Shown piece after piece: positions 1 to 64,000 of a stretch of 64,000 nt of DNA. Made by a program: the position numbers and the translations under genes. The notes below the pieces were generated by a model. The model was not told where the DNA came from and did no database searches. It worked only from the letters and a program-made list of their open reading frames with translations. How positions within the stretch are numbered: the stretch's first letter is position 1; every line of letters begins with the position of its first letter. The stretch spans positions 1,158,001-1,222,000 of the forward strand of contig NZ_CP034118.1 in assembly GCF_003856495.1 (NCBI RefSeq), written 5' to 3'. The stretch comes from Staphylospora marina (GTDB lineage Bacteria; Bacillota; Bacilli; Thermoactinomycetales; Thermoactinomycetaceae).

Positions 1-1
1 T

Positions 2-328
2 GAGGTGAACGCGGAAAAAACGCGCGTGCTTCGGTCGTCCACCCGTCAACAGGTGACCGGTGTGGTGGTGAACGAAAAGCCGAACATCTCCCGGAATGAA
101 CTGCGAAGATTCCGGGCGATTCTTCACCGGGTTTGGCAAAACGGCCCGGAGGCGGAAAACCGGGATGGGCATCCCCGTTTCTGGGAGTTCATCCAGGGAT
201 ATGCCGCCTGGATTCGCATGGTACGGCCGGATCTGGAAGGCAAACTGGCGGTGCAACTTGCGCGCATCGCGGAAAAACATCGCTTGCCCGTGGCCGGTTG
301 GGTGAAAGAAACCGCCGTGCGCGGATGA
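2..328 (+). CDS. Retron-type reverse transcriptase, C-terminal fragment (cut by window edge)
   Basis: The frame is open to the left edge, so only about the last 108 residues are visible. They contain STRQQVTGVVVNEKPNISR followed by a basic helix (LRRFRAILHR) and a FWEFIQGYAAWIRMVRPD segment. A VTG triplet followed by an Asn in the thumb (region Y) is a recognised hallmark of retron reverse transcriptases, and the following segments match that family's usual C-terminus. The catalytic YADD region, the msr-msd RNA and any effector gene would lie to the left, outside the window. A strong terminator follows immediately. A group II intron maturase is less likely because no X/HNH domain follows the thumb. 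Confidence 0.8.
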   Translation, partial: EVNAEKTRVLRSSTRQQVTGVVVNEKPNISRNELRRFRAILHRVWQNGPEAENRDGHPRFWEFIQGYAAWIRMVRPDLEGKLAVQLARIAEKHRLPVAGWVKETAVRG

Positions 329-374
329 GTGAAAAGATTGATGGGGTTTTGCCTTGGCGGACTTTGTCCGTCGT

Positions 375-536
375 TTACCGGACTCTCATCAGAGTCCGGT
401 TTTTTGGCGTTTTCAGACGACGGTTCAGGTATTCTTTCAACGTCAGGGGATGGGTTGCCAATGAGCGCAGGCAGGCACGAACTTGCCAAGCTTTGCCTGT
501 CACCCGCAGACCGTGGGAATCCACATCGATTTTCAA
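375..536 (-). CDS. mciZ: MciZ, mother-cell inhibitor of FtsZ
   Basis: A 53-residue peptide starting at a TTG preceded by AAAGGAG. Residues 9-18 (GLRVTGKAWQ) and the following VRACL helix align without gaps to B. subtilis MciZ (GVVLVGKAW, IRAKL), a 40-aa peptide that caps FtsZ filaments and blocks Z-ring formation in the mother cell during sporulation. It lies next to nudF, as in Bacillus, but on the opposite strand to it here. After residue 41 the frame runs on for 12 residues (KTPKNRTLMRVR) encoded inside the terminator of the neighbouring reverse transcriptase gene, giving a tail that the Bacillus peptide lacks. The frame stays open upstream to an ATG at 641, but that start has no ribosome binding site. 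Confidence 0.85.
   Translation of the reverse strand: MKIDVDSHGLRVTGKAWQVRACLRSLATHPLTLKEYLNRRLKTPKNRTLMRVR
377..405 (+). terminator. Rho-independent terminator of the reverse transcriptase gene
   Basis: A perfect 10-bp stem ACCGGACTCT / AGAGTCCGGT with a CATC loop, followed by six T. It also supplies the 3' end of the opposing mciZ reading frame, so the two transcription units converge and overlap here. Confidence 0.9.
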
Positions 537-653
537 TTTGCTCGACTCCTTTGTTTTTGCCGTTGCGACGGCGAAATCATGCGACGCAGCGGCGGAAACG
601 TCCTTTTTCCCATCGTGATTGCCATCTTTGTACCGTTTCATACGCCGGAACCG

Positions 654-691
654 GGGGCAATATGCCCCGTGACCGGCAGGTGGGGTATAAT
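654..691 (+). promoter_or_regulatory. nudF promoter with palindrome over the -35
   Basis: TATAAT at 686-691 is a perfect -10 about 33 bp before the nudF ATG. No good -35 is visible; at its expected place lies the inverted repeat GGGGCA-ATA-TGCCCC (654-668), which could bind a regulator. The -10 is clear; a regulatory role for the palindrome is inference. Confidence 0.45.
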
Positions 692-723
692 GGGGGAGTG
701 AACCGAGAGCGGGAGATGAGAAA

Positions 724-1269
724 ATGAAGCATCTGGAAGAGAAAACGATAGCCAGCCGTACCCTGTTTGAAGGAAGGGTGGTCCGGCTGCAGGTGGATGA
801 GGTGCTTCTGCCGAACGGCAACACCTCCACACGGGAGATCATCAAACACCCCGGAGCGGTGTGTGTCATGGCCGTGACGGAGGAAGGCAAACTGATTTTG
901 GTTCGGCAGTACCGCAAGGCGATGGACAAAGTGACGTTGGAGATCCCGGCCGGCAAGTTGAATCCCGGTGAAGATCCCGCAGCGTGCGCGCTTCGGGAAC
1001 TGGAAGAGGAAACGGGATTGGTGGCGGAAGGGCTGGATCCCGTGATCGCTTTTTACACGGCCCCCGGCTTCACCGATGAACGGATTCATTTTTTCCGGGC
1101 CCGCGGATTGAAGCGGGGAACGTTCCGACCGGATGAGGACGAGTTTGTGGAACGGGTGGAATTGACACTGGAAGAGTGCCGCGAAAAGATCAAAAGCGGA
1201 GAAATCTGCGACGCCAAAACGGTGATGGCCGTCTGGCTCCGGGAAATGGAAGAGGCGGGCCTCCGATGA
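724..1269 (+). CDS. nudF: ADP-ribose pyrophosphatase (Nudix hydrolase)
   Basis: A 181-aa Nudix hydrolase that splits ADP-ribose into AMP and ribose-5-phosphate, clearing a reactive NAD breakdown product in the cytoplasm. The full Nudix box G-x5-E-x7-REUxEExGU is present at roughly residues 79-101 (GKLNPGED...RELEEETGL), and the N-terminal TLFEGRVVRLQVDEV plus the ...HPGAVCVMAV segment are typical of the NudF/YqkG group. The length is normal. Its stop overlaps the start of the following endonuclease Q gene by ATGA, so the two are translationally coupled. The Bacillus order (mciZ, nudF, yqxK, spoIIM) supports orthology. Confidence 0.92.
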   Translation: MKHLEEKTIASRTLFEGRVVRLQVDEVLLPNGNTSTREIIKHPGAVCVMAVTEEGKLILVRQYRKAMDKVTLEIPAGKLNPGEDPAACALRELEEETGLVAEGLDPVIAFYTAPGFTDERIHFFRARGLKRGTFRPDEDEFVERVELTLEECREKIKSGEICDAKTVMAVWLREMEEAGLR

Positions 1270-2447
1270 TCTTCCGGTCCGTGTTCGCCGACCTGCACAT
1301 TCACATCGGGCGAACCGAAAGCGGTCTTCCGGTCAAAATCACGGCGGCGCGGAACTTGACGTTTCGAAACATCATCCGGGAGGCGCATCATCGCAAGGGC
1401 CTTCGCCTGATCGGCATCATCGATGCCCATTCACCCCCGGTTCAGGAAGAAATCCGGCAGATGCTTGCCGCCGGGGAATTGCGGGAACATCCGGACGGAG
1501 GGCTTGTCTACGGGGATACCGTCTGCATTCCCGGAGCGGAAATCGAGGTGAAAGAGGAGGGAACGGGTCCCGCCCACGTGCTCGTCTATTTTCCGCATCT
1601 GGAGACGATGGAGAGGTTCACCGCCTGGTGCGCCCGGCACATGACCAATGTCCGGCTCAGCACCCAACGTTTGTACCGACCGGTGCGGGAATTGCAGAAA
1701 AAAACGAAAGAATGGGGCGGATTGTTCATCCCTGCCCATGTTTTCACTCCGTTCAAAAGCCTCTACGGCAGCGCGGTGGACCGGATGGACGAGCTCCTGG
1801 ATCCGGACCTGGTGCATGCCGTGGAGTTGGGGCTCAGTTCCGATTCGGAAATGGCGGATCATGTTCCGGAACTGGCGAGGTTCACGTTCGTGACCGATTC
1901 CGATGCCCATTCCCTGCCCAAGATCGGCAGGGAGTACAATGAACTGTGGATGAAGGAACCGTCGTTCCGGGAACTCCGGCTCGCTTTGGAGCGTCGGGAA
2001 GGACGCCGGGTGAAGGCCAATTACGGCCTGGACCCGAGGTTGGGAAAATACTACCGGACCCGTTGCAAGGCTTGCGGCGAGCTGTGGTCGGAAGCATCCG
2101 GCGCTTGTTGCCCATCCTGCGGAAGCGGGAAAAAAGTGACCGGCGTCCGCGACCGCATTCTCTCCATCGGGAATCGGGAATCCCGATCGCCCGAACACCG
2201 TCCGCCGTATGTCCGGCAGGTTCCGTTGGAATTCATTCCGGGGCTGGGCCGAAAAACCTTGGACAAGTTGCTGGACGTCTTCGGAACGGAGATGGATGTC
2301 CTGCACCGGGCTTCCGTGGAAGAAATCGGCCGGGTGGTGGGAGAAGATCTTGCCGGACTCATCGGTCGGTCCCGCGAAGGCAAGCTTCGGCTTGAAGAGG
2401 GGGGCGGCGGGGAGTACGGCCGGGTGTCAAAGATGGAAACAACCTGA
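1266..2447 (+). CDS. Endonuclease Q family protein (YqxK-like)
   Basis: A 393-aa protein. The N-terminal PHP-type metal site begins at FADLHIHIGRT, with further ligands in GIIDAHSPP, FIPAHVFTP and FVTDSDAHS. A four-cysteine zinc ribbon (CKACGELW...CCPSCGSG) lies near residues 263-285, followed by a helix-hairpin-helix-like C-terminus (FIPGLGRKTLDKLLDVFG). This matches archaeal and bacillar EndoQ, which nicks DNA 5' to deaminated bases such as uracil, hypoxanthine and xanthine. The start is the ATG overlapping the nudF stop; a longer frame from 1176 overlaps nudF and is not needed. Together with nudF it forms a nucleotide/DNA damage-handling pair. Activity is inferred from family. Confidence 0.85.
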   Translation: MIFRSVFADLHIHIGRTESGLPVKITAARNLTFRNIIREAHHRKGLRLIGIIDAHSPPVQEEIRQMLAAGELREHPDGGLVYGDTVCIPGAEIEVKEEGTGPAHVLVYFPHLETMERFTAWCARHMTNVRLSTQRLYRPVRELQKKTKEWGGLFIPAHVFTPFKSLYGSAVDRMDELLDPDLVHAVELGLSSDSEMADHVPELARFTFVTDSDAHSLPKIGREYNELWMKEPSFRELRLALERREGRRVKANYGLDPRLGKYYRTRCKACGELWSEASGACCPSCGSGKKVTGVRDRILSIGNRESRSPEHRPPYVRQVPLEFIPGLGRKTLDKLLDVFGTEMDVLHRASVEEIGRVVGEDLAGLIGRSREGKLRLEEGGGGEYGRVSKMETT

Positions 2448-2471
2448 CAGGATCGGGGCATACAAGAATAA

Positions 2472-2499
2472 AAAATCCCGTCGCATCCGACGGGATTTT
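2472..2499. terminator. Bidirectional Rho-independent terminator
   Basis: Stem AAAATCCCGTCG / CGACGGGATTTT with a CATC loop. It has T-runs on both strands, so it ends the nudF-endoQ unit (plus) and the hut unit (minus). Confidence 0.88.
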
Positions 2500-2590
2500 G
2501 CTTTTTGACGTTTTCCTCTCCTCCATGATGTGCTCGTTATCTGCCCCTTTCCAAGACTGCTTTCCACTGGACGGGGGCTTCCTGTTTGTT

Positions 2591-3871
2591 TCACTGCACG
2601 ATTTGTCCGCCCGACACCACGATTTCTCCCCGTTTGATCACGGTGTCCACGTGGTTGATGCCGAAATGGTAGGGCAGGTAAGCCGGATTGTCCGCGTTGT
2701 AGAGAACGAGGTCCGCCTGTTTGCCCGGCTCAAGGCTGCCGATCCGGTCCCCGCGTCCGATGGCGCAGGCGGCATTGACGGTCATGGCCGTGATCACTTC
2801 TTCCGGGGTCATTCCCAGGTTGAGACAGGCCAGCGTCATGACCAGCTGCAAGGATTCGGTGGGAGAGCTGCCCGGATTGTAATCGGTGGAAAGGGCGACG
2901 GCCAGTCCCATGTCGATCATGTCACGGGCGCGTGCATGGGGAGCGCGCAGGTTGAACGAGGTGGCCGGCAGACAGACGGCGATGACGCCGGCATCCCGCA
3001 TGGCCCGGAGCCCTTCATCGGTGGCGGCCAGCAGGTGTTCGGCCGAGACGCAGCCCAGTTCCGCAGCCAGTCGGGCTCCGCCGAGCGGTTCGATCTCATC
3101 GGCATGCAGTTTCAGACCGAAGCCGAGCTTTTTGGCCGCGAAGAGAATCTGACGCGATTCTTCGACGGAGAAAACTCCGTGTTCACAGAACACATCGCAA
3201 TACTCCGCCAATCCTTGACGTTTCACTTCCGGCAGCATTTCCTCGATGACGAGCCGGACGTATTCGCCGGAGCGCCCCTTGTATTCTTCGGGGACGGCAT
3301 GCGCGCCCATGAACGTGGAAACCAGCTCCACCGGGTGGGTTTCGTTCAACCGTTTGGCAACCCGGAGCTGTTTCAGTTCGTCCTCCAGGGTGAGACCGTA
3401 GCCGCTTTTCGCTTCCACGGTGGTGGCTCCGAACAACATCAGGAGATCCAGGCTTTTCCGCGCTTTTTCATAAAGTTGGTCCTCCGAGGCGGCGCGGGTG
3501 GCGCGGACGGTGCTGAGAATGCCGCCCCCTTGGGCGAGAATGTCCAGATAGGGCACGCCTTGCAGTTTGAGATGATACTCATGCTCCCGGGAGCCGCCGT
3601 GCACCAGATGCGTGTGCGGCTCGACCAGTCCCGGCGTCACCAGTCGTCCTTCTGCGTCCAGCGTCCGTTCCGTCCGGAGTCCGGCGACGGCTTGACGGAC
3701 ATCCGCTTCCGGACCGGCGGCCACGATGACGCCGTCGGCGATGGCGACCGCGCCGCCGCTGACCGTGCCGGTGTCCGACATCTCCGCGCCCCTGCGGGGG
3801 CCGGGGGATCCTTTCATGGTGACCAGTTGGCCGATGTTGTGAATCAACAGATCAATCCGTTCCGGTTTCAT
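2591..3871 (-). CDS. hutI: Imidazolonepropionase
   Basis: A 426-aa amidohydrolase for the third step of histidine degradation: 4-imidazolone-5-propanoate to N-formimidoyl-L-glutamate. Metal and substrate residues are visible in TPGLVEPHTHLVHGGSREHE (residues about 78-97), KLHADEIEPLGGA, SAEHLLAA and ALSTDYNPGSSP. The ATG has a good GAGGAGG ribosome binding site. It is the last gene of hutG-hutU-hutI, 106 bp after hutU with a hairpin in between. Length and motifs are normal. Confidence 0.96.
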   Translation of the reverse strand: MKPERIDLLIHNIGQLVTMKGSPGPRRGAEMSDTGTVSGGAVAIADGVIVAAGPEADVRQAVAGLRTERTLDAEGRLVTPGLVEPHTHLVHGGSREHEYHLKLQGVPYLDILAQGGGILSTVRATRAASEDQLYEKARKSLDLLMLFGATTVEAKSGYGLTLEDELKQLRVAKRLNETHPVELVSTFMGAHAVPEEYKGRSGEYVRLVIEEMLPEVKRQGLAEYCDVFCEHGVFSVEESRQILFAAKKLGFGLKLHADEIEPLGGARLAAELGCVSAEHLLAATDEGLRAMRDAGVIAVCLPATSFNLRAPHARARDMIDMGLAVALSTDYNPGSSPTESLQLVMTLACLNLGMTPEEVITAMTVNAACAIGRGDRIGSLEPGKQADLVLYNADNPAYLPYHFGINHVDTVIKRGEIVVSGGQIVQ

Positions 3872-3892
3872 GAACGTTCCTCCTCGCAGATT

Positions 3893-3929
3893 CGGGCACT
3901 CCGGAGATCATGTTCTCACGGAATGCCCG
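3893..3929 (-). other. Intercistronic hairpin between hutU and hutI
   Basis: Inverted repeat CGGGCA..TCCG / CGGA..TGCCCG in the 106-bp gap. It has no T-run on the minus strand, so it is more likely an mRNA stability or processing hairpin than a terminator. Confidence 0.4.
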
Positions 3930-3977
3930 GGAATGCCGCACGTCACGGGTCGGATGATGAAAATCGGTGTGCCTGCG

Positions 3978-5642
3978 TCAGATTCCGAGCATCGGCACGC
4001 GGACACCGCGTTCTTTGGCGGTTTGGATGGCCAGCTCATAGCCGGCATCGGCGTGACGGATGATGCCCATGCCCGGGTCGGTGGTGAGCACGCGGGAGAG
4101 ACGTTCTTCGGCTTCCTTGGTTCCGTCCGCAACGACGACCATGCCGGCGTGCAAGGAATATCCCATGCCCACGCCGCCGCCGTGGTGGAACGATACCCAG
4201 CTGGCGCCTGCCGCGGTGTTGACCAAGGCATTGAGCACCGCCCAGTCGGCGATGACGTCGCTGCCGTCCTTCATGGCCTCCGTTTCCCGGTTGGGCGAGG
4301 CGACCGAACCGCAATCCAGATGATCCCGACCGATTACGATCGGAGCGGAGAGCTCACCGCTTCGGACCATCTCGTTGATGGCCAGACCCAGTTTGGCCCG
4401 TTCGCCGTAGCCCAGCCAGCAGATGCGGGCGGGGAGTCCCTGGAAGGCCACCTTTTCGCGGGCCATGGTGATCCAGCGACGCAGATGTTCGTTTTCCGGG
4501 AACAGCTTGAGCACGAGCTCGTCGGTTTTGTAAATGTCTTCCGGATCGCCGGAGAGGGCGGCCCAGCGGAACGGACCTTTTCCTTCGCAGAACAGCGGCC
4601 GGATGTAGGCCGGAACGAATCCAGGGAAGTTGAACGCGTCCTTGACGCCTTCCTCGTAAGCCATCTGACGGATGTTGTTGCCGTAGTCAAACACCACGGA
4701 GCCCGCTTTTTGCATGTCCAGCATGGCTTGCACGTGAACGGCCATCGATTCCCGGGCCAGGCGGATGTAGGTGTCCGGATCGTTTTTCCGCAATTCGCCC
4801 GCCTTCTCCAGCGTCATTCCACGGGGGATGTATCCGTTCAGCGGATCGTGGGCGGAGGTCTGGTCCGTCACGAAATCGGGCACGATGCCGCGCTTCACGA
4901 ACTCCGGATAAATCTCGGCGGCGTTGCCCAACAGCCCGATGGACAGCGGTTTTCCTTTTTCTTGGGCTTCCCGGGCCAGTTTCATCGCTTCGTCCAGGTC
5001 ATCCACCATGACGTCGAGGTAGCGGGTGTCGATTCTTCGCCGGATGCGGACCGGGTCGACTTCCACACAGATGACCACCCCTTCGTTCATGGTGACCGCC
5101 AGCGGTTGGGCGCCGCCCATGCCCCCGAGACCGGCGGTCAGGGTGAGAGTCCCCTTCAACGAACCGCCGCGGTGCTGACGGGCCGCTTCGGCGAACGTTT
5201 CATACGTTCCCTGCAGGATGCCCTGGGTGCCGATGTAGATCCAACTGCCGGCGGTCATCTGGCCGTACATGATCAGCCCTTTTTGTTCCAGTTCGCGGAA
5301 CGTCTCCCAGTTGGCCCACGCCGGCACGATCATGGAGTTGGAGATCAGCACGCGGGGGGCGAGAGAGTGCGTGCGGAAAATGCCGACCGGTTTGCCGGAC
5401 TGGACCAACAGCGTTTCATCGGATTCCAGATTCTTCAGACATTCGACGATTTTGTCGAAGCAGTCCCAGTTGCGGGCCGCTTTGCCGATCCCGCCGTATA
5501 CGACCAAGTCTTCCGGGCGTTCTGCCACTTCGGGATCCAGGTTGTTCATCAGCATGCGCAAGGCGGCCTCCTGTTGCCAGCCCTTTGCATTCAGCTTGTT
5601 GCCGCGCGGTGCGCGGACCACCCGTTTGTTCTCTTCACCCAT
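3978..5642 (-). CDS. hutU: Urocanate hydratase
   Basis: A 554-aa NAD+-dependent enzyme of the second step of histidine degradation: urocanate to imidazolonepropionate. The family signature is seen in [15 protein letters not shown], in the NAD-binding [19 protein letters not shown] segment (about residues 172-190), and in the C-terminal [17 protein letters not shown]. The length equals the bacterial family norm. The start ATG has AAGGGGCGATCTCTC upstream. It sits between hutG and hutI on the same strand. No hutH (histidine ammonia-lyase) is in the window, so the first enzyme of the pathway must be elsewhere. Confidence 0.97.
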
Positions 5643-5728
5643 GAGAGATCGCCCCTTTTTCTGGAATGTGGATCATGTTTACTTGCCGGAAAAAGCCCGT
5701 TTCCGGAATGGTTTGGCTTCGGTTTTCT

Positions 5729-6709
5729 TCACTTCGGCCGTTTCGCCACGCCGGCCAGGAAATTCAGGATCACGTGCAGGGCGGCGCGGACGGTTGCGCG
5801 GCGCGGATCCTGCAGCGGATCGATGCAGACGATGTCGAAACCGCGAACGTTGGGATTCATTCCGAGAAGATGCACGGCATCCATCAACTGCCATGACGTC
5901 ATGCCGGCGGGAACCATTGCGGGGACCCCGGGACCGAATGCCTGATCCAACACGTCCATGTCCACGGTGACGTAAATGGCTTCCGTTCCGTCTCCGGCGA
6001 TTTCCATGGCTTGCTGAATCAACGGTTCGATGCCTTCCCGTGCCACCTGGCGGGCGGTGAACTGGGTGATGCCTTGGGACAGCGCATATTCCCGGTAGGG
6101 CTTGGAGTTGGCGAAACTGTGGATGCCCACCTGGACGATGTGCTTGCCTTCCACCGTGCCGGATTCGAGCAGGCCCCGGATGGGGGTTCCGTTGGTCGGA
6201 CCGCCGTCTTCCAGATTGCGGACGTCCATGTGAGCATCAATCTGCACGATCCCCACCTTTCCCTTGAAGCGCTTTTTGAACGCTTTCACCGACGGGCAGG
6301 TGATGGAGTGGTCGCCGCCGGCAATGACGGGCAGCAGATCGGGCAAGGCCTGGTACACGTTGGTGAGAGCCTGTTCGATGTTGGCATGGCAGCGCGACAG
6401 GTCGGTTGGGTGCATTTGGATGTCACCCAGGTCCCGGGCGCGCAATTCCTGGAGATCCACATCGTGATCGATGCTGTAGGTGGTGACGGCCGGGAACAGC
6501 TCCCTGAGGGCATTGGGGGTCATGGATGCCGCGGACACACTGATCGATGTCTTGGAAAGAGGCGCTCCGATGAAGCCGATGTCGATCGGTTCTTCACCGT
6601 CCCAGGGGGTGAGCCACTGCGACACTTTGGTCTCATAGCGGTCCCGCCAGTTGCTTCTGCGGATCAGTTCCGGCGGATGGAGCAGTTCGATCCGTTGTTT
6701 CAAGACCAC
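5729..6709 (-). CDS. hutG: Formimidoylglutamase (arginase/agmatinase family)
   Basis: A 326-aa ureohydrolase-family protein. The Mn-binding motifs are complete: GGDHSITCPS, QIDAHMDVR and VTVDMDVLDQAFGPG. With hutU and hutI beside it, the likely reaction is N-formimidoyl-L-glutamate + water to glutamate + formamide. The GTG start is 6 nt after GGAGG. It is the first gene of the hut unit; 295 bp separate it from the AraC-type regulator. Agmatinase is an alternative on sequence alone; context makes HutG much more likely. Confidence 0.9.
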   Translation of the reverse strand: MVLKQRIELLHPPELIRRSNWRDRYETKVSQWLTPWDGEEPIDIGFIGAPLSKTSISVSAASMTPNALRELFPAVTTYSIDHDVDLQELRARDLGDIQMHPTDLSRCHANIEQALTNVYQALPDLLPVIAGGDHSITCPSVKAFKKRFKGKVGIVQIDAHMDVRNLEDGGPTNGTPIRGLLESGTVEGKHIVQVGIHSFANSKPYREYALSQGITQFTARQVAREGIEPLIQQAMEIAGDGTEAIYVTVDMDVLDQAFGPGVPAMVPAGMTSWQLMDAVHLLGMNPNVRGFDIVCIDPLQDPRRATVRAALHVILNFLAGVAKRPK

Positions 6710-6924
6710 TCAGCCTCCAAAAGGGTGCTTTTTTGGCAATGATCCGTGTTTCGGTGGTTGGCGAACCGGGAAACCGGTGGAACCGATCCACGGTCCGCCA
6801 CGGAAAGGACGTTGTTGCGTGTGCATTGACGAAGCACACGATGATGATTTGTTGCGGATCTGGTGAAAGATGTCCTTCCGGTTCCGGAGTCAGACAGGTT
6901 TCGTTCGAAACCGTGATGTCGGAA

Positions 6925-6969
6925 AGGAACCGCTTTCAATGAAATGGATGACCGGTTTCACGGAGTATA
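6925..6969 (-). promoter_or_regulatory. hut promoter region with a cre-like site
   Basis: Minus-strand -10 TATACT at 6964-6969 lacks a good -35, suggesting activator dependence. TGAAAGCGGTTCCT at 6925-6938 resembles a CcpA cre box (TGWAANCGNTNWCA) with mismatches at its end, placed about 30 bp downstream where it could act as a roadblock. No other structure was recognised in the 295-bp hutG upstream region. Confidence 0.35.
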
Positions 6970-7004
6970 GATCGGATGGAATGATTATGTGGTCATTTTG
7001 TATT

Positions 7005-8231
7005 CTACAAAAACAAAAAACGCCGTTCACTGACCGATTTTGGGGATGATTCGCACGATTTTGTTTTTCGGTATTCGGATGGCGTAATCCCTGACATTTT
7101 TTTGAATGTTCGCGAGAAGTAGTTGGGATCCTCGAATCCGACCAGTCCGGCGATTTCCCGGATCGTGCAATCGGTGTGTTCGAGGAAGTGCGCCGCTTTT
7201 TCCAAACGAAGACGATTCAGAAATTCCATCGGGGGAATCCCCGTTTCCCGCTTGAACCGGTGACTCAGATGCCATGCGCTCAAGCAGCAGGATTGGGCAA
7301 GTTGCTCAAGGGAAATTTTTTCGCGAAGATGTTTTTTCAGGTAGAGAATGGCCTTGCGGATGACCGGAGAAACATCGTCCGGCGGATGCGGCTGAACCAT
7401 CCCGCACAGTTTTCCGGCGTACTCGCAAACCTTCCGCACAAATTTGTCGTACCGGATGGTGCCAAAGAGATCCTGGATGAACCGTGCGTGTTCCGCAAGA
7501 ATTTCCGCGGGATTCGCTCCGGATTCAAGAACTTGCCGGGAAAGAAACACCACCAGTTCCACGGCTTCCGACTTGAACATGTCCACGTCGTGCCGATAGG
7601 CATCCGCCAGTTTTTCCAGAAGGTCGCCCAGGAGGGAACACGTTCCGTCCGCGTCCCCGATGCGCAGAGTGGCTGCCAGTTCGGCCCGCTCCATGTTGGT
7701 GACCGGAGATTCGGGAGATTCAGGTCGCGGTTGCTTCGGTTCATAATGGAAAATGAGAGATGTTCCCTGGAAAAACCGGTCCACCATGGCTTCCTTCGCC
7801 TCTTTGAACGATCGGTGAAGAAGGTGGGGATTGTCGAAACAGCCGCCGATTCCCACCGACACCCGGACACCCCGGTCTTCGCAACACCGCAGAATTCTCC
7901 GGGCGAGCCGATCTGCCGTTTGTCGCCATCGCTCCCGTGGCCCCGGATCCGCCAGCACCGCCAAAACCCCTTCCTCGACCCACATCCGGGTGTGAGGAAC
8001 CGTCATCGCTTCCCGAACCCCGTCCGACACCCGTTGACCGATCTCCTTTCTCCACCGGATGGGCTTTCCGTCGACCAGGTCCGGATAAAGATCCACCGAC
8101 ACCACCATCACGATCCGCGGATGAATCGAAATGCCGCAGGCTTCCTGCAAGTCCCGGAAGCTTCCTTCATGCACCAGGGTGCCTGACAGCAGCAACTGGG
8201 AGAAAACGGCTTGCGCGGGATTCAGTTGCAT
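7005..8231 (-). CDS. AraC-family transcriptional regulator
   Basis: A 408-aa protein. The C-terminal ~100 residues are a complete two-helix-turn-helix AraC domain (ISLEQLAQSCCLSAWHLSHR and TIREIAGLVGFEDPNYFSRTF, then GITPSEYRK). The N-terminal and middle part resembles the degenerate cyclase-like sensing domain of YesN/CdaR-type regulators (PRIVMVVSVDLYP...GVRVSVGIGG), followed by a helical dimerisation region. No phospho-receiver domain is present. The ATG has GAGGAGG 7 nt upstream. It is co-oriented with and directly upstream of hutG, so control of histidine use is a reasonable guess; the ligand and targets are unknown. Confidence 0.85.
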   Translation of the reverse strand: MQLNPAQAVFSQLLLSGTLVHEGSFRDLQEACGISIHPRIVMVVSVDLYPDLVDGKPIRWRKEIGQRVSDGVREAMTVPHTRMWVEEGVLAVLADPGPRERWRQTADRLARRILRCCEDRGVRVSVGIGGCFDNPHLLHRSFKEAKEAMVDRFFQGTSLIFHYEPKQPRPESPESPVTNMERAELAATLRIGDADGTCSLLGDLLEKLADAYRHDVDMFKSEAVELVVFLSRQVLESGANPAEILAEHARFIQDLFGTIRYDKFVRKVCEYAGKLCGMVQPHPPDDVSPVIRKAILYLKKHLREKISLEQLAQSCCLSAWHLSHRFKRETGIPPMEFLNRLRLEKAAHFLEHTDCTIREIAGLVGFEDPNYFSRTFKKMSGITPSEYRKTKSCESSPKSVSERRFLFL

Positions 8232-8306
8232 ACAGATGCCTCCTCATGGATGGTGTCCGGCGATTTTGACGCGGCTGAAAGGTTCAACACGCCGGGGTTT
8301 TTAGTC

Positions 8307-8335
8307 ATTTTCCCGAAGAGCGGGAATCTTTGCAA
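8307..8335 (-). promoter_or_regulatory. Putative promoter of the AraC-type regulator with an inverted repeat in the spacer
   Basis: Minus strand: TTGCAA (8330-8335), 17-bp spacer, GAAAAT (8307-8312). The perfect inverted repeat TTCCCG-N5-CGGGAA (8310-8326) occupies the spacer, the classical place for a repressor or autoregulator. Confidence 0.4.
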
Positions 8336-8424
8336 GCACAGCCGGAATGAAAAATCAGCCAATCCCCGGGAACCGGGCTGTGCATCATCGGTACGCGATT
8401 CCATGGGATGTCGGGTTCCGGACA

Positions 8425-8453
8425 CAAAAAAACCCCGTCGCTTTCGGGACGGG
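8425..8453 (-). terminator. Rho-independent terminator
   Basis: On the minus strand, stem CCCGTC / GACGGG with an 8-nt loop, then G and seven T. It lies just after the 8482-8856 gene. Confidence 0.75.
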
Positions 8454-8481
8454 ATGTTCGGCTTTCGGCGTATGTTTTCTT

Positions 8482-8856
8482 TCAGTCGCGGGCGCCGTGC
8501 CGCTTCAGGATTTGCCGCACTTCTTCCATTTGCTCCGCTTGGCAAAACACCGTCACGGAATGGTCTTCCTGCTTTTCAAACCCGTTGCCGCCCGCCAATC
8601 CGCTGGCGTCCGGATGGGCGGACAAGAGGATCCGTTTGTCGTCGTTCGCGGGCGGGGTGCCCACCGTGCTCTCCGACAGGGACATCTTCTGATCGATGAA
8701 CGGATTGTGCACTTCGTGATCCTCATATCCCCGTCCGCCGCCCATCGGGTCAAACCGGTCCACGTACGCTTCAAATCCGCGGGCTTTCAATTCTTCCGCC
8801 GCCTTTTGTGCGGCATCCGGCGTCTGAAAGTACCCGAAAACAAATCGTTCTTTCAT
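8482..8856 (-). CDS. Hypothetical protein, small soluble two-lobed
   Basis: 124 residues, not assigned to a named family. The start MKERFVFGYF is chosen because it lies 9 nt after AGGGGG; an ATG two codons earlier is too close. The N-terminal FGYFQTPDAAQKAAEELKAR and the C-terminal VTVFCQAEQMEEVRQILKRH are each beta-alpha-beta-like halves, separated by a Gly/Asp-rich linker (MGGGRGYEDHEVHNPF). This resembles general-stress proteins with duplicated small domains, but that is only a fold-level impression. No signal peptide or membrane segment. It is a single-gene unit with its own terminator. Confidence 0.65.
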   Translation of the reverse strand: MKERFVFGYFQTPDAAQKAAEELKARGFEAYVDRFDPMGGGRGYEDHEVHNPFIDQKMSLSESTVGTPPANDDKRILLSAHPDASGLAGGNGFEKQEDHSVTVFCQAEQMEEVRQILKRHGARD

Positions 8857-9024
8857 GTGCATGTTCCCCCTGACTGAACGGATGGGCCAGAGAGCCCAAC
8901 CCGGGATTCAAAGATTAATGTGGATGGTATTCCCGGAAATATGCGCGGGGGGACGTTTGCAAACACAGGGCCTTTCTTTTGGAACGTCCCGAAGCGTACG
9001 GGGAACCCTGTCCTTCGGTTCGCT

Positions 9025-9379
9025 TCAATACCGAAGCTCCTGGATCTTCCCGAGATCAATGCCGTAGCGGGCATATATCTTGATCGTATTTTCCCCGGTC
9101 GGCTGATCTTTGGAGAACCCCAGCTTCCCGGCGACCAGGATGACATGATCCGTGGAATGTCCCTCAATTTCAACAGTGATGAATCTCCTTGACGGCGAGG
9201 GTGATCTCCGAGCCGGAATCGCGCAACCGGATCCGTTTGCTTTGGTCTCCGGGGATGACATCGTACACATACCGTCGCATGAGCGATTCTCCGATTTTTC
9301 TTCCACCGAGGCTCAAAATGCGCCGGGTCACCCCGGACGGATCGTTCTCCAGGATCTTTGCTTCAAATTCGACGGGCAT
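9025..9379 (-). pseudogene. CYTH (CyaB/thiamine triphosphatase) domain protein, frameshifted and truncated
   Basis: The first 66 residues are a normal CYTH N-terminus: FEAKILENDP, MRRYVYDVIPGDQSKRIRLRD and ITLAVKEIHH, with the characteristic E-x-E-type start replaced by EFEAK. The frame then stops at CATCACTGTTGA (about 9192). A different frame continues with VEIEGHSTDHVILVAGKLGFSKDQ and GENTIKIYARYGID, which matches the next part of the family but lacks about 8-10 residues between. It ends where the conserved acidic strand should follow. The ribosome binding site GAGGGGA is still intact. It lies 12 bp after the preceding unknown gene, so it was the second gene of that unit. A sequencing indel could explain the shift but not the short C-terminus. 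Confidence 0.7.
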
Positions 9380-9391
9380 GACGGCATCCCC

Positions 9392-9688
9392 TCAGCCGAA
9401 AATGTCGTACGTGAGTCCGCTTATGCATGTCAGACCTTCACCGATCTTCACTTCCATCCCGTGGGACAGCGGGATTCTGACTTTGGAACCGTTCGCGGTG
9501 TCCAACGTGACGATCATCAGCTCGGAAGGTTCCATTTCCACGCTGGCCACGATTTTGCCTTTGTTGTCTTCCGTATGGATGAAGCGTTCCCGGGCTTCCA
9601 GACACACATGATAACCGGGGAACGCTTTCAGGTCCCTCAGAAAAAGATTCAGCTGATTGAAATCACCGGACGCGTAAATTTTGAACAT
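9392..9688 (-). CDS. Hypothetical protein
   Basis: 98 residues starting at an ATG preceded by GGAGGAATGCAGG; a frame 12 codons longer has no ribosome binding site. The sequence is beta-rich and soluble (FKIYASGDFNQLNLFLRDL, KIVASVEMEPSELMIVTLD, SKVRIPLSHGMEVKIGEG), without signal peptide, membrane helix or a motif I can name. It heads a short minus-strand unit with the broken CYTH gene, divergent from the HTH-TPR regulator. Confidence 0.65.
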   Translation of the reverse strand: MFKIYASGDFNQLNLFLRDLKAFPGYHVCLEARERFIHTEDNKGKIVASVEMEPSELMIVTLDTANGSKVRIPLSHGMEVKIGEGLTCISGLTYDIFG

Positions 9689-9825
9689 CCTGCATTCCTC
9701 CCGAACGAAAACGATGGAATTCATGTTGTGATTGCAAAATGATCACGGACGAACCGAATCATCTTGGTCATCATTTTACACATATCGAAATAATTCTCCT
9801 GTCACTTTAAATTTTTATTTTTGTC

Positions 9826-9854
9826 TTGGCGAGTACAAGAATTTGTAATAATAT
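9826..9854 (+). promoter_or_regulatory. Promoter of the HTH-TPR regulator
   Basis: TTGGCG (9826-9831), 17-bp spacer, TAATAT (9849-9854). The 9-mer GTACAAGAA starts at 9833 in the spacer and occurs again at 9893, a direct repeat that could be an operator for autoregulation. Confidence 0.5.
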
Positions 9855-9922
9855 TTTGTAAAATGGTGAATTGGCTTGCCGTTTATTGAACAGGTACAAG
9901 AAAAGAAACGGGGGAATGCCGG

Positions 9923-11257
9923 ATGAAGGAACCGTTGGATCAGGTCGAACTGGGCATCATCGGGGAGGTGCTGAGAAAGAAGAGAAAAAGCATGCGGAAG
10001 CGCATGAGAGATCTGGCGGATGAATTTGTGTCCACCGCGACGATCAGCAACATCGAACGCGGCTTGCCGATCGTCAACCCGGCAAAAATCCTGCATTATG
10101 CGAAAAAACTGGGCATCGGTCCGGACGAATTGCCCGCCATCGTCCGTCGGTACAACCAAGGCGACGATGAACGGGAAGCGGAGCTGATGTCCATTCTGAG
10201 CAACATTGACCTGGGAGATGCGCGGGAAGGTTTGGCAAGGTTGCAAGCACTCGATATTCCCGCATCCTCGCCTCAACACTTGATGAAGCAATTCCTGATG
10301 GGGAAGCATTTTTTCAATCAGGGAAAGTGGTCCAAGGCGCAAACTTACTTTTCCGAAGTTTTGCGCTCCGTGGACAAATATCCTTCACTGCGGAGGAGCA
10401 ATCTCAAAGCGTATTGTTGCTATGATTTGGGGCGTGTCTTTTATTACAAGAATGATTTGACAAACGCATTGGGGTACAACCAGTTGGGAATTGACGCTTA
10501 TGTTCGTGACTGTGACAAGAACCGCAGCCAAATCATCCATTCCCTGAAAGTGGCCAAAGCCATCTATCTGGAAAAGTTGGAGCGTCTGGACGAGGCACTT
10601 CAGGCATTGGATGAGTTGTGGGAACACATCGCGGACATCCGAAGCGTGCAAGTGTTGTTGAACATTTATGAAACAAAAGCAGATATTCTCACAAGGAAAA
10701 AGCGTTATGATGAAGCAATCGAAATTGCCTGGGAGGGGATTGAGATTGCGCGGATCAACCTTGCTTATGAGCGCGCGCATGATTTGTGGACAACGTTGGG
10801 GAGCGTCTATCTGCAAAAAAAAGCGTACGAGAAGGCCGAATATTGCATCCGCACGGCGCTCAGCATGCGAAAACGTGTCAACGGGGAGTTTCTTCTGGTA
10901 AAAGCGTACACGTTGTGGGGAATGTTGTGCATGAGGACGGAGAGATGGGAAGAAGCCCTGACCGCATTGCAAACCGCGGTTCAATTGGGGGAAAAAACGA
11001 ATGACGCGAGACGGCACGTCATGGCACTGATCGTGTTGGGGGATTGGTATCAGTTGCAGGGCAGATACGAAGAAGCGGTCTCCCCCCTGCAAAAGGCGCA
11101 TGAACTGGCCACGGAACACCAGTTTCTCAAGCAAAGACACATTACGCTTGTGGAGTTGAGCAAATGCTGGAAGCGCCTGAACAGGGGGGAATTTATAAAC
11201 AGTCTTGAAAATCTGTTTGAAGTTGAATTACAATTTTCGCAAGACAGAACCATTTGA
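9923..11257 (+). CDS. XRE-type HTH regulator with TPR domain (RNPP-like)
   Basis: A 444-aa protein. Residues about 9-65 are a helix-turn-helix (IIGEVLRKKRKS...DEFVSTATISNIERGLPIVNPAKILHYAKKLG). The rest is a run of about seven TPR-like helix pairs (for example GKHFFNQGKWSKAQTYFSEV, LGDWYQLQGRYEEAVSPLQK). This architecture is that of the PlcR/NprR/Rap-related regulators that bind short re-imported peptides. The ATG follows GGGGGAATGCCGG. A 16-codon ORF with its own strong ribosome binding site follows after 22 bp and could encode a partner peptide. Target genes are unknown. It replaces ordinary Bacillus-type content at this point of the backbone, so it is accessory. Confidence 0.85.
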   Translation: MKEPLDQVELGIIGEVLRKKRKSMRKRMRDLADEFVSTATISNIERGLPIVNPAKILHYAKKLGIGPDELPAIVRRYNQGDDEREAELMSILSNIDLGDAREGLARLQALDIPASSPQHLMKQFLMGKHFFNQGKWSKAQTYFSEVLRSVDKYPSLRRSNLKAYCCYDLGRVFYYKNDLTNALGYNQLGIDAYVRDCDKNRSQIIHSLKVAKAIYLEKLERLDEALQALDELWEHIADIRSVQVLLNIYETKADILTRKKRYDEAIEIAWEGIEIARINLAYERAHDLWTTLGSVYLQKKAYEKAEYCIRTALSMRKRVNGEFLLVKAYTLWGMLCMRTERWEEALTALQTAVQLGEKTNDARRHVMALIVLGDWYQLQGRYEEAVSPLQKAHELATEHQFLKQRHITLVELSKCWKRLNRGEFINSLENLFEVELQFSQDRTI

Positions 11258-11279
11258 CTTTCAGGGGAGGTAGCTCAAG

Positions 11280-11330
11280 ATGAACCATCGTTATTTGAAC
11301 GATCCCCCACCGGGTCAAGTTTTCCGTTGA
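11280..11330 (+). CDS. Tiny ORF downstream of the HTH-TPR regulator, possible signalling peptide
   Basis: 16 codons (MNHRYLNDPPPGQVFR), with GGGGAGGT 8 nt before the ATG, 22 bp after the regulator stop and before a terminator. RNPP regulators are typically followed by a small peptide gene. Against this, the peptide has no hydrophobic export signal as in PapR or Phr. It may be too short for export, an intracellular partner, or a chance ORF. Confidence 0.4.
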   Translation: MNHRYLNDPPPGQVFR

Positions 11331-11355
11331 TCGTGCAATCATCACCCTCATACAT

Positions 11356-11388
11356 AACAGTCCGGTCGGAAACGGCCGGACTGTTTAT
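11356..11388 (+). terminator. Rho-independent terminator of the HTH-TPR unit
   Basis: Stem AACAGTCCGG / CCGGACTGTT with a 10-nt loop, then TTTATT. Confidence 0.7.
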
Positions 11389-11493
11389 TGTGGACGGAAA
11401 CGTCCGTGGATGAGGACCGTATGTGGCTGTTATGTGTGACGGAACGAGGCAGGCGTGAATACAGGTTTCGAAGGAAAGAAGGAGGACGGGGGA

Positions 11494-11943
11494 ATGACTC
11501 GGCGTTTCACGGCACCGGTGGCGGTGCATCTGTTGATGTTCCGGGGAGAGGAAGTGCTGCTTCTGCGCCGGCGAAACACCGGATATGAAGACGGAAATTA
11601 CAGTGTGCCCGCCGGTCATCTGGACGGCGGCGAAACGGTGAAGGAGGCGGCGGTCCGGGAAGCGAGGGAGGAAGTCGGGGTACGGATCGACCCGGAGGAT
11701 GTCAGTTTGGTTCACGTGATGCACAGGCGGGAGGGGAAGGAGGAACGAATCGACTTCTTTGCGGAAGTTCGCCGTTGGGAAGGAGAGGTTGTCAACAAGG
11801 AGCCGGAAAAATGCGATGATCTTCGCTGGTCGGGAAGCGACGATCTGCCGGAAAACGTGATCCCCTACATCCGCAGGGCTCTGGAGTGTCACCGAAAAGG
11901 GATTTGGTTTGACAGCTTCGGGTTTGACGGGCAAGCAAAATGA
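11494..11943 (+). CDS. Nudix hydrolase
   Basis: 149 aa, starting at the ATG after GGAGGACGGGGGA. The full Nudix box is present (GHLDGGETVKEAAVREAREEVG, residues about 42-63), with the expected N-terminal VHLLMFRGEEVLLLRRRNTGYEDGNYS. A C-terminal DDLRW...LPENVIPYIRRAL is typical of the MutT/NUDT-like subgroup acting on nucleoside diphosphate derivatives. The substrate cannot be read from sequence. It is monocistronic, with no link to neighbours beyond position. Confidence 0.85.
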   Translation: MTRRFTAPVAVHLLMFRGEEVLLLRRRNTGYEDGNYSVPAGHLDGGETVKEAAVREAREEVGVRIDPEDVSLVHVMHRREGKEERIDFFAEVRRWEGEVVNKEPEKCDDLRWSGSDDLPENVIPYIRRALECHRKGIWFDSFGFDGQAK

Positions 11944-12021
11944 TCCGTCGCGCAGGAAAACCGGTATCGCGGACAGAACATCGACAAGGGACACATCAAA
12001 GATCAAGGGAGAGATGGCTGG

Positions 12022-12210
12022 GTGTATCAGGTGAAAATCTTCACCGAGTCGGACACGCGGACGCTGGAAACGAGAATCAATCAGTTTCTCAAGCAGTTTG
12101 ATCAAAACGGCTATGAACTCCTGGACATCAAGCTCTCCGCAACGGACTACCTCAAACCGGGAGGCGGAAATCCCTACAAGTGCACCGCGATGATCATCTA
12201 CCGGGGATGA
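12022..12210 (+). CDS. cse60: Sporulation protein Cse60
   Basis: 62 aa, GTG start after AAGGGAGAG. The N-terminal YQVKIFTESD and the C-terminal CTAMIIYRG match the small Cse60 family, known in Bacillus as a sigma-E-controlled mother-cell protein of unknown biochemical role. The middle NQFLKQF...YELLDIKLS also fits. Followed by a terminator. Confidence 0.75.
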   Translation: MYQVKIFTESDTRTLETRINQFLKQFDQNGYELLDIKLSATDYLKPGGGNPYKCTAMIIYRG

Positions 12211-12289
12211 ACGGAAGCCAAAGAGGGGACCGGCGGTCAAGGTCTTCAAGCTGAAGCTTCGTGGGACGGGGCAGAGAAGAAAAAAGATG

Positions 12290-12330
12290 AAACCGGGGTG
12301 TGGTTGCATCACGCCCCGGTTTGTTTTTTT
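12290..12330 (+). terminator. Rho-independent terminator of cse60
   Basis: Stem AAACCGGGG / CCCCGGTTT with a 15-nt loop, then GTTTTTTT. The last codons of the opposing small membrane protein gene (12309-12590) lie inside it, so the units converge. Confidence 0.8.
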
Positions 12331-12590
12331 CTTAGCCATGCGGCCAGACCCATGTTGAGAAATCCGCCCAACAGGGCCACCAGCAGGAGTCCCTGGCCCA
12401 ATCGGACGTAGAAAGATCCGCCGGCCTGGATGTCGGCATGAAAGATGAGCGCACCGAACAGATCCAGCTTGACGGAAGGCCACCCCTGCATGCTGCCCAC
12501 CGTGGCGTAGAGAAAGCTCCCGGCAATGATCAGGACGAACAGCAGGATGGCTCCCGAAAGGAACGGCATGATCAGGGAATGCTTTTTCAT
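12309..12590 (-). CDS. Small membrane protein, last gene of the PqqD-M50/ABC operon
   Basis: 93 aa, not recognised. Two strongly hydrophobic helices (about residues 8-30, IMPFLSGAILLFVLIIAGSF, and 65-86, LGQGLLLVALLGGFLNMGL) flank a loop with a weakly hydrophobic stretch (KLDLFGALIFHA). The C-terminus is basic (RKKQTGA). It starts 3 bp after the protease stop, so it is translationally coupled. In peptide-toxin operons a small membrane protein at this place is often the immunity factor; that is inference only. Confidence 0.75.
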   Translation of the reverse strand: MKKHSLIMPFLSGAILLFVLIIAGSFLYATVGSMQGWPSVKLDLFGALIFHADIQAGGSFYVRLGQGLLLVALLGGFLNMGLAAWLRKKQTGA

Positions 12591-12593
12591 CGG

Positions 12594-13508
12594 TCAGTCC
12601 TCCTTTCCGGGTGCGGCTTCCCGAACGGACTGTTTGATGACCGCGAGGAGCTTCAGGGAGCTCCTGATTTTTTTTCCGTCGGCCATCGGAGGAACCAGGG
12701 AAAACAGATGAACTCCGAATGCCGCCACCGGAAGCCATGCGGCATATTCCCCGGAGACGGGAATGATTCCGGTGAGGACGGCGATCGCCAGAAGAACGGC
12801 ACACAAGCCCGGCACAAGAGGGCCGGCCAATGAAATGATCAATTCATCCCGGGGAGGTCTCATTTTGTGGACGATCTGCAAATACCCCGGTTTGGTGCAG
12901 AAAAACGCCTGCTCCCGGGGAGTAGAGACCCGAAAGAACGCGACGGCATGTCCCGTTTCGTGGAGAATCAGACCCAGATACAGAGAAACGGTGAAGAAAA
13001 CGGCTTCCTGAAGATTCATCAGGTTCAGGGCCGAAAGAAATCCGCAAATCAGCGCGGCGATCACCAGCAATTGAATGCCCAGTGAACGCAGGACGGCGCC
13101 CGTGATGGTTCGCAGGATGCCGAACCATCCCCCGTCGCGCGTCAGAGAGATTCTGTGGCGGATGCCGGTCAGAGGAGCCTGCAGTGTTCGAAGCAGGACG
13201 AGCATCCTCAGAAGCTGGTTCTGAAGACGGACGGTGAGCGGAGGTTTCCGGAAGTTGAGCAGATATTCACGGTTCAGATGGGCCATCGTTTCGATCAGAT
13301 CCGCTTGCACCTCGGCGTCCGGCCATCCGTACCGTTCGCATACCGTCCGGACGATTTCCGCGATGCTGCGCTTCCCGTCCACTTCGCCGAGCAAGACCTG
13401 TCCCGTTTCATTGACGGGGTGCAGGATGTCCAGTGCGGCGTCAAAGATGTGCCCTTCGCGGAGTTCCACCTGTTCCGGCCAGACCGGAACGGAATCGGGA
13501 CGGATCAT
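12594..13508 (-). CDS. PqqD-like domain fused to an M50 (site-2-type) membrane metalloprotease
   Basis: 304 aa. Residues about 12-86 look like a PqqD fold (VELREGHIFDAALDILHPVNE..., GKRSIAEIVRTVCERYG, a final helix ending LNREYLLNF), the peptide-binding RRE module of RiPP pathways. The rest is an M50 protease: membrane helices around 142-165 and 168-190, the zinc motif HETGH (183-187) in a helix, and the third-ligand region LVPPMADGKK with D277. All catalytic residues are present. The ATG overlaps the permease stop (ATGA). The likely role is to bind and cleave the leader of a small peptide, presumably the 65-aa product at the head of the operon. B. subtilis yydFGHIJ has a comparable M50 protease and ABC pair, but also a radical SAM enzyme that is absent here. 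Confidence 0.8.
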   Translation of the reverse strand: MIRPDSVPVWPEQVELREGHIFDAALDILHPVNETGQVLLGEVDGKRSIAEIVRTVCERYGWPDAEVQADLIETMAHLNREYLLNFRKPPLTVRLQNQLLRMLVLLRTLQAPLTGIRHRISLTRDGGWFGILRTITGAVLRSLGIQLLVIAALICGFLSALNLMNLQEAVFFTVSLYLGLILHETGHAVAFFRVSTPREQAFFCTKPGYLQIVHKMRPPRDELIISLAGPLVPGLCAVLLAIAVLTGIIPVSGEYAAWLPVAAFGVHLFSLVPPMADGKKIRSSLKLLAVIKQSVREAAPGKED

Positions 13509-14977
13509 GACGTTTCCCTCCTTGTCTCGATCGTGGCGGAAGCAAACCAGAAAAATGTCACGAGCACGCAGGTGACAACCAAGCTCCATGCGGGGGATTC
13601 GGGATCCCACAGAGAATTGGTGAGCAGATACAGCGGCACGCTCATCACCAGAAACACCAGATGCAGCATCAACAGACCCGTGGCCGACTTTTGACTGACG
13701 GGGAAAGCGGTTCCCGCGAAAAAGGCCGTGGCATGGATCAGGGCGGTGTAGGCGAGCAGGCGCAACCACCCGTCCGCTCCGAACGGTGTGAGACCGGCCA
13801 GCCGGATGAGGAGATCTGCCGAGACGGCCGTAAACAGCGGGCCGAGCACCAGATACACCAGCATTTTGCCCGTGATTCTCACATGTGGTTCCACCGGCAT
13901 CCAAAGGCCCGCATCATGGGTCCGATGATGCGACCGCAAAGGATATATGCTCAAAAAATAAGGCAAGCCGTAGAAAACCACGGAAGAAAAGACGATGCCC
14001 AGCATGGCTCTCAGCGGGTCTTCCGCCAACCGGATCGCCTGGCCGCCCAAAAGCAAAAGCAGCAGGAACAGACCGGTGTACAGATGGGTTTCCATGTCAC
14101 GGCTCCACTGTTTGAGCTCCAGAGAGGTGAATGCCATGACCGGACGGCGGGAAAACGGCAGACGTGCAAGCGGCCTCCAATGGGATGAAGGTTCGTGGGG
14201 CGGGTCTTCCCGGAGAACTAGGTGCCGAAGGATCCATCCCCCGATCAGGGCCCACACGGCCAAACCGGCGGCGGCCAGCGGATCCCCCTGAAGCAGGGTT
14301 CGGACAAAGAGAGAAGGCGGGAACCAGACCGCGGCATCGGGCGGGAAGAAAAACGCCAGCGCTCCGATGAGCATCAGCCCGGCCGTCAGCATGGCCGAAT
14401 GCCAGGCGCGTTCGGATGCCAATCCGCTTCTCAGGGACAGCATCCGTACTCCTCGACGAAGCACGTACTGGAACACGAGCGCCCAAACACCTGCCGCCGT
14501 CATCAGGAGGAGATGGAGCGGAAGGGACATCAGCCGGATCCCGTTGCCCAGCGGACCGGTCAAAACCAGGAGAATCGGCCAGAAGAGCAGGACGATGATC
14601 AGCAGTTCCAGGAGAAGTCCCGGCAACATCAGGCCCATGGCCTGAACCGAACGGGAGATCGGAAGCGTTTCCAGCATCCGGCTGCTGATTCCTCCGTACA
14701 GGATCCAATGAAGAAAAAGAACGGTGGCCAGAAAAATCAGGCCGAATGAGACCAAGGAAAAGTTGTTCAGCATCATCGAGGCGGTTTCTCCCGCCAGTCC
14801 GCCGGGCAGCATCGACAGCTGCTCCCGGGTGGAGGAAAACACATATGCGGACAAGGCACCCGCCGCGACAATCAGAACCACCGGCGTCATTCCCAGAAGC
14901 GGAGAGGAAGCGACCAACGTCTTCCAACGGTTTCTCCACATTTTGAAGAGAAGACTACCAATCAGCCAGGATGCCAT
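13505..14977 (-). CDS. ABC transporter permease of the PqqD-M50 operon
   Basis: 490 aa, very hydrophobic, with about 12 predicted membrane helices in two halves separated by a hydrophilic stretch near residues 255-285 (REDPPHEPSSHWRPLARLPFSRRP). No soluble domain or periplasmic binding motif was seen. It overlaps the ATPase gene by 23 bp and the protease gene by 4 bp, so all are co-translated. The partner ATPase is of the export type, so peptide export or self-protection is the probable task. Not assignable to a named permease family by eye. Confidence 0.8.
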   Translation of the reverse strand: MASWLIGSLLFKMWRNRWKTLVASSPLLGMTPVVLIVAAGALSAYVFSSTREQLSMLPGGLAGETASMMLNNFSLVSFGLIFLATVLFLHWILYGGISSRMLETLPISRSVQAMGLMLPGLLLELLIIVLLFWPILLVLTGPLGNGIRLMSLPLHLLLMTAAGVWALVFQYVLRRGVRMLSLRSGLASERAWHSAMLTAGLMLIGALAFFFPPDAAVWFPPSLFVRTLLQGDPLAAAGLAVWALIGGWILRHLVLREDPPHEPSSHWRPLARLPFSRRPVMAFTSLELKQWSRDMETHLYTGLFLLLLLLGGQAIRLAEDPLRAMLGIVFSSVVFYGLPYFLSIYPLRSHHRTHDAGLWMPVEPHVRITGKMLVYLVLGPLFTAVSADLLIRLAGLTPFGADGWLRLLAYTALIHATAFFAGTAFPVSQKSATGLLMLHLVFLVMSVPLYLLTNSLWDPESPAWSLVVTCVLVTFFWFASATIETRRETS

Positions 14978-15725
14978 CCAGATCCCCCGCTTTCCGTCCG
15001 GCGTCCGTCAGTTTCAGGTACACTTCTTCCAATGTGGACGAGTCGGTAATTCTGAGCAGCTCTTCCGGTTCCCGGTCCGTCAATTTGTGACCGCGGTGGA
15101 TCAGACAAACCCGATCACACAGGTCCCGGGCGAAATCGAGCTGATGGGTGGAAAGGAGGATGGCCGTTCCCTTGTCCCTGAGTCGTTGCAACAACTGTTT
15201 GAGCAGAATCACGGAGTCAGGATCCAGCCCGGTCGTCGGTTCGTCCAGGATCAACAGCTTCGGCCGGTGAAGCAGTGCCGCCGCGAATTGAACTTTTTTC
15301 TTCATCCCGTGGGAATATCCGCGGAGCAGACGTTGTCTGGCATGTTCCAAACCGAAGAGTCGGATCCACTCGCCGATGGTTGAAGCGGTTTGCTCCTTGG
15401 GAATCTTCCGGAGAGCCGCCACGAAGTCAAGAAATTCATCCGCGGTGAGATCCTCCGGGAGATCGTCCGCATCCGGAACAATGCCGGCCCGGTGTCGGGT
15501 GAGCAAAGGCTGATCCGCCAAATCTTCTCCGAACACCCGGATGTTGCCGTCATCCGGTCTGGAGAGTCCGGTGATCATGCGAATGGTCGTGGTTTTCCCG
15601 GAGCCGTTGGGGCCGAGCAAGCCCAGGATTTCCCCGGGGTGAAGATGGAGGGACAATGACTGAACCGCCACGTTGCCTCCATATGTTTTTGTGACATTTT
15701 CCAGACAAAGAACGGGTTGGGTCAC
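14955..15725 (-). CDS. ABC transporter ATP-binding protein of the PqqD-M50 operon
   Basis: 256 aa. Walker A GPNGSGKTTT at about residues 38-47, Q-loop region, signature RGYSHGMKKKV (a variant of LSGGQ with YSHGM), Walker B KLLILDEPTTGLD, and the H-loop STHQLD. The GTG start follows GGAGG at 8 nt. The signature form is usual in bacteriocin-type and Nod-like export ATPases. The first part of the operon, a small peptide gene, ends in a terminator 45 bp upstream, so this gene needs readthrough or its own promoter. Confidence 0.92.
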   Translation of the reverse strand: MTQPVLCLENVTKTYGGNVAVQSLSLHLHPGEILGLLGPNGSGKTTTIRMITGLSRPDDGNIRVFGEDLADQPLLTRHRAGIVPDADDLPEDLTADEFLDFVAALRKIPKEQTASTIGEWIRLFGLEHARQRLLRGYSHGMKKKVQFAAALLHRPKLLILDEPTTGLDPDSVILLKQLLQRLRDKGTAILLSTHQLDFARDLCDRVCLIHRGHKLTDREPEELLRITDSSTLEEVYLKLTDAGRKAGDLDGILADW

Positions 15726-15769
15726 CGAAGACGCCTCCGTTTCTGTCGTTTGGCCGTCGGGGCCAAAAA

Positions 15770-15796
15770 GAAAAAAGACTTCCCCGGTCAGGGGAA
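15770..15796 (-). terminator. Intra-operon terminator/attenuator after the 65-aa peptide gene
   Basis: On the minus strand TTCCCC-TGACC-GGGGAA followed by GTCTTTTTTC. It lies between the peptide gene and the ATPase gene, as in bacteriocin operons where the structural gene is transcribed in excess. Confidence 0.7.
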
Positions 15797-15830
15797 ATTT
15801 TGTATAATCGTGTAAAGGCTGAATATCTGG

Positions 15831-15862
15831 AATCCGTCCATCGATTGTGGGCGGATTTTTTT
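15831..15862. other. Hairpin directly after the 65-aa peptide gene
   Basis: AATCCG...CGGATT with the pair CC/GG in the stem. The T-run is on the plus strand; on the minus strand it is a hairpin 4 nt after the peptide stop, possibly protecting the 3' end of the short transcript. A TATAAT on the plus strand at 15802-15807 has no gene downstream. Confidence 0.4.
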
Positions 15863-16058
15863 ACGGCAGGTCGCAGCCGACTTTCACGTAGCCGTTGCCC
15901 AGGTTGATCTCGGCGACGAAGTCTCCGCCTTTCATCAGGCAGTAGACGTAAGCGCCTCCGACTGCGATGAGGACAGCCATCGAAAGGACGAACCATTCCG
16001 TCACTTCATGCACGGACAGGTTTTTCTCGACCTGAACCATCGGTTTGCTGTAGGTCAT
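15861..16058 (-). CDS. 65-aa membrane-spanning peptide, candidate precursor or substrate of the PqqD-M50/ABC operon
   Basis: A soluble N-terminus (about residues 1-20), one hydrophobic helix (about 22-42, WFVLSMAVLIAVGGAYVYC), then MKGG and a 20-residue polar tail DFVAEINLGNGYVKVGCDLP with one Cys (C62) and several Gly. Strong ribosome binding site AAAGGAGG 8 nt before ATG. It is first in the operon and is cut off from it by a terminator. The layout of leader, helix, Gly-Gly and short tail suggests that the tail is released by the M50 protease, but it could equally be a small subunit or regulator. I recognise no family. Confidence 0.7.
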   Translation of the reverse strand: MTYSKPMVQVEKNLSVHEVTEWFVLSMAVLIAVGGAYVYCLMKGGDFVAEINLGNGYVKVGCDLP

Positions 16059-16113
16059 CCCGTTCGCCTCCTTTCACGGTTCCTGACCGGGGTTCATCAT
16101 AAATATATTGAAT

Positions 16114-16235
16114 ATTTGATGGCTTGTAAAATATCAAATGGAATCGAATTCTGTCGTTTTTTGCGGTAAAGCGGTTGCACACGTTTGTTTTCTCTGATTC
16201 TCGATTAATATTTACAATATTTTAAATCATGTAAA
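16114..16235 (-). promoter_or_regulatory. AT-rich control region of the peptide operon with two inverted repeats
   Basis: Upstream of the peptide gene, ATTTGAT-N12-ATCAAAT (16114-16139) and TTTACA-N13-TGTAAA (16211-16235). A TTGATA-17 bp-TATTCA on the minus strand at the first repeat is a weak sigma-A-like promoter. The AT content contrasts with the GC-rich genes. The rest of 16059-16284 shows nothing else. Confidence 0.4.
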
Positions 16236-16284
16236 AACTGGTACTCGGTTGGAGTTATGGGAAATGGTACCGTTTTCAAAGGAC

Positions 16285-16313
16285 AAAGGCTTCCGGTCAT
16301 CCCGGAAGCCTTT
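16285..16313. terminator. Terminator downstream of the amylopullulanase-like gene
   Basis: 12-bp stem AAAGGCTTCCGG / CCGGAAGCCTTT with a TCATC loop. It is 108 bp after the minus-strand gene stop. The plus-strand side has TTTGTGTTGTTTTTTC, so it could stop transcription both ways. Confidence 0.7.
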
Positions 16314-16420
16314 GTGTTGTTTTTTCGCGGGGGTTCTTTTTCCGGCGACCCGGAGAGCCGTGTGACATGGCTTCCATTCGGATCGCGGCAAGGGCATCGT
16401 GGCAAGGGCGCGGGAAACGG

Positions 16421-19400
16421 TCACTCCCTGATCAGCGTCAGGGTGATTTCCCGGGTGGCTTTGGCGATCGCTTCACCGTCGTTTTTGAAAATGGCGGATT
16501 TGTTTTCTTCCGAAGGTTCGACGCGAATGCGGATGGTGTTGGAACCGGGATTCAAGCTGACCGGATGGGAGAAGCTCATGTCGTCCTGAATGCTGACGCG
16601 CTGTCCGTTGATGGTGAGCACCCCTTCCTTGATCGCGTTGCCGGACAGCGTGACGGTTTCTTGCGAGACGGTTTGGCCGTCGGTGTGCGAGGTGATCACC
16701 ACCGGCATGTCAATCCAGCGCAAGATGCGGTCTTCCACTACCATGCGGTTGCCGCCCTGGTTGGTGACGGTGATGTTCAGATCGGTCCCGATCGCGCCGT
16801 ATCCGTACAGGCTGACATCATCATCATCCGGGATGTGCGGGGTGTGGTCCGCAAGACCTTCCTGGTCCCAGGTGCCGTTTTTGACATATTTGTAGGTGAT
16901 CGTTTCTCCTTCCGGGATTTCCGTGGTGAACGTGTAATCCGGAGAGACCGCTCCGGCGCGGGTCATTTCCCAAGCCCCCGTGTTCCAGCCGTTGCGGCTG
17001 TTCGGAATGGTCAGCTTCACGTTTTGCGGTGTGTAGTCGGGAACCCGAACCTTGAACGTGACCTGGACCATCACCAAGTCCGGAGTGACGGACACTTCAT
17101 CCGACACGATCGCATTTCCCCATCGATCATACACTTTCACCCGGTACCGGTAAGCGGTTCCGTTGGACACATCCAAATCCCTGAAAGTGGTCTGCTGCGG
17201 GTCCCAAAGACGTGCGATCTCCTTTCCGTTTCGCAGAATCACGGTAAGAAACGGATCGCGGGGATGGATGAGCGTCCACGCAAGACTGACCTGTCCGGAC
17301 TCCTGCTGCGGTTGGCGGAGATTCACGCCGTCGGCGGGAGGATCGGAATCATCTCCCTTGTGATAGGTGACCGTTCGGGTTTCACCGGTTTTCCAAGTCC
17401 GTCCCGAATCGCTGGAAAAAGCAAACCGCAATGTGTACTCACCCGGTTCGAGGGGAACGAAGGAGGCCGAGAAGAAGCCCGCGTTCCCGCTCTGGCCGGC
17501 ATATGCCGCTTCCGCCTGTGTCCATTCCGAAGATCCGGGGACTTGGATTTCCAGCCGGGCCGTGATTCCTTCTTCCAGATCACGAGGCGTCGCATTGTCC
17601 ACCACAAGCTCGGCCGTCACGGTTTGGGGCTTGGACAGGTCCAGCACTCCGCCGGCAAGATCTCCCGTCAACCGGATGGTGTGATTGCCGGAGGTGAGCG
17701 GAATGTGCGGGACGGCGGAGATGGTCGTTTTGTCCGATTCGTTGCCCCGTGCGTCAACGGCGGTGACGGCAAATTCGTACTTGCGGCCGTTGTCCAGCTG
17801 CTTCAAGGTGATGCTCCGGTTCTTGGTGACGGCCACCTCCTGGTAAAGTCCGCCGCTGACGGTGGTGACATACACCTTGTATTTCGGCGCCGAACCTTTC
17901 CAGCTGAGGGTCACTTCTCCGTTTCCTTCCCGGACGTTCAGGTCCTTCACGGGGCGGGGAGGTTGGGTGACGTGATCGGCGATCCACAACTGTCCGGCGA
18001 GCGGCGGCAGGGTGAGCCGGATCTCGCCGTTATTTACGGTCGTATGGGAACCGGTCGACAGTCGGTCTTTGAAACGGGTGCCGTTTCCGGCGAACTTTTG
18101 CATGTCGATCATGATCGTTTGCGTCGTCGATCCGCGGTTGACGGCGACGATGGCAGCCTGACCGTCCCGTTTTCGTCCGATCACCAGAATGTCGCCGGAT
18201 GCATGCAAGATGCGGGTATCGCCCAGAGCGAGCAGGGATTGGAACTGCTTTCGAATTTGTCCCAGCTGTCGGTAGTGGGCGAGCAGGTCCCGGTGTTCAT
18301 TGCCCCAGGGATAGGGGCGCCGGTCATCGGGATCTTTGGAACCCGTCAATCCCGCTTCATCCCCGTAGTAGATCGTGGGAGCACCGGCAAAGCCCATTTG
18401 CAGGAGAGAGGCCAGTTTCATCCGGCGAATGCCCAGCTCATGGTTGTACTTGGGATCATCTTCCGCCCGTTCATGGGAATCGGTGCCTCCTCCGAGCAGG
18501 AACACCGCCCGGGCCGTGTCATGTGAACCGATCAGATTCATCATGGCATGCCATGATTCGGAGGGATAATCCTCCCGAATCGCTTCAAGCTGTTCGGCCA
18601 CCTTTTCTGCATGTCCGTTTCTGAGCAAATCCAACACGGCATCGCGGAACCGGTAGTTCATCACGGAGTCGAACAGATCCCCGAGAAGATACTTGGAGGC
18701 ATCGTCCCAGATCTCGCCGAGGATGATCGGATCGGTCTTTTTCTCCTTTTTCAATTCCTTGCGGAACTCCCGCCAAAATTCCGGATCCACCTCGTTGGCC
18801 ACGTCCAGTCTCCAGCCGGAAGCGCCGCGTTTCAGCCAGGTTTTGGCGACGGAATCTTTGGCGTACATGATGTAGTTCGCAAAAGACCGGTTGTTCAGCT
18901 CCGACGGGTGATCCGTTGCATCCCCGGGCACGGAGGCGATCTCCGGCAGAGAATCGAATCCCCACCAGGCTTGGTATTTGTACACGCCGTTTTCTTTCCG
19001 GTTTTCGATGCGGAACCAGTTGTGGAAGCCGTAAGGGCTGAATTCCTGCCCTTCGGCGCGGAGCTGTTGTTCGACGCGTTTTTTGGCTTCCTCTTCGGGC
19101 ATGCCGGTATTGACCAGGTCATAGACCCGGGACCAGTATTCGTAGGCACCCACCGTTTTGTACTTGCCGTACCGGTCAAAATAAATCGAATCATCTCCGA
19201 CATGGTTGAACACGCCGTCCAGAATCAAGCGCATGCCGCGCTTTTTCAGTTCCTTGACAAATGCGTTGAATTCTTCCGGAGTGCCGAACATCGGGTCGAT
19301 TTGCGTGTAGTCGGTGGCGTCGTATTTGTGGTTGGAAGCGGCGTGGGCGATCGGATTGAGATAGAGCACGTTGACACCCAGCGATTGCAAATAATCCAAC

Positions 19401-20731
19401 TTTTTGCGGATGCCTTCGATGTCTCCGCCGAAAAAGTCGTTGCTCCAGATTCCGTCTCCGTCATATCCTTCACGGTCCGCCAGCCGGGGATTGTCCGGAA
19501 GGCTGTCCCAGGACCGGAGTTCGATCGGTTCCGAACCGCGGGCATTGTTTTTGGCCCGGTCATTGGACGGATTGCCGTTGAAGAAGCGGTCGGGGAAGAT
19601 CTGATATATTACGGCGTTTTTCATCCAGTCCGGCGTTCGATAGGAAGGGTCAAAGACCGTCAGTTGGAACAGTGCGGCGTGACTGTCGGCGGGCTGTCCC
19701 GTGCGGCCTTGATCGGCGTCTTCGCCGTATTCTTTCACCGCATCTCCGTCACGCACGATGAATTTGTAACCCCATACGCCCTTTTCCTCCGGCTTCACCA
19801 CGGCTTCCCAGAAATCGACCGGCATTCCGTCCACTTCGGCCCATCCCGCTTTGGTCATGTCGACGAGCTTGCTGTTGCCGGTGGTCTGGTTGCGGAGCAG
19901 CAACCGGGCATGGGTCAGGTCCCCTTTCTTGGCCCGCAACCGGATCCGTACGCTTTTGCCTGCTTCAACGGCGCCGAACGGGGAGCGATAGAGGGGATCC
20001 CAGGTGTCGTGGTACAGGGCGGATGCGGTGACGGAACCGTCGGGAACACCGGGATCATAGTCGGTATACACCGCTTTGGTTGCGTAATGGAAGAAGAAGG
20101 TGATCCTGCTTTCCGACAGCACGTTCAGCACGAAGTTTTCCGCCGGATAGGAGGGAGCGGACCAGTTGTTGCCCAGCACCACCTTGAATTGGTGGGTTCC
20201 TTTGGGAACATCGGCCGTCAGCGTGTATATTCCGTCACGGTCGGGGTCTTCCATGAGCGCGGTGGATTCCTCCGGAGACCAGTCTCTTCCGGCACCGATG
20301 TCGGGCTGCAGGTCGCCGACGATGCGGGGTTTGCGTTCGTCGGGCAACGGAACATGAACGGTCACGATCCGTGTGTTGTCGTTATAGGCAAACGTGACTT
20401 CGGAGGGCCATTCCAGGATCAGTTTGTAATTGGCGCCGCCCGCTTCACCGCCGATTCCGTAGTTTTCGTCCCACGATCCGTTCACCGCGATCTTGTATTC
20501 ATAGGTTCCCGCGGGAAGGGAGGCGCGGAGTTCATACTTGCCGTCTCCTTTGGGAGTCATCACGGTGGCGGGATCGGCCGGATTCCACTCTTCTTCTCCG
20601 CCCAGTTCATCCTGCAGATTTCCGACCAGCGTGATGGTTCTGCCGTCGGCAAGGGCAGGTTCGGTCAAGCTGAATGAAACCGTTTGCACAAACAGCGAAA
20701 ACAAACACAGCCATGTGAAAAAACGCCTCAT
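16421..20731 (-). CDS. Secreted multidomain alpha-amylase/pullulanase (GH13)
   Basis: 1436 aa with a signal peptide (about 1-29, ending TEPALADG). In order: two pullulanase-type starch-binding repeats (TITLVGNLQDELGGEEEWNP at ~33 and PRIVGDLQPDIGAGRDWSPE at ~135), an N-terminal amylase domain (~230-350), the GH13 barrel (~370-830), two fibronectin-type III-like modules with a carbohydrate-binding region between, and a CBM20-like C-terminus. The GH13 residues are intact: region I DGVFNH, nucleophile D643 in GWRLDVANE, acid/base E673 in GEIW, D738 in IGSHD. This is the architecture of thermophile amylopullulanases that cut alpha-1,4 and alpha-1,6 bonds of starch outside the cell. A cre-like site lies in the promoter. 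It is an insertion relative to the Bacillus backbone. Confidence 0.9.
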   Translation of the reverse strand: MRRFFTWLCLFSLFVQTVSFSLTEPALADGRTITLVGNLQDELGGEEEWNPADPATVMTPKGDGKYELRASLPAGTYEYKIAVNGSWDENYGIGGEAGGANYKLILEWPSEVTFAYNDNTRIVTVHVPLPDERKPRIVGDLQPDIGAGRDWSPEESTALMEDPDRDGIYTLTADVPKGTHQFKVVLGNNWSAPSYPAENFVLNVLSESRITFFFHYATKAVYTDYDPGVPDGSVTASALYHDTWDPLYRSPFGAVEAGKSVRIRLRAKKGDLTHARLLLRNQTTGNSKLVDMTKAGWAEVDGMPVDFWEAVVKPEEKGVWGYKFIVRDGDAVKEYGEDADQGRTGQPADSHAALFQLTVFDPSYRTPDWMKNAVIYQIFPDRFFNGNPSNDRAKNNARGSEPIELRSWDSLPDNPRLADREGYDGDGIWSNDFFGGDIEGIRKKLDYLQSLGVNVLYLNPIAHAASNHKYDATDYTQIDPMFGTPEEFNAFVKELKKRGMRLILDGVFNHVGDDSIYFDRYGKYKTVGAYEYWSRVYDLVNTGMPEEEAKKRVEQQLRAEGQEFSPYGFHNWFRIENRKENGVYKYQAWWGFDSLPEIASVPGDATDHPSELNNRSFANYIMYAKDSVAKTWLKRGASGWRLDVANEVDPEFWREFRKELKKEKKTDPIILGEIWDDASKYLLGDLFDSVMNYRFRDAVLDLLRNGHAEKVAEQLEAIREDYPSESWHAMMNLIGSHDTARAVFLLGGGTDSHERAEDDPKYNHELGIRRMKLASLLQMGFAGAPTIYYGDEAGLTGSKDPDDRRPYPWGNEHRDLLAHYRQLGQIRKQFQSLLALGDTRILHASGDILVIGRKRDGQAAIVAVNRGSTTQTIMIDMQKFAGNGTRFKDRLSTGSHTTVNNGEIRLTLPPLAGQLWIADHVTQPPRPVKDLNVREGNGEVTLSWKGSAPKYKVYVTTVSGGLYQEVAVTKNRSITLKQLDNGRKYEFAVTAVDARGNESDKTTISAVPHIPLTSGNHTIRLTGDLAGGVLDLSKPQTVTAELVVDNATPRDLEEGITARLEIQVPGSSEWTQAEAAYAGQSGNAGFFSASFVPLEPGEYTLRFAFSSDSGRTWKTGETRTVTYHKGDDSDPPADGVNLRQPQQESGQVSLAWTLIHPRDPFLTVILRNGKEIARLWDPQQTTFRDLDVSNGTAYRYRVKVYDRWGNAIVSDEVSVTPDLVMVQVTFKVRVPDYTPQNVKLTIPNSRNGWNTGAWEMTRAGAVSPDYTFTTEIPEGETITYKYVKNGTWDQEGLADHTPHIPDDDDVSLYGYGAIGTDLNITVTNQGGNRMVVEDRILRWIDMPVVITSHTDGQTVSQETVTLSGNAIKEGVLTINGQRVSIQDDMSFSHPVSLNPGSNTIRIRVEPSEENKSAIFKNDGEAIAKATREITLTLIRE

Positions 20732-20765
20732 GAAGAAAACAGATCCTCCTTTCAGTCTTTGAAAA

Positions 20766-20779
20766 TGAAATCGGTTGCG
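20766..20779 (-). promoter_or_regulatory. cre-like box in the amylopullulanase promoter
   Basis: TGAAATCGGTTGCG differs from the CcpA consensus (TGWAANCGNTNWCA) at two positions. It lies 35 bp before the ATG, between an AT-rich promoter region (20785-20830) and the AAGGAGG ribosome binding site. Catabolite repression of a starch enzyme would be expected. Confidence 0.4.
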
Positions 20780-21009
20780 CTATACAATTCTGTTATATCA
20801 TAATGTAATGATTCTTATAAATAGTTTTGTCGTCGGTGGTCTTCGCGGATGGCACACGGCTTGAAAACTCTTCGGAATGAAGCGCGCACGGTGGGGATGC
20901 GTCATCACGCATTCATCGGTCATCTTTCCCGTCTATGAACGAAAGACATATGGAAGAAAGGAGATTCATATGATGAAGGGACAAGCGTGAACAGAAGGAG
21001 GAAAACGGG

Positions 21010-21669
21010 ATGAGACGGAACGCTTGGGCCAAAATGGTCGGGCAACACGTGGAGAGCCTGAAATCCCAGTATCTGTTTGTTTCCGTGTTGTTTTTGATGG
21101 GAGTGATCTTCGGCGCGGTGATCGTCAACAGTTTGGATCCCGCGCAAAAGGAAGGGTTGCTCGGCTACCTGAGTCACTTTTTCGAAGGACTGGTCAGGGA
21201 TTCCATCGCCGAATCGGGAGTTGCATTCCAGCATTCGTTCGGCGATCATTTGAAAACGGTGGGGTTGATGTGGATTCTGGGGTTGTCGGTGATCGGCATT
21301 CCGGTGCTCTTGCTTCTGATCTTTCTCAAGGGGCTGGTGATCGGTTTCACGGTGGGGTTTCTGGTGAATCAGCTTGCCTGGGAAGGCTTGTGGTTTTCCT
21401 TTGTGGCGGTGGTTCCCCAAAACCTGCTGGTGATTCCCGCGATGATCATCATTGCGGTGGCGGGCCTCCGATTTTCGACGGTGCTGGTCAAGAACCGGTT
21501 GATCCATCACCGGGGAGCCATTTACCCTGAATTCGTCTCTTTCTCTCTGCTGGTCACGTCCATGGCGGCGGTTCTTCTGTTCTCTTCCCTGTTCGAAGCG
21601 TACGTTTCACCGGTCATGATGAAAAGCGTGGTACCGGACGTGGAAACGGTTCGCGCATTGATCCGGTGA
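21010..21669 (+). CDS. spoIIM: Stage II sporulation protein M
   Basis: 219 aa, five to six membrane helices, normal length. SpoIIM is the scaffold of the SpoIIDMP peptidoglycan machine that drives engulfment in the mother cell. The family pattern is visible in LFLMGVIFGAVIVNSL, FLKGLVIGFTVGFLV and FVAVVPQNLLVIPAM. RBS GAAGGAGGAAAACGGG precedes the ATG. Its place between the endoQ gene and fur matches Bacillus, apart from the hut-to-amylase block inserted before it. Two overlapping mini-ORFs (20935-20973 and 20970-20990) precede it, the second with AAAGGAG. Confidence 0.93.
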   Translation: MRRNAWAKMVGQHVESLKSQYLFVSVLFLMGVIFGAVIVNSLDPAQKEGLLGYLSHFFEGLVRDSIAESGVAFQHSFGDHLKTVGLMWILGLSVIGIPVLLLLIFLKGLVIGFTVGFLVNQLAWEGLWFSFVAVVPQNLLVIPAMIIIAVAGLRFSTVLVKNRLIHHRGAIYPEFVSFSLLVTSMAAVLLFSSLFEAYVSPVMMKSVVPDVETVRALIR

Positions 21670-21705
21670 ACCTGTCAACCTTGGAAAAATGGAATGATTC
21701 TCACC

Positions 21706-21756
21706 TGATAGTGTCTATCATTTGGTTTGACTTGCCCCTCTTTCCTCCCATATAAT
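21706..21756 (+). promoter_or_regulatory. fur promoter with a Fur/PerR-like box
   Basis: TTGACT (21727-21732), 18 bp, TATAAT (21751-21756). Immediately upstream lies TGATAGTGTCTATCA (21706-21720), which matches the 7-1-7 TGATAATNATTATCA family at 11 of 14 defined positions. The position suggests control of fur by itself or by PerR. Confidence 0.6.
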
Positions 21757-21786
21757 GTTTTCAGACAGAGCAGGGGGGTGTCATTG

Positions 21787-22266
21787 GTGGAAGATCGGGT
21801 CAATCAAATCAAACAAATGCTTTCCTCCCACAACTACAAATTGACCCCCCAACGGGAAGCGACGGTCCGAGTGCTTTTGGAGAACGAAGAAGCCCATCTG
21901 AGCGCGGAGGATGTCTACCTGTTGGTCAAGGAGAAGGCGCCGGAGATCGGGCTGGCCACGGTGTACCGGACACTGGAGCTCCTTTCCGATCTGCGGATCA
22001 TCCACAAACTCAATTTCGGGGACGGCGTGACCCGATACGAGTTTCGGGCGGAAGGCGCGGAGCACCATCATCACCATCTGATCTGCCTGCACTGCGGAAC
22101 GGTTGATGAAATCATGGAAGATCTTTTGGGTCCGATCGAAGAACGGGTGGAAAAGGAATTCGACTTTCAAATCGTGGATCATCGCCTGACATTCCACGGG
22201 ATCTGCTACCGATGCAAGGGAAAGGTGACGGATCACGGAAAACTGGCGGGCTCCAAGGTGACGTAA
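21787..22266 (+). CDS. fur: Ferric uptake regulator Fur
   Basis: 159 aa from GTG (the TTG one codon earlier is possible), RBS AGGGGGG. The DNA-binding half [33 protein letters not shown]-type segment is nearly the B. subtilis Fur sequence. The metal sites are HHHHH at ~90-94, CLHCG (zinc) and the C-terminal CYRCKGK (zinc). It represses iron uptake genes when Fe(II) is bound. Gene order spoIIM-fur as in Bacillus. The stop overlaps the terminator. Confidence 0.95.
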
Positions 22267-22296
22267 GATTCGGGAACCGGATCTTGCGTCTTTTTT
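22261..22296 (+). terminator. Terminator of fur
   Basis: Stem ACGTAAGAT / ATCTTGCGT (one mismatch), loop TCGGGAACCGG, then CTTTTTT. Confidence 0.75.
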
Positions 22297-22367
22297 GTTT
22301 TAAAAAGATCTTTGAACAGCAAGCTAAGAATGTTATGATATGGTTGGTTCAAGGAGGGAGTTGCATC

Positions 22368-23489
22368 ATGATCATCGGTGTGCCGAAAGAGATCAAAAAC
22401 AACGAAAACCGCGTGGCCATCACTCCCGCGGGGGTGGATGCGCTGATCCAAGCGGGGCACGAAGTCATCATAGAGACGGGAGCCGGTATTGGAAGCGGTT
22501 TCACGGACGAGCAGTATGAAAAGCATGGAGCCCGTATCATGCCGTCCGCGGCCGAAACCTGGCAAAACGCGGAAATGATTCTGAAAGTCAAAGAGCCGCA
22601 ACCGTCCGAATATCAGTACTTCCGCAAGGATCTCATCCTGTTTACCTATCTCCATCTGGCCGCGGAGCCTGAATTGACCCGCGCCTTGATGGACTCGGGC
22701 GTGGCGGCCATCGCATACGAGACGATTCAGCTCGACAACGGAGCCCTGCCGCTTCTCACCCCGATGAGTGAAGTGGCCGGCCGGATGTCCGTGCAGATCG
22801 GTGCGCAGTTCCTGGAGAAATCCAAGGGCGGCAAAGGCGTGCTGTTGGGCGGCGTTCCGGGAGTCCTGCCGGGCGAAGTGGTCATCATCGGCGGCGGCGT
22901 GGTGGGAACCAACGCGGCGAAAATGGCCATGGGCCTGGGGGCCAACGTCACGTTGCTGGACGTGAATCCGGATCGTCTGCGTCAGCTGGAGGACCTGTTC
23001 GGCGGCCGCTTGCGCACGCTGATGTCCAACAGCTACAACATTGCGGAATCCGTGAAAAAAGCGGACTTGCTCATCGGTGCCGTTTTGATCCCGGGTCGTC
23101 GCGCTCCGCGTCTGGTGACGGAGGAAATGGTCAAGGCCATGCAACCGGGTTCGGTGATCGTCGACGTGGCCATCGACCAAGGCGGTTCCATCGAGACGAT
23201 TGACCGTGTGACGACGCACAGCGATCCCACCTATGTGAAACACGGCGTGGTTCATTACTCCGTCGCCAACATGCCGGGTGCCGTGCCGCGCACGTCCACC
23301 ATTGCCCTGACCAACGTGACCATTCCGTATGCCGTCCGGATCGCCTCGAAAGGTCTGGAGAAGGCCGTGGCGGAAGACCGCGCGTTGGCGCGTGGCGTCA
23401 ACGTGTACAAGGGAGCGGTTACATATCAGGCCGTGGCCGAGAGCCTGGGGCTTGAATATGTGGATCTGCAAACCGTCATGAACGCTTGA
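22368..23489 (+). CDS. ald: Alanine dehydrogenase
   Basis: 373 aa; the start ATG has AAGGAGGGAG 8 nt upstream. Hallmarks: [17 protein letters not shown] at the N-terminus with the pyruvate-binding Arg15, LKVKEPQ with catalytic Lys, catalytic His in FTYLHLA, and the NAD-binding [13 protein letters not shown] near 173-185. Catalyses L-alanine + NAD+ + water to pyruvate + ammonia, used in sporulation and for the spore germinant alanine. It is inserted between fur and yqzK compared with B. subtilis. Confidence 0.97.
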
Positions 23490-23491
23490 TC

Positions 23492-23536
23492 ATTCCGGGC
23501 GTTTTATCCGGAATATGCGAACGCCCTTTGCCATAA
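23492..23536 (+). terminator. Possible weak terminator after ald
   Basis: Two overlapping inverted repeats, ATTCCGG / CCGGAAT and GGGCGTT / AACGCCC, with only TTTG after the second. They exclude each other, so this may be a structural element rather than a clean stop. Confidence 0.3.
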
Positions 23537-23576
23537 GGTTGTACCATGAAACATCCGTGGGCAAAGGGCGATTCGC

Positions 23577-23822
23577 ATGATCATTTCGCTGAGAAGGATC
23601 AGGAGCTGGCTTCGGTTCCTGTTTCTGTTCGTTCTGTTCACATTGCTTCTATATCAATTGTTCCGGTTCGTTTCACCGTTGTTTGAACCGGATTACATGT
23701 ACAGGGAACCTTCCGGAGGCGCGATCAAAGTGTTTGCCCATCAAGGAGACGGGGAACATCGGAGAACGCTGACGGAAGAGATCGCCGGGCGCTTGTTTCT
23801 CTTTTATCGCATCGGGGAATGA
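23577..23822 (+). CDS. yqzK: DUF4227 family membrane-anchored protein (YqzK)
   Basis: 81 aa. A single N-terminal membrane helix (LRFLFLFVLFTLLLYQLF, about 12-29), then YREPSGGAIKVFA, which matches the DUF4227/YqzK pattern (EPxGxAVKV), and a helical tail. The function is unknown. In B. subtilis yqzK sits between fur and xerD; here xerD is missing and deoB follows directly. No good ribosome binding site is seen except AAAGGG. Confidence 0.75.
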   Translation: MIISLRRIRSWLRFLFLFVLFTLLLYQLFRFVSPLFEPDYMYREPSGGAIKVFAHQGDGEHRRTLTEEIAGRLFLFYRIGE

Positions 23823-23884
23823 AAGAATGAAAACAAGCTGTTGAGGCGCTCTTTTTTTTTCCTGTTTTTTCGGGAGGTGAGTGT

Positions 23885-25069
23885 GTGATGAAACGGTTTT
23901 CGCGAATCGCGTTGATCGTGCTCGACAGCGTGGGCATCGGTGAGTTGCCGGATGCCGCCCTTTATGGTGACGTCGGAACCCACACGTTGGGAAACACGGC
24001 CCGGCATCGGGGCGGGCTGAAACTTCCGCATCTTCAACGGCTCGGTCTGGGGAACATCGTTCCCGTCGAAGGCGTTCATCCGGTGGATGGACCGGAAGCC
24101 CATTACGGCAAAATGGCCGAGATCTCCAAGGGAAAAGACACCACCACCGGTCACTGGGAATTGATGGGGATTGAAACGGACAAGCCGTTCAAAACCTGGC
24201 CCGAAGGGTTTCCCGCGGAACTGATCGAAGTGTTCGAGCGGAGAACCGGACGGAAAGTGATCGGCAACAAACCGGCGTCCGGGACGGAGATCATCAAAGA
24301 GCTGGGCGAAGAGCACATGAAGACCGGTGCGCTGATCGTTTACACTTCGGCGGACAGCGTGTTTCAAATTGCCGCTCACGAAGAAGTGGTGCCGCTTGAT
24401 GAGCTGTACCGCATCTGTGAAATCGCCAGGGAGCTCACGCTCGATGAGCGGTATTCGGTGGTACGGGTCATCGCCAGACCGTTTGTCGGAGAGCCCGGCC
24501 ATTTCGTGCGAACGGCCAACAGGCGGGATTATTCGGTCAAACCGCCCGCCAAAACGGTGCTCAACGCTCTGGCGGAGATCGGCAAGGACGTGATCGGCAT
24601 CGGAAAGATTTCGGATATTTATGCGGGGGAAGGAATCACCCGTTCCATCTCTTCCAAATCCAACATGGACGGCGTGGACAAGTTGCTGGACGTGCTGAAT
24701 ACGGACTTTGACGGGTTGGCATTTCTGAATTTGGTCGATTTTGATGCCAAATACGGTCACCGACGCGACCCCGACGGGTATGCCCGGGCGCTGGAAGAGT
24801 TTGATGCGCGGGTGCCGGAAATTTTGGACGCGCTGGGGGACGATGATCTGCTCATCATCACTGCCGATCACGGCAACGATCCCACTCACCACGGAACCGA
24901 CCACACCCGGGAATACGTTCCGTTGCTGGTTTGGTCACACGCTTTGTCCCGTCCCGGGAACTTCCTCGGCGTCCGCGGCACCTTTGCCGATGTGGGCGCG
25001 ACGGTGGCGGAAAATTTCGGTGCCGCCATGCCGGTGATCGGCCGAAGCTTTTTGGGAGAGTTGCGTTGA
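23885..25069 (+). CDS. deoB: Phosphopentomutase
   Basis: 394 aa (GTG; the next codon ATG at 23888 is an alternative with the same GGGAGGTGAG site). It interconverts ribose- or deoxyribose-1-phosphate and 5-phosphate. Alkaline-phosphatase-fold metal sites are seen: [15 protein letters not shown], the phosphothreonine segment [14 protein letters not shown], and the C-terminal [24 protein letters not shown]-type metal triad. First gene of deoB-punA-punA2-pdp; it links the phosphorylases to the pentose phosphate pathway. Confidence 0.96.
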
Positions 25070-25132
25070 ACGCATGATTCGGACTTGTTTCTCGACTTGG
25101 ATGGATTCCGCTTGTTGAAAGGAGAGATTGGC

Positions 25133-25951
25133 ATGAGCACGCGGCTGAAGATGTCGGAAGCCGCCCGCCACATCACCGGGCGGATTTCGGTGCGCCCGAA
25201 AATCGGACTGATTCTCGGTTCCGGTCTCGGCGTGCTGGCCGAAGAGTTGGAAGGAGCGGTTCGCATCCCCTACGGAGACATCCCGCATTTTCCGGTGTCA
25301 ACCGTGGAAGGGCACGCGGGTGAACTGGTGATCGGCACGCTGGAGGGGAAACCGGTCGTGGTCATGAGCGGCCGCTTCCATCTGTATGAAGGACACGATC
25401 CGGCAAAAGCGGCTTTCCCCATCCGGGTCATGAAAGAGATCGGCGTGGAGACCGTGTTGGTGACAAATGCCGCGGGCGGCGTGAACGAATCGTTTGAACC
25501 GGGTGATCTGATGATCATCAATGATCACATCAACCTGATGTTCCGCAATCCGTTGATCGGTCCGAACGATGACGAGCTGGGGCCGCGTTTCCCCGACATG
25601 TCGACCGCCTATGATCCGGAACTCAGGAAGCTTGCCCGAAACGTTGCGGAAGCGGAAGGCATCGCCATTCGGGAAGGCGTGTATGCCGCGGTGTTGGGGC
25701 CGTCATATGAAACGCCTGCGGAGATTCGCATGATTCGCAAGATCGGAGGGGATGCGGTCGGCATGTCCACCGTGCCGGAAGTGTTGGTCGCCCGTCATGC
25801 GGGGATCCGGGTGCTCGGCATCTCCTGCATCTCCAACATGGCGGCGGGCATTCTTCCGCAGCCGCTCACCCATGAAGAAGTCATGGAAACCACCGGGCGT
25901 GTGAAAGCCACGTTCATTCGTCTGGTCAAGGGAATCATTCGCGAGTTGTGA
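25133..25951 (+). CDS. punA: Purine nucleoside phosphorylase, 6-oxopurine type
   Basis: 272 aa, trimeric-type PNP, RBS AAAGGAGAG. Splits inosine and guanosine with phosphate. Motifs: phosphate-binding GSGLG (29-33), EGHAG (59-63), GRFHLYEG (80-87), TNAAGG (111-116). The purine-contact residues are present as E193 (in SYETP) and N235 (in CISNMAAG), the pair that selects 6-oxopurines in human PNP (E201, N243). Close to B. subtilis PupG. Followed by a paralogue. Confidence 0.94.
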   Translation: MSTRLKMSEAARHITGRISVRPKIGLILGSGLGVLAEELEGAVRIPYGDIPHFPVSTVEGHAGELVIGTLEGKPVVVMSGRFHLYEGHDPAKAAFPIRVMKEIGVETVLVTNAAGGVNESFEPGDLMIINDHINLMFRNPLIGPNDDELGPRFPDMSTAYDPELRKLARNVAEAEGIAIREGVYAAVLGPSYETPAEIRMIRKIGGDAVGMSTVPEVLVARHAGIRVLGISCISNMAAGILPQPLTHEEVMETTGRVKATFIRLVKGIIREL

Positions 25952-25966
25952 ACAGGGGGTGCCTGG

Positions 25967-26794
25967 ATGAACATCATGGACAAAATCGCGGAAGCCAAAA
26001 GCAAAATCGCTTCACTCACCACCCACCGCCCGGAAATCGGTCTGATTCTCGGTTCCGGTCTTGGAGATCTCGCCGAAGAGATCGAAGACGCCGTCAAGAT
26101 TCCGTACAGCGAGATTCCGCATTTTCCGAAATCAACCGTGGCCGGTCACGCCGGCCGACTGGTGATCGGCAAGCTCTCCGGGAAGACCGTCGTTGCCATG
26201 CAGGGACGGTTCCATTTCTACGAAGGTTACAGTCAGCGTGAAGTGGTATTCCCGGTCTATGTGATGAAGGCGCTGGGCGTGCAAGTCTTGATCGCCACCA
26301 ATGCCGCCGGTGGCATGAACCGCGGTTTCAAGGCAGGAGACCTGATGGTGTTGACGGATCATCTCAACTTTACCGGCTCCAATCCGCTGATCGGTCCCAA
26401 TCACGAAGAGCTGGGCCCCCGTTTTCCGGACATGTCGGCGGCCTATGACCCGGAGCTGCGCCGGCTCGCCTTCCGGGTGGCGGAGAAGCAAGGAGTCCGG
26501 TTGCAACAGGGGGTTTATGCCGCCATCAGCGGGCCTGCATACATGACCCCTTCGGAATTGATCATGCTGAGAAATCTGGGTGGGGACGCCGTGGGCATGT
26601 CCACCGCTCCGGAAGTGATCGCCGCACGCCATGCCGGTCTGCGGGTGCTCGGCATCTCCTGCATCACCGACATGGCCATCGGAGAAGAATTGGAGCCGCT
26701 CACCCATGAGCAGGTGGTGGAAGTGGCCAACCGGACCAAACCGCTGTTCATGAATCTGGTCAAAGGGATTCTGGCAGAGGTTGAGCTGAAATGA
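25967..26794 (+). CDS. Purine nucleoside phosphorylase paralogue with changed purine pocket
   Basis: 275 aa, aligned without gaps to the preceding gene across residues 20-270 and over half identical, so a tandem duplicate. The phosphate site is kept ([24 protein letters not shown]). The purine-contact positions differ: M193 (AYMTP) in place of E193, and D235 (CITDMAIG) in place of N235. In human PNP an N243D change is known to allow adenosine. The likely meaning is a phosphorylase for 6-aminopurine nucleosides or a methylthioadenosine-like substrate. RBS AGGGGGTG; its stop overlaps pdp by ATGA. Confidence 0.9.
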
Positions 26795-28116
26795 ACACAT
26801 TGGAGATCATTCGCAGAAAACGGGACGGGCACGAATTGACGACCGAAGAGATCCGTCATCTCATCCGGGGTTATACGGACGGAACCATCCCCGATTACCA
26901 GATGTCCGCTTGGGCGATGGCCGTTTATTTCCGGGGCATGACGGAACGGGAAACCGCCGACCTCACCATGGCCTTGGTCGACTCCGGCGATCGGGTGGAT
27001 CTGTCCGGCATCCCGGGGCGCAAGGTGGACAAACACAGCACCGGGGGAGTGGGCGACACAACCACGCTGGTGGTGGCTCCGCTGGTGGCGGCCGTCGGGG
27101 TTCCCGTGGCCAAACTGTCCGGACGCGGTTTGGGGCATACCGGCGGAACGGTGGACAAACTCGAATCGTTCCGCGGATTTTCCACCGAGCTGGACACGAC
27201 GGAATTCATCGAACTGGTCAATCGGACGGGCTTGGCCGTGATGGGGCAGACCGCCCGCCTCACGCCGGCGGACAAACAACTGTACGCGCTGAGGGATGTG
27301 ACGGCGACGGTGGATTCCATTCCGCTCATTGCCAGTTCCATCATGAGCAAAAAAATTGCCGCCGGAGCCGACGCGATCGTGCTGGACGTGAAAACGGGCG
27401 ACGGAGCGTTCATGAAGCGCGAGGAAGATGCCGTCCGGCTGGCGGAAGCCATGGTGTCCATCGGCAAACAGGTGGGGCGCACCACCGTGGCGGTTGTCAG
27501 TGACATGAGCCAACCTTTGGGATTTGCGGTCGGAAACGCACTGGAAGTGAAAGAAGCGATGGACACGCTCAAAGGTGCAGGACCTGCGGATCTCACCGAG
27601 TTGAGCTTGCAGATCGGCGCCAGGATGCTCGTTTTGTCCGGCGCATTCCATGATGCGCAGGCGGCTCGCGAGGCGCTCGTCCGCTGCATGCAAGACGGCA
27701 GCGCATTCGCCAAATTCCGCGAGTTCATCGTTGCCCAAAGCGGCGATCCCGGCCAACTGGATGATCCGTCCCTGCTTCCCAAAGCCAAACATGAAATTCC
27801 GCTGATCGCGGAAAGCAGCGGATTTGTCACGGAAATTCGCGCCGAGGAAGTGGGACTGGCGGCCATGCGACTGGGGGCCGGCCGGATGACCAAAGCCGAC
27901 GTGATCGATCATGCCGTCGGCGTCGTCCTGCATCGCAAGGTGGGGGACCCGGTGAAGGCGGGAGACACGCTTGCCACTCTCCATGTCAATCAGACGGCCA
28001 CGCTGGAAGAAGTCAAAAAGCGCTTGAAAGAGGCCATCGTGATCGGAGAGCGGCGGGTGGAGCCTCCCACCCTCATCCGCTGCATCGTCACGGAAGACGG
28101 AATCATTCGTCCCTGA
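26791..28116 (+). CDS. pdp: Pyrimidine-nucleoside phosphorylase
   Basis: 441 aa. Signature [23 protein letters not shown]-type glycine-rich phosphate loop (about residues 80-100), [17 protein letters not shown], and [23 protein letters not shown]. Cleaves uridine and thymidine; the family has an N-terminal helical, central and C-terminal lobe, all present at normal length. Overlaps the upstream phosphorylase by 4 bp and ends the operon before a strong terminator. Confidence 0.96.
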
Positions 28117-28218
28117 CCGGTTGGCAAACATCCGCTCTTGCCGGCCGCGTGCCGGGACGGAACCTTGAAACATGCTGATATTCTCTTTGCTTCCTGCAAC
28201 CATGGGAAGCACTTTTGC

Positions 28219-28247
28219 AGCCGGTCACAAGTGGTGACCGGCTTTTT
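28219..28247 (+). terminator. Terminator of the nucleoside operon
   Basis: Stem AGCCGGTCAC / GTGACCGGCT with an AAGTG loop, then TTTTT. Confidence 0.9.
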
Positions 28248-28343
28248 GCGTCCCATGAGGCAGCAGGCACCGGCGATCACTTGAACGCGAAGAAAGGTTT
28301 GTGACAAAAAGGGATTTATCTAATAAATCTAATAACAAAATTA

Positions 28344-28371
28344 TTGAAAAACTATTAACTTTACTTATAAT
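28344..28371 (+). promoter_or_regulatory. Promoter of the immune inhibitor A gene
   Basis: TTGAAA (28344-28349), 16 bp, TATAAT (28366-28371), in a markedly AT-rich stretch (28300-28400). No operator was recognised. Confidence 0.55.
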
Positions 28372-28414
28372 TAATATTGTATTTCCATTCCCAATTCATT
28401 AAAGGGGGAAATGT

Positions 28415-30694
28415 ATGAAATTCAACCGGTCCCTCGTCGCCTTGTTGTCGACTTCCCTGTTGGTGGGAACGGCGATGCTTTCGCCGCAAGCGCCACGAGC
28501 CGATGCGGCACCCGCGCTGGACCAAGGAAAGCATGCTCATGTGGACTGGGCCGTGGTCAACCAGGAGTTGCTGGTCAAAGCGCTTGAAAAGCAAGGCAAG
28601 CTTCGCAAAAATGCTTCTCCGCGCGAGATCGAGCGTGCCATCCGGGAATATGTCACCCGGGGACAAAATCCCAACACCCGGACGGACGGCATCGATACGT
28701 CCAAAACCTTCGGCAAAAAAGCCTGGAAAGGGCGCAAAGCCGTTCAGGAACGCTCGGCCGAGCGGATTGATGCGATGAAGGAGAACACCCCGGAACGGAT
28801 TTCCGGCAAGACCAAGCATGTGGACAATGCCGTGGTTGCGCTGATCGAATTTCCGGACTTCCCCCACAACAACATCGAACGGGAGGGGGACGCCCACTTC
28901 TGGGTGGAAGATTTCACCCCCGACCACTATCGGAACTTGTTGTTCAACAAAAACGGATTCAAATGGGAAGGACAGAACCTGGTCACCCTGACCCAGTTTT
29001 ATCTGGAGCAATCCGGAGGCTATTGGGAGGTGGCCGGCAAAGTCACTCCCTGGCTCAAGGCCAAACACAACGCGGCGTATTACGGAGCCCATTACCAAAC
29101 TCCGGATTATGAGTTGAACGATGTCCGGCCGAGGGAGCTGGTGAAAGAGACTCTTGAGGCCGTCGGTCAGATGATCAAAGGAAATGAGGCGAAATATGAC
29201 CAACGGGATCCGTACGATCTCGATGGCGACGGAAACGTGATGGAACCGGACGGTATCTTGGACAACCTCATGATCGTTCACTCCGGTATGGGTGAAGAGG
29301 CGGGCGGAGGCGCACTGGGCGATGACGCCATCTGGTCGCACCGGTCCGTGATCGGTCCCGAGCCGGTTCCCATTCCGGGGACAAGCCTGAAAGCCTTTGA
29401 CTACATCATTCAGCCCGAAGACGGAGCCACCGGGGTGTTTGCCCACGAATACGGACACAACCTCGGTTTGCCCGACGAGTATGACATCGGCTACACCGGC
29501 ACCGGTTCTCCGATCGAATACTGGTCCGTCATGGCCGGGGGAAGCTGGGCCGGGAAGGTGCCCGGAACGGAGCCGACCGGTTTCAGCCCTTGGGCGAAGC
29601 TGTTCTTCCGTGAAACGTTTGGCGGCAACTGGCCGACGCCCACCGTCATCGATTTTGAGTCGCTGAAGAACAAGAAGAACGTGAAGCTGAAGGAAGCGGT
29701 GGATCCGAACAGCAAGGGGAAACTGCTGAAAATCAACCTGCCGGCCAGGTATGTGGATCCTCCGACCCAACCGAAGGGCACCAAATCGTATTTCTCCACC
29801 AAAGGAGATTTCTTGGACACCCGCATGGTTTCACCGGAAATCGATCTGACGGGGAAAACCACGGCGAAATTGGTGTATGATTCCTGGAGGCAGATCGAGG
29901 CTGGTTACGATTATCTGTACGTGAATGTGTATGTCGACGGTCAGGCCACTCCGGTGACGGTCAAGGAACATTCCGATGTCACGAACGGATGGGTGAAGGA
30001 AGAAGTCGACCTTTCGGCGTTCGCCGGAAAGAAAATCCGGGTGGAATTCCGCTATGTGACGGACATCGCCCTGACGATGGAAGGCTTCTACGTGGACAAC
30101 ATTGCGGTGGAAGCGGACGGGGCGACCTTGTTCAGTGACGACGCGGAAGGAACGCCGAAATTCACGCTGGAAGGATTCAAACTCTTCGACGGTTCCCCGA
30201 TCCCGTATGACAACTACTATCTGGTGGAATGGCGCACCCACAACGGAGTGGACAAAGGCTTGGCCCATATCCGCCGGAACGACAGCCTCATGGTGTATGA
30301 TCCCGGCATGTTGGTTTGGTATTATGACGCCCGCTGGGGCGAAGACAACATGACCGGATTGCATCCGGGTGAAGGTTTCCTGGGTGTGGTGGATGCCCAT
30401 CAACGGGGTCATTACTGGAGCGACGGGAACGTCGGTTCCACCCGCTATCAGGTGAATGACGCCGCGTTCGGCCTCAAGGACACTTCGCCGATCGACATTG
30501 TCTATCCGGATTTCTCGATGAAGTATGATCCGCTGCCGGGCGTTCCGTCTTTTGATGACCGTCGCGACTACAGCAGCCCGTTCAATCCGGCCGGAGGAAA
30601 ACTGCTTCCCGTTCATGGTTTGAAATTGACGGTGAAGCACACCTACAAAAAAGATCGCGAAGTGATGGTCGAAGTTTCCAAAGTGAAACGATGA
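28415..30694 (+). CDS. Immune inhibitor A, secreted M6 metalloprotease
   Basis: 759 aa with signal peptide (about 1-33, ending PRADAAP). A propeptide-like region precedes the M6 domain, whose zinc site is HEYGHNLGLPDEYD (HEYGH at 344-348). A jelly-roll-like region with a DxDGDG segment (DPYDLDGDGNVMEPDGILD, ~268-286) may bind calcium. The C-terminal half has a MAM-like beta domain. In Bacillus cereus and thuringiensis these enzymes degrade antibacterial peptides; here the role is probably extracellular protein use. RBS AAAGGGGGAAATGT. Own promoter and terminator. Confidence 0.93.
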   Translation: MKFNRSLVALLSTSLLVGTAMLSPQAPRADAAPALDQGKHAHVDWAVVNQELLVKALEKQGKLRKNASPREIERAIREYVTRGQNPNTRTDGIDTSKTFGKKAWKGRKAVQERSAERIDAMKENTPERISGKTKHVDNAVVALIEFPDFPHNNIEREGDAHFWVEDFTPDHYRNLLFNKNGFKWEGQNLVTLTQFYLEQSGGYWEVAGKVTPWLKAKHNAAYYGAHYQTPDYELNDVRPRELVKETLEAVGQMIKGNEAKYDQRDPYDLDGDGNVMEPDGILDNLMIVHSGMGEEAGGGALGDDAIWSHRSVIGPEPVPIPGTSLKAFDYIIQPEDGATGVFAHEYGHNLGLPDEYDIGYTGTGSPIEYWSVMAGGSWAGKVPGTEPTGFSPWAKLFFRETFGGNWPTPTVIDFESLKNKKNVKLKEAVDPNSKGKLLKINLPARYVDPPTQPKGTKSYFSTKGDFLDTRMVSPEIDLTGKTTAKLVYDSWRQIEAGYDYLYVNVYVDGQATPVTVKEHSDVTNGWVKEEVDLSAFAGKKIRVEFRYVTDIALTMEGFYVDNIAVEADGATLFSDDAEGTPKFTLEGFKLFDGSPIPYDNYYLVEWRTHNGVDKGLAHIRRNDSLMVYDPGMLVWYYDARWGEDNMTGLHPGEGFLGVVDAHQRGHYWSDGNVGSTRYQVNDAAFGLKDTSPIDIVYPDFSMKYDPLPGVPSFDDRRDYSSPFNPAGGKLLPVHGLKLTVKHTYKKDREVMVEVSKVKR

Positions 30695-30754
30695 AGAATT
30701 GAATCAGACGGCTTATTGCCGGATTTCCCGCCGATTCGGCCGATTCGTTTGATC

Positions 30755-30774
30755 CCGCCGATCGGCGGTTTTTT
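30755..30774 (+). terminator. Terminator of the immune inhibitor A gene
   Basis: CCGCC-GATC-GGCGG stem followed by six T. Confidence 0.8.
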
Positions 30775-30847
30775 CATGCATCCGGCTTGGCATAATTTCC
30801 CGGAACGGCGATCACACTAAGGCTGACAGAACAGGAGGGAAGCCCTG

Positions 30848-32035
30848 ATGCGAAAGAAATTCCATGCCTTGTTGATCGCTGTTTGCCTGCTCATCCCCTT
30901 CATCTCGGGTGCCCGTCCCGTTTGGGCCGCTTCGGAACAGGACCTGGCTCCCGACAGTCAGTCCGCCGTGCTGATGGATGCCGGAAGCGGAACGGTCATC
31001 TTCGCCAAAAACGAACACAAGCCTTTGCCGCCGGCGAGCATGACCAAAATCATGACCATGCTTCTCGTGATGGAAGCGATCGACCAAGGAAAAATCTCCA
31101 TGGACGATCAAGTGAGGGTGAGTGAACATGCCGCTTCCATGGGCGGAACGCAGCTGTTTCTGGAACCCGGGGAATCCATGACGGTGCGGGACTTGCTCAA
31201 AGGAGTGTCGATCGCCTCGGCCAACGATGCTTCCGTCGCGCTGGCGGAGTTTCTGGGAGGAACCGAAGAGAATTTTGCACGCATGATGAATGAACGGGCA
31301 CGCGAATTGGGATTGAAGCAGACGCACTTTGTCAATGCCAGCGGACTCCCGGCGGAGAATCACGTGTCTTCCGCCATGGACATGGCCATCATGGCAAGGG
31401 AGCTGCTGAAGCATCCCCAAATCACGAAATTCACGGGCATTTACGAGGATTATCTGCGCAAAAACACGGCCAAGCCGTTTTGGCTGGTCAACACAAACAA
31501 ACTGGTCAAGTTTTATCCGGGCGTCGACGGACTGAAAACCGGATTTACGCAGGAAGCCAAATATTGTCTCACCGCCACGGCGAAACGCGGAAACATGAGG
31601 CTGATCGCCGTGGTCATGGGCGTGCCGGACGTCAAAAAGCGCAACCGGCAGGTGATGGGCATGCTGGATTATGCGTTCAATCACTACACCAGCCATTTGC
31701 TCTACAAGAAAGGGGATCTGATCGCCGTCCGCAAGATCGACAAGGGAGATCCGGACAAGGTGGCGATTCGTGCCAATCATCCGCTCAGCCTGCTGGTTCG
31801 CAAGGGTGAGTCCCCGAGTGAATACACAAAGCGGTTCATTTGGGAGGACATCCGGATTCCCGTCAAGAAAGGGGACCGGGTCGGAACGCTCCGGTTTGAA
31901 AAAGACGGCAAAGTCGTGTCCGAACTGGAGCTGGTCAGCAGCGTGAACGTGAAAGAGGCCAGCCTCTGGTCATCCGTTCGCCGGTCGTTGAGAGAATTTC
32001 TCTTCCAGCCGGGCGATGCGGAAGCGAAGGAATAA
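30848..32035 (+). CDS. dacF: D-alanyl-D-alanine carboxypeptidase DacF
   Basis: 395 aa, signal peptide about 1-28. Penicillin-binding S11 motifs: SMTK (S64-K67), SAND (SxN, near 124-127) and KTGFT (KTG). A C-terminal beta domain and amphipathic membrane-anchoring end follow. Trims stem peptides of spore peptidoglycan from the forespore side. Its place directly before spoIIAA is the conserved DacF position. RBS AGGAGGGAAGCCCTG. Confidence 0.95.
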   Translation: MRKKFHALLIAVCLLIPFISGARPVWAASEQDLAPDSQSAVLMDAGSGTVIFAKNEHKPLPPASMTKIMTMLLVMEAIDQGKISMDDQVRVSEHAASMGGTQLFLEPGESMTVRDLLKGVSIASANDASVALAEFLGGTEENFARMMNERARELGLKQTHFVNASGLPAENHVSSAMDMAIMARELLKHPQITKFTGIYEDYLRKNTAKPFWLVNTNKLVKFYPGVDGLKTGFTQEAKYCLTATAKRGNMRLIAVVMGVPDVKKRNRQVMGMLDYAFNHYTSHLLYKKGDLIAVRKIDKGDPDKVAIRANHPLSLLVRKGESPSEYTKRFIWEDIRIPVKKGDRVGTLRFEKDGKVVSELELVSSVNVKEASLWSSVRRSLREFLFQPGDAEAKE

Positions 32036-32064
32036 CATCGTCATCGTGATGCGACGATGAAGGG

Positions 32065-32120
32065 AAAAGGGATTCGGGGTGCTTTCCCGAAACGCGGGAA
32101 GGCTCCCGAATCCCTTTTTT
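32065..32120 (+). terminator. Terminator between dacF and spoIIAA
   Basis: Long stem AAAAGGGATTCGGG / CCCGAATCCCTTTT, followed by TTTTTT, with an inner TTCCCG / CGGGAA repeat in the loop. In Bacillus dacF also reads into spoIIA at times; here the stop looks strong. Confidence 0.85.
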
Positions 32121-32133
32121 GACGGGAAAACCG

Positions 32134-32163
32134 GCAGGAAAGAACAGGAAGATTGTAGAAAAC
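32134..32163 (+). promoter_or_regulatory. Candidate sigma-H promoter of the spoIIA operon
   Basis: GCAGGAAAG (32134-32142), 12 bp, GTAGAAAAC (32155-32163), close to the sigma-H consensus RnAGGAwWW-N11-12-RnnGAATww. In Bacillus the spoIIA operon is read by sigma-H with Spo0A. No clear 0A box was found. Confidence 0.4.
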
Positions 32164-32196
32164 AAGGAAAAAATCAGACAGAAGGGAGCTCCGCTC

Positions 32197-32550
32197 ATGG
32201 GCCTGACGCTTCAAGTGAAACATGACCGCCACGTGCTCGTCGTACGCTTGGTGGGGGAATTGGATCATCATGCGTCGGAACGGGTGCGCCAAACCATCGA
32301 ACAGGAACTGGCCAAGGGATACACCGCCAACCTGGTGCTCAATCTGGCCGATTTGGAGTTCATGGACAGCTCCGGGCTGGGCGTCATTCTCGGGAGATAC
32401 CGGAAAGTGTCCGAGTTGGGCGGAAAGATGGCCCTCTGCTCCATCCGGCCGTCCGTCGGACGTTTGATGGAAATGTACGGGCTGTACAAGATTCTGCCCG
32501 TTTTTGAAGATGAACACAGCGCGATTTCCGCTTGCGGGGTGGCATCATGA
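32197..32550 (+). CDS. spoIIAA: Anti-sigma F factor antagonist SpoIIAA
   Basis: 117 aa STAS protein. Phosphorylated serine S58 in MDSSGLGV, as in B. subtilis. Start ATG after AAGGGAG. Unphosphorylated SpoIIAA binds SpoIIAB and frees sigma-F in the forespore. First gene of spoIIAA-AB-sigF; the stop overlaps spoIIAB by ATGA. Confidence 0.97.
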
Positions 32551-33002
32551 GCATTTCGGCAAAAAACTTCATGGAGCTCCGGTTTGCCAGTCGCTCGGAA
32601 AATGAAGCGTTTGCCCGGGTGGCCGTGGCATCCTTCGTCTCTCAGCTCGATCCGACGATGGAAGAATTGACCGACATCAAGACGGTTGTTTCCGAAGCCG
32701 TCACCAACTCGGTCATCCATGGATACGAAGAAAAACCGGACGGAATCATCCACATTCGCGTCGAGATTGACGGCGCCCGTGTCAGCATCACCATTTCCGA
32801 TCAGGGAGTGGGTATCGAAGACGTCGAGCGCGCGAAGCAACCCCTGTTCACCTCCAAACCGGAACTGGAACGGTCCGGGATGGGGTTCACGATCATGGAA
32901 AATTTCATGGACGAAGTGACGATCCGGTCCGAACCGGGTCAGGGTACCACCGTCCACATGGTCAAATATCTGAAAAGCCGTCAAGAGACGATGGCCAATT
33001 GA
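32547..33002 (+). CDS. spoIIAB: Anti-sigma F factor / serine kinase SpoIIAB
   Basis: 151 aa GHKL kinase. N box [11 protein letters not shown] (~49-59), G1 [10 protein letters not shown] and the G2 region [11 protein letters not shown] are all present. Binds sigma-F and phosphorylates SpoIIAA. Starts inside the spoIIAA stop, so the two are made in coupled amounts. Confidence 0.97.
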
Positions 33003-33012
33003 GGGAAAGCCC

Positions 33013-33780
33013 ATGGACACGGATGTGCGCAACAGCAGACACGGCCATCTGTCCGACGTGGAAGTGAAGGAGCTGATTCGCTCCAGCCAGCAGGGGGATG
33101 CTGAAGCCCGAAACCGGTTGGTAAGGCACAACATCCGCTTGGTCTGGTCCGTGGTGCAGCGGTTTTTGAACAGGGGCTATGAAGCGGATGATCTGTTCCA
33201 GATCGGTTGCATCGGTCTCCTGAAAGCCGTGGACAAGTTTGACCTGAGCTATGACGTGAAATTCTCCACGTATGCGGTTCCGATGATCATCGGGGAAATC
33301 CAACGGTTTCTCAGGGATGACGGCATGGTCAAGGTGAGCCGTTCACTCAAGGAGTTGGCCAACCGTGTACGCAAAACACGCGACGACCTCTCCAAACGGC
33401 TGGGGCGCAACCCCACGATTCAGGAAATCGCGGCGGAACTGGGAGTGGAACCGGAAGAGATCGTGTTTGCCCAGGAAGCCAACCGGACTCCGGCCTCCAT
33501 CCACGAAACCGTCTATGAGAACGACGGAGATCCGATTACCTTGATGGACCAGATTTCCGAGGAGCCGATGACGGAGTGGTTTGACAAGCTGGCGATCCGG
33601 GACGCCATTCACAGACTCACGGAACGTGAGAAGCTGATTGTCTATTTGCGGTATTTCAAGGATCAGACCCAATCGGAAGTCGCGCGAAGGTTGGGAATTT
33701 CCCAGGTCCAGGTGTCCAGGCTGGAGAAAAAGATCATCGCCAAGATGAGGGAAGATCTCGGAGTGGGGAAAGAAGTTTGA
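33013..33780 (+). CDS. sigF: RNA polymerase sigma-F factor
   Basis: 255 aa sigma-70-like. Region 2 (ADDLFQIGCIGLLKAVDKFD), region 3 (LGRNPTIQEIAAELGVEPEEI) and region 4 (QSEVARRLGISQVQVSRLEKKII) are in order. Forespore-specific; directs dacF and probably the spoVA genes. Ends 110 bp before a terminator. Confidence 0.97.
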   Translation: MDTDVRNSRHGHLSDVEVKELIRSSQQGDAEARNRLVRHNIRLVWSVVQRFLNRGYEADDLFQIGCIGLLKAVDKFDLSYDVKFSTYAVPMIIGEIQRFLRDDGMVKVSRSLKELANRVRKTRDDLSKRLGRNPTIQEIAAELGVEPEEIVFAQEANRTPASIHETVYENDGDPITLMDQISEEPMTEWFDKLAIRDAIHRLTEREKLIVYLRYFKDQTQSEVARRLGISQVQVSRLEKKIIAKMREDLGVGKEV

Positions 33781-33889
33781 TCGATTCGGCAAGCTTCCGT
33801 GAATTCCGCTTGCGGGAAATGTCCGTCGTTCGCGGAGTCACCGGGACGGATGCAGCGGAACGCTTGTGCGGAATAACAGCGAAGAATAC

Positions 33890-33915
33890 AGGCACCTCTC
33901 GCAGGTGCCTTTTTC
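33890..33915 (+). terminator. Terminator after sigF
   Basis: Stem AGGCACCT / AGGTGCCT with a CTCGC loop, then five T. Confidence 0.85.
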
Positions 33916-33943
33916 ATATTCACGGACTCCGCGGCGCATACTA
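33915..33943 (+). promoter_or_regulatory. Candidate sigma-F/sigma-G promoter of the spoVA genes
   Basis: CATA (33915-33918), 18 bp, CATACTA (33937-33943), matching the gnATA - N18 - cATnnTA pattern of forespore sigma factors, 36 bp before the spoVAA ATG. The -35 part overlaps the T-run of the sigF terminator. Confidence 0.45.
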
Positions 33944-33978
33944 ATCCCGTGAATTTGATGCCGGAAGGGGATCGGGCG

Positions 33979-34605
33979 ATGACGTCTCAACTCGTCTTGC
34001 GCATGAAGAAGAAAGTGCAGGCCCGACCCGGACAACGGCTCACGGTCCGGGATTTGTGCCGGTATGCCGTCAATGGGGAAGTCGATGAAGACATCGGCCG
34101 GATTCCGGTATATGAGGTCACGCTGGATCAGGGGAACGTGGCGGTCATCGACATCGTTGATCTGATCGCCGTCATTTCCGGACGGTTTCCCGATTTGGAC
34201 ATACGCAGCGTGGGGCCGGCCCAAACCCTGATCGAGGTGAACATTCCCGGCAAAAAGCCGGGCTGGTTGGCGACAACGTTGGTTTCTCTTCTGTTGTTCA
34301 TCGGATCCGGCCTGGCCATCATGAACTTTCACACGGATGTGAGCATGCAGGAGGTTCACAACCGGATCTATTATCTGGTGACGGGAACGCATGAAAACCG
34401 TCCACTGGTGTTGCAGATTCCCTACTCCCTCGGAATCGGAGCGGGCATGATCCTGTTTTTCAACCGCTTCATGCGCCGCAAGTTCAATGAAGAACCCAGC
34501 CCGATGGAACTGGAAGTGTTTCTTTATCAGGAATCGATCGACCAGTATCTGATCAACGACGAAAAGCAGAAAGCGCGGCGATCCACCCGTGACTCTTCTG
34601 GATGA
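33979..34605 (+). CDS. spoVAA: Stage V sporulation protein AA
   Basis: 208 aa from the ATG after GGAAGGGGATCGGGCG. The N-terminal domain LVLRMKKKVQARPGQRLTVRD is the SpoVAA form. Two membrane helices at about 95-115 and 142-160. SpoVA proteins form the channel for dipicolinic acid across the forespore inner membrane. Overlaps spoVAB by 17 bp. Confidence 0.92.
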   Translation: MTSQLVLRMKKKVQARPGQRLTVRDLCRYAVNGEVDEDIGRIPVYEVTLDQGNVAVIDIVDLIAVISGRFPDLDIRSVGPAQTLIEVNIPGKKPGWLATTLVSLLLFIGSGLAIMNFHTDVSMQEVHNRIYYLVTGTHENRPLVLQIPYSLGIGAGMILFFNRFMRRKFNEEPSPMELEVFLYQESIDQYLINDEKQKARRSTRDSSG

Positions 34606-35011
34606 GGCGCTCCTTGCTTTCATCGGGCTGGCATGGGGAATCGCGGTGGGCAGCGGATTCGTGGCGTTCATCACCGTGCTGGACATTGTTCCGCGCCTGG
34701 TGCAACTCACCGGGACCCCGGACAAGATTCGGGTTTATGAAATGGCCATCATTTCCGGAGTCATCCTGTTTACCTGGATCGATTTCCGGGAGTGGCTGAT
34801 CGGTCTCACTCCTTGGATCATTCCGTTGCTGGGAGGGGCCATGGGGATTTTCGTCGGCATGTTGGCCGCGGCGCTCACCGAGGTGGTCAACGTCATTCCC
34901 ATTCTGGCCAAGCGGTTGGGCGTGCAAGACAGATTGATGGTGCTTCTGATCATGATGGCTCTGGGAAAAGTGGCAGGTTCCCTGATCCAATCGCTTTTTT
35001 CCATCATATAA
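34589..35011 (+). CDS. spoVAB: Stage V sporulation protein AB
   Basis: 140 aa, GTG start inside spoVAA. Four membrane helices (~7-27, 48-66, 68-88, 108-128) and the typical [15 protein letters not shown]. Normal length; second in the operon as in Bacillus. Confidence 0.92.
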
Positions 35012-35043
35012 ACAATGTTCATTCCATGCGAGGAGGCATTCCG

Positions 35044-35397
35044 ATGGGATCGTTTTGGGCTGCGTTTCTGGTAGGTGGATTGATCTGCGTGATCGGTCAA
35101 TTGCTGATGGATCTCACTCCGCTCACGCCCGCTCACGTGTTGAGCCTGTTGGTGGTGGCGGGGGCGGTCGCGGACGGTTTGGGACTGTATGATCCGCTGA
35201 TCGAATTTGCCGGAGCGGGAGCCACCGTGCCGATCACCAGTTTCGGCAACGCTCTGGTGCACGGTGCGTTGTCCGAAGCACAGAAACACGGATTGATCGG
35301 CGTGTTGTCGGGAATTTTCAAGATTACCAGCGCGGGCATTTCCGCGGCCATCATTTTCGGATTTCTGACCGCGGCCGTGTTCAAACCGAAAGGATAA
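35044..35397 (+). CDS. spoVAEB: Stage V sporulation protein AEB
   Basis: 117 aa, ATG after GAGGAGG. Polytopic (three to four helices), motif [19 protein letters not shown] as in SpoVAEB. In Bacillus spoVAC and spoVAD precede it; both are absent here. Confidence 0.93.
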
Positions 35398-35402
35398 TCG
35401 GC

Positions 35403-35969
35403 ATGGAAAAACGGAAAGTGATCCTGGTGACGGACGGCGACAAGATCGCCAGAAAAGCTCTGGAAGAAGTCGCCAGACAGACGGGCGGAAGATGCATTTC
35501 GAGGTCGGGGGGAAACCCGACTCCACTGTCGGGAGAACAGCTGGTCGAGTTGATTCGTCAAGCGGCGTCCGATCCGGTACTGGTGATGTTTGACGATTGC
35601 GGATCTCCGGGAACGGGGGACGGGGAACGGGCCCTTCGGCATGTTGCCAGGGATCCTCACGTGGAAGTGTTGGGAGCGATTGCCGTTGCCTCGGACCTCA
35701 AGGTGGAAGAGGGAGTCCGGGTGGATGCGGCGATCGACCGTGAAGGACGTGTGATCCATCGGGCCGTGGACAAGCACGGCGTGGAACTCGCTCAAGAACC
35801 CCCGCTGATTCACGGAGATACGGTGGCCGTGCTCAATGAACTGGACATCCCGTTTATCGTGGGAATCGGAGACGTCGGCAAAATGGGGGAGAGAGATTCG
35901 GTGGAACTGGGGGCTCCGGTGACCGCCAAAGCGGTACGAATGATCCTAAAGCATCACGGCCTTTTGTGA
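35403..35969 (+). CDS. spoVAEA: Stage V sporulation protein AEA
   Basis: 188 aa soluble protein. VILVTDGDKIARKALEEVARQ, GGRCISRSGGNPTPLSG, DPVLVMFDDCGSPG and DIPFIVGIGDVGKM match SpoVAEA closely. Five bp after spoVAEB. It is not essential for DPA transport in B. subtilis. spoVAF (gerA-like) does not follow; a terminator does. Confidence 0.93.
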   Translation: MEKRKVILVTDGDKIARKALEEVARQTGGRCISRSGGNPTPLSGEQLVELIRQAASDPVLVMFDDCGSPGTGDGERALRHVARDPHVEVLGAIAVASDLKVEEGVRVDAAIDREGRVIHRAVDKHGVELAQEPPLIHGDTVAVLNELDIPFIVGIGDVGKMGERDSVELGAPVTAKAVRMILKHHGLL

Positions 35970-35973
35970 CACG

Positions 35974-36015
35974 GACCGGCATTTCGTGAAAACGGGATGC
36001 CGGTCCGATTTTTTC
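35974..36015 (+). terminator. Terminator of the spoVA operon
   Basis: Stem GGACCGGCAT / ATGCCGGTCC with a 14-nt loop, then GATTTTTT. Confidence 0.9.
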
Positions 36016-36207
36016 CGGATGAAATTCGCGGGGCGGATCTGTTATGATGAAAGGAAAAGCATCAAGGCCTGTCCCTTGTGCGGGGCGGTTTGTCGGAAAC
36101 AAGGTGCCGATTCCGGTATTGTCTTGAATATTTATTCGTGATTTTGCATGAATTATCCATTGTTTCCGGTTCATCCTGATTTACATTCGTCGTTGGAGGA
36201 GTCAGTC

Positions 36208-37566
36208 ATGAAGCTGAACGGAACGAGTCGCATCAATGAAAGAGGGCATCTGGAGATCGGAGGGTGCGACACGGTTGAGTTGGCCCGGCGGTACGGGACG
36301 CCGCTGTATGTGATGGATGAAACGCTGATTCGCGAAAACATGCGGACCTTCGTAAGGGCTGCCCGCGAAACCGGTCTTCGATTCAAGGTGGCTTATGCGA
36401 GCAAGGCATTCAATACCATGGCGATTTGTCGCATCGCCGATGAAGAAGGGCTGATGCTGGACGTGGTGTCCGGCGGTGAACTTCATACGGCGCTGGCGGC
36501 CGGTTTCCCGCCGGAGCGCATTTATTTCCACGGAAACAACAAGTCGCCTGCCGAAATCGAAATGGGTCTGGATGCGGGCATCCGCCTGTTCATCGCGGAC
36601 AATTTCACCGAATTGGATCTGCTCGAGGCGGTTGCCGCTGCGCGGGGGATGAAGGCACGGATTTTGCTTCGCGTCAGTCCGGGGGTCGAAGCCCATACAC
36701 ACGCGTACATTCAAACCGGGCAGGAGGATTCCAAGTTCGGCTTCGATTTGGGAAGCGGTCAGGTTCATCAGGCGGTGGAAAAAGTCCTGAAATCGTCCGC
36801 CATCGAGCTTGAAGGTTTTCATTGTCACATCGGTTCGCAGATTTTCGGTACGGAAGCCTTTGAACTGGCCATTGAAAAGATGGCCGCGCTGATTCGCGAC
36901 TGTCGTCGGACATTCGGTTTTGAGACGCGGATTTTCAACATCGGAGGCGGGTTCGGCATCCGCTATGATGAGGAAGATACACCTCGCCCGGTGCAATCGC
37001 TCATCGCCGGGATCGGTCAAGCCGTCAAAGAAGCATTCGGCGACATGCCGGTGCCGGAGATTTGGACGGAGCCGGGACGGGCGATCGTGGGAGAAGCGGG
37101 GACCACTCTTTATACCGTGGGCACTGTGAAAGTCGTTCCGGGCATCAGAAAGTATGTTTCGGTGGACGGAGGCATGTCGGACAATCCCCGCCCGGCTTTG
37201 TACCAGGCCAAGTATGAAGGCATGCTGGCCAACCGGGCACTGGAAGAGCCGGAAGAAACCGTGTCCATCGCCGGCAAGTGCTGCGAAACCGGAGACATGT
37301 TGATTTGGGACATTCGTCTGCCCGGCGTTCGTCAGGGGGACATTTTGGCCATCAGCTGCACGGGTGCGTACAATTACTCCATGGCAAGCAATTACAACCG
37401 TCTCCCCCGGCCCGCGGTGGTGCTGGTCAGAGACGGGGAAGCGGATGTGGTTGTTCGCAGGGAAACCTATGATGATCTCATTCGCCTGGATGTCATCCCG
37501 GAACGGTTGCGGAAAAAAGACGGTCGCGAAACGGGTGTTGAAGCCATCGGGCCGTTTCGTGCATGA
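36208..37566 (+). CDS. lysA: Diaminopimelate decarboxylase
   Basis: 452 aa, ATG after GGAGGAG. PLP lysine K66 in AYASKAFNT, glycine-rich IGGGFGI, and the C-terminal CCETGD...GAYNYSMASNYN active-site segments. Converts meso-diaminopimelate to L-lysine, the last step of lysine synthesis. The spoVA-lysA order is as in Bacillus. The 36016-36207 leader has no recognised lysine riboswitch. Confidence 0.96.
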   Translation: MKLNGTSRINERGHLEIGGCDTVELARRYGTPLYVMDETLIRENMRTFVRAARETGLRFKVAYASKAFNTMAICRIADEEGLMLDVVSGGELHTALAAGFPPERIYFHGNNKSPAEIEMGLDAGIRLFIADNFTELDLLEAVAAARGMKARILLRVSPGVEAHTHAYIQTGQEDSKFGFDLGSGQVHQAVEKVLKSSAIELEGFHCHIGSQIFGTEAFELAIEKMAALIRDCRRTFGFETRIFNIGGGFGIRYDEEDTPRPVQSLIAGIGQAVKEAFGDMPVPEIWTEPGRAIVGEAGTTLYTVGTVKVVPGIRKYVSVDGGMSDNPRPALYQAKYEGMLANRALEEPEETVSIAGKCCETGDMLIWDIRLPGVRQGDILAISCTGAYNYSMASNYNRLPRPAVVLVRDGEADVVVRRETYDDLIRLDVIPERLRKKDGRETGVEAIGPFRA

Positions 37567-37654
37567 CGATGGAAAACGGGATCGCTTTTGACGCGTTTTC
37601 TCTTCGGCGTCAGCCGGCATGTCAGCCGACTCTTTTGCTGCAGAATGTGACCGC

Positions 37655-37671
37655 TTTGTGGAAAGTTTGTG
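37655..37671 (+). promoter_or_regulatory. Two TTTGTG repeats, ResD-like sites upstream of ctaA
   Basis: TTTGTG at 37655 and 37666, 11 bp (one helical turn) apart, about 105 bp before ctaA. ResD of B. subtilis binds TTTGTGAAT-like tandem sites at ctaA. The promoter itself is weak (ATATAA at 37713-37718 with TTCACA 18 bp before), as expected for an activated gene. Confidence 0.35.
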
Positions 37672-37776
37672 CCTTTTTTCACGAAGTTCACATTCGTCGA
37701 CGGGGTTATGATATAACATGAGTAGAAGATTTTCAGGCGGTGTCCTGTTCCGCATACGGACGGAGGATTGAAAACC

Positions 37777-38739
37777 ATGGACAAACATCGCATGATCCGG
37801 CTGCTCGGCATCATCACTGCGGTCGGTTCCTATTTGATGTTGCTGGTCGGAGCGATCGTGACCAAAACGGGTTCCGGCAAAGGCTGCGGCAACTCCTGGC
37901 CGTTTTGTCACGGGCAGCTGATTCCGGAATCATTGCCGATGGAGACCGTGATCGAATACAGCCATCGAATTTCTTCCGGAGGAGTCGGTTTCCTGATCCT
38001 GATTCTGACGGTCTGGTCGTGGCTCACGTACCGCAGTGACCGCCGGGTGAAACTGTTTGCGTTTTTGAGTCTGTTTTTCGTCGTTCTGCAGGGAGCCTTG
38101 GGAGCGCTCACGGTGGTGTTTGAGGGACCGTTTGCGAAGAAGTTCGCCTTGGCCCTTCATTTCGGGTTTTCGTTGATTTCTTTCTCCAGCGTGGTTCTTT
38201 TGGTGATTCATCTGTTCCGGATGAAAGACGGAAAACCCGCCGCCTCTACGGCTGCTCCGGTTTCGCAGGGAATTCATTGGGGCATCTGGCTGCTGGCGAT
38301 CTACACGTATGTCGTGGTGTATACCGGCGCTCTGGTACGACACGCCGAGGCCACGATGGGATGCGGCTACCAATTTCCCGGATGCGGCACGACGATCTTT
38401 CCGGGGTTTGATTCGATCGCCGGGATCCACATGCTGCACCGTTATGCTTCGATTTTGCTGTGGCTGCTGGTGTTGATCCTTTTCATCGCCGTACGGCGCG
38501 TTGCGAAAGATCAGCCGGATCTGGTCAAAGGCAGCGGGTGGGCGCTGATCCTCATCACCTTGCAAGCCGTCAGTGGCGTGGCCACCGTGTTGTCCGGCGG
38601 TCAAGTGCTGGTCGCTTTGGTGCACACGACCATCATCTCCGTTTTCTTCTCCGCGATGTGCTATCTTTGCATGTTGACCGGAGTTCCCTGGAAACGGGAA
38701 CCGGCGAAACATGTCGGCGGACAGGCCGTATTGAATTGA
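37777..38739 (+). CDS. ctaA: Heme A synthase
   Basis: 320 aa from the ATG 10 nt after GGAGG (a TTG three codons earlier is too close). Eight membrane helices in two halves. The first half has GSGKGCGNSWPFCHGQLIP with the CxxxxxxC pair and VIEYSHRISSG (heme His), the second HAEATMGCGYQFPGCGTT and GIHMLHRYAS. Oxidises heme O to heme A for cytochrome aa3. Probably ResDE-controlled. Confidence 0.95.
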   Translation: MDKHRMIRLLGIITAVGSYLMLLVGAIVTKTGSGKGCGNSWPFCHGQLIPESLPMETVIEYSHRISSGGVGFLILILTVWSWLTYRSDRRVKLFAFLSLFFVVLQGALGALTVVFEGPFAKKFALALHFGFSLISFSSVVLLVIHLFRMKDGKPAASTAAPVSQGIHWGIWLLAIYTYVVVYTGALVRHAEATMGCGYQFPGCGTTIFPGFDSIAGIHMLHRYASILLWLLVLILFIAVRRVAKDQPDLVKGSGWALILITLQAVSGVATVLSGGQVLVALVHTTIISVFFSAMCYLCMLTGVPWKREPAKHVGGQAVLN

Positions 38740-38843
38740 ACGGATTCAAAACGGGTCGGGAAGCGCAAACGACACCCTTTCCCCCGCGTCCCGGTTGTCG
38801 GCGGATGCGGGAGCGGTGTTGCCGGTGAATCGGTGATCGCTTC

Positions 38844-38872
38844 TCGACTTTTTTTTGTCCATGAACTATACT
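38844..38872 (+). promoter_or_regulatory. Promoter of the riboflavin operon
   Basis: TCGACT (38844-38849), 17 bp, TATACT (38867-38872), 25 bp before the FMN riboswitch. Confidence 0.6.
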
Positions 38873-38897
38873 GAAACCAAAGGAAATAATGATACAC

Positions 38898-39030
38898 ATC
38901 CTTCGGGGCTGGGTGAAATTCCCGACCGGCGGTGATGGCCCGAGCCTTGGGCCTCAGCCCGTGACCCGCGCGAGCGGTGGATCCGGTGAAACTCCGGGGC
39001 CGACAGTCAAAGTCTGGATGGGAGAAGGAT
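38898..39030 (+). ncRNA. FMN riboswitch (RFN element)
   Basis: Begins ATCCTTCGGGGCTGGGTGAA, contains ATTCCCGACCGGCGGTGAT, GTGACCCGCGCGAGCGGTGG and CGGTGAAACTCCGGGGCC, and ends AGTCTGGATGGGAGAAGGAT; the outer stem is ATCCTTC / GAAGGAT. It reads FMN and with the terminator at 39153 stops the rib operon when flavin is plentiful. The rest of 38740-38897 holds only the promoter. Confidence 0.96.
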
Positions 39031-39152
39031 GAAAGACCGGACGAACCTCCGGAATCTGTTTGTGAAAAAACGCACAGATTCAGGGGCTGGGTTTGTCGTG
39101 CCCGAAAACCGGGACGAACCACGTCCGGAGATTCCGATGATGAATGATCACG

Positions 39153-39181
39153 GCCCCGGATCTTGAAGATTCGGGGCTTTT
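39153..39181 (+). terminator. Riboswitch-controlled terminator
   Basis: GCCCCG-G-ATCTT-GA-AGAT-T-CGGGGC, then TTTT. It lies between the riboswitch and ribD, the expected expression platform. Confidence 0.8.
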
Positions 39182-39207
39182 CGGTGATTTGTGAAAGCGG
39201 GGTGAGG

Positions 39208-40311
39208 ATGACGGTGAGGAGTCATGAGGATTGGATGCGGGTGGCTTTGGAACTGGCCAAGGCAACGGAGGGGCAGACTTCTCCCAACCCGATGGTCGGA
39301 GCCGTGGTGGTTCGACAGGGACACATGATCGGGAGCGGAGCCCATCTCGGCGCGGGGACTCCCCATGCGGAGGTTCATGCCCTCCATCAAGCCGGGGATC
39401 TTGCCCGAGGGGCCACGCTGTATGTCACGTTGGAACCGTGTTGCCATCACGGACGCACCCCTCCTTGCACCGAACGCATCATTTCTTCCGGTGTGGCCCG
39501 GGTGATGGTCGGTGCAAAGGATCCGGACATCCGGGTGTCCGGCCGGGGCATTGCACGTCTGCGTGAAGCGGGCATTGAAGTGGTGACCGGTGTCCTGGAA
39601 GAGGATTGTCTCAAATTGAATGAGGCCTACTTCCACCATCGGCGGACCGGGAAGCCGCTTGTCACCCTCAAGACGGCCATGACCCTGGACGGCAAAATCG
39701 CCACCGCCGGCGGTGACAGCAAATGGATCACATGCGAGGCTTCCCGTGAATATGTGCATGAATTGCGCCACCGGCATGATGCGATACTGGTCGGAGTGGA
39801 TACGGTGTTGGCCGACAATCCGAAGCTGACCACCCGTCTGAAACCGGGAGGCATCTCTCCTCTTCGCGTCATCCTTGACAGCCGGCTTCGCATGTCGCTG
39901 GAAGCGGCGGTGACGGATGTGTCGGATGCCCCCACTTGGATCTTCACCACCAACCGCGCGGATCCCGTGCGGATCCGGCAATTTCAGGACAAGGGAGTTC
40001 GCGTCACGGTGACCGGGGACGGTCCGCGTGTCGATGTCGGGGCGGTTCTCTCCGAATTGGGGAGAGCAGGCATTTTGTCCGTGCTGGTGGAAGGCGGCGG
40101 CCAAATCAACGCTTCGTTCGTGGCGGACCGGCATGTGAACAGGGTGATCGCGTTCATCGCTCCCAAGATCCTTGGCGGAAAAGAAAGTCCCACTCCCGTG
40201 GAAGGCAAGAGCCCCGAACGGATGGCCGAAGCGCTGAAGCTGACCAACATCCGGGTCATGCGCTTTGAAGATGACATCTGCATCACCGGAGAAGTGGAAG
40301 AAACAAGCTGA
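39208..40311 (+). CDS. ribD: Bifunctional riboflavin deaminase/reductase RibD
   Basis: 367 aa from the ATG at GGGGTGAGG; a frame starting at 39163 overlaps the terminator. Deaminase zinc motif HAEVHA...PCCHHGRTPPCTERI (about 50-90), then the reductase domain with TLKTAMTLDGKIATAGGDSKWI and LVEGGGQINASF. Catalyses steps two and three of riboflavin synthesis. The rib gene order D-E-BA-H is as in Bacillus. Confidence 0.95.
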   Translation: MTVRSHEDWMRVALELAKATEGQTSPNPMVGAVVVRQGHMIGSGAHLGAGTPHAEVHALHQAGDLARGATLYVTLEPCCHHGRTPPCTERIISSGVARVMVGAKDPDIRVSGRGIARLREAGIEVVTGVLEEDCLKLNEAYFHHRRTGKPLVTLKTAMTLDGKIATAGGDSKWITCEASREYVHELRHRHDAILVGVDTVLADNPKLTTRLKPGGISPLRVILDSRLRMSLEAAVTDVSDAPTWIFTTNRADPVRIRQFQDKGVRVTVTGDGPRVDVGAVLSELGRAGILSVLVEGGGQINASFVADRHVNRVIAFIAPKILGGKESPTPVEGKSPERMAEALKLTNIRVMRFEDDICITGEVEETS

Positions 40312-40325
40312 AAGGCGGGAAGGCC

Positions 40326-40976
40326 ATGTTTACGGGAATTGTGGAAGAAGTCGGTTCCATCGTGCGGATGGAACGTGCCGGCCAAGCGATGCGGCTGGCG
40401 GTGAAATGCCGGAAAGTGCTGGAAGGAACACGGCTCGGTGACAGCATCGCCGTCAACGGAGTCTGTCTCACCGTGGTGGAGCTCGGCGACGATGTGTTTG
40501 CCGCCGACGTGATGCCGGAGACCATGAACAAAACCGATTTGGGCCATCTGAAAACGGGATCTCCGGTCAATCTGGAGAGAGCGGTGGCAGCCGGGCAGCG
40601 GATGGGCGGACATTTCGTCCAGGGGCACGTGGACGGCGTGGGCAAGGTGGTGGAACGCACTCCTCACGAGAATGCCGTTCTGTTTACCATCCAGGTGCCG
40701 AAGGAGCTCACACGATACATGGTGGACAAAGGTTCCGTGGCTGTCAGCGGCATTTCGCTCACGCTGGTGGAAGTCGGAGCCGACCGGTTCACGGTGTCCA
40801 TCATCCCCCATACGTTGGAGGCCACGATTCTCCGCTTTCTGGAACCGGGGGATCCGGTCAACATTGAAGTCGACATCATCGGCAAGTACCTTGCCAAGTG
40901 GGCAAACGCGGGCACATGTTCGTCGGAAACCGCGGACACACTGCTCGTGACGGGGAAATCCGGGGGAAAGGAGTGA
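40326..40976 (+). CDS. ribE: Riboflavin synthase alpha subunit
   Basis: 216 aa with two lumazine-binding repeats: [15 protein letters not shown]..., [11 protein letters not shown] and [12 protein letters not shown], then a second [11 protein letters not shown] repeat. Dismutates two 6,7-dimethyl-8-ribityllumazine into riboflavin. 14 bp after ribD. Confidence 0.96.
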
Positions 40977-40981
40977 ACGGG

Positions 40982-42178
40982 ATGACCTGGAGCAAGATCG
41001 AAGAAGCGCTGGCCGATTTGAAGGCGGGGAAAATGGTCATCGTCGTGGATGACGAGGACCGGGAAAACGAAGGAGATCTCGTCGCGCTTGCGGAAAAGGC
41101 AACGCCGGAAGTGATCAATTTCATGATCACGCACGGACGCGGCCTGGTTTGCGTGCCGATGACCGAGGAGCGGGCACGGGAACTGGACTTGCCCCTGATG
41201 GTGACCCGCAACACCGACCGTCACGGGACGGCGTTCACCGTTTCCGTCGACGCGCAGAACACCACCACCGGCATTTCCGCCTATGAACGATCCGACACCA
41301 TTTTCCAATTGATCGATCCGGCCAAAGGTCCGGACGATTTCCGGCGCCCGGGACATGTGTTTCCGCTGGTGGCCCGTCCCGGCGGTGTTCTTCGCCGCGC
41401 CGGTCACACGGAAGCAGCCGTGGATCTCGCACGGTTGTGCGGCGCTTATCCCGCCGGAGTGATCTGTGAAATCATCAAGGAAGACGGGTCCATGGCCCGC
41501 GTTCCGGATCTCATCGAAATGGCGGACAAATTCGGATTGAAGATGATCACCATTCAGGATTTGATCGAATACCGTCGACGCAAGGAAACGCTGATCGAGC
41601 GGGTGGCGGAAGTGCGCATGCCGACCGACTTCGGCGAGTTTACCATGGTGGGCTATTCCAACCAGGTGGATCACAAGGAGCATGTGGCGTTCGTCAAAGG
41701 AACCATCGATCCGGAAAAACCGGTGTTGGTCCGCGTCCATTCCGAGTGTCTCACCGGCGATGTGTTCGGTTCGCAGCGATGCGACTGCGGCCCGCAGTTG
41801 CACGCGGCGCTTCGTCGCATTTCCGAAGAGGGAATGGGAGTGCTCCTGTACATGCGACAGGAGGGACGCGGCATCGGACTGTTGAACAAGTTAAAGGCAT
41901 ACAAGTTGCAGGAAGAAGGCCTGGATACGGTGGAAGCCAATCTCAGGCTCGGCTTCAAGGACGATCTTCGGGATTACGGGATCGGGGCACAGATTTTGCG
42001 TGATCTGGGAGTCCGCAAGATGCGTTTGATGACGAACAATCCGCGCAAAATCACCGGTCTGAAAGGTTATGGCCTGGAAGTGACCGAGGTGGTTCCGATC
42101 GAGCTTCCGCCCAACAAGAACAACCGCAAATACATGGAGACGAAAAAGGAAAAGCTCGGACATCTCTTGCATCTGTGA
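40982..42178 (+). CDS. ribBA: Bifunctional 3,4-dihydroxy-2-butanone-4-phosphate synthase / GTP cyclohydrolase II
   Basis: 398 aa, ATG after GGAGTGAACGGG. N-terminal Rib[12 protein letters not shown] and [14 protein letters not shown]-terminal Rib[22 protein letters not shown] zinc cysteines and [19 protein letters not shown]. Makes both precursors of riboflavin from ribulose-5-phosphate and GTP. Confidence 0.97.
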
Positions 42179-42197
42179 AAACGGGAGGACAGGGATC

Positions 42198-42668
42198 ATG
42201 CCCAACATTTTGGAAGGATCACTGGTTGCGACGGGACTTCGTTTCGGCATTGTCGTCAGCCGGTTCAATGCATTCATCACCGAAAAGCTGTTGGAGGGAG
42301 CCCTCGACGGACTGCGCCGCCACGGAGCGGACGACTCGGACATCGACGTGGCTTGGGTGCCCGGTGCTTTTGAAATCGGCCTGGTTGCCGACAAGATGGC
42401 CGCCTCCGGCAAATATGACGCCGTCATCGCGCTGGGATGCGTCATTCGCGGAGCCACCACCCACTATGACTACGTGTGCAACGAAGCAGCCAAGGGAGTG
42501 GCCCGGGCGTCGGTCAGTCACGGGTTGCCGGTGATTTTCGGAGTCATCACGACCGAAACGATCGAACAGGCGATCGAACGCGCGGGAACCAAAGCCGGCA
42601 ACAAAGGCTGGGAAGCCGCGACGGCAGCCATCGAGACAGCCAATCTGATCCGTCGGCTGGAAGGCTGA
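42198..42668 (+). CDS. ribH: 6,7-dimethyl-8-ribityllumazine synthase
   Basis: 156 aa. [54 protein letters not shown] with the catalytic His region, and [19 protein letters not shown]. Forms the icosahedral shell around RibE in Bacillus. Last rib gene, 20 bp before scpA. Confidence 0.97.
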
Positions 42669-42688
42669 AGGAAGGCCGGGGAGACGCC

Positions 42689-43447
42689 GTGGATGTCAAA
42701 ATCAAGCTTGACATGTTCGAAGGTCCGTTGGACCTTCTTCTTCACTTGATCGACAAGGCGGAAGTGGACATTTATCAGGTTCCGATCGCGCGAATCACGG
42801 ATCAGTACATGGCGATTCTCGAGGAAGCCAAGGAAATGGAGCTGGAGATCGCCAGCGAATTTCTGGTGATGGCGGCGACGCTTCTGGCCATCAAAAGCCG
42901 GATGTTGCTTCCGCGTCAGGAACCCGTTGAGGAAATGTTGATGGAAAGCGAAGAGGAAGACTGGTTTGTGGACCCGCGCACCGAATTGGTGGAACGGCTT
43001 CTTGAGTACAAGAGGTACAAACGCTTGGGGGAGGTGTTGCGCCAGAGGGAGGAGGAGCGCAGCAAGATCTATTCCCGTCCTGCCATGGACCTCACCCCCT
43101 ACACTCCCCGGATTCATCCGCTGGAAGGATTGACTCCGGATGATTTGTTGAACGCGTTTGTCGAAGCGCTCAAAAACCGGAAACCGCCTGAGCCGATGAC
43201 CAAGGTGGCGCGGGAGGAGATTTCCGTCAGCGACCGGATGGAACAGATCCATCAGCTGCTGCTGAAGGAAGGCCAGTTGTTGTTTTCACGGCTTTTGGAT
43301 TTCGACTCCTTGACCAAAGAGCGGGTGATTACCACGTTCCTGGCATTGCTGGAGCTGATGAAAGTAAAGAAAATCTTTTGCAGACAGGCCCGATTGTTTG
43401 GTGACATCCTGATCGAGCCGGTGAACGGGGAGGGAAGACCGGCATGA
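42689..43447 (+). CDS. scpA: Segregation and condensation protein A
   Basis: 252 aa, GTG after GGGGAG. Kleisin: N-terminal FEGPLDLLLHLIDKAEVDIYQ, C-terminal winged helix. Bridges the SMC heads together with ScpB for chromosome condensation. No promoter is seen after ribH, so it may be read from the rib promoter as well. Its stop overlaps scpB (ATGA). Confidence 0.95.
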   Translation: MDVKIKLDMFEGPLDLLLHLIDKAEVDIYQVPIARITDQYMAILEEAKEMELEIASEFLVMAATLLAIKSRMLLPRQEPVEEMLMESEEEDWFVDPRTELVERLLEYKRYKRLGEVLRQREEERSKIYSRPAMDLTPYTPRIHPLEGLTPDDLLNAFVEALKNRKPPEPMTKVAREEISVSDRMEQIHQLLLKEGQLLFSRLLDFDSLTKERVITTFLALLELMKVKKIFCRQARLFGDILIEPVNGEGRPA

Positions 43448-44112
43448 CGCAGGACATGAAAGCTGTGATTGAGGGACTCCTGTTCGCGGCCGGGGAAGAG
43501 GGCCTCAGCCTGAAAGAGTTGTCGGACATCACCGGGCTTTCCAAACACCAGGTGGAACAGCTGATCCACGAGCTTCGGGTCGACGCAAAACAAATGGGGC
43601 GCGGTATCCAAATCGTCAAGGTCGCCCAGGTGTACCAAATGGCCACGCTTCCGGAGCATTCCCCTTATTTTGAGAAATTGGCCCAGGCTCCCACCAGATC
43701 CCAGCTGTCCCGTGCGGCATTGGAGACGCTGGCCATCATCGCATACCGTCAACCGATCACTCGCATGGAAATTGAAGAGATCCGCGGAGTCAAGTCAGAA
43801 CGGGTCATCCAGGTTCTCCAACGAAAGGGACTGATCCGGGAGACGGGACGTGCCGAGGGGGCAGGTCGGCCCATTCTGTACGGCACCACCCGGGAATTTC
43901 TTGATTATTTCGGACTCAATCACATTGATGAACTTCCTCCGGCCGATTCCATTTTCACTTGGCAGGAGTGGGAGGAAGAGCGGCAAGACCTGTTCCGGCG
44001 CCTTGGCGTGGAGTCGGCAGAACCCGAATTCGGGGAAGCAGCCGACGAACTCGGGGAAGAAACAGGCGATTTCGGGAAGGAAACAGACGAAGCGGAACGG
44101 GTTGAATTGTGA
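43444..44112 (+). CDS. scpB: Segregation and condensation protein B
   Basis: 222 aa. Two winged-helix domains: VIEGLLFAAGEEGLSLKEL..., AALETLAIIAYRQPITRMEIEEIRG-type segment, GRPILYGTTREFLDYFGL. A Glu-rich tail (EFGEAADELGEETGDFGKE) of about 30 residues follows the conserved part, longer than in B. subtilis. Confidence 0.95.
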   Translation: MTQDMKAVIEGLLFAAGEEGLSLKELSDITGLSKHQVEQLIHELRVDAKQMGRGIQIVKVAQVYQMATLPEHSPYFEKLAQAPTRSQLSRAALETLAIIAYRQPITRMEIEEIRGVKSERVIQVLQRKGLIRETGRAEGAGRPILYGTTREFLDYFGLNHIDELPPADSIFTWQEWEEERQDLFRRLGVESAEPEFGEAADELGEETGDFGKETDEAERVEL

Positions 44113-44131
44113 ACAGGCAAGAGATCAACGG

Positions 44132-44170
44132 GAAAACCTCCGAATTCCGGGAGCGGAATCGGAGGTTTTC
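44132..44170. terminator. Bidirectional terminator between scpB and the superoxide dismutase gene
   Basis: Long stem GAAAACCTCCGA / TCGGAGGTTTTC with an inner ATTCCG / CGGAAT part and GGAG loop. T-runs are short (4) on both strands. Confidence 0.65.
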
Positions 44171-44222
44171 GTCTGTTTGATCATATAAACGGTCTTTCGG
44201 CGTTTTCCACGCTCCGGTACCG

Positions 44223-44762
44223 TCAAACTTCCCGGATCACTCCGCAACCCAGCCGTCTGCCGGAGTTTCCGGAAGGTTGGCTGCGGTAATCATCCGGATT
44301 CTCGTGAATGATGACGGATTTTCCGATCACGTCCGGCACCCGGAAACGGTCGGTGAAGAAGGTCATTCGCGCCAGCCCGTTGTTGGAAAACAACATGGGG
44401 AAGTCTCCGGCGTGGTTTCCGTGCGGCTGGTTGTCAGGATTCCAGTGGTTGCCGGCCGCTTGAAACGGATCGCTGGAATTTCCCGTGCTGCAGTCGCCCC
44501 TTTCATGAATGTGAAATCCGTGGGGCCCCACGGGAGGTTGTCCTCCGCGGGCGGGACGATAACGGGGAAGTCCTCTCACCTCCACGCGCACTTCCGTACC
44601 GCCGGGGACCGCCACAAACCAGACGGAGCCGCGCAGATTCGGGGCAAGCGGACCGCCGCGAATCCGTGCGAGGGCAAGGCGCCCGCGTTGACTGTACCAC
44701 GCCGTCTCACCGGGATTCAAAAACATGGAATGGGAAAACCACCAAGGGTAAAGCGGATACAC
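44223..44762 (-). CDS. Cu/Zn superoxide dismutase family protein without signal peptide
   Basis: 179 aa, GTG start after GGAGGTGATGAGTT. All ligands are there: HGFHIHERGDC, GNHWNPDNQPHGNHAGDFPML (zinc and bridging His, Asp), SVIIHENPDDY, and the active-site Arg with disulfide Cys in GRRLGCGVI. Bacterial forms are normally exported; here the N-terminus MYPLYPWWFSHSMFLNPGE has no signal sequence or lipobox. It may be in the spore or cytosol, or lack enzymatic activity. It interrupts the scpB-DUF2953 backbone on the opposite strand. Confidence 0.88.
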   Translation of the reverse strand: MYPLYPWWFSHSMFLNPGETAWYSQRGRLALARIRGGPLAPNLRGSVWFVAVPGGTEVRVEVRGLPRYRPARGGQPPVGPHGFHIHERGDCSTGNSSDPFQAAGNHWNPDNQPHGNHAGDFPMLFSNNGLARMTFFTDRFRVPDVIGKSVIIHENPDDYRSQPSGNSGRRLGCGVIREV

Positions 44763-44900
44763 AACTCATCACCTCCGTCACCGATGAACACTCCGGATGG
44801 TCGTTGTTCATGGTATGCCACAGGGAAAAAGCTGTTCCCCGTTTCCGTGCCGCGTTCGTATACAACCGATTTCTCCTGCCCAAAATACAAATAATGGCAG

Positions 44901-45596
44901 GTGTTGGGATTGAACACATTCTGGCTCACGGCGTTCGGGATCATCGGCGGGTTGATTCTGCTCATCCTGCTGATCTCCATGACATCGGTTCGGATTGAAT
45001 TCCTGCTCAAGCGGGAAGACGGGGATGATCGCGGGGAGGTGAACATTCGGGCGCTATTCGGTCTGATCCGCTACCGGGTGGAGTTCCCCTCGTTGGTCTT
45101 TAAAGGATGGGAAGAGGGATTGCAGATTCAGGAAAACAGAGCGGGGGGTGCCGGCGGGAGGAACGTCGACAACCGGGAGGAAGAATTCGTAATCGACAAA
45201 GAAACGATGCGGGCCGCCAAACGGTCAATCCAGGAGATGATGGATCATTTCGTCCATCTGCGGCTGACGCTCCGTTGGTTTTTGTCAAAGGTGACTTGTG
45301 AGAAACTGGTCTGGTTCACCCGGTTGGGAACGGGGGATGCCGCGGAGGCGGGATTGCTCACGGGAATCGCATGGGGTGTCAAGTCGACCCTTGTGGGAAT
45401 CCTGGGCAGTTACATCCGTTGGGAACGACCGCCCGAGTTGGCGATCGATCCCGATTTTCACCGCCCGGCGTTGGAAACCCGCTTGCAGGGCATAATCCGC
45501 TTCAAAATCGGGCACGCTATCCTTGTCGGAAAGCGTCTGTTTGCCACGCGAAAAGGGAGGGCACGCATATGGCAGAACATCCCATTCAGGGCCTGA
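44901..45596 (+). CDS. DUF2953 domain membrane protein (YtfI-like)
   Basis: 231 aa (GTG; a TTG at 44910 is also possible). One N-terminal helix (about 8-28, LTAFGIIGGLILLILLIS), then SVRIEFLLKREDG...RALFGLIRYRVEFP, the DUF2953 pattern, and FLSKVTCEKLVWFTRLGTGDAAEAGLLTG. The function is unknown but it precedes ytfJ in spore formers. Overlaps ytfJ by 28 bp. Confidence 0.85.
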   Translation: MLGLNTFWLTAFGIIGGLILLILLISMTSVRIEFLLKREDGDDRGEVNIRALFGLIRYRVEFPSLVFKGWEEGLQIQENRAGGAGGRNVDNREEEFVIDKETMRAAKRSIQEMMDHFVHLRLTLRWFLSKVTCEKLVWFTRLGTGDAAEAGLLTGIAWGVKSTLVGILGSYIRWERPPELAIDPDFHRPALETRLQGIIRFKIGHAILVGKRLFATRKGRARIWQNIPFRA

Positions 45597-46030
45597 TGAC
45601 AACCGCGATGGAAAGCATCCGTGAGATGGTGGATGTGAACACCATCATCGGAGAACCCGTGGAAACCGGAGGACACGTGATCATTCCGATCTCCAAAGTG
45701 GGCTTCGGTTTTGCCGCGGGGGGCAGCGAGTTTACCGGAATCCGTGATGAATCCGGTTCGGACCGGGGCGGTGATGACCGCCGGTACGGTGGCCGGGAAG
45801 ATCAAGACAACGGAGAAGGACACGGCAAATTCCCGTTCGGGGGCGGAAGCGGGGGAGGCGTGTCCATCACTCCGGTCGGTTTTATCGTCATGGGCGATTG
45901 CGGCGTGAAACTGATCAGCATGGACACCCAGACCCATCTGTTCGACCGGTTGATCGACATGGCCCCGAATGTTCTCGAGCAACTGAAAGGTCTTTCCCGG
46001 AAACGGAGAGAAAGAGATGATTTCTATTGA
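45569..46030 (+). CDS. ytfJ: Sporulation protein YtfJ (GerW)
   Basis: 153 aa, ATG after AAGGGAGGG. PIQGLMTTAMESIREMVDVNTIIGEPV, VIIPISKVGFGFAAGGSEF and the C-terminal GGGVSITPVGFIVM are the family. A Gly/Asp-rich linker lies in between. In B. subtilis it is forespore-made and needed for L-alanine germination. Confidence 0.93.
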   Translation: MAEHPIQGLMTTAMESIREMVDVNTIIGEPVETGGHVIIPISKVGFGFAAGGSEFTGIRDESGSDRGGDDRRYGGREDQDNGEGHGKFPFGGGSGGGVSITPVGFIVMGDCGVKLISMDTQTHLFDRLIDMAPNVLEQLKGLSRKRRERDDFY

Positions 46031-46042
46031 GAAGGTTCCTGG

Positions 46043-46072
46043 AACGACACGCTGGATGCGGGTCGTTTTTTT
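46043..46072 (+). terminator. Terminator after ytfJ
   Basis: Stem AACGAC / GTCGTT with 13-nt loop, then seven T. Confidence 0.75.
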
Positions 46073-46158
46073 GTTTTTGGAGCTTTTTTACATAAACATG
46101 TCCAACGCGCATATCATGGGTACAAACCCTGTGTGTACAACCTTGGAGGGATGGCGGT

Positions 46159-47316
46159 GTGAAGCGATGGTTATGCCGGGTGTTGGGACCCGTTGTGGCA
46201 CTCGGAATGATCTTGCAGCCGGGGCATGCGGCCGCGACTGAACCGGATGAATCCACTCCCGATCTGGCACCCGGAGCCCGGGCGGCCATCCTGGTTGACG
46301 CGGGAACCGGACGGGTGTTGTACCAAAAACGGGCCGATGAACCGATGCCGATCGCCAGCCTGACGAAAATCATGACGGCCATCCTGGCCATCGAACACGG
46401 CAAGCTGGATGAATTGGTAACGGTCGGGCCGAATGCCGTCGGCGTGGAAGGATCATCGATCTATCTGAAAGAAGGCGAAAAAATTCCGCTGGAAACCCTG
46501 CTTTACGGGCTGATGCTCAGATCGGGGAACGATGCCGCCGTCGCCATCGCCGAACACATCGGAGGCTCCGTGGAAGGGTTTGTCTGGATGATGAATGAAA
46601 AAGCGGAATTTTTGGGACTGGAACAAACACATTTCGCCAATCCGCACGGGTTGGACGCGGAAGGACATCATTCTTCGGCAAGGGATTTGGCGACACTGAC
46701 GGCATACGCACTGAAAAACCCCGTTTTCAGTCAAATCGTTTCCACCGAAGTGAAGACGGTGCCGTGGCCGGGAGAACAATGGCATCGGAAGTTTTACAAC
46801 AAAAACAAGATGCTTCGCTTTTATCGCTGGGCGGACGGAGTGAAAACGGGATTCACCAAAAAGGCGCGACGCACGCTGGTTTCCTCGGCGACCAAGGACG
46901 GACGTCGGTTGATCACGGTCACGCTCAATGACGGAGACGACTGGAAAGACTCGATGATGATGTTTGAATACGGGTTCAACCGGTTCGAAACGGTGTCCAT
47001 TCTCAAAAAAGGACAACGGGTCGGCGGAAAGTCACTGAAGAAGGGGGATCGACGGATCGACGTGGTGGCGGGTGCGGATTTTTCCTGGCCGCTCACTCAG
47101 GAAGAAAAAGGGCTTGTCAGCGTGGAACCCATTGTGTCTTTTCCGCTTGAACGGGTGGAGAAAAGCGGCATGCAAGTGGGAACGGCCCGCGTTTTCGTCA
47201 AAGGAGAGCAGGTGGGATCGATTCCTCTGATCAGCCGGTTCAGTGATGAACCGACCGTCATGGGGCATTGGAAGCATGTGCTTGCGCTGATGATCGGAAG
47301 GGGAGGATGGCGGTGA
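46159..47316 (+). CDS. dacB: D-alanyl-D-alanine carboxypeptidase DacB (PBP5*-like)
   Basis: 385 aa, GTG after TTGGAGGG. Signal peptide about 1-25 (ending HAAA). S11 motifs SLTK (S67-K70), SGN (RSGNDAA, ~127) and KTGFT. Makes spore cortex peptide cross-linking low from the mother-cell side. The dacB-spmA-spmB operon is as in Bacillus. GTGA overlap with spmA. Confidence 0.94.
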   Translation: MKRWLCRVLGPVVALGMILQPGHAAATEPDESTPDLAPGARAAILVDAGTGRVLYQKRADEPMPIASLTKIMTAILAIEHGKLDELVTVGPNAVGVEGSSIYLKEGEKIPLETLLYGLMLRSGNDAAVAIAEHIGGSVEGFVWMMNEKAEFLGLEQTHFANPHGLDAEGHHSSARDLATLTAYALKNPVFSQIVSTEVKTVPWPGEQWHRKFYNKNKMLRFYRWADGVKTGFTKKARRTLVSSATKDGRRLITVTLNDGDDWKDSMMMFEYGFNRFETVSILKKGQRVGGKSLKKGDRRIDVVAGADFSWPLTQEEKGLVSVEPIVSFPLERVEKSGMQVGTARVFVKGEQVGSIPLISRFSDEPTVMGHWKHVLALMIGRGGWR

Positions 47317-47915
47317 TTCACTATATCTGGATTTTCATGATCGCCAGCGGTGTGGTGGCGGCCGCCTTCCAGGGAAACATGGATGTGGTGACGCAGGCTG
47401 CGTTGAACGGAGCCAAGGAAGCCGTGGCAGTCTGCATCGGATTGATCAGCATTCTGGTGTTCTGGCTCGGCATGATGCGGATCGCGCAAGATGCGGGATT
47501 GCTGGATAAGCTGGCCCGGCTGCTCAGACCGGTGGCGCGGTTTCTCTTTCCCGGGGTCCCGGAAAACCATCCGGCGATGGGATACATCCTGTCCAACATG
47601 AGCGCCAATCTGTTCGGACTGGGCAATGCGGCCACGCCCATGGGATTGAAGGCCATGGAAGAACTGCAAAAACTGAATCCCGATCCCAGGACGGCCACAC
47701 CGGCCATGTGCACGTTGTTGGCTCTCAATACGTCAGGACTCACCCTGATCCCGACCACGATCATCGGGATTCGGATGAAGCACGGGTCGGTCGACCCGAC
47801 GGACATCATCGGTCCGACGATTCTGGCCACGTTTGTGGCCACCACACTGGCCGTTTTACTGGACCGGTATTACCGAAATCGGACGTTTGACGCACACGGA
47901 CGTCTGAAGAAATGA
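47313..47915 (+). CDS. spmA: Spore maturation protein A
   Basis: 200 aa from the GTG overlapping the dacB stop, 6 nt after GGGGAGG; this start aligns with B. subtilis SpmA (VIHYIWIFMI). Four to five helices with nucleoside-transporter-like gate motif NMSANLFGLGNAATPMGLKA. Needed for spore core dehydration in Bacillus. Confidence 0.95.
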   Translation: MIHYIWIFMIASGVVAAAFQGNMDVVTQAALNGAKEAVAVCIGLISILVFWLGMMRIAQDAGLLDKLARLLRPVARFLFPGVPENHPAMGYILSNMSANLFGLGNAATPMGLKAMEELQKLNPDPRTATPAMCTLLALNTSGLTLIPTTIIGIRMKHGSVDPTDIIGPTILATFVATTLAVLLDRYYRNRTFDAHGRLKK

Positions 47916-47935
47916 CGGAAAGGGGGATGATGCGG

Positions 47936-48469
47936 ATGGTGGAAGTGGTCTCATGGATTTCCAGAATGATGATTCCGTCCATACTTGTACTCATCCCCCT
48001 TTACGCCGTCATGCGCAAAGTTCCGGTGTATGAGAGCTTTGTGGAGGGAGCGAAAGAAGGATTCCCCACGGCCGTGTCCATCATTCCCCATCTTGTCGGG
48101 ATGATGGTGGCCGTCTCCGTCTTCCGGGAGACGGGGGCGCTTGAGTTTTACCTGAAGTTTTTGTCTCCCCTGTTTTCGTGGCTCCATATTCCGATGGAAG
48201 TGGTGCCCATCGGATTGCTCCGTCCGATCTCCGGAACCGGCTCGCTGGCTTTCGTGGAGAGTGTGATGCGCACGTACGGTCCCGACTCGTTTCTGGGCAA
48301 GCTGGCGGCAACCATTCAGGGCAGCACGGACACCACTCTCTATGTACTGACGGTATATTTTGGAGCGGTGGGCATCAGGCGTTCCCTCTATGCCCTGAAA
48401 GTGGGGTTGTGGGCCGATCTTGCCGGATTCCTGGCATCGTGGATCATTTGTTCCCTGATGTTCCTGTGA
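47936..48469 (+). CDS. spmB: Spore maturation protein B
   Basis: 177 aa; the ATG 9 nt after AAAGGGGG is preferred over the ATG at 47912, which overlaps spmA. Four to five helices, PLYAVMRKVPVYESFVEGAKEG and RPISGTGSLAFVESVM. Acts with SpmA. Confidence 0.94.
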   Translation: MVEVVSWISRMMIPSILVLIPLYAVMRKVPVYESFVEGAKEGFPTAVSIIPHLVGMMVAVSVFRETGALEFYLKFLSPLFSWLHIPMEVVPIGLLRPISGTGSLAFVESVMRTYGPDSFLGKLAATIQGSTDTTLYVLTVYFGAVGIRRSLYALKVGLWADLAGFLASWIICSLMFL

Positions 48470-48546
48470 AACCGGGCGGTCGACATGTCCTTCTGATATA
48501 ATGAAATGGCCACCCAACATCGGGAAGGATGGAAAGGGGATCCGGC

Positions 48547-49125
48547 ATGGCCAGAAAGAAAGTGGATATGCGGGAATTGTTTGATGCAACCGGCCAATTG
48601 CTCCTGGAGCGTGGATACGGGGGCTTTCATTTCGGTGCGCTTTCGGAACGGTTGGGGGTGGGGCGCAGCACGATTTACGAATACTTTCGTTCCAAGGAAC
48701 AGTTGATTCTCGCTTACATGAACGATCTGATGGGAAAAGTGCTCGCCGAGTGTGAAAAACAGGGGGCATTGCCGCCGCTGGATCGTTTGCGGAACTGGTT
48801 GTCCGTATTCATGAGGTACTCTCACATCCAGCGGATCTTCCAGAGCCTGCCGTTTTTGGATCCGACCGAATCTCCGGAAGCCGAAGCTTTCATGCGAAAA
48901 CTGTTTCAAGACCACAAAAAACTGTATGTCATGATCGAGCAAACCATTGAAGAAGCCAAAGATGCAGGCGTCATCCGGAAGAGTGTCCCGACCGGACTGC
49001 TCACCGCCATGATCTTTTCTTCGGTTTATCTTCCGGAAGTGATGGGACCCGGACAGTCGGTGTCCGGAGAGGATTTTCTCGATTTGCTGCACCGGGGATT
49101 TGAGCCTCGGGGCGATGGCGACTGA
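48547..49125 (+). CDS. TetR-family repressor
   Basis: 192 aa from the ATG after AAAGGGGATCCGGC. HTH at about 9-55 (GQLLLERGYGGFHFGALSERLGVG-type, then RSTIYEYFRSKEQLI). All-helical ligand domain after. Directly upstream of the MMPL transporter with three palindromes in between, so it most likely controls it. The ligand is unknown, perhaps a lipid or drug. Confidence 0.9.
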   Translation: MARKKVDMRELFDATGQLLLERGYGGFHFGALSERLGVGRSTIYEYFRSKEQLILAYMNDLMGKVLAECEKQGALPPLDRLRNWLSVFMRYSHIQRIFQSLPFLDPTESPEAEAFMRKLFQDHKKLYVMIEQTIEEAKDAGVIRKSVPTGLLTAMIFSSVYLPEVMGPGQSVSGEDFLDLLHRGFEPRGDGD

Positions 49126-49180
49126 ACCGGGTTCCGGTGAGGGATCCGGTTTTCCCTTTCCGATTCCCGGTGATCGGGTA

Positions 49181-49322
49181 TTGACGCTTGTGTCGGAATA
49201 AGAGAGAATAGGGAACGGAATATTTTTTTGTACCAACCCGACACATGTGTCGAAATCGAGGGACGGGCCGGGTTATCAAGAAGTCCGTTCCGTCGTCGCT
49301 GTGTTTATCGACACTTGTGTCG
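49181..49322 (+). promoter_or_regulatory. MMPL transporter promoter with three TetR-type operators
   Basis: Palindrome CGACACATGTGTCG (49239-49252), CGACACTTGTGTCG (49309-49322) and a less perfect TGACGCTTGTGTCG (49182-49195). The first in order overlaps a TTGACG -35 (49181) with GAGAAT 17 bp on (49204-49209). Confidence 0.75.
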
Positions 49323-49355
49323 GGAAATGCCATCCGATCGAAAGGAGATGCATGC

Positions 49356-51584
49356 ATGACCCGGTTGATGCAAGCGTTCGTATCAAAAATTTCCGGGCGC
49401 AGGGGAGCTTGGGGAACCCTGATCTTCTGGTTGGTGTTGATGGTGATTCTCAGCGGGGTGGCACCCGCCGCCAAGAACCATGCCGTCAACGTCAACGGCG
49501 CCGATCTCCCCGAAGAAGCCCGTTCCGTGGTGGCGCGTGAAGAATTGCAGCGTCATTTTTCCGACAATGACGGACTTCCCGCACTGCTGGTGTTTCACAA
49601 GAAAGACGGAATCGGTTCTGCCGATCTGGCCAACATCACCAAGGTGAGTGAGTATCTCGCCTCTTCCGAATCGCCGGAAACGGTGAAGGAATTCCCGCCG
49701 CTTCATCTCATGCCGGAGCCGGCCCGGCAAGCGTTTTTGTCCGAGGACAAAACGACGCTGGTGTTGCCGGTGATGCTCAAAGACGGCCTGGAAATGCAGG
49801 CCATCAATGATACCGTCACTCAAATTCAGGAAAAAGGAAGCGGGTTGGTCGGCTCTTCCGTCGAACTGAACATCACGGGTCCGGCGGGAATCGCATCGGA
49901 TACCATCGCCCTTTTCTCCAATGCCGACCTGGTCCTGCTCTTTTCCACCATCGGGCTCATCCTGATTCTCCTGATCGTCATTTACCGGTCTCCGCTTCTG
50001 GCGATCATTCCGCTGTTGGTGGCGGGAATTGTTCATCAGGTCACGGACCGGTTGCTCGGATTGATGGGGAAAAACGGCGTGTTCGAGATCGAATCCCAAT
50101 CCCTTTCCATCATGAGCATTCTTCTCTTTGCCGCTCTGACGGATTATTCTCTGCTGGTTTTCGCCCGCTTCCGCGAAGAGCTGAAGAAGCATGAAGACAA
50201 GTTTGTGGCCATGAAAGAAGCGATGAAGCAGGTGTGGGAACCCGTTTTCTTCAGTGCGGGAACGGTTCTGGCGGCCATGCTGGTCCTGTTCATCGCCGAC
50301 TACAAACCGTACGAGAACTTCGCACCCGTCTTTTCGCTCGCCATGGGTGTGATTCTGATTGCCGGTCTGACGTTGGTTCCGGCTCTGTTTGCCCTGTTCG
50401 GCCGCAAGGCGTTCTGGCCGTTCATTCCGAAAGCCGGTGACCCGGAGACCCGGACCGGTTCCATTTGGAGCCGCATCGGCCACTTGGTGGTGAAAAAGCC
50501 CGGGGTGATCTCCGTGCTGATGGTCGGGGTGTTGGCTGTCGGAGCGCTGGGCATGACGCAAATCCAGTACAATTTCAACCTGATCAAATCGTTCCCCGAG
50601 GATCTCGGATCCCGGAAAGGTTATGAACGGTTGGAAACCCATTTTTCCAAAGGGGAATTGGCTCCGGCCACCGTGCTGGTCACCGGAACGGAGTCCATCA
50701 CTCCCGAGAAGCTGTCGGCTCTGAAAAAAGAACTGGAACGGCAACCGGGTGTCAAGCAAGTGACAACGGTGCTTGAACCCGGACCGGGAGCAGGTCACGC
50801 TTCCGCCGCAGACAGAGGAAACCAAATCATTTCCAAGGACGGAAAGGCGGCCCGCCTGCAGTTCATTTTCGAGGAGAATCCGTACGATCAGCGCTCCTTG
50901 GACCACATGGATGAGATGCGGAATCGTTCCGAAGATATCTTGAAAAACAGCGGCTTGTCTCCGGAGAAGCATCGTCTCATGTTCGCCGGGGAAACGGCCA
51001 AACAGGCGGACGTCCGCGCGATGAACCGGGAAGACACCCAAAAGGTGATCATTTGGGTGACCGTCCTGATCACCGTTCTCCTGATCCTGCAAACCCGATC
51101 CCTGGTTGCGGCACTGTTGATGATTTCCACCATCCTTCTCTCGTACGCGGCCGCCATGGGATTGAGCACGTGGTTGTTTGACACGTTCTTCGGCTGGACG
51201 GACATGAGTTACCGCATTCCGCTGTACACTTACGTATTCCTGGTGGCACTCGGTGTGGATTACAACATCATGGTGGTTTCGCGGATCAGGGAGGAAGCGT
51301 CCCGTCACGAGATGAAAGAGGCGATCCGGCGCGGCGTGTCCCTGACCGGAGGAGTCATTTCTTCCGCGGGTCTGATCCTTGCGGCCACATTTGCCGTCCT
51401 GATGACCCAACCGATTCTGGAGTTGTTCATGTTCGGATTCACCGTGGCGCTGGGAATTTTGCTCGACACGTTCCTCGTTCGTTCTCTGCTTGTGCCTTCG
51501 TTGTTCACCCTGCTCGGGAGGTACAGTTTCTGGCCGTCCAAAACGGGTCGGGAAGAGAGCGAAGTCGCCCGGGTCACCGGCTGA
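49356..51584 (+). CDS. MMPL/RND-family transporter
   Basis: 742 aa, ATG after AAAGGAGATGCATGC. One N-terminal helix, an extracellular domain, five helices (~194-380), a second domain and a second five-helix block (~570-725): the MmpL layout of 12 helices. Proton-relay DY motifs: AALTDYSLLVFARFRE and VALGVDYNIMVVSRIREE. Exports lipids or amphiphilic compounds. Controlled by the upstream TetR protein by inference. Confidence 0.93.
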   Translation: MTRLMQAFVSKISGRRGAWGTLIFWLVLMVILSGVAPAAKNHAVNVNGADLPEEARSVVAREELQRHFSDNDGLPALLVFHKKDGIGSADLANITKVSEYLASSESPETVKEFPPLHLMPEPARQAFLSEDKTTLVLPVMLKDGLEMQAINDTVTQIQEKGSGLVGSSVELNITGPAGIASDTIALFSNADLVLLFSTIGLILILLIVIYRSPLLAIIPLLVAGIVHQVTDRLLGLMGKNGVFEIESQSLSIMSILLFAALTDYSLLVFARFREELKKHEDKFVAMKEAMKQVWEPVFFSAGTVLAAMLVLFIADYKPYENFAPVFSLAMGVILIAGLTLVPALFALFGRKAFWPFIPKAGDPETRTGSIWSRIGHLVVKKPGVISVLMVGVLAVGALGMTQIQYNFNLIKSFPEDLGSRKGYERLETHFSKGELAPATVLVTGTESITPEKLSALKKELERQPGVKQVTTVLEPGPGAGHASAADRGNQIISKDGKAARLQFIFEENPYDQRSLDHMDEMRNRSEDILKNSGLSPEKHRLMFAGETAKQADVRAMNREDTQKVIIWVTVLITVLLILQTRSLVAALLMISTILLSYAAAMGLSTWLFDTFFGWTDMSYRIPLYTYVFLVALGVDYNIMVVSRIREEASRHEMKEAIRRGVSLTGGVISSAGLILAATFAVLMTQPILELFMFGFTVALGILLDTFLVRSLLVPSLFTLLGRYSFWPSKTGREESEVARVTG

Positions 51585-51620
51585 CCCGTACATCCCGGAC
51601 CATCCGACGGTTTGGTTCGT

Positions 51621-51657
51621 TGCCCGGTTTCCCCGGTGGGAGCCGGGCATTTTTTTT
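51621..51657 (+). terminator. Terminator of the TetR-MMPL unit
   Basis: Stem TGCCCGG / CCGGGCA with 15-nt loop, then eight T. Confidence 0.85.
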
Positions 51658-51722
51658 CGGGGTGCCTTCGCTTGAGACGGGTTCCGATAAACAGTAAGAT
51701 GGTCAAAGAGGTGACACGGAAC

Positions 51723-52439
51723 ATGGAACGATTGCAGAAAGTGATGGCCATGGCAGGCGTCGCATCCAGAAGACAGTGCGAGAACCTGATTCGCGAAGGC
51801 AGGGTGAAAGTCAACGGGGAATGGGTGACCGCACCGGGAATGAAAGTGGATCCGCGAAAAGACGTGATCGAAGTCGACGGCGAACCGGTGTTTTTGGAAG
51901 AGAAACGGACGTTTCTCTTTTACAAACCTTCCGGGGTGATCACCAGCATGAGCGACCCCCGCGGCCGAAAGACGGTGGCGGACTTTTTCCGTGACATTCC
52001 GGAGAGGGTGTTTCCCGTGGGGAGACTGGACTATGACACGGAAGGGCTGCTGCTCGTGACCAATGACGGGGAATTGGCCAACCGGTTGCTTCACCCGCGG
52101 TTTGAAGTGGAGAAAGTGTATGTGGCCACGGTCCGGGGAAAGCCGGACAAAGCGGCGATCCGCACCCTGCGGGAAGGGGTCCGGTTGGAAGACGGGATGA
52201 CCGCTCCGGCCAAGGTGCGCGTGCTGGAGGCGTCGGATTCGCGTTCCCGTCTCGAATTGACCATCCACGAAGGCAGAAACCGGCAGGTGAGGCGCATGTG
52301 TGCAGCCGTGGGACATCCGGTGATTCACCTGAAGCGAACCCGGCTGGCTTTCCTGACGCTGAGCGGGCTCAGGCGGGGAGAATACCGGGAACTGACTCCC
52401 CAAGAAGTCAAACGGCTCCGCAGCCGGATGGGGCTTTGA
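51723..52439 (+). CDS. rluB: Pseudouridine synthase RluB
   Basis: 238 aa, ATG after GAGGTGA. S4 RNA-binding domain at 1-60 (ERLQKVMAMAGVASRRQCENL), catalytic Asp in GRLDYDTEGLLLVTNDG, and NRQVRRMCAAVGHPV. Modifies 23S rRNA. The spmB-rluB-res order is the Bacillus one, with TetR-MMPL inserted. Confidence 0.94.
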   Translation: MERLQKVMAMAGVASRRQCENLIREGRVKVNGEWVTAPGMKVDPRKDVIEVDGEPVFLEEKRTFLFYKPSGVITSMSDPRGRKTVADFFRDIPERVFPVGRLDYDTEGLLLVTNDGELANRLLHPRFEVEKVYVATVRGKPDKAAIRTLREGVRLEDGMTAPAKVRVLEASDSRSRLELTIHEGRNRQVRRMCAAVGHPVIHLKRTRLAFLTLSGLRRGEYRELTPQEVKRLRSRMGL

Positions 52440-52566
52440 AGCGCCCGCGAGTTCAAACAATCTTCAAATCGCCCGGCAGTGACCATCTTGACAGCAGGTA
52501 TAATGTTAGGTGGGGTCACATGTCCAAAGTTACCCGTGCGATCCCTGGAAACGGGGGATGAGAGCC

Positions 52567-54147
52567 ATGATCGTAAACAGCAAATGCGAATGCGGACACA
52601 ACAACCCCGTTGGTACGATTTTGTGCGAGTACTGCGGGAAGCCGCTGGAGAAATCCGTTCGCGAAAAAACGAGCATCGAACGGGAAATGCGCTATGAGGG
52701 CAAGGCCAGACGTTCACTCAGAGCGCCCGCCTCGCCGTTTGATCTGGTGTGGAACTTTTTCTCTTCCGTCAAAGTTGCCATCACCCTGATCGTGGTGACG
52801 CTCGTGGCGGCCGCGATCGGCACGGTTCTTCCCCAGGAACGGTTCATTCCCTCCGCGGATCCGGTGACATACTACGCGGAAACCTACGGATTTTGGGGAA
52901 AACTGTTTTATCAACTGGGATTGACGGACATGTACAATTCCTGGTGGTTTTTTCTCCTCATCAGCTCAATCGGGGTTTCGCTGGTGGTGTGCAGTCTCGA
53001 CCGTGTGATTCCTCTTTGGAAAGCGCTCAGCAACCAGCAGGTGGCCAAAAATCCGGAATTCATCCGGAAACAGGGGATCTCGCATGAAGAAACGCTGCCC
53101 CGGGAGGAATCGATCGAACGGATGAACCGGTTGGCAGAAGCCCTGGAAGGGAAGCACTACCGCATCCGGAGGGAAGAAGAGGCGCTGCTGGCGGAAAAGG
53201 GACGAATCAGCCGGTGGGGCCCCTACGTGAATCATGTCGGTCTCATTCTGTTTCTCTTCGGAGTCCTGCTGCGGTACGTTCCGGGATGGCATCTGCAAGA
53301 GACGATGTGGGTTCGGGAAGGTCAGATCGCGCAGATTCCGGAAACGGATCTGTTCGTGAAAAACGAGAAATTCACGATGGAAACCTGGGACACCGGCACA
53401 TCTTCCGAAGAAAAACCGGCCATTCCGAAAAAATTTCAGACCGATGCCGTGATATTCCGTGAAGATCCCAAAACGGGGACACTCACGGAAGTTCACCGCC
53501 AATCCATTCTGGTCAACGAGCCGCTCAAATACGGGGATCTTCTCCTGTACCAGGCCGATTACCGGATGGGAGTGGTGAGCGGACTCACGCTGAACGTGAC
53601 GGAAAAAACATCCGGTCGGCAGATCGGAACGTTCCGGGTGGATCTGTATGATCTGAAACCGGATCAGGTGTTCCGCGTCGGACAGCTGGAAATTCGCCCC
53701 CTGGAGTACTATCCCGATTTTGCCTTGGAAAACGGGCGTCCCGTGACCAAATCCCGGGAACCCAACCGGCCCGCGTTCATCTTTGAAGTCAGAGAACAAG
53801 GGCAGAAGGAAGGAGAGCGATCCTGGGTGATCGCCGGGCAGGATCTCGGGGAGCTTGCGAAGGACAACCGGTACGAAATCGGGCTGGCGAACCTGAACCT
53901 GGTGAATTCCAGCGGTCTGTTGGTTCGGGTTGACAAGAGTTTGCCGATCATTTTTGTCGGCGGCTTCATTTTCTTCATCGGTCTGATCATGGGCTTCTGG
54001 TGGCAACACCGCCGTGTCTGGATCCGTGTGACGGACGGCGGGCTTGTCGTCGGGGCACATACCAACAAGAACTGGTTCAGTTTGCGCCGGGAGTTGGAGC
54101 GTGTCTTTGCAGATGCCGGAATGACACTTCCCCCGGCCTCGAAATAG
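52567..54147 (+). CDS. resB: Cytochrome c biogenesis protein ResB
   Basis: 526 aa, ATG after GGGGGATGAG. A four-Cys zinc ribbon CECGHNNPVGTILCEYCGKP at 7-26, then helices at about 65-90 and 110-140, a large extracellular domain, and a last helix (~463-483). With ResC it forms the System II heme-export/ligation complex. A TATAAT at 52499-52504 with no -35 may be a ResD-activated promoter. resA, normally just upstream, is absent. Confidence 0.94.
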   Translation: MIVNSKCECGHNNPVGTILCEYCGKPLEKSVREKTSIEREMRYEGKARRSLRAPASPFDLVWNFFSSVKVAITLIVVTLVAAAIGTVLPQERFIPSADPVTYYAETYGFWGKLFYQLGLTDMYNSWWFFLLISSIGVSLVVCSLDRVIPLWKALSNQQVAKNPEFIRKQGISHEETLPREESIERMNRLAEALEGKHYRIRREEEALLAEKGRISRWGPYVNHVGLILFLFGVLLRYVPGWHLQETMWVREGQIAQIPETDLFVKNEKFTMETWDTGTSSEEKPAIPKKFQTDAVIFREDPKTGTLTEVHRQSILVNEPLKYGDLLLYQADYRMGVVSGLTLNVTEKTSGRQIGTFRVDLYDLKPDQVFRVGQLEIRPLEYYPDFALENGRPVTKSREPNRPAFIFEVREQGQKEGERSWVIAGQDLGELAKDNRYEIGLANLNLVNSSGLLVRVDKSLPIIFVGGFIFFIGLIMGFWWQHRRVWIRVTDGGLVVGAHTNKNWFSLRRELERVFADAGMTLPPASK

Positions 54148-54159
54148 GAGGACTCGGCA

Positions 54160-55365
54160 ATGGAACAATGGATGGAGCGTTTGCTGCTGGCAACGTTTTT
54201 CCTGTACCTGATTTCATCGGTCGCGTTCTGGGGCGCGTCCAATGAAAAAAAGGGAGACGGCAAGCGATCGGTCAAGCGGCGCTGGGAACATTTTGCGGTC
54301 GGTGCAGCCGGAGCGGGCGTGTTCTTGCATCTTTCGTTCATCGTTTTGCGGATTCTGGTGAGCGGGCATTTCCCGACCACCAACATGTTTGAGTTCACCG
54401 CCTTTCTCTGTTTCGCCGTCGCGCTGGCGTTCATTGTCATCTGGTTCATGTACCGTCCGGTGGTTCTCGGTGCGTTCGTGATGCCGCTGGTCGTGATTCT
54501 GCTGGCGTATGCCGCCGCCTTTCCCAGGGATGTGCAGCCGCTCATCCCGGCGCTTCAAAGCTATTGGTTGCCTGTCCATGTCTCGTTGGCGGCACTGGGG
54601 GAAGGAGCCTTCGGAGTGGGATTTGTGGCGGGGCTTTTGTATCTGCTCCGGCATGTCCACAAGGAGGAGGAGAGGGGCAAACACGCCCGGTGGTTGGAAG
54701 TGACGCTGGTGGTCGTGCTGATGTTCGCCGGATTCAGTATCGTCAATCTGGCATTCAACGCGGCCGGTTATGAAGCGAAGTTCAACCATGTGATCGATGG
54801 AACGCAAGTGGAAACGGTGTATGAACTGCCGCCCGTCGTCGCTCCTCAGGAAAGCCGGGTGGTGCACATGGACTCGTTCCCCGGCGTGTCCAAGCCGTGG
54901 TTCGAAGCGCCCGGGTTCATGAAGGGCGAGAACGCGGCGCGTAAATTCAATTCTCTCCTTTGGGGCATTTTTTCCGGACTGCTCCTGTACGGATTGATTC
55001 GCCTGATTTCCCGCAAGCGGCTGACGGACATCCTCGGTCCTCTGACGAAGAAACTGAATCCGGACATGTTGGATGAGGTAAATTACCGGGCGACGGCCAT
55101 CGGATTTCCCCTGTTCACGCTGGGTGGCCTGATTTTTGCCATGATCTGGGCTCATGAAGCATGGGGACGCTTCTGGAACTGGGATCCCAAGGAAACCTGG
55201 GCGCTCATCACTTGGCTGTTTTACAGTGCCTATCTGCATCTTCGTCTCTCACGGGGTTGGATCGGACTCCGGTCCGCCTGGCTGGCGGTCGGAGGATTTC
55301 TGATCATCATGATCAATTTGATTGTGATCAATTTGGTCATCTCCGGGCTGCATTCTTATGCATAA
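54160..55365 (+). CDS. resC: Cytochrome c biogenesis protein ResC (CcsA)
   Basis: 401 aa, eight or more helices. WWD domain WAHEAWGRFWNWDPKETWALITW (residues ~330-350), and conserved His (VHVSLAALG, VVHMDSF). Heme handling for c-type cytochromes. 12 bp after resB. Confidence 0.95.
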   Translation: MEQWMERLLLATFFLYLISSVAFWGASNEKKGDGKRSVKRRWEHFAVGAAGAGVFLHLSFIVLRILVSGHFPTTNMFEFTAFLCFAVALAFIVIWFMYRPVVLGAFVMPLVVILLAYAAAFPRDVQPLIPALQSYWLPVHVSLAALGEGAFGVGFVAGLLYLLRHVHKEEERGKHARWLEVTLVVVLMFAGFSIVNLAFNAAGYEAKFNHVIDGTQVETVYELPPVVAPQESRVVHMDSFPGVSKPWFEAPGFMKGENAARKFNSLLWGIFSGLLLYGLIRLISRKRLTDILGPLTKKLNPDMLDEVNYRATAIGFPLFTLGGLIFAMIWAHEAWGRFWNWDPKETWALITWLFYSAYLHLRLSRGWIGLRSAWLAVGGFLIIMINLIVINLVISGLHSYA

Positions 55366-55601
55366 TAGGAATAGGCGGAACAAATCCGTCCGAGGACGGA
55401 ACGGATGATTCAATCCGCTTTTTGCCAATGACGGACAAGCGGTTGACGGAGCCGGGGGTCGTTCTCCGTTCACAAGCCCCGCAAGCGGGTCGGAGGACGG
55501 CATCCGGCGGACTTTGTCCGATTCCGGTCCGGGGGATTCACGATCATCTGCCGCCTGAATGCATGATCCATACATAACAGATGGCGAAGAAGGTGAGAGC
55601 T

Positions 55602-56321
55602 GTGAAGGAAAAAGTGTACAACATTCTTGTCGTGGATGATGAGGACCGTATTCGCCGCTTGCTCCGCATGTACTTGGAACGGGAGGGTTTTGTCATCGAA
55701 GAGGCGGAAGACGGGGAAAAAGCCTTGAAGATGGCGCTGGAAAAAAATTATGACCTGATTCTTCTGGACCTGATGCTTCCCGGGATGGACGGGTTGGAAG
55801 TGTGCGCGGAAATCCGGAAGAAAAAGGCCACTCCGATCATCATGCTCACCGCTCGCGGCGAAGAGGCCAACCGTGTGGAAGGGTTTGAAGCCGGGACGGA
55901 TGATTACGTGGTCAAACCGTTCAGTCCGAGAGAACTGGTGCACCGCGTGAAAGCGGTTCTTCGACGGGCATCGGCCACGGCGTATCTGACCACCGACATG
56001 GAAACCAAGAATGTGATCGTATTTCCGGAACTCACGATTGATCACGATGCCCACGAGGTGAAAGCGGGAGGCAAGCGAATTCAGCTGACTCCCAAGGAAT
56101 ACGATTTGCTGTATTACCTGGCCAAGTCGCCGGACAAGGTCTTCACGCGCGAACAGCTTTTGAGGGATGTCTGGCATTATGAATTTTTCGGAGACCTTCG
56201 TACGGTTGACACGCATGTGAAAAGACTCCGTGAAAAACTGAACCGTGCATCCCCGAGTGCGGCCAAAATGATCACCACCGTCTGGGGAGTCGGTTACAAG
56301 CTTGAGGTGCCGAAAGAGTGA
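55602..56321 (+). CDS. resD: Response regulator ResD
   Basis: 239 aa, GTG after AAGGTGAG (an ATG 7 codons earlier at 55581 is possible). Receiver with D12-D13, phospho-Asp D56, T in MLTARGEEANRVEGFEAGTDDYVVKPF-type pattern; OmpR-type winged helix at the end (TVWGVGYKLE). Global redox regulator. Separated from resC by 236 bp with weak inverted repeats, so it may have its own promoter. GTGA overlap with resE. Confidence 0.95.
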   Translation: MKEKVYNILVVDDEDRIRRLLRMYLEREGFVIEEAEDGEKALKMALEKNYDLILLDLMLPGMDGLEVCAEIRKKKATPIIMLTARGEEANRVEGFEAGTDDYVVKPFSPRELVHRVKAVLRRASATAYLTTDMETKNVIVFPELTIDHDAHEVKAGGKRIQLTPKEYDLLYYLAKSPDKVFTREQLLRDVWHYEFFGDLRTVDTHVKRLREKLNRASPSAAKMITTVWGVGYKLEVPKE

Positions 56322-58132
56322 TTCTTCGCAGTGTCGTGGGAAAATTGTGGGCCACCATCATCATCCTGGTATCCCTGGTGCTCACGTTGCTCAGCCTTTT
56401 TCTGACCGAGCAGGTGGAGAGAGCTTACGGGCGGGATCAACAAAAGAGCCTGAGTCATCTGGCGGACGAAATCCAGTCCAGGCTGAACCGGAGCGGACCG
56501 GATCATACCCAGTATCTGAACCATGTCCTGAAAGTGTCCGAAATGTTCAATACATACATCGTGGTTTTGGACCGAAGCGGCACGGTCAGTCCCATCGGGG
56601 TATCGCCGCATGTCCCCAACATTCCTTGGCAGGATGTCATCAGCCAGGATCAAATACGCCGGGTACTCGCCGGGGAGAAGATCTCCATCCAGGGCAAGGT
56701 GGCCATGAAGGACGAAAGTTCCGTCTTGCCGTTTACCCGCACCGACGTGCTCTTGGTGGCCGTTCCCTACATCCAGGGGGGAAAAACGGAAGGAGCCATC
56801 GTTCTCTATCAAACCCGCGACGAACTGACGGAAGCGGACATCAAGCGGTCCATCCTTTATTCCGCCCTGATCAGCATCGGCCTCACCACCATCTTTGCGT
56901 TTTTCCTCTCGTCGCGAATTTCGCAGCCGTTGATCCAGATGAAGCGGGCCGCCGAGAAAATGGCGCGCGGCGAATTTTCCACCCGTGTGCCCGTCCGTTA
57001 TCACGAACGGGATGAAATCGCTGATCTGGCGACCACGTTCAACCGGATGGCCGGGCAACTGGAAGATTTGATCCATCAGTTGTCGCAGGAGAAGGAGCAA
57101 TTGTTCAGCATCTTGCGGGGAATGTCGGACGGAGTTCTCACCATGAACCGCTACGGCAAGATCATTTTGTCCAATCCCGTGGCGGACCGTTTCCTCGACC
57201 TGTACAGGGATCACGGAGAAGAGCGGAAAAACCGTCTGCCTGAACCGATCCAGGAGTTGTTCAACCGGGTGATCGAAGAAGACAGGGAACAGGCGGGCGA
57301 CGTCACGGTTCAGGGCCATACCTGGGTGGTGGCGATGTCTCCGCTGTACTCCGGAGAGCAAGTGCGCGGCGTGGTGGCGGTGTTGAGAGACGTGACGGAA
57401 GAGCGGAGACTGGACAAACTGCGCAAGGATTTCGTCGCCAATGTGTCTCATGAACTCCGCACGCCTCTGGCCATGCTGCAGGGGTACAGCGAAGCCCTGA
57501 TGGACGACATCGCCGAAACTCCCGAGGAACGCAGGGAGATCGCCCAGGTCATCAACGAGGAGTCTCGCCGGATGAGCCGGTTGGTCAATGAACTTTTGGA
57601 TTTGGCGAGGATGGAAGCGGGACATGTCCGGATCAAGCCGGTCCGCAAATCCCCGCATGAACTGTTGGGGTGGGTTCTCCGGAAATTCCATGGATTGGCG
57701 AAGGAGCAGAACATCGAGCTGAACAGTCAGATCGCCGATGATTTGCCTGAAGTGGTGTGGGACCCCGACCGGATCGAACAGGTGCTCACCAATCTGATTG
57801 ACAATGCCATTCGGCACACGCCGGCCGGCGGAACGGTGACCCTGCGGGCCAGACTGACCGAAGAACATCGGGTGGTGCTTGAGGTGCAGGATACCGGATC
57901 AGGCATCCCCGAAGAAGATCTGCCGTTTGTGTTCGAGAGGTTCTACAAGGCGGACAAGGCGAGAACCCGCGGACAATCAGGAGGAACCGGACTGGGACTT
58001 TCCATCGTCCGTCATCTGGTGCAAGCCCATGGCGGCCGGGTTTCCGTTCGCAGCCGTCAAGGTGAAGGAACGGTGTTCACGGTGGAGTTGCCGGTTCATG
58101 CGGATACCGGGCAAGAGGAATCCCGCGCTTGA
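56318..58132 (+). CDS. resE: Sensor histidine kinase ResE
   Basis: 604 aa. Helix 1 (~8-28), extracellular sensor, helix 2 (~185-205), HAMP (to ~255), PAS (~260-360), HisKA with His378 in NVSHELRTPL, and HATPase with N (NLIDNAIRHTPAG), G1 (DTGSGIPEEDL) and G2 (GGTGLGLSIV). Senses oxygen/NO-linked state; phosphorylates ResD. Last gene of the operon. Confidence 0.95.
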   Translation: MILRSVVGKLWATIIILVSLVLTLLSLFLTEQVERAYGRDQQKSLSHLADEIQSRLNRSGPDHTQYLNHVLKVSEMFNTYIVVLDRSGTVSPIGVSPHVPNIPWQDVISQDQIRRVLAGEKISIQGKVAMKDESSVLPFTRTDVLLVAVPYIQGGKTEGAIVLYQTRDELTEADIKRSILYSALISIGLTTIFAFFLSSRISQPLIQMKRAAEKMARGEFSTRVPVRYHERDEIADLATTFNRMAGQLEDLIHQLSQEKEQLFSILRGMSDGVLTMNRYGKIILSNPVADRFLDLYRDHGEERKNRLPEPIQELFNRVIEEDREQAGDVTVQGHTWVVAMSPLYSGEQVRGVVAVLRDVTEERRLDKLRKDFVANVSHELRTPLAMLQGYSEALMDDIAETPEERREIAQVINEESRRMSRLVNELLDLARMEAGHVRIKPVRKSPHELLGWVLRKFHGLAKEQNIELNSQIADDLPEVVWDPDRIEQVLTNLIDNAIRHTPAGGTVTLRARLTEEHRVVLEVQDTGSGIPEEDLPFVFERFYKADKARTRGQSGGTGLGLSIVRHLVQAHGGRVSVRSRQGEGTVFTVELPVHADTGQEESRA

Positions 58133-58227
58133 ACGAAAAAACGCCCGAATAGGGCCTTTGTCCAAGAATTTTCTTCGCTTATGGAAAAGAAACATACCTG
58201 CAATGAGAGGTAAAATGCTGCTGACAG

Positions 58228-58267
58228 AGCCCCCCTCCTTTCCATTCGAGAAAGGAGGGGGGCTTTA
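58228..58267 (+). terminator. Terminator of resDE
   Basis: 15-bp stem AGCCCCCCTCCTTTC / GAAAGGAGGGGGGCT, loop CATTCGA (approx.), then TTATT. Confidence 0.9.
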
Positions 58268-58276
58268 TTCTTGAAC

Positions 58277-58305
58277 TTGTCTGAAATGGATTCATTTTTT
58301 ATCAT
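58277..58305 (+). promoter_or_regulatory. Promoter of the acyl-CoA ligase gene
   Basis: TTGTCT (58277-58282), 17 bp, TATCAT (58300-58305). The spacer has TGAAATGGATTCA, an inverted repeat with weak likeness to FadR sites. Confidence 0.5.
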
Positions 58306-58355
58306 AAGAAGAGTTAAACAAAAAAATATTTTGTTCCATCAAACAGGAGGGGCTT

Positions 58356-59870
58356 ATGTCAACCATTGGTGAGCTGTTGAGACAACGAACCTTTCTCTCG
58401 CCCGATGTGGAAGCGGTCGTCAGTCCTGAGGATCGGTTGACGTACAGGGAGTACAACGCCAAAGTCAATCGTCTCGCCCATTACCTTTTGGAAAGGGGAA
58501 CCCAACGGGGAGACCGGATTGCGTTTTTGTGCCAGAATCATCACTTGTTTCCCGTGATTTACCTGGCTGCCGCAAAAGTGGGAGCCATTGCCGTTCCGCT
58601 CAATACCCGGCTCAAACCCGAGGAGATTCGGTGGATGCTGGAAGATTGCACGCCGAGAATTGTTTTCCATGATGAGGAATTCACCGACAAGATCGCGGCG
58701 GTCGGCAATCTCGCCCTGGTGGACTCTTTTGTGCCCGTTTCTTCCGGACTGAAGAAGAATCGGATGTTTGAGGAGATTCTCCGGCAACGTCCCGATGCGG
58801 AACCGGATGTGGTCGTGGAGGAGAACGATCCCGTCCTGATCATTTACACATCCGGCACCACCGGGCGGCCGAAAGGAGTCGTATGTACGCACGCCAATGT
58901 TTACGCCGCTGCCCTCGCAAACGTGAACACGCTGGACCTGCGTTACATGGACCGGTTTATGTTTGTGACCCCCTTGTTCCATATCAGCGGAATGATGTTC
59001 ATCATCAATGCCTTGGTGCGCGGCATGACCGTCGTGACGTTCCCGAGCTTTGACCCGCTGCAAATCTGGAACTGGATCGATCAGGAGAAAGTCACGGGAA
59101 TGATGTCGGTGCCCCCGATGCTGGGATACATGTTGCAGGCTTTGAAAGGACAAAACAAAGAATTCCCTTCACTCAGGGGAATTCTCTGCGGCGGGGCAAC
59201 GGTTCCGGATGACTGGATCCGTGCGTTCCACGAACTGGGTTATCCGATCATCCAAGTATACGGAGCCACGGAGTTCACCGGTGCCGCCACCTATTTCTTG
59301 CCCCATTTTGACATCGAGAGATGTGATTCGGTCGGCAAGGGAGTTTACGGGACGGAAATCAAAATTTTGGATCCGATTACGGGCGCGGAGCTTCCTCCCG
59401 GCGAACCGGGAGAAATCGTCATTCGCGGCAAGATGGTCTTTGAAGGGTATTGGAACAATCCGGAGGCGTCGGAGGAAGTCATTCGCGGTGAATGGTACCA
59501 CACCAAGGACATTGGGAAAATGGATGAGGAAGGATATGTCTATGTCATCGATCGTCTCCGCGACATGATCATATGCGGAGGCGAGAAAGTGTATCCGGCC
59601 GAGGTGGAATATGTGATCCACCGCTTCCCGGATGTGGTCGAGTGTGCCGTTGTCGGAGTGGAGGATCCCATCTGGGGAGAAGTTCCGAGAGCATACATCG
59701 TGAAAAAAGAAGGTTCGTCCCTGACCGAAAACGAAGTGCTCTCCTATGTGCGCAGCCAATTGGCCGACTACAAATTGATGGACGTGGTGTTCCTCGAACA
59801 GCTTCCCAAAAACAGCATGGGCAAAATTTTGAAATACGTGTTGCGTGAAATGGCTGCCCGTGTTTCCTGA
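58356..59870 (+). CDS. Acyl-CoA synthetase (AMP-forming, class I)
   Basis: 504 aa, ATG after AGGAGGGG. P-loop YTSGTTGRPKGV (~167-178), YGATEFTG (~304-311), GEWYHTKDIGKMDEEGYVYV, hinge DRLRDMI and catalytic Lys in PKNSMGKILKY. The acid substrate cannot be told; long- or medium-chain fatty acid is likely, with o-succinylbenzoate less so as no men genes are near. Confidence 0.9.
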   Translation: MSTIGELLRQRTFLSPDVEAVVSPEDRLTYREYNAKVNRLAHYLLERGTQRGDRIAFLCQNHHLFPVIYLAAAKVGAIAVPLNTRLKPEEIRWMLEDCTPRIVFHDEEFTDKIAAVGNLALVDSFVPVSSGLKKNRMFEEILRQRPDAEPDVVVEENDPVLIIYTSGTTGRPKGVVCTHANVYAAALANVNTLDLRYMDRFMFVTPLFHISGMMFIINALVRGMTVVTFPSFDPLQIWNWIDQEKVTGMMSVPPMLGYMLQALKGQNKEFPSLRGILCGGATVPDDWIRAFHELGYPIIQVYGATEFTGAATYFLPHFDIERCDSVGKGVYGTEIKILDPITGAELPPGEPGEIVIRGKMVFEGYWNNPEASEEVIRGEWYHTKDIGKMDEEGYVYVIDRLRDMIICGGEKVYPAEVEYVIHRFPDVVECAVVGVEDPIWGEVPRAYIVKKEGSSLTENEVLSYVRSQLADYKLMDVVFLEQLPKNSMGKILKYVLREMAARVS

Positions 59871-59967
59871 CCGCATCCCGGAATTTTGCGGACGGGAGAA
59901 GTGATCGGTGCCACGGAGACATCGCGCGCGAAATCCATGGTATTGTCCTGGTATGACGGGATATTCG

Positions 59968-60003
59968 AGCCCCGCAGCCCATTGACGGGTACGGGGCTTT
60001 TTT
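59968..60003 (+). terminator. Terminator of the acyl-CoA ligase gene
   Basis: Stem AGCCCCG / CGGGGCT with inner CCC / GGG, then TTTTTT. Confidence 0.8.
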
Positions 60004-60013
60004 GCGGATGGGC

Positions 60014-60709
60014 TCAGGAAGGTTTGTGGGGAACCTGCGGGCGCATGATGATCCGGTTGTAGATGACGTTTTGGGGAGCGGACACGGTAATCCATACGGC
60101 TTCAGCCACCTGTTCCGCCTCCATCGCATAATCCTTGGGACGGTGAAACTCCGTCTTGATCGATCCGGGGCAAATCGCCGTTACCTTGACGTGATGCGGT
60201 TTCAATTCCAACGTGAGGGCATCCGTCAGGGCCATCAGGCCGAATTTGGAAGCGCAGTAGCCGCCTCCGGTGGCGAATGCTTCCGTTCCGGCCACGCTGG
60301 ATATGTTGACGATGTGTCCTTTGGTCCGTTTCAGGTGGGGGATGGCGTACTTGCTGGCCAGGAAGGCACCTTTCAGATTGACGTTCATCATCAGGTCGAA
60401 ATCTTCTTCCGACAGTTCTTCCACCGGGGCAAACCGCCCCACACCGGCATTGTTGACGAGAATGTCCAGTCGGCCGGTTTCGTTGACCGCCCGTTCCACC
60501 ATTGCCCGCACCTGACGGCTTTGGGTGACGTCGCATTCCACCGGGATGATGTGCTCCGGATCTTCGGCGGCAAGCGCCTTGAGGGCATCCAGGTTGCGGG
60601 CCGCCGCGATCACCCGGGCGCCTCCTTGGGCAAATTTCCTGGCAATGGCTCTGCCCAAGCCCTTGCTGGCACCGGTCACAATCGCCGTTTTTCCGGCAAG
60701 TCGGTTCAT
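60014..60709 (-). CDS. SDR-family oxidoreductase
   Basis: 231 aa, ATG after AAGGAGGAACGAGCC. Classical SDR: TGASKGLG cofactor loop, NNAG, catalytic Ser in NISSVAG, and YCASK. Residue A-A-R after the second strand (VIAAARN) suggests NADP. 3-oxoacyl-ACP reductase-like, but no fatty-acid genes are near; the substrate is unknown. Preceded by a structured leader. Confidence 0.9.
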   Translation of the reverse strand: MNRLAGKTAIVTGASKGLGRAIARKFAQGGARVIAAARNLDALKALAAEDPEHIIPVECDVTQSRQVRAMVERAVNETGRLDILVNNAGVGRFAPVEELSEEDFDLMMNVNLKGAFLASKYAIPHLKRTKGHIVNISSVAGTEAFATGGGYCASKFGLMALTDALTLELKPHHVKVTAICPGSIKTEFHRPKDYAMEAEQVAEAVWITVSAPQNVIYNRIIMRPQVPHKPS

Positions 60710-60737
60710 GGCTCGTTCCTCCTTGTCAATGCGAAAT

Positions 60738-60823
60738 CTTGCCCCATGTCCAAAGACATGCAAAGGGCTGATCCCGGCAACGGAGTTTCTTGTTCGCAGA
60801 CGAAACCCGGCAGGAATCAGCCC
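60738..60823 (-). ncRNA. Structured 5' leader of the SDR gene
   Basis: On the minus strand, an 11-bp stem GGGCTGATTCC / GGGATCAGCCC, an internal loop, GGGTTTC / GAAACTC, and a 12-nt apical loop (60765-60823). Then a second hairpin CTTTGC-ATGTC-TTTG-GACAT-GG-GGCAAG (60738-60765), followed by the ribosome binding site. An alternative GCCCCG / CGGGGC hairpin just upstream shares bases with the first. I do not recognise a riboswitch class. Confidence 0.45.
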
Positions 60824-60875
60824 CGGAGGTCATCGGGGCAGCCTCGGGACGAAAAAACGGGAGGCTTGCCCTTTC

Positions 60876-60904
60876 ATTATATCGAAAACGGCGATCAGGT
60901 CAGA
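60876..60904 (-). promoter_or_regulatory. Promoter of the SDR gene
   Basis: Minus strand TCTGAC (60899-60904), 17 bp, TATAAT (60876-60881), overlapping the end of serA. Predicts a leader of about 160 nt. Confidence 0.5.
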
Positions 60905-62478
60905 TCAATTTCCGTCACCGAATGGATGCCGGCCGATGTTCTCAGCTCCTCCAGAAGGCCGGTCGGAACGGGTTTGTCGATGCGCAGCACCATGATGGCC
61001 GCACCTCCGGCCGCCTGACGCCCCACCTGCATGGTGGCGATGTTGATGCCGTGGTTGCCGAGCAGCGTGCCCACGCGTCCGATCGCTCCCGGCTGGTCAT
61101 GGTGCCGGATGAACAGCAGATGCCCTTTGGGAGCCACGTCGACACTGTACCCGTCCACGCGGATGATGCGCGGACCCAATCCGTTCAGAACCGTTCCGGA
61201 CACGGTGACGGTTCCGTGTGACGTTTCCGCTTCCAGGCGGATCTGTTGAGTGAAACCGGCCGTATCCGGAATCTTTTGTTCCGTTACACGGATTCCGCGC
61301 TCCCGGGCGAGATGCAGGGCGTTCACCTCGTTGACCCGGTCGAGATGACGGGCCAAAAGGCCGCTCAGTACGGCGCGGGTCAGCAAAGAACTGTCCAAAT
61401 CGCTCACTTCCCCGGCCAGGATGACTTTCAGTTCGCGAACCGGTCCTGGAAGAAGGGCGGAGATGAAGCGGCCCATGTTGCCGGCCAGTTTGCGGAACGG
61501 CACGGCACGTGCCTGCAATTCCGCAGGGACGGGCGGGAGGTTGACGGCATTTTTGAAAGGCTTGCCGCGCAAGATGTTGAGGACCTCTTCCGCCACGTCT
61601 TCGGCCACGTTTTGTTGCGCTTCCACCGTGGATGCCCCCAGATGGGGAGTGGCCACCACTTGTCGCAGCTTCAGCAGGGGATGATCACCCGGGGGTTCTT
61701 TTTCAAACACATCCAACGCGGCACCGGCCACTTTCCCAGAACGAATCGCCTCCAGCAAGGCTTCTTCGTCAATGATGCCGCCCCGGGCACAGTTGATGAT
61801 CCGCACCCCTTCTTTCATCCGGGCGAGTACGTCCCGATTGATCAAGTGACGGGTTTCTTTGGTGAGAGGGGTATGAACGCTGAGAAAGTCGGCCTGTCGC
61901 ACCGCTTCGTCAAACGGGACGATCTCCACTCCCAATTTATCGGCGCGTTCTTCCGTCAGATACGGGTCATGGGCGATCACCCGCATCCGAAACGCTTTGG
62001 CCCGGACGGCAAGTTCCGAACCGATTCTTCCCATGCCCACGATGGCCAGTGTTTTTCCGCTGAGTTCCACGCCGGTGAATTCCTTGCGCTTCCATTCACC
62101 GTGAAGCAGGCTGCGGGAGGCCTGGGGAATGTTCCGGGCCATCGAAATGAGCAGGGCAAAGGTGTGTTCGGCGGTGGAGACCGTATTGCCGTCCGGGGCG
62201 TTCACCACAATGATGCCGCGGCGGGTGGCCGCGTTCACGTCGATGTTGTCCACGCCCACTCCCGCGCGGGCGATCACTTTGAGACGCCGGGCATGAGACA
62301 GCAATTCTTCATCCACCCGGGTGCCGCTGCGGACGATCAGGGCGTCGGCTTCTTCCACCAACGGAAAGAGTTCTTGTCCGGCCAGGTTTTCGCCGGACAG
62401 AATCCGAATCTCTCCGGCATTTCGCAATTTCTCCAAACCCGGTCCGCCGATGGGATCAGCGATCAACACGTTGTACAT
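60895..62478 (-). CDS. serA: D-3-phosphoglycerate dehydrogenase
   Basis: 527 aa from the ATG after AGGAGG; a longer frame is spurious. NAD-binding GMGRIGSELA (~147-156), catalytic RAGVGVDNID, HTPLTKETRHLI, NCARGG and HLGAST. Then an intervening domain and a C-terminal ACT domain (RHHDQPGAIGRVG), the type-1 form regulated by serine in some species. First step of serine synthesis. Overlaps the aminotransferase gene by 23 bp. Confidence 0.96.
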   Translation of the reverse strand: MYNVLIADPIGGPGLEKLRNAGEIRILSGENLAGQELFPLVEEADALIVRSGTRVDEELLSHARRLKVIARAGVGVDNIDVNAATRRGIIVVNAPDGNTVSTAEHTFALLISMARNIPQASRSLLHGEWKRKEFTGVELSGKTLAIVGMGRIGSELAVRAKAFRMRVIAHDPYLTEERADKLGVEIVPFDEAVRQADFLSVHTPLTKETRHLINRDVLARMKEGVRIINCARGGIIDEEALLEAIRSGKVAGAALDVFEKEPPGDHPLLKLRQVVATPHLGASTVEAQQNVAEDVAEEVLNILRGKPFKNAVNLPPVPAELQARAVPFRKLAGNMGRFISALLPGPVRELKVILAGEVSDLDSSLLTRAVLSGLLARHLDRVNEVNALHLARERGIRVTEQKIPDTAGFTQQIRLEAETSHGTVTVSGTVLNGLGPRIIRVDGYSVDVAPKGHLLFIRHHDQPGAIGRVGTLLGNHGINIATMQVGRQAAGGAAIMVLRIDKPVPTGLLEELRTSAGIHSVTEIDLT

Positions 62479-63625
62479 CGGCGATCCACACCTCCTGTGC
62501 CGCTTTGATGCCTGCGCCCGGCTCCGAAAGGACTCCCAGCCGTGCCAGTGCCGTTTCCAGAGTCCCCAGCGCCGCGAGCAAATCGGGCTCATGGCAGTGG
62601 CCCATGTGTCCGATTCGGAAAATTCGTCCTTTGAGCCGGCCTTGGCCGCCGGCGATCACCACGCCCAGGTTGCGCATTTCGGCGCGCAATTCATCCGCCG
62701 TCCAGCGGTCTCCGCCCATGGCGGCGGTCACCGTGGGGGAGGCGCAAGATTCGTCCGTCAACAGCCGGATGCCCAACGCTTCCAAGGCGCGCCGGGTCAT
62801 TTTTCCCAAGCGTTCATGCCGCCGGAAGACTTCTTGAAGTCCTTCTTCCTCCAGCATGTTCAGGGATTCGGCCAAGCCGAACAACAGGCTGACCGGAGGA
62901 GTGAACGGGGTCGTTTCCTGCTCCAGACTGTGACGGTACATGAGAAGATCGAGATAATACCGGGGACGGGGATTGGATTCGATGACGTGCCAAGCCCGCG
63001 GACTGACGGCCACCGCCGCAAGACCGGGAGGGAGCATCAAGGCTTTTTGCGAGCCCGTGACGGCCACGTCGATTCCCCGTTCGTCCATGTTCAACGGAGC
63101 GCCGCCGACCGAACTGACACCGTCCACGATGACCAAAGCGTCCGAACGCTGCCGGATCGTTTCGGCCAGCTCACCGACCGGATGGAGCACGCCGGTCGAT
63201 GTTTCGCAATGGGTGAGAAACACGGCCCGAATCTCCCGATGTCGGTCCAGTTCTTTGGCCAATCGGTCCGGTTCGCACGGACTTCCCCAGGGAATCTCCA
63301 GCCGAACCACTTCCGCGTCCATTCGCTGAAGGATGTCCGCGAATCTCTTTCCGAAGGCTCCCGCCACCACGACCAAGACTTTGTCTCCGGGACGAACGGT
63401 GTTGACCGCCGCCGCTTCCAGCGCGGCCGTGCCGCTGCCGGAAACGGGGAACACGGGGGATGAAGTGCCGAACACATTCCGGAGTCTGCGGGAAATGTCA
63501 CGGATCAGCACGGATGCTTCCTTGCTTCGGTGACCGATGGCCGGGCGGCTCATGGCCGTCTGGATGCGCCACGGAACCGGGGTCGGACCGGGAATTCGCA
63601 GATGGACATGGTCTGCGGTCGACAA
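62456..63625 (-). CDS. Class V aminotransferase, likely phosphoserine or serine-glyoxylate type
   Basis: 389 aa, TTG start after AAAGGAGG. N-terminal PGPTPVPWRIQTAMSRPAIGHRS, PLP pocket SGSGTAALEAA, D in VIVDGVSSVGG and PLP Lys in TGSQKALMLPPG. Belongs to the alanine-glyoxylate/serine-pyruvate group, not to classical SerC. Its overlap with serA suggests it transaminates 3-phosphohydroxypyruvate, as such enzymes do in archaea. Serine-glyoxylate transaminase is the alternative. Confidence 0.88.
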   Translation of the reverse strand: MSTADHVHLRIPGPTPVPWRIQTAMSRPAIGHRSKEASVLIRDISRRLRNVFGTSSPVFPVSGSGTAALEAAAVNTVRPGDKVLVVVAGAFGKRFADILQRMDAEVVRLEIPWGSPCEPDRLAKELDRHREIRAVFLTHCETSTGVLHPVGELAETIRQRSDALVIVDGVSSVGGAPLNMDERGIDVAVTGSQKALMLPPGLAAVAVSPRAWHVIESNPRPRYYLDLLMYRHSLEQETTPFTPPVSLLFGLAESLNMLEEEGLQEVFRRHERLGKMTRRALEALGIRLLTDESCASPTVTAAMGGDRWTADELRAEMRNLGVVIAGGQGRLKGRIFRIGHMGHCHEPDLLAALGTLETALARLGVLSEPGAGIKAAQEVWIADVQRVDR

Positions 63626-63734
63626 CGGAAATCGCCTCCTTTGAAAGAAAAAAAGCTTGTCCCGTCAGGACTCGTTCATTCCAAACAGAACAGGCCGAAA
63701 CATTCAGCATGATGTCGAAGAAAAATTTTTCACT

Positions 63735-63763
63735 AATTTAACACAGCAGAGTGTTGATGTCAA
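63735..63763 (-). promoter_or_regulatory. Promoter of the aminotransferase-serA operon
   Basis: Minus strand TTGACA (63758-63763), 17 bp, TAAATT (63735-63740). The palindrome GTTGATGTCAAC (63754-63764 region) covers the -35 and looks like an operator. A leader of about 105 nt follows. Little else is seen in 63626-63922 apart from the palindrome at 63834. Confidence 0.6.
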
Positions 63764-63833
63764 CGAACGCCCCAAACCCCTCTCTCTTGTGTTAACATGG
63801 GAGTGTTGCGTTCCTTGCCGGATGAGAAACAAA

Positions 63834-63849
63834 CGGATGTCAACATCCG
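63834..63849. promoter_or_regulatory. Palindrome between the serine operon and the helicase gene
   Basis: CGGATGT-CA-ACATCCG, a 7-bp perfect inverted repeat. It shares ATGTCAAC with the palindrome at the -35 of the divergent promoter. Confidence 0.35.
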
Positions 63850-63922
63850 CTCCGGTGAAACTGCCTCAGGAACGGCATCGGGAGGAACCGGTTGTTTCGA
63901 AAAACAGGGGAGGAATCGGATC

Positions 63923-64000
63923 TTGCACGCGTCTGTCATCAACCGGGAGATGTTGCTCGACGGCTTGAACGGCCCGCAAAGAGAGGCCGTCACCGCCGCC
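63923..64000 (+). CDS. PcrA/UvrD-like helicase, N-terminal start (cut by window edge)
   Basis: 26 codons from TTG after GGGGAGGA. MLLDGLNGPQREAVTAA is the N-terminal Q-motif of UvrD/PcrA helicases (LLxGLNxxQ-EAV). The Walker A motif would come right after the edge. An ATG at 63950 is an alternative start. Confidence 0.65.
   Translation, partial: MHASVINREMLLDGLNGPQREAVTAA

What the first reader, a model, noticed from the sequence alone, without database searches (positions are those of the whole stretch)
15770..16058. 65-aa membrane peptide followed by its own terminator
The first gene of that operon encodes a peptide with one membrane helix, a Gly-Gly (44-45) and a 20-residue tail with one Cys. 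A minus-strand terminator (TTCCCC/GGGGAA + T6) cuts it from the transporter genes. This gives a high precursor-to-machinery ratio, as in known bacteriocin operons. Intramembrane cleavage by the M50 enzyme would release the tail outside the cell. I recognise no family.
Basis: partly seen in the sequence, partly recalled or inferred. Interest (0 to 1): 0.7.

Follow-up and report, generated by a model that had tools for sequence, protein, structure and literature searches.

The report
Membrane peptide precursor with looped mRNA
A 65-residue membrane peptide heads a conserved but patchily distributed bacterial operon that looks built to dock it on, cut it with and export it by a dedicated membrane protease and transporter, and in nine relatives the front end of its messenger RNA is predicted to pair with the RNA just behind the peptide gene.

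Summary
The peptide gene, membrane helix, Gly-Gly and terminator-like hairpin are present as described. The peptide belongs to a family with no Pfam or NCBIfam model, traced here in 27 representative loci across Bacillota. Every complete locus also has an M50 site-2 protease, ABC transporter and 2-TM protein. In 16 loci the protease carries an N-terminal RRE (PqqD) domain, and exactly those 16 peptides carry an RRE-type leader motif ([YWF]xxPx-hydrophobic; YSKPMV here); the 11 with RRE-less proteases lack it. So the precursor reading is supported, but the C-terminal part is the conserved part. The 'terminator' is one arm of something larger: in nine loci, this one included, the predicted 5' end of the transcript pairs with the peptide-ATPase intergenic region. 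Arm sequences differ between loci, yet own-locus pairing ranks first in 8 of 9. Most other loci have a local hairpin there instead; the T-run is not conserved. The product (bacteriocin or signal) and the role of the RNA structure are unproven.

The parts
15861..16058 (-). 65-aa precursor-like membrane peptide (P0001)
   Evidence: ORF with SD; homologues
16035..16052 (-). leader motif Y3-S-K-P-M-V8, RRE-binding type
   Evidence: present in 16/16 RRE+ loci (15 strict, 1 with F), 0/11 RRE- loci; motif defined in PMC13381572
15933..16013 (-). helix 16-42, transmembrane
   Evidence: AlphaFold2 model, mean pLDDT 74, helix blocks 81-85
15870..15923 (-). C-terminal beta-hairpin 46-63 with C62; C40 lies at 15939-15941
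   Evidence: model; two C-terminal Cys in 27/27 peptides
16102..16130 (-). sigma-70-type promoter TTTACA-17-TATATT
16082..16092 (-). 5' arm CCCCGGTCAGG of the long-range RNA helix, within the first ~15 nt of the predicted transcript
15782..15792 (-). 3' arm CCTGACCGGGG of the long-range RNA helix
15771..15798 (-). terminator-like hairpin TTCCCC/GGGGAA + T6, overlapping the 3' arm
   Evidence: local fold z -2.3
14955..15725 (-). ABC transporter ATPase
   Evidence: PF00005 1.2e-30
13505..14977 (-). putative ABC permease, 490 aa, no Pfam match
   Evidence: same position in relatives
12594..13508 (-). RRE (PqqD) domain 1-88 fused to site-2 protease 125-295 (HExxH, PPxxDGK)
   Evidence: PF05402 3.8e-7; 9/9 members of A4; model pLDDT 88, RRE and S2P folds
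12309..12590 (-). 93-aa two-TM protein; fused to the protease in L058
12290..12322 (.). operon-end terminator-like hairpin

Best explanation
The operon makes and exports a small disulfide-bonded peptide. The precursor has a cytoplasmic leader and one membrane helix (N-in, C-out). The RRE domain on the protease binds the YSKPMV leader. The fused site-2 protease cuts within the helix, and the C-terminal piece leaves the cell with the help of the ABC transporter. C40 and C62 form a disulfide, for which some relatives encode a dedicated thiol oxidoreductase. The 2-TM protein probably assists the protease or gives immunity. The peptide cistron is set apart from the machinery genes by double-stranded RNA behind it. 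In this sub-group that element is formed with the transcript's own 5' end, a panhandle that should protect or set apart the peptide mRNA and keep peptide output high; control of translation is also possible. Shown: gene order, leader-RRE association, two conserved cysteines, predicted folds, recurring complementarity. Inferred: topology, cleavage, export, disulfide, RNA function, biological activity (bacteriocin or signal).
For: Relatives keep the same operon. RRE domain <-> leader motif 16/16 vs 0/11; loci collected after the rule was noticed all fit. Protease residues 1-88 match lasso B1-leader complexes 6jx3 (Z 10.2, 2.1 A, 81 aligned) and 5v1u/5v1v and PqqD 5sxy; 125-295 match site-2 proteases 3b4r, RseP and SpoIVFB. 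L058 fuses the protease to the 2-TM protein. Thiol oxidoreductases end the operon in L048 and L091 (nearest model PedC/BrcD, E 4.5e-7 and 6.2e-7, below its cut-off) and in L149 and L151 (Thioredoxin_4). 5'-end pairing: own intergenic region ranks first in 8/9 loci in rows and columns, and in 200,000 permutations no arrangement other than the true one reached the observed energy sum (best other -244.0 against -250.4); 16- and 19-bp perfect helices turned up in loci fetched later. Precedents: RRE motif (PMC13381572), EpeP M50 with EpeX (PMC10885120).
Against: No expression, cleavage or activity data. No modification enzyme in the operon, unusual for RRE systems. The core is strongly conserved (15 synonymous to 2 non-synonymous codons between genera), atypical of bacteriocins. 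The association test ignores shared ancestry. Transcription starts are consensus predictions. The RNA helix is weak in L153, and L048 and L100 show neither structure clearly.
Confidence: 0.68

Rival explanations
1. The product is a cell-cell signal (pheromone) rather than a bacteriocin; cutting by the M50 enzyme releases a conserved extracellular peptide that is sensed. (A variant of the best explanation that differs in what the product does.)
For: The core is conserved across genera and two classes. Regulators lie beside the operon: Rgg (L048), LytTR (L151, L152), LuxR-type response regulators (L102, L149).
Against: Such regulators also sit beside bacteriocin loci. No dedicated receptor is conserved. 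The thiol oxidoreductases of L048 and L091 are nearest to bacteriocin maturation enzymes.
Confidence: 0.3
2. The peptide is an unprocessed small subunit or regulator of the ABC transporter and protease complex in the membrane.
For: Conserved over helix and tail, with strict co-occurrence.
Against: A leader motif exactly where an RRE is present, a separately structured cistron, tandem copies in L135 and a place at the operon's end in L134-L136 fit a product better than a subunit.
Confidence: 0.15
3. The hairpin at 15778-15798 is an ordinary intrinsic terminator or attenuator and the long-range complementarity is incidental.
For: It has a T6 run and a good local fold; the 11-bp match alone is reached by 1% of random placements in this window.
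Against: L016, L017, L058, L154 and L155 have long-range helices of 15-24 bp and no local hairpin better than shuffles.
Confidence: 0.2
4. The inverted repeat acts as DNA: sites of a site-specific recombinase that flips the peptide cistron on and off.
For: Perfect 16-19 bp inverted repeats flank the peptide gene in L016, L154 and L155.
Against: Arm sequences differ in every locus; L015 and L017 contain G-U pairs and L058 and L152 bulges; no recombinase was noticed beside L015-L017 in the ORF lists.
Confidence: 0.05

Closest known systems
Epipeptide EpeX/YydF system of Bacillus subtilis (epeXEPAB)
   Same: small precursor, M50 protease (EpeP) and ABC transporter (EpeP: PMC10885120; operon layout from memory)
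   Different: no radical SAM epimerase found in the operons here; protease carries an RRE; precursor has a full membrane helix and two conserved cysteines
RRE-dependent RiPPs (lasso B1, LPP)
   Same: [Y/W]xxPx[L/V/I/F/A] leader motif and RRE fold (PMC13381572)
   Different: RRE fused to an intramembrane protease; no modifying enzyme in the operon
Daptides
   Same: the M50 domain has a faint match to the daptide protease model (E 0.0018)
   Different: far below that model's cut-off; no other operon protein matched a daptide model
Class II bacteriocins with a PedC/BrcD thiol oxidoreductase
   Same: small peptide with a cysteine pair; PedC/BrcD-like protein in L048 and L091
   Different: M50 protease and a DrrA-like ATPase with separate permease; no C39 leader peptidase seen in the operon
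Type I toxin mRNAs with 5'-3' long-distance interaction (hok, aapA)
   Same: mRNA of a small hydrophobic peptide closed by pairing of its ends (PMC6733600)
   Different: partner lies in an intergenic region inside an operon; the arms end before the SD; antisense RNA not looked for

Membership tests
RRE-dependent RiPP system | RRE (PqqD-like) domain | tested here: met
   PF05402 3.8e-7, above gathering; RRE fold Z about 10 to lasso B1 and PqqD
RRE-dependent RiPP system | precursor leader with RRE-binding motif | tested here: met
   YSKPMV; 16/16 RRE+ against 0/11 RRE-; binding itself not tested
RRE-dependent RiPP system | post-translational modification enzyme in the cluster | tested here: not met
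   none in the operon by Pfam or NCBIfam; thiol oxidoreductase only in some relatives
RRE-dependent RiPP system | leader removal and secreted core | not testable with these tools
   needs mass spectrometry
Epipeptide (EpeX/YydF) | radical SAM epimerase and YydF-like precursor | tested here: not met
   no radical SAM in the operon and no NCBIfam match of the peptide
M50 site-2 protease | HExxH and DG motifs, S2P fold | tested here: met
   invariant H183 E184 H187 D277 K279; 3b4r, RseP, SpoIVFB; Pfam M50 score itself is below gathering
Double-glycine bacteriocin | conserved GG cleavage site before the core | tested here: not met
   GG at 44-45 replaced in many relatives
Type I toxin mRNA with end-to-end pairing | pairing of 5' and 3' regions of the mRNA | tested here: inconclusive
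   predicted with high probability and recurring, but mRNA ends are not mapped
Type I toxin mRNA with end-to-end pairing | antisense RNA antitoxin | not tested
   no transcript data; Rfam gave only sub-threshold hits

The most novel reading that the evidence does not exclude
A new class of exported bacterial peptide whose precursor is docked by an RRE fused to an intramembrane protease, and whose cistron is set apart inside a polycistronic mRNA by pairing of the transcript's 5' end with the following intergenic region, an element that relatives replace with a local hairpin.
Probability: 0.5. Interest if true: 0.82.

Novelty: new variant of a known kind. Interest (0 to 1): 0.7.

Why it matters
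If true, it adds an exported-peptide family where the peptide gene has no family model, shows an RRE used to deliver a membrane-embedded precursor to an intramembrane protease, and offers a natural comparison (panhandle against local hairpin) of how bacteria keep a product cistron abundant relative to its machinery. The leader-RRE rule gives a direct way to find and pair further members.

Tried and rejected
Family libraries for the peptide: Pfam and NCBIfam, PHROGs, PADLOC: no convincing match. Rfam on 15400-16450: only sub-threshold hits. A genome-contig scan with the window's protease found no relative; the M50 alignment was too diverse for that scan. Plasmids and viral contigs gave no peptide relatives with the Exiguobacterium query, and the window's protease found only distant M50 or PqqD proteins on plasmids, so mobile carriage was not supported. 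L014 and several weak class or phylum hits (L094, L095) are not family members. Housekeeping membrane protein: rejected, as distribution is patchy (1 of 6 and 1 of 10 genomes in two groups) and tied to the operon. A whole-genome background for the helix could not be run, so local DNA and shuffles were used. Literature searches found no description of an RRE-M50 fusion with such a peptide in the open-access set; subscription papers were not searchable, so prior description cannot be excluded.

Full report
Observation. The ORF at 15861-16058 (-) is as described: 65 aa, good Shine-Dalgarno, one helix, Gly-Gly at 44-45 and a tail with Cys62. The AlphaFold2 model (mean pLDDT 74) gives a disordered leader 1-15, helix 16-42 and a beta-hairpin 46-63. 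The hairpin with T6 at 15771-15798 is there.

Family. Searches found relatives first in the same order and then, with growing alignments, across Bacilli and other Bacillota. Named hosts include Exiguobacterium, Bacillus suaedae, Lederbergia lenta, a Lactobacillaceae MAG and a Clostridia MAG. 27 representative peptides (near-duplicates and truncated loci left out) were compared: all keep two C-terminal cysteines 22-26 apart. Most also keep a Trp before or in the helix and a G-x-x-F-like stretch after the first Cys. No family model matches.

Operon. The usual order is peptide, ABC ATPase, about 450-510 aa permease, then M50 protease and an about 90-aa 2-TM protein in either order. In L134-L136 the peptide follows the protease, and L135 has two tandem copies; their transporter genes lie upstream of what was listed and were not checked. 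In L152 no ATPase lies between peptide and permease. In L018 no 2-TM gene was found after the protease. In L058 the protease and 2-TM protein are one ORF.

Leader and RRE. The window's protease has a PqqD domain (PF05402, 3.8e-7), as have all nine members of alignment A4. Its model (pLDDT 88) matches RRE-leader complexes over 1-88 and site-2 proteases over 125-295. [Y/W]xxPx[L/V/I/F/A] is the published RRE-binding motif (PMC13381572). With F allowed at the first position it occurs in 16/16 peptides whose protease has the domain and 0/11 of the others; shuffled N-termini give it in 4.7%. Loci collected after the rule was noted (L132, L134-L137; L149-L155) all fit: seven have both domain and motif, five neither. 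For L132, L150, L152 and L153 the domain was judged from length and sequence; in L151 and L154 it is detected below Pfam's cut-off. L149-L155 were found with a profile built from motif-bearing peptides, so the motif side of that set is not unbiased; the domain side is. The exact test (7.7e-8) ignores shared ancestry.

Core. Between Exiguobacterium and two other lineages, one in another class, the last 36 codons differ by 15 synonymous and 2 non-synonymous changes. The C-terminal part is thus under strong purifying selection, unlike typical variable bacteriocin cores. Thiol oxidoreductases close some operons (L048, L091; L149, L151), which supports a disulfide.

RNA. In the window 16082-16092 and 15782-15792 are perfect complements. 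Scoring upstream against intergenic DNA gave fitted p values of 0.0016, 0.0013, 2.4e-6 and 1.7e-6 in window, L015, L016 and L017 against shuffles, and nothing notable in the other eight loci tested then. Against random placements in local DNA the window alone is weak (6/600), L015 0/600, L016 and L017 1/600 each; those two placements equal the observed score and are probably the site itself. The arm starts at or within a few bases of the predicted transcription start. For nine loci the 25-nt 5' end was paired with every intergenic region: the own region ranks first in rows and columns for eight; L153 is the exception (ranks 3 and 5). The start used was the top promoter hit in most loci, a tied second in L016, and set by eye near a TAATAT in L153; the promoter of L155 is weak, so some of these choices were made with the arm in view. 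Loci without the long helix mostly have a strong local hairpin (z -2.7 to -7.0: L018, L049, L092, L093, L050, L053, L056, L091, L102, L103; L132, L133, L137; L149-L151); L055 is weaker (z -1.6) and L048 and L100 show neither clearly. Loci with the long helix have no significant local hairpin except the window. G-U pairs and bulges in some arms favour RNA over DNA inversion. One search used only 60 shuffles per locus after timed out, so its p and z values are rough.

Function. The best reading is an exported, cut, disulfide-bonded peptide, with signal and bacteriocin both open. The RNA element probably sets apart or protects the peptide cistron. End-to-end pairing that silences small toxin mRNAs is a known parallel (PMC6733600), but here the arms end before the Shine-Dalgarno.

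How the analysis went. The leader rule and the panhandle were both noticed while reading loci and then formalised. Several helix scores were used: whole-duplex energy, ungapped helix score and 5'-end duplex energy. The whole-duplex version was less clear (z -0.8 for L015). L058 was negative by ungapped score (p 0.21) and counts as positive only with a bulge allowed; L152 likewise (p 0.05 for a different helix). The nine loci were chosen because a helix at the 5' end had been seen, so the ranking tests specificity of pairing, not how common it is; the fair count is nine of about 22 peptide-first loci examined.

Noticed in passing
window 9923-11257 (+): 444-aa XRE-type HTH with TPR repeats beyond the operon's end; resembles peptide-sensing regulators (HTH_3 3.8e-6, TPR).
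   Followed up: partly
L048, about 0.6 kb upstream of the peptide: Rgg/GadR/MutR-type regulator (RGG_Cterm 2.4e-57).
   Followed up: partly
L151 4021-4743, L152 7781-8134, L149 3672-4349, L102 5075-5740: LytTR or LuxR-type regulators next to the operon.
   Followed up: partly
L018 162-1316: Two proteins with repeated Cys- and Gly-rich C-termini (CGVACAITAGTGC) near the operon, possibly another bacteriocin-like family.
   Followed up: no
window 16421-20731 (-): 1436-aa amylopullulanase-like protein with two X25 stretches, alpha-amylase and CBM20 domains, directly upstream.
   Followed up: no
L055 11580-12476 and 9334-9585 (after turning the locus so that the peptide reads forward): A partial duplicate of a thioredoxin-like gene lies downstream of the operon.
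   Followed up: no
window 16247-16310 (+): Sub-threshold match to the Na+ riboswitch model (20.1 bits, gathering 40.5).
   Followed up: no
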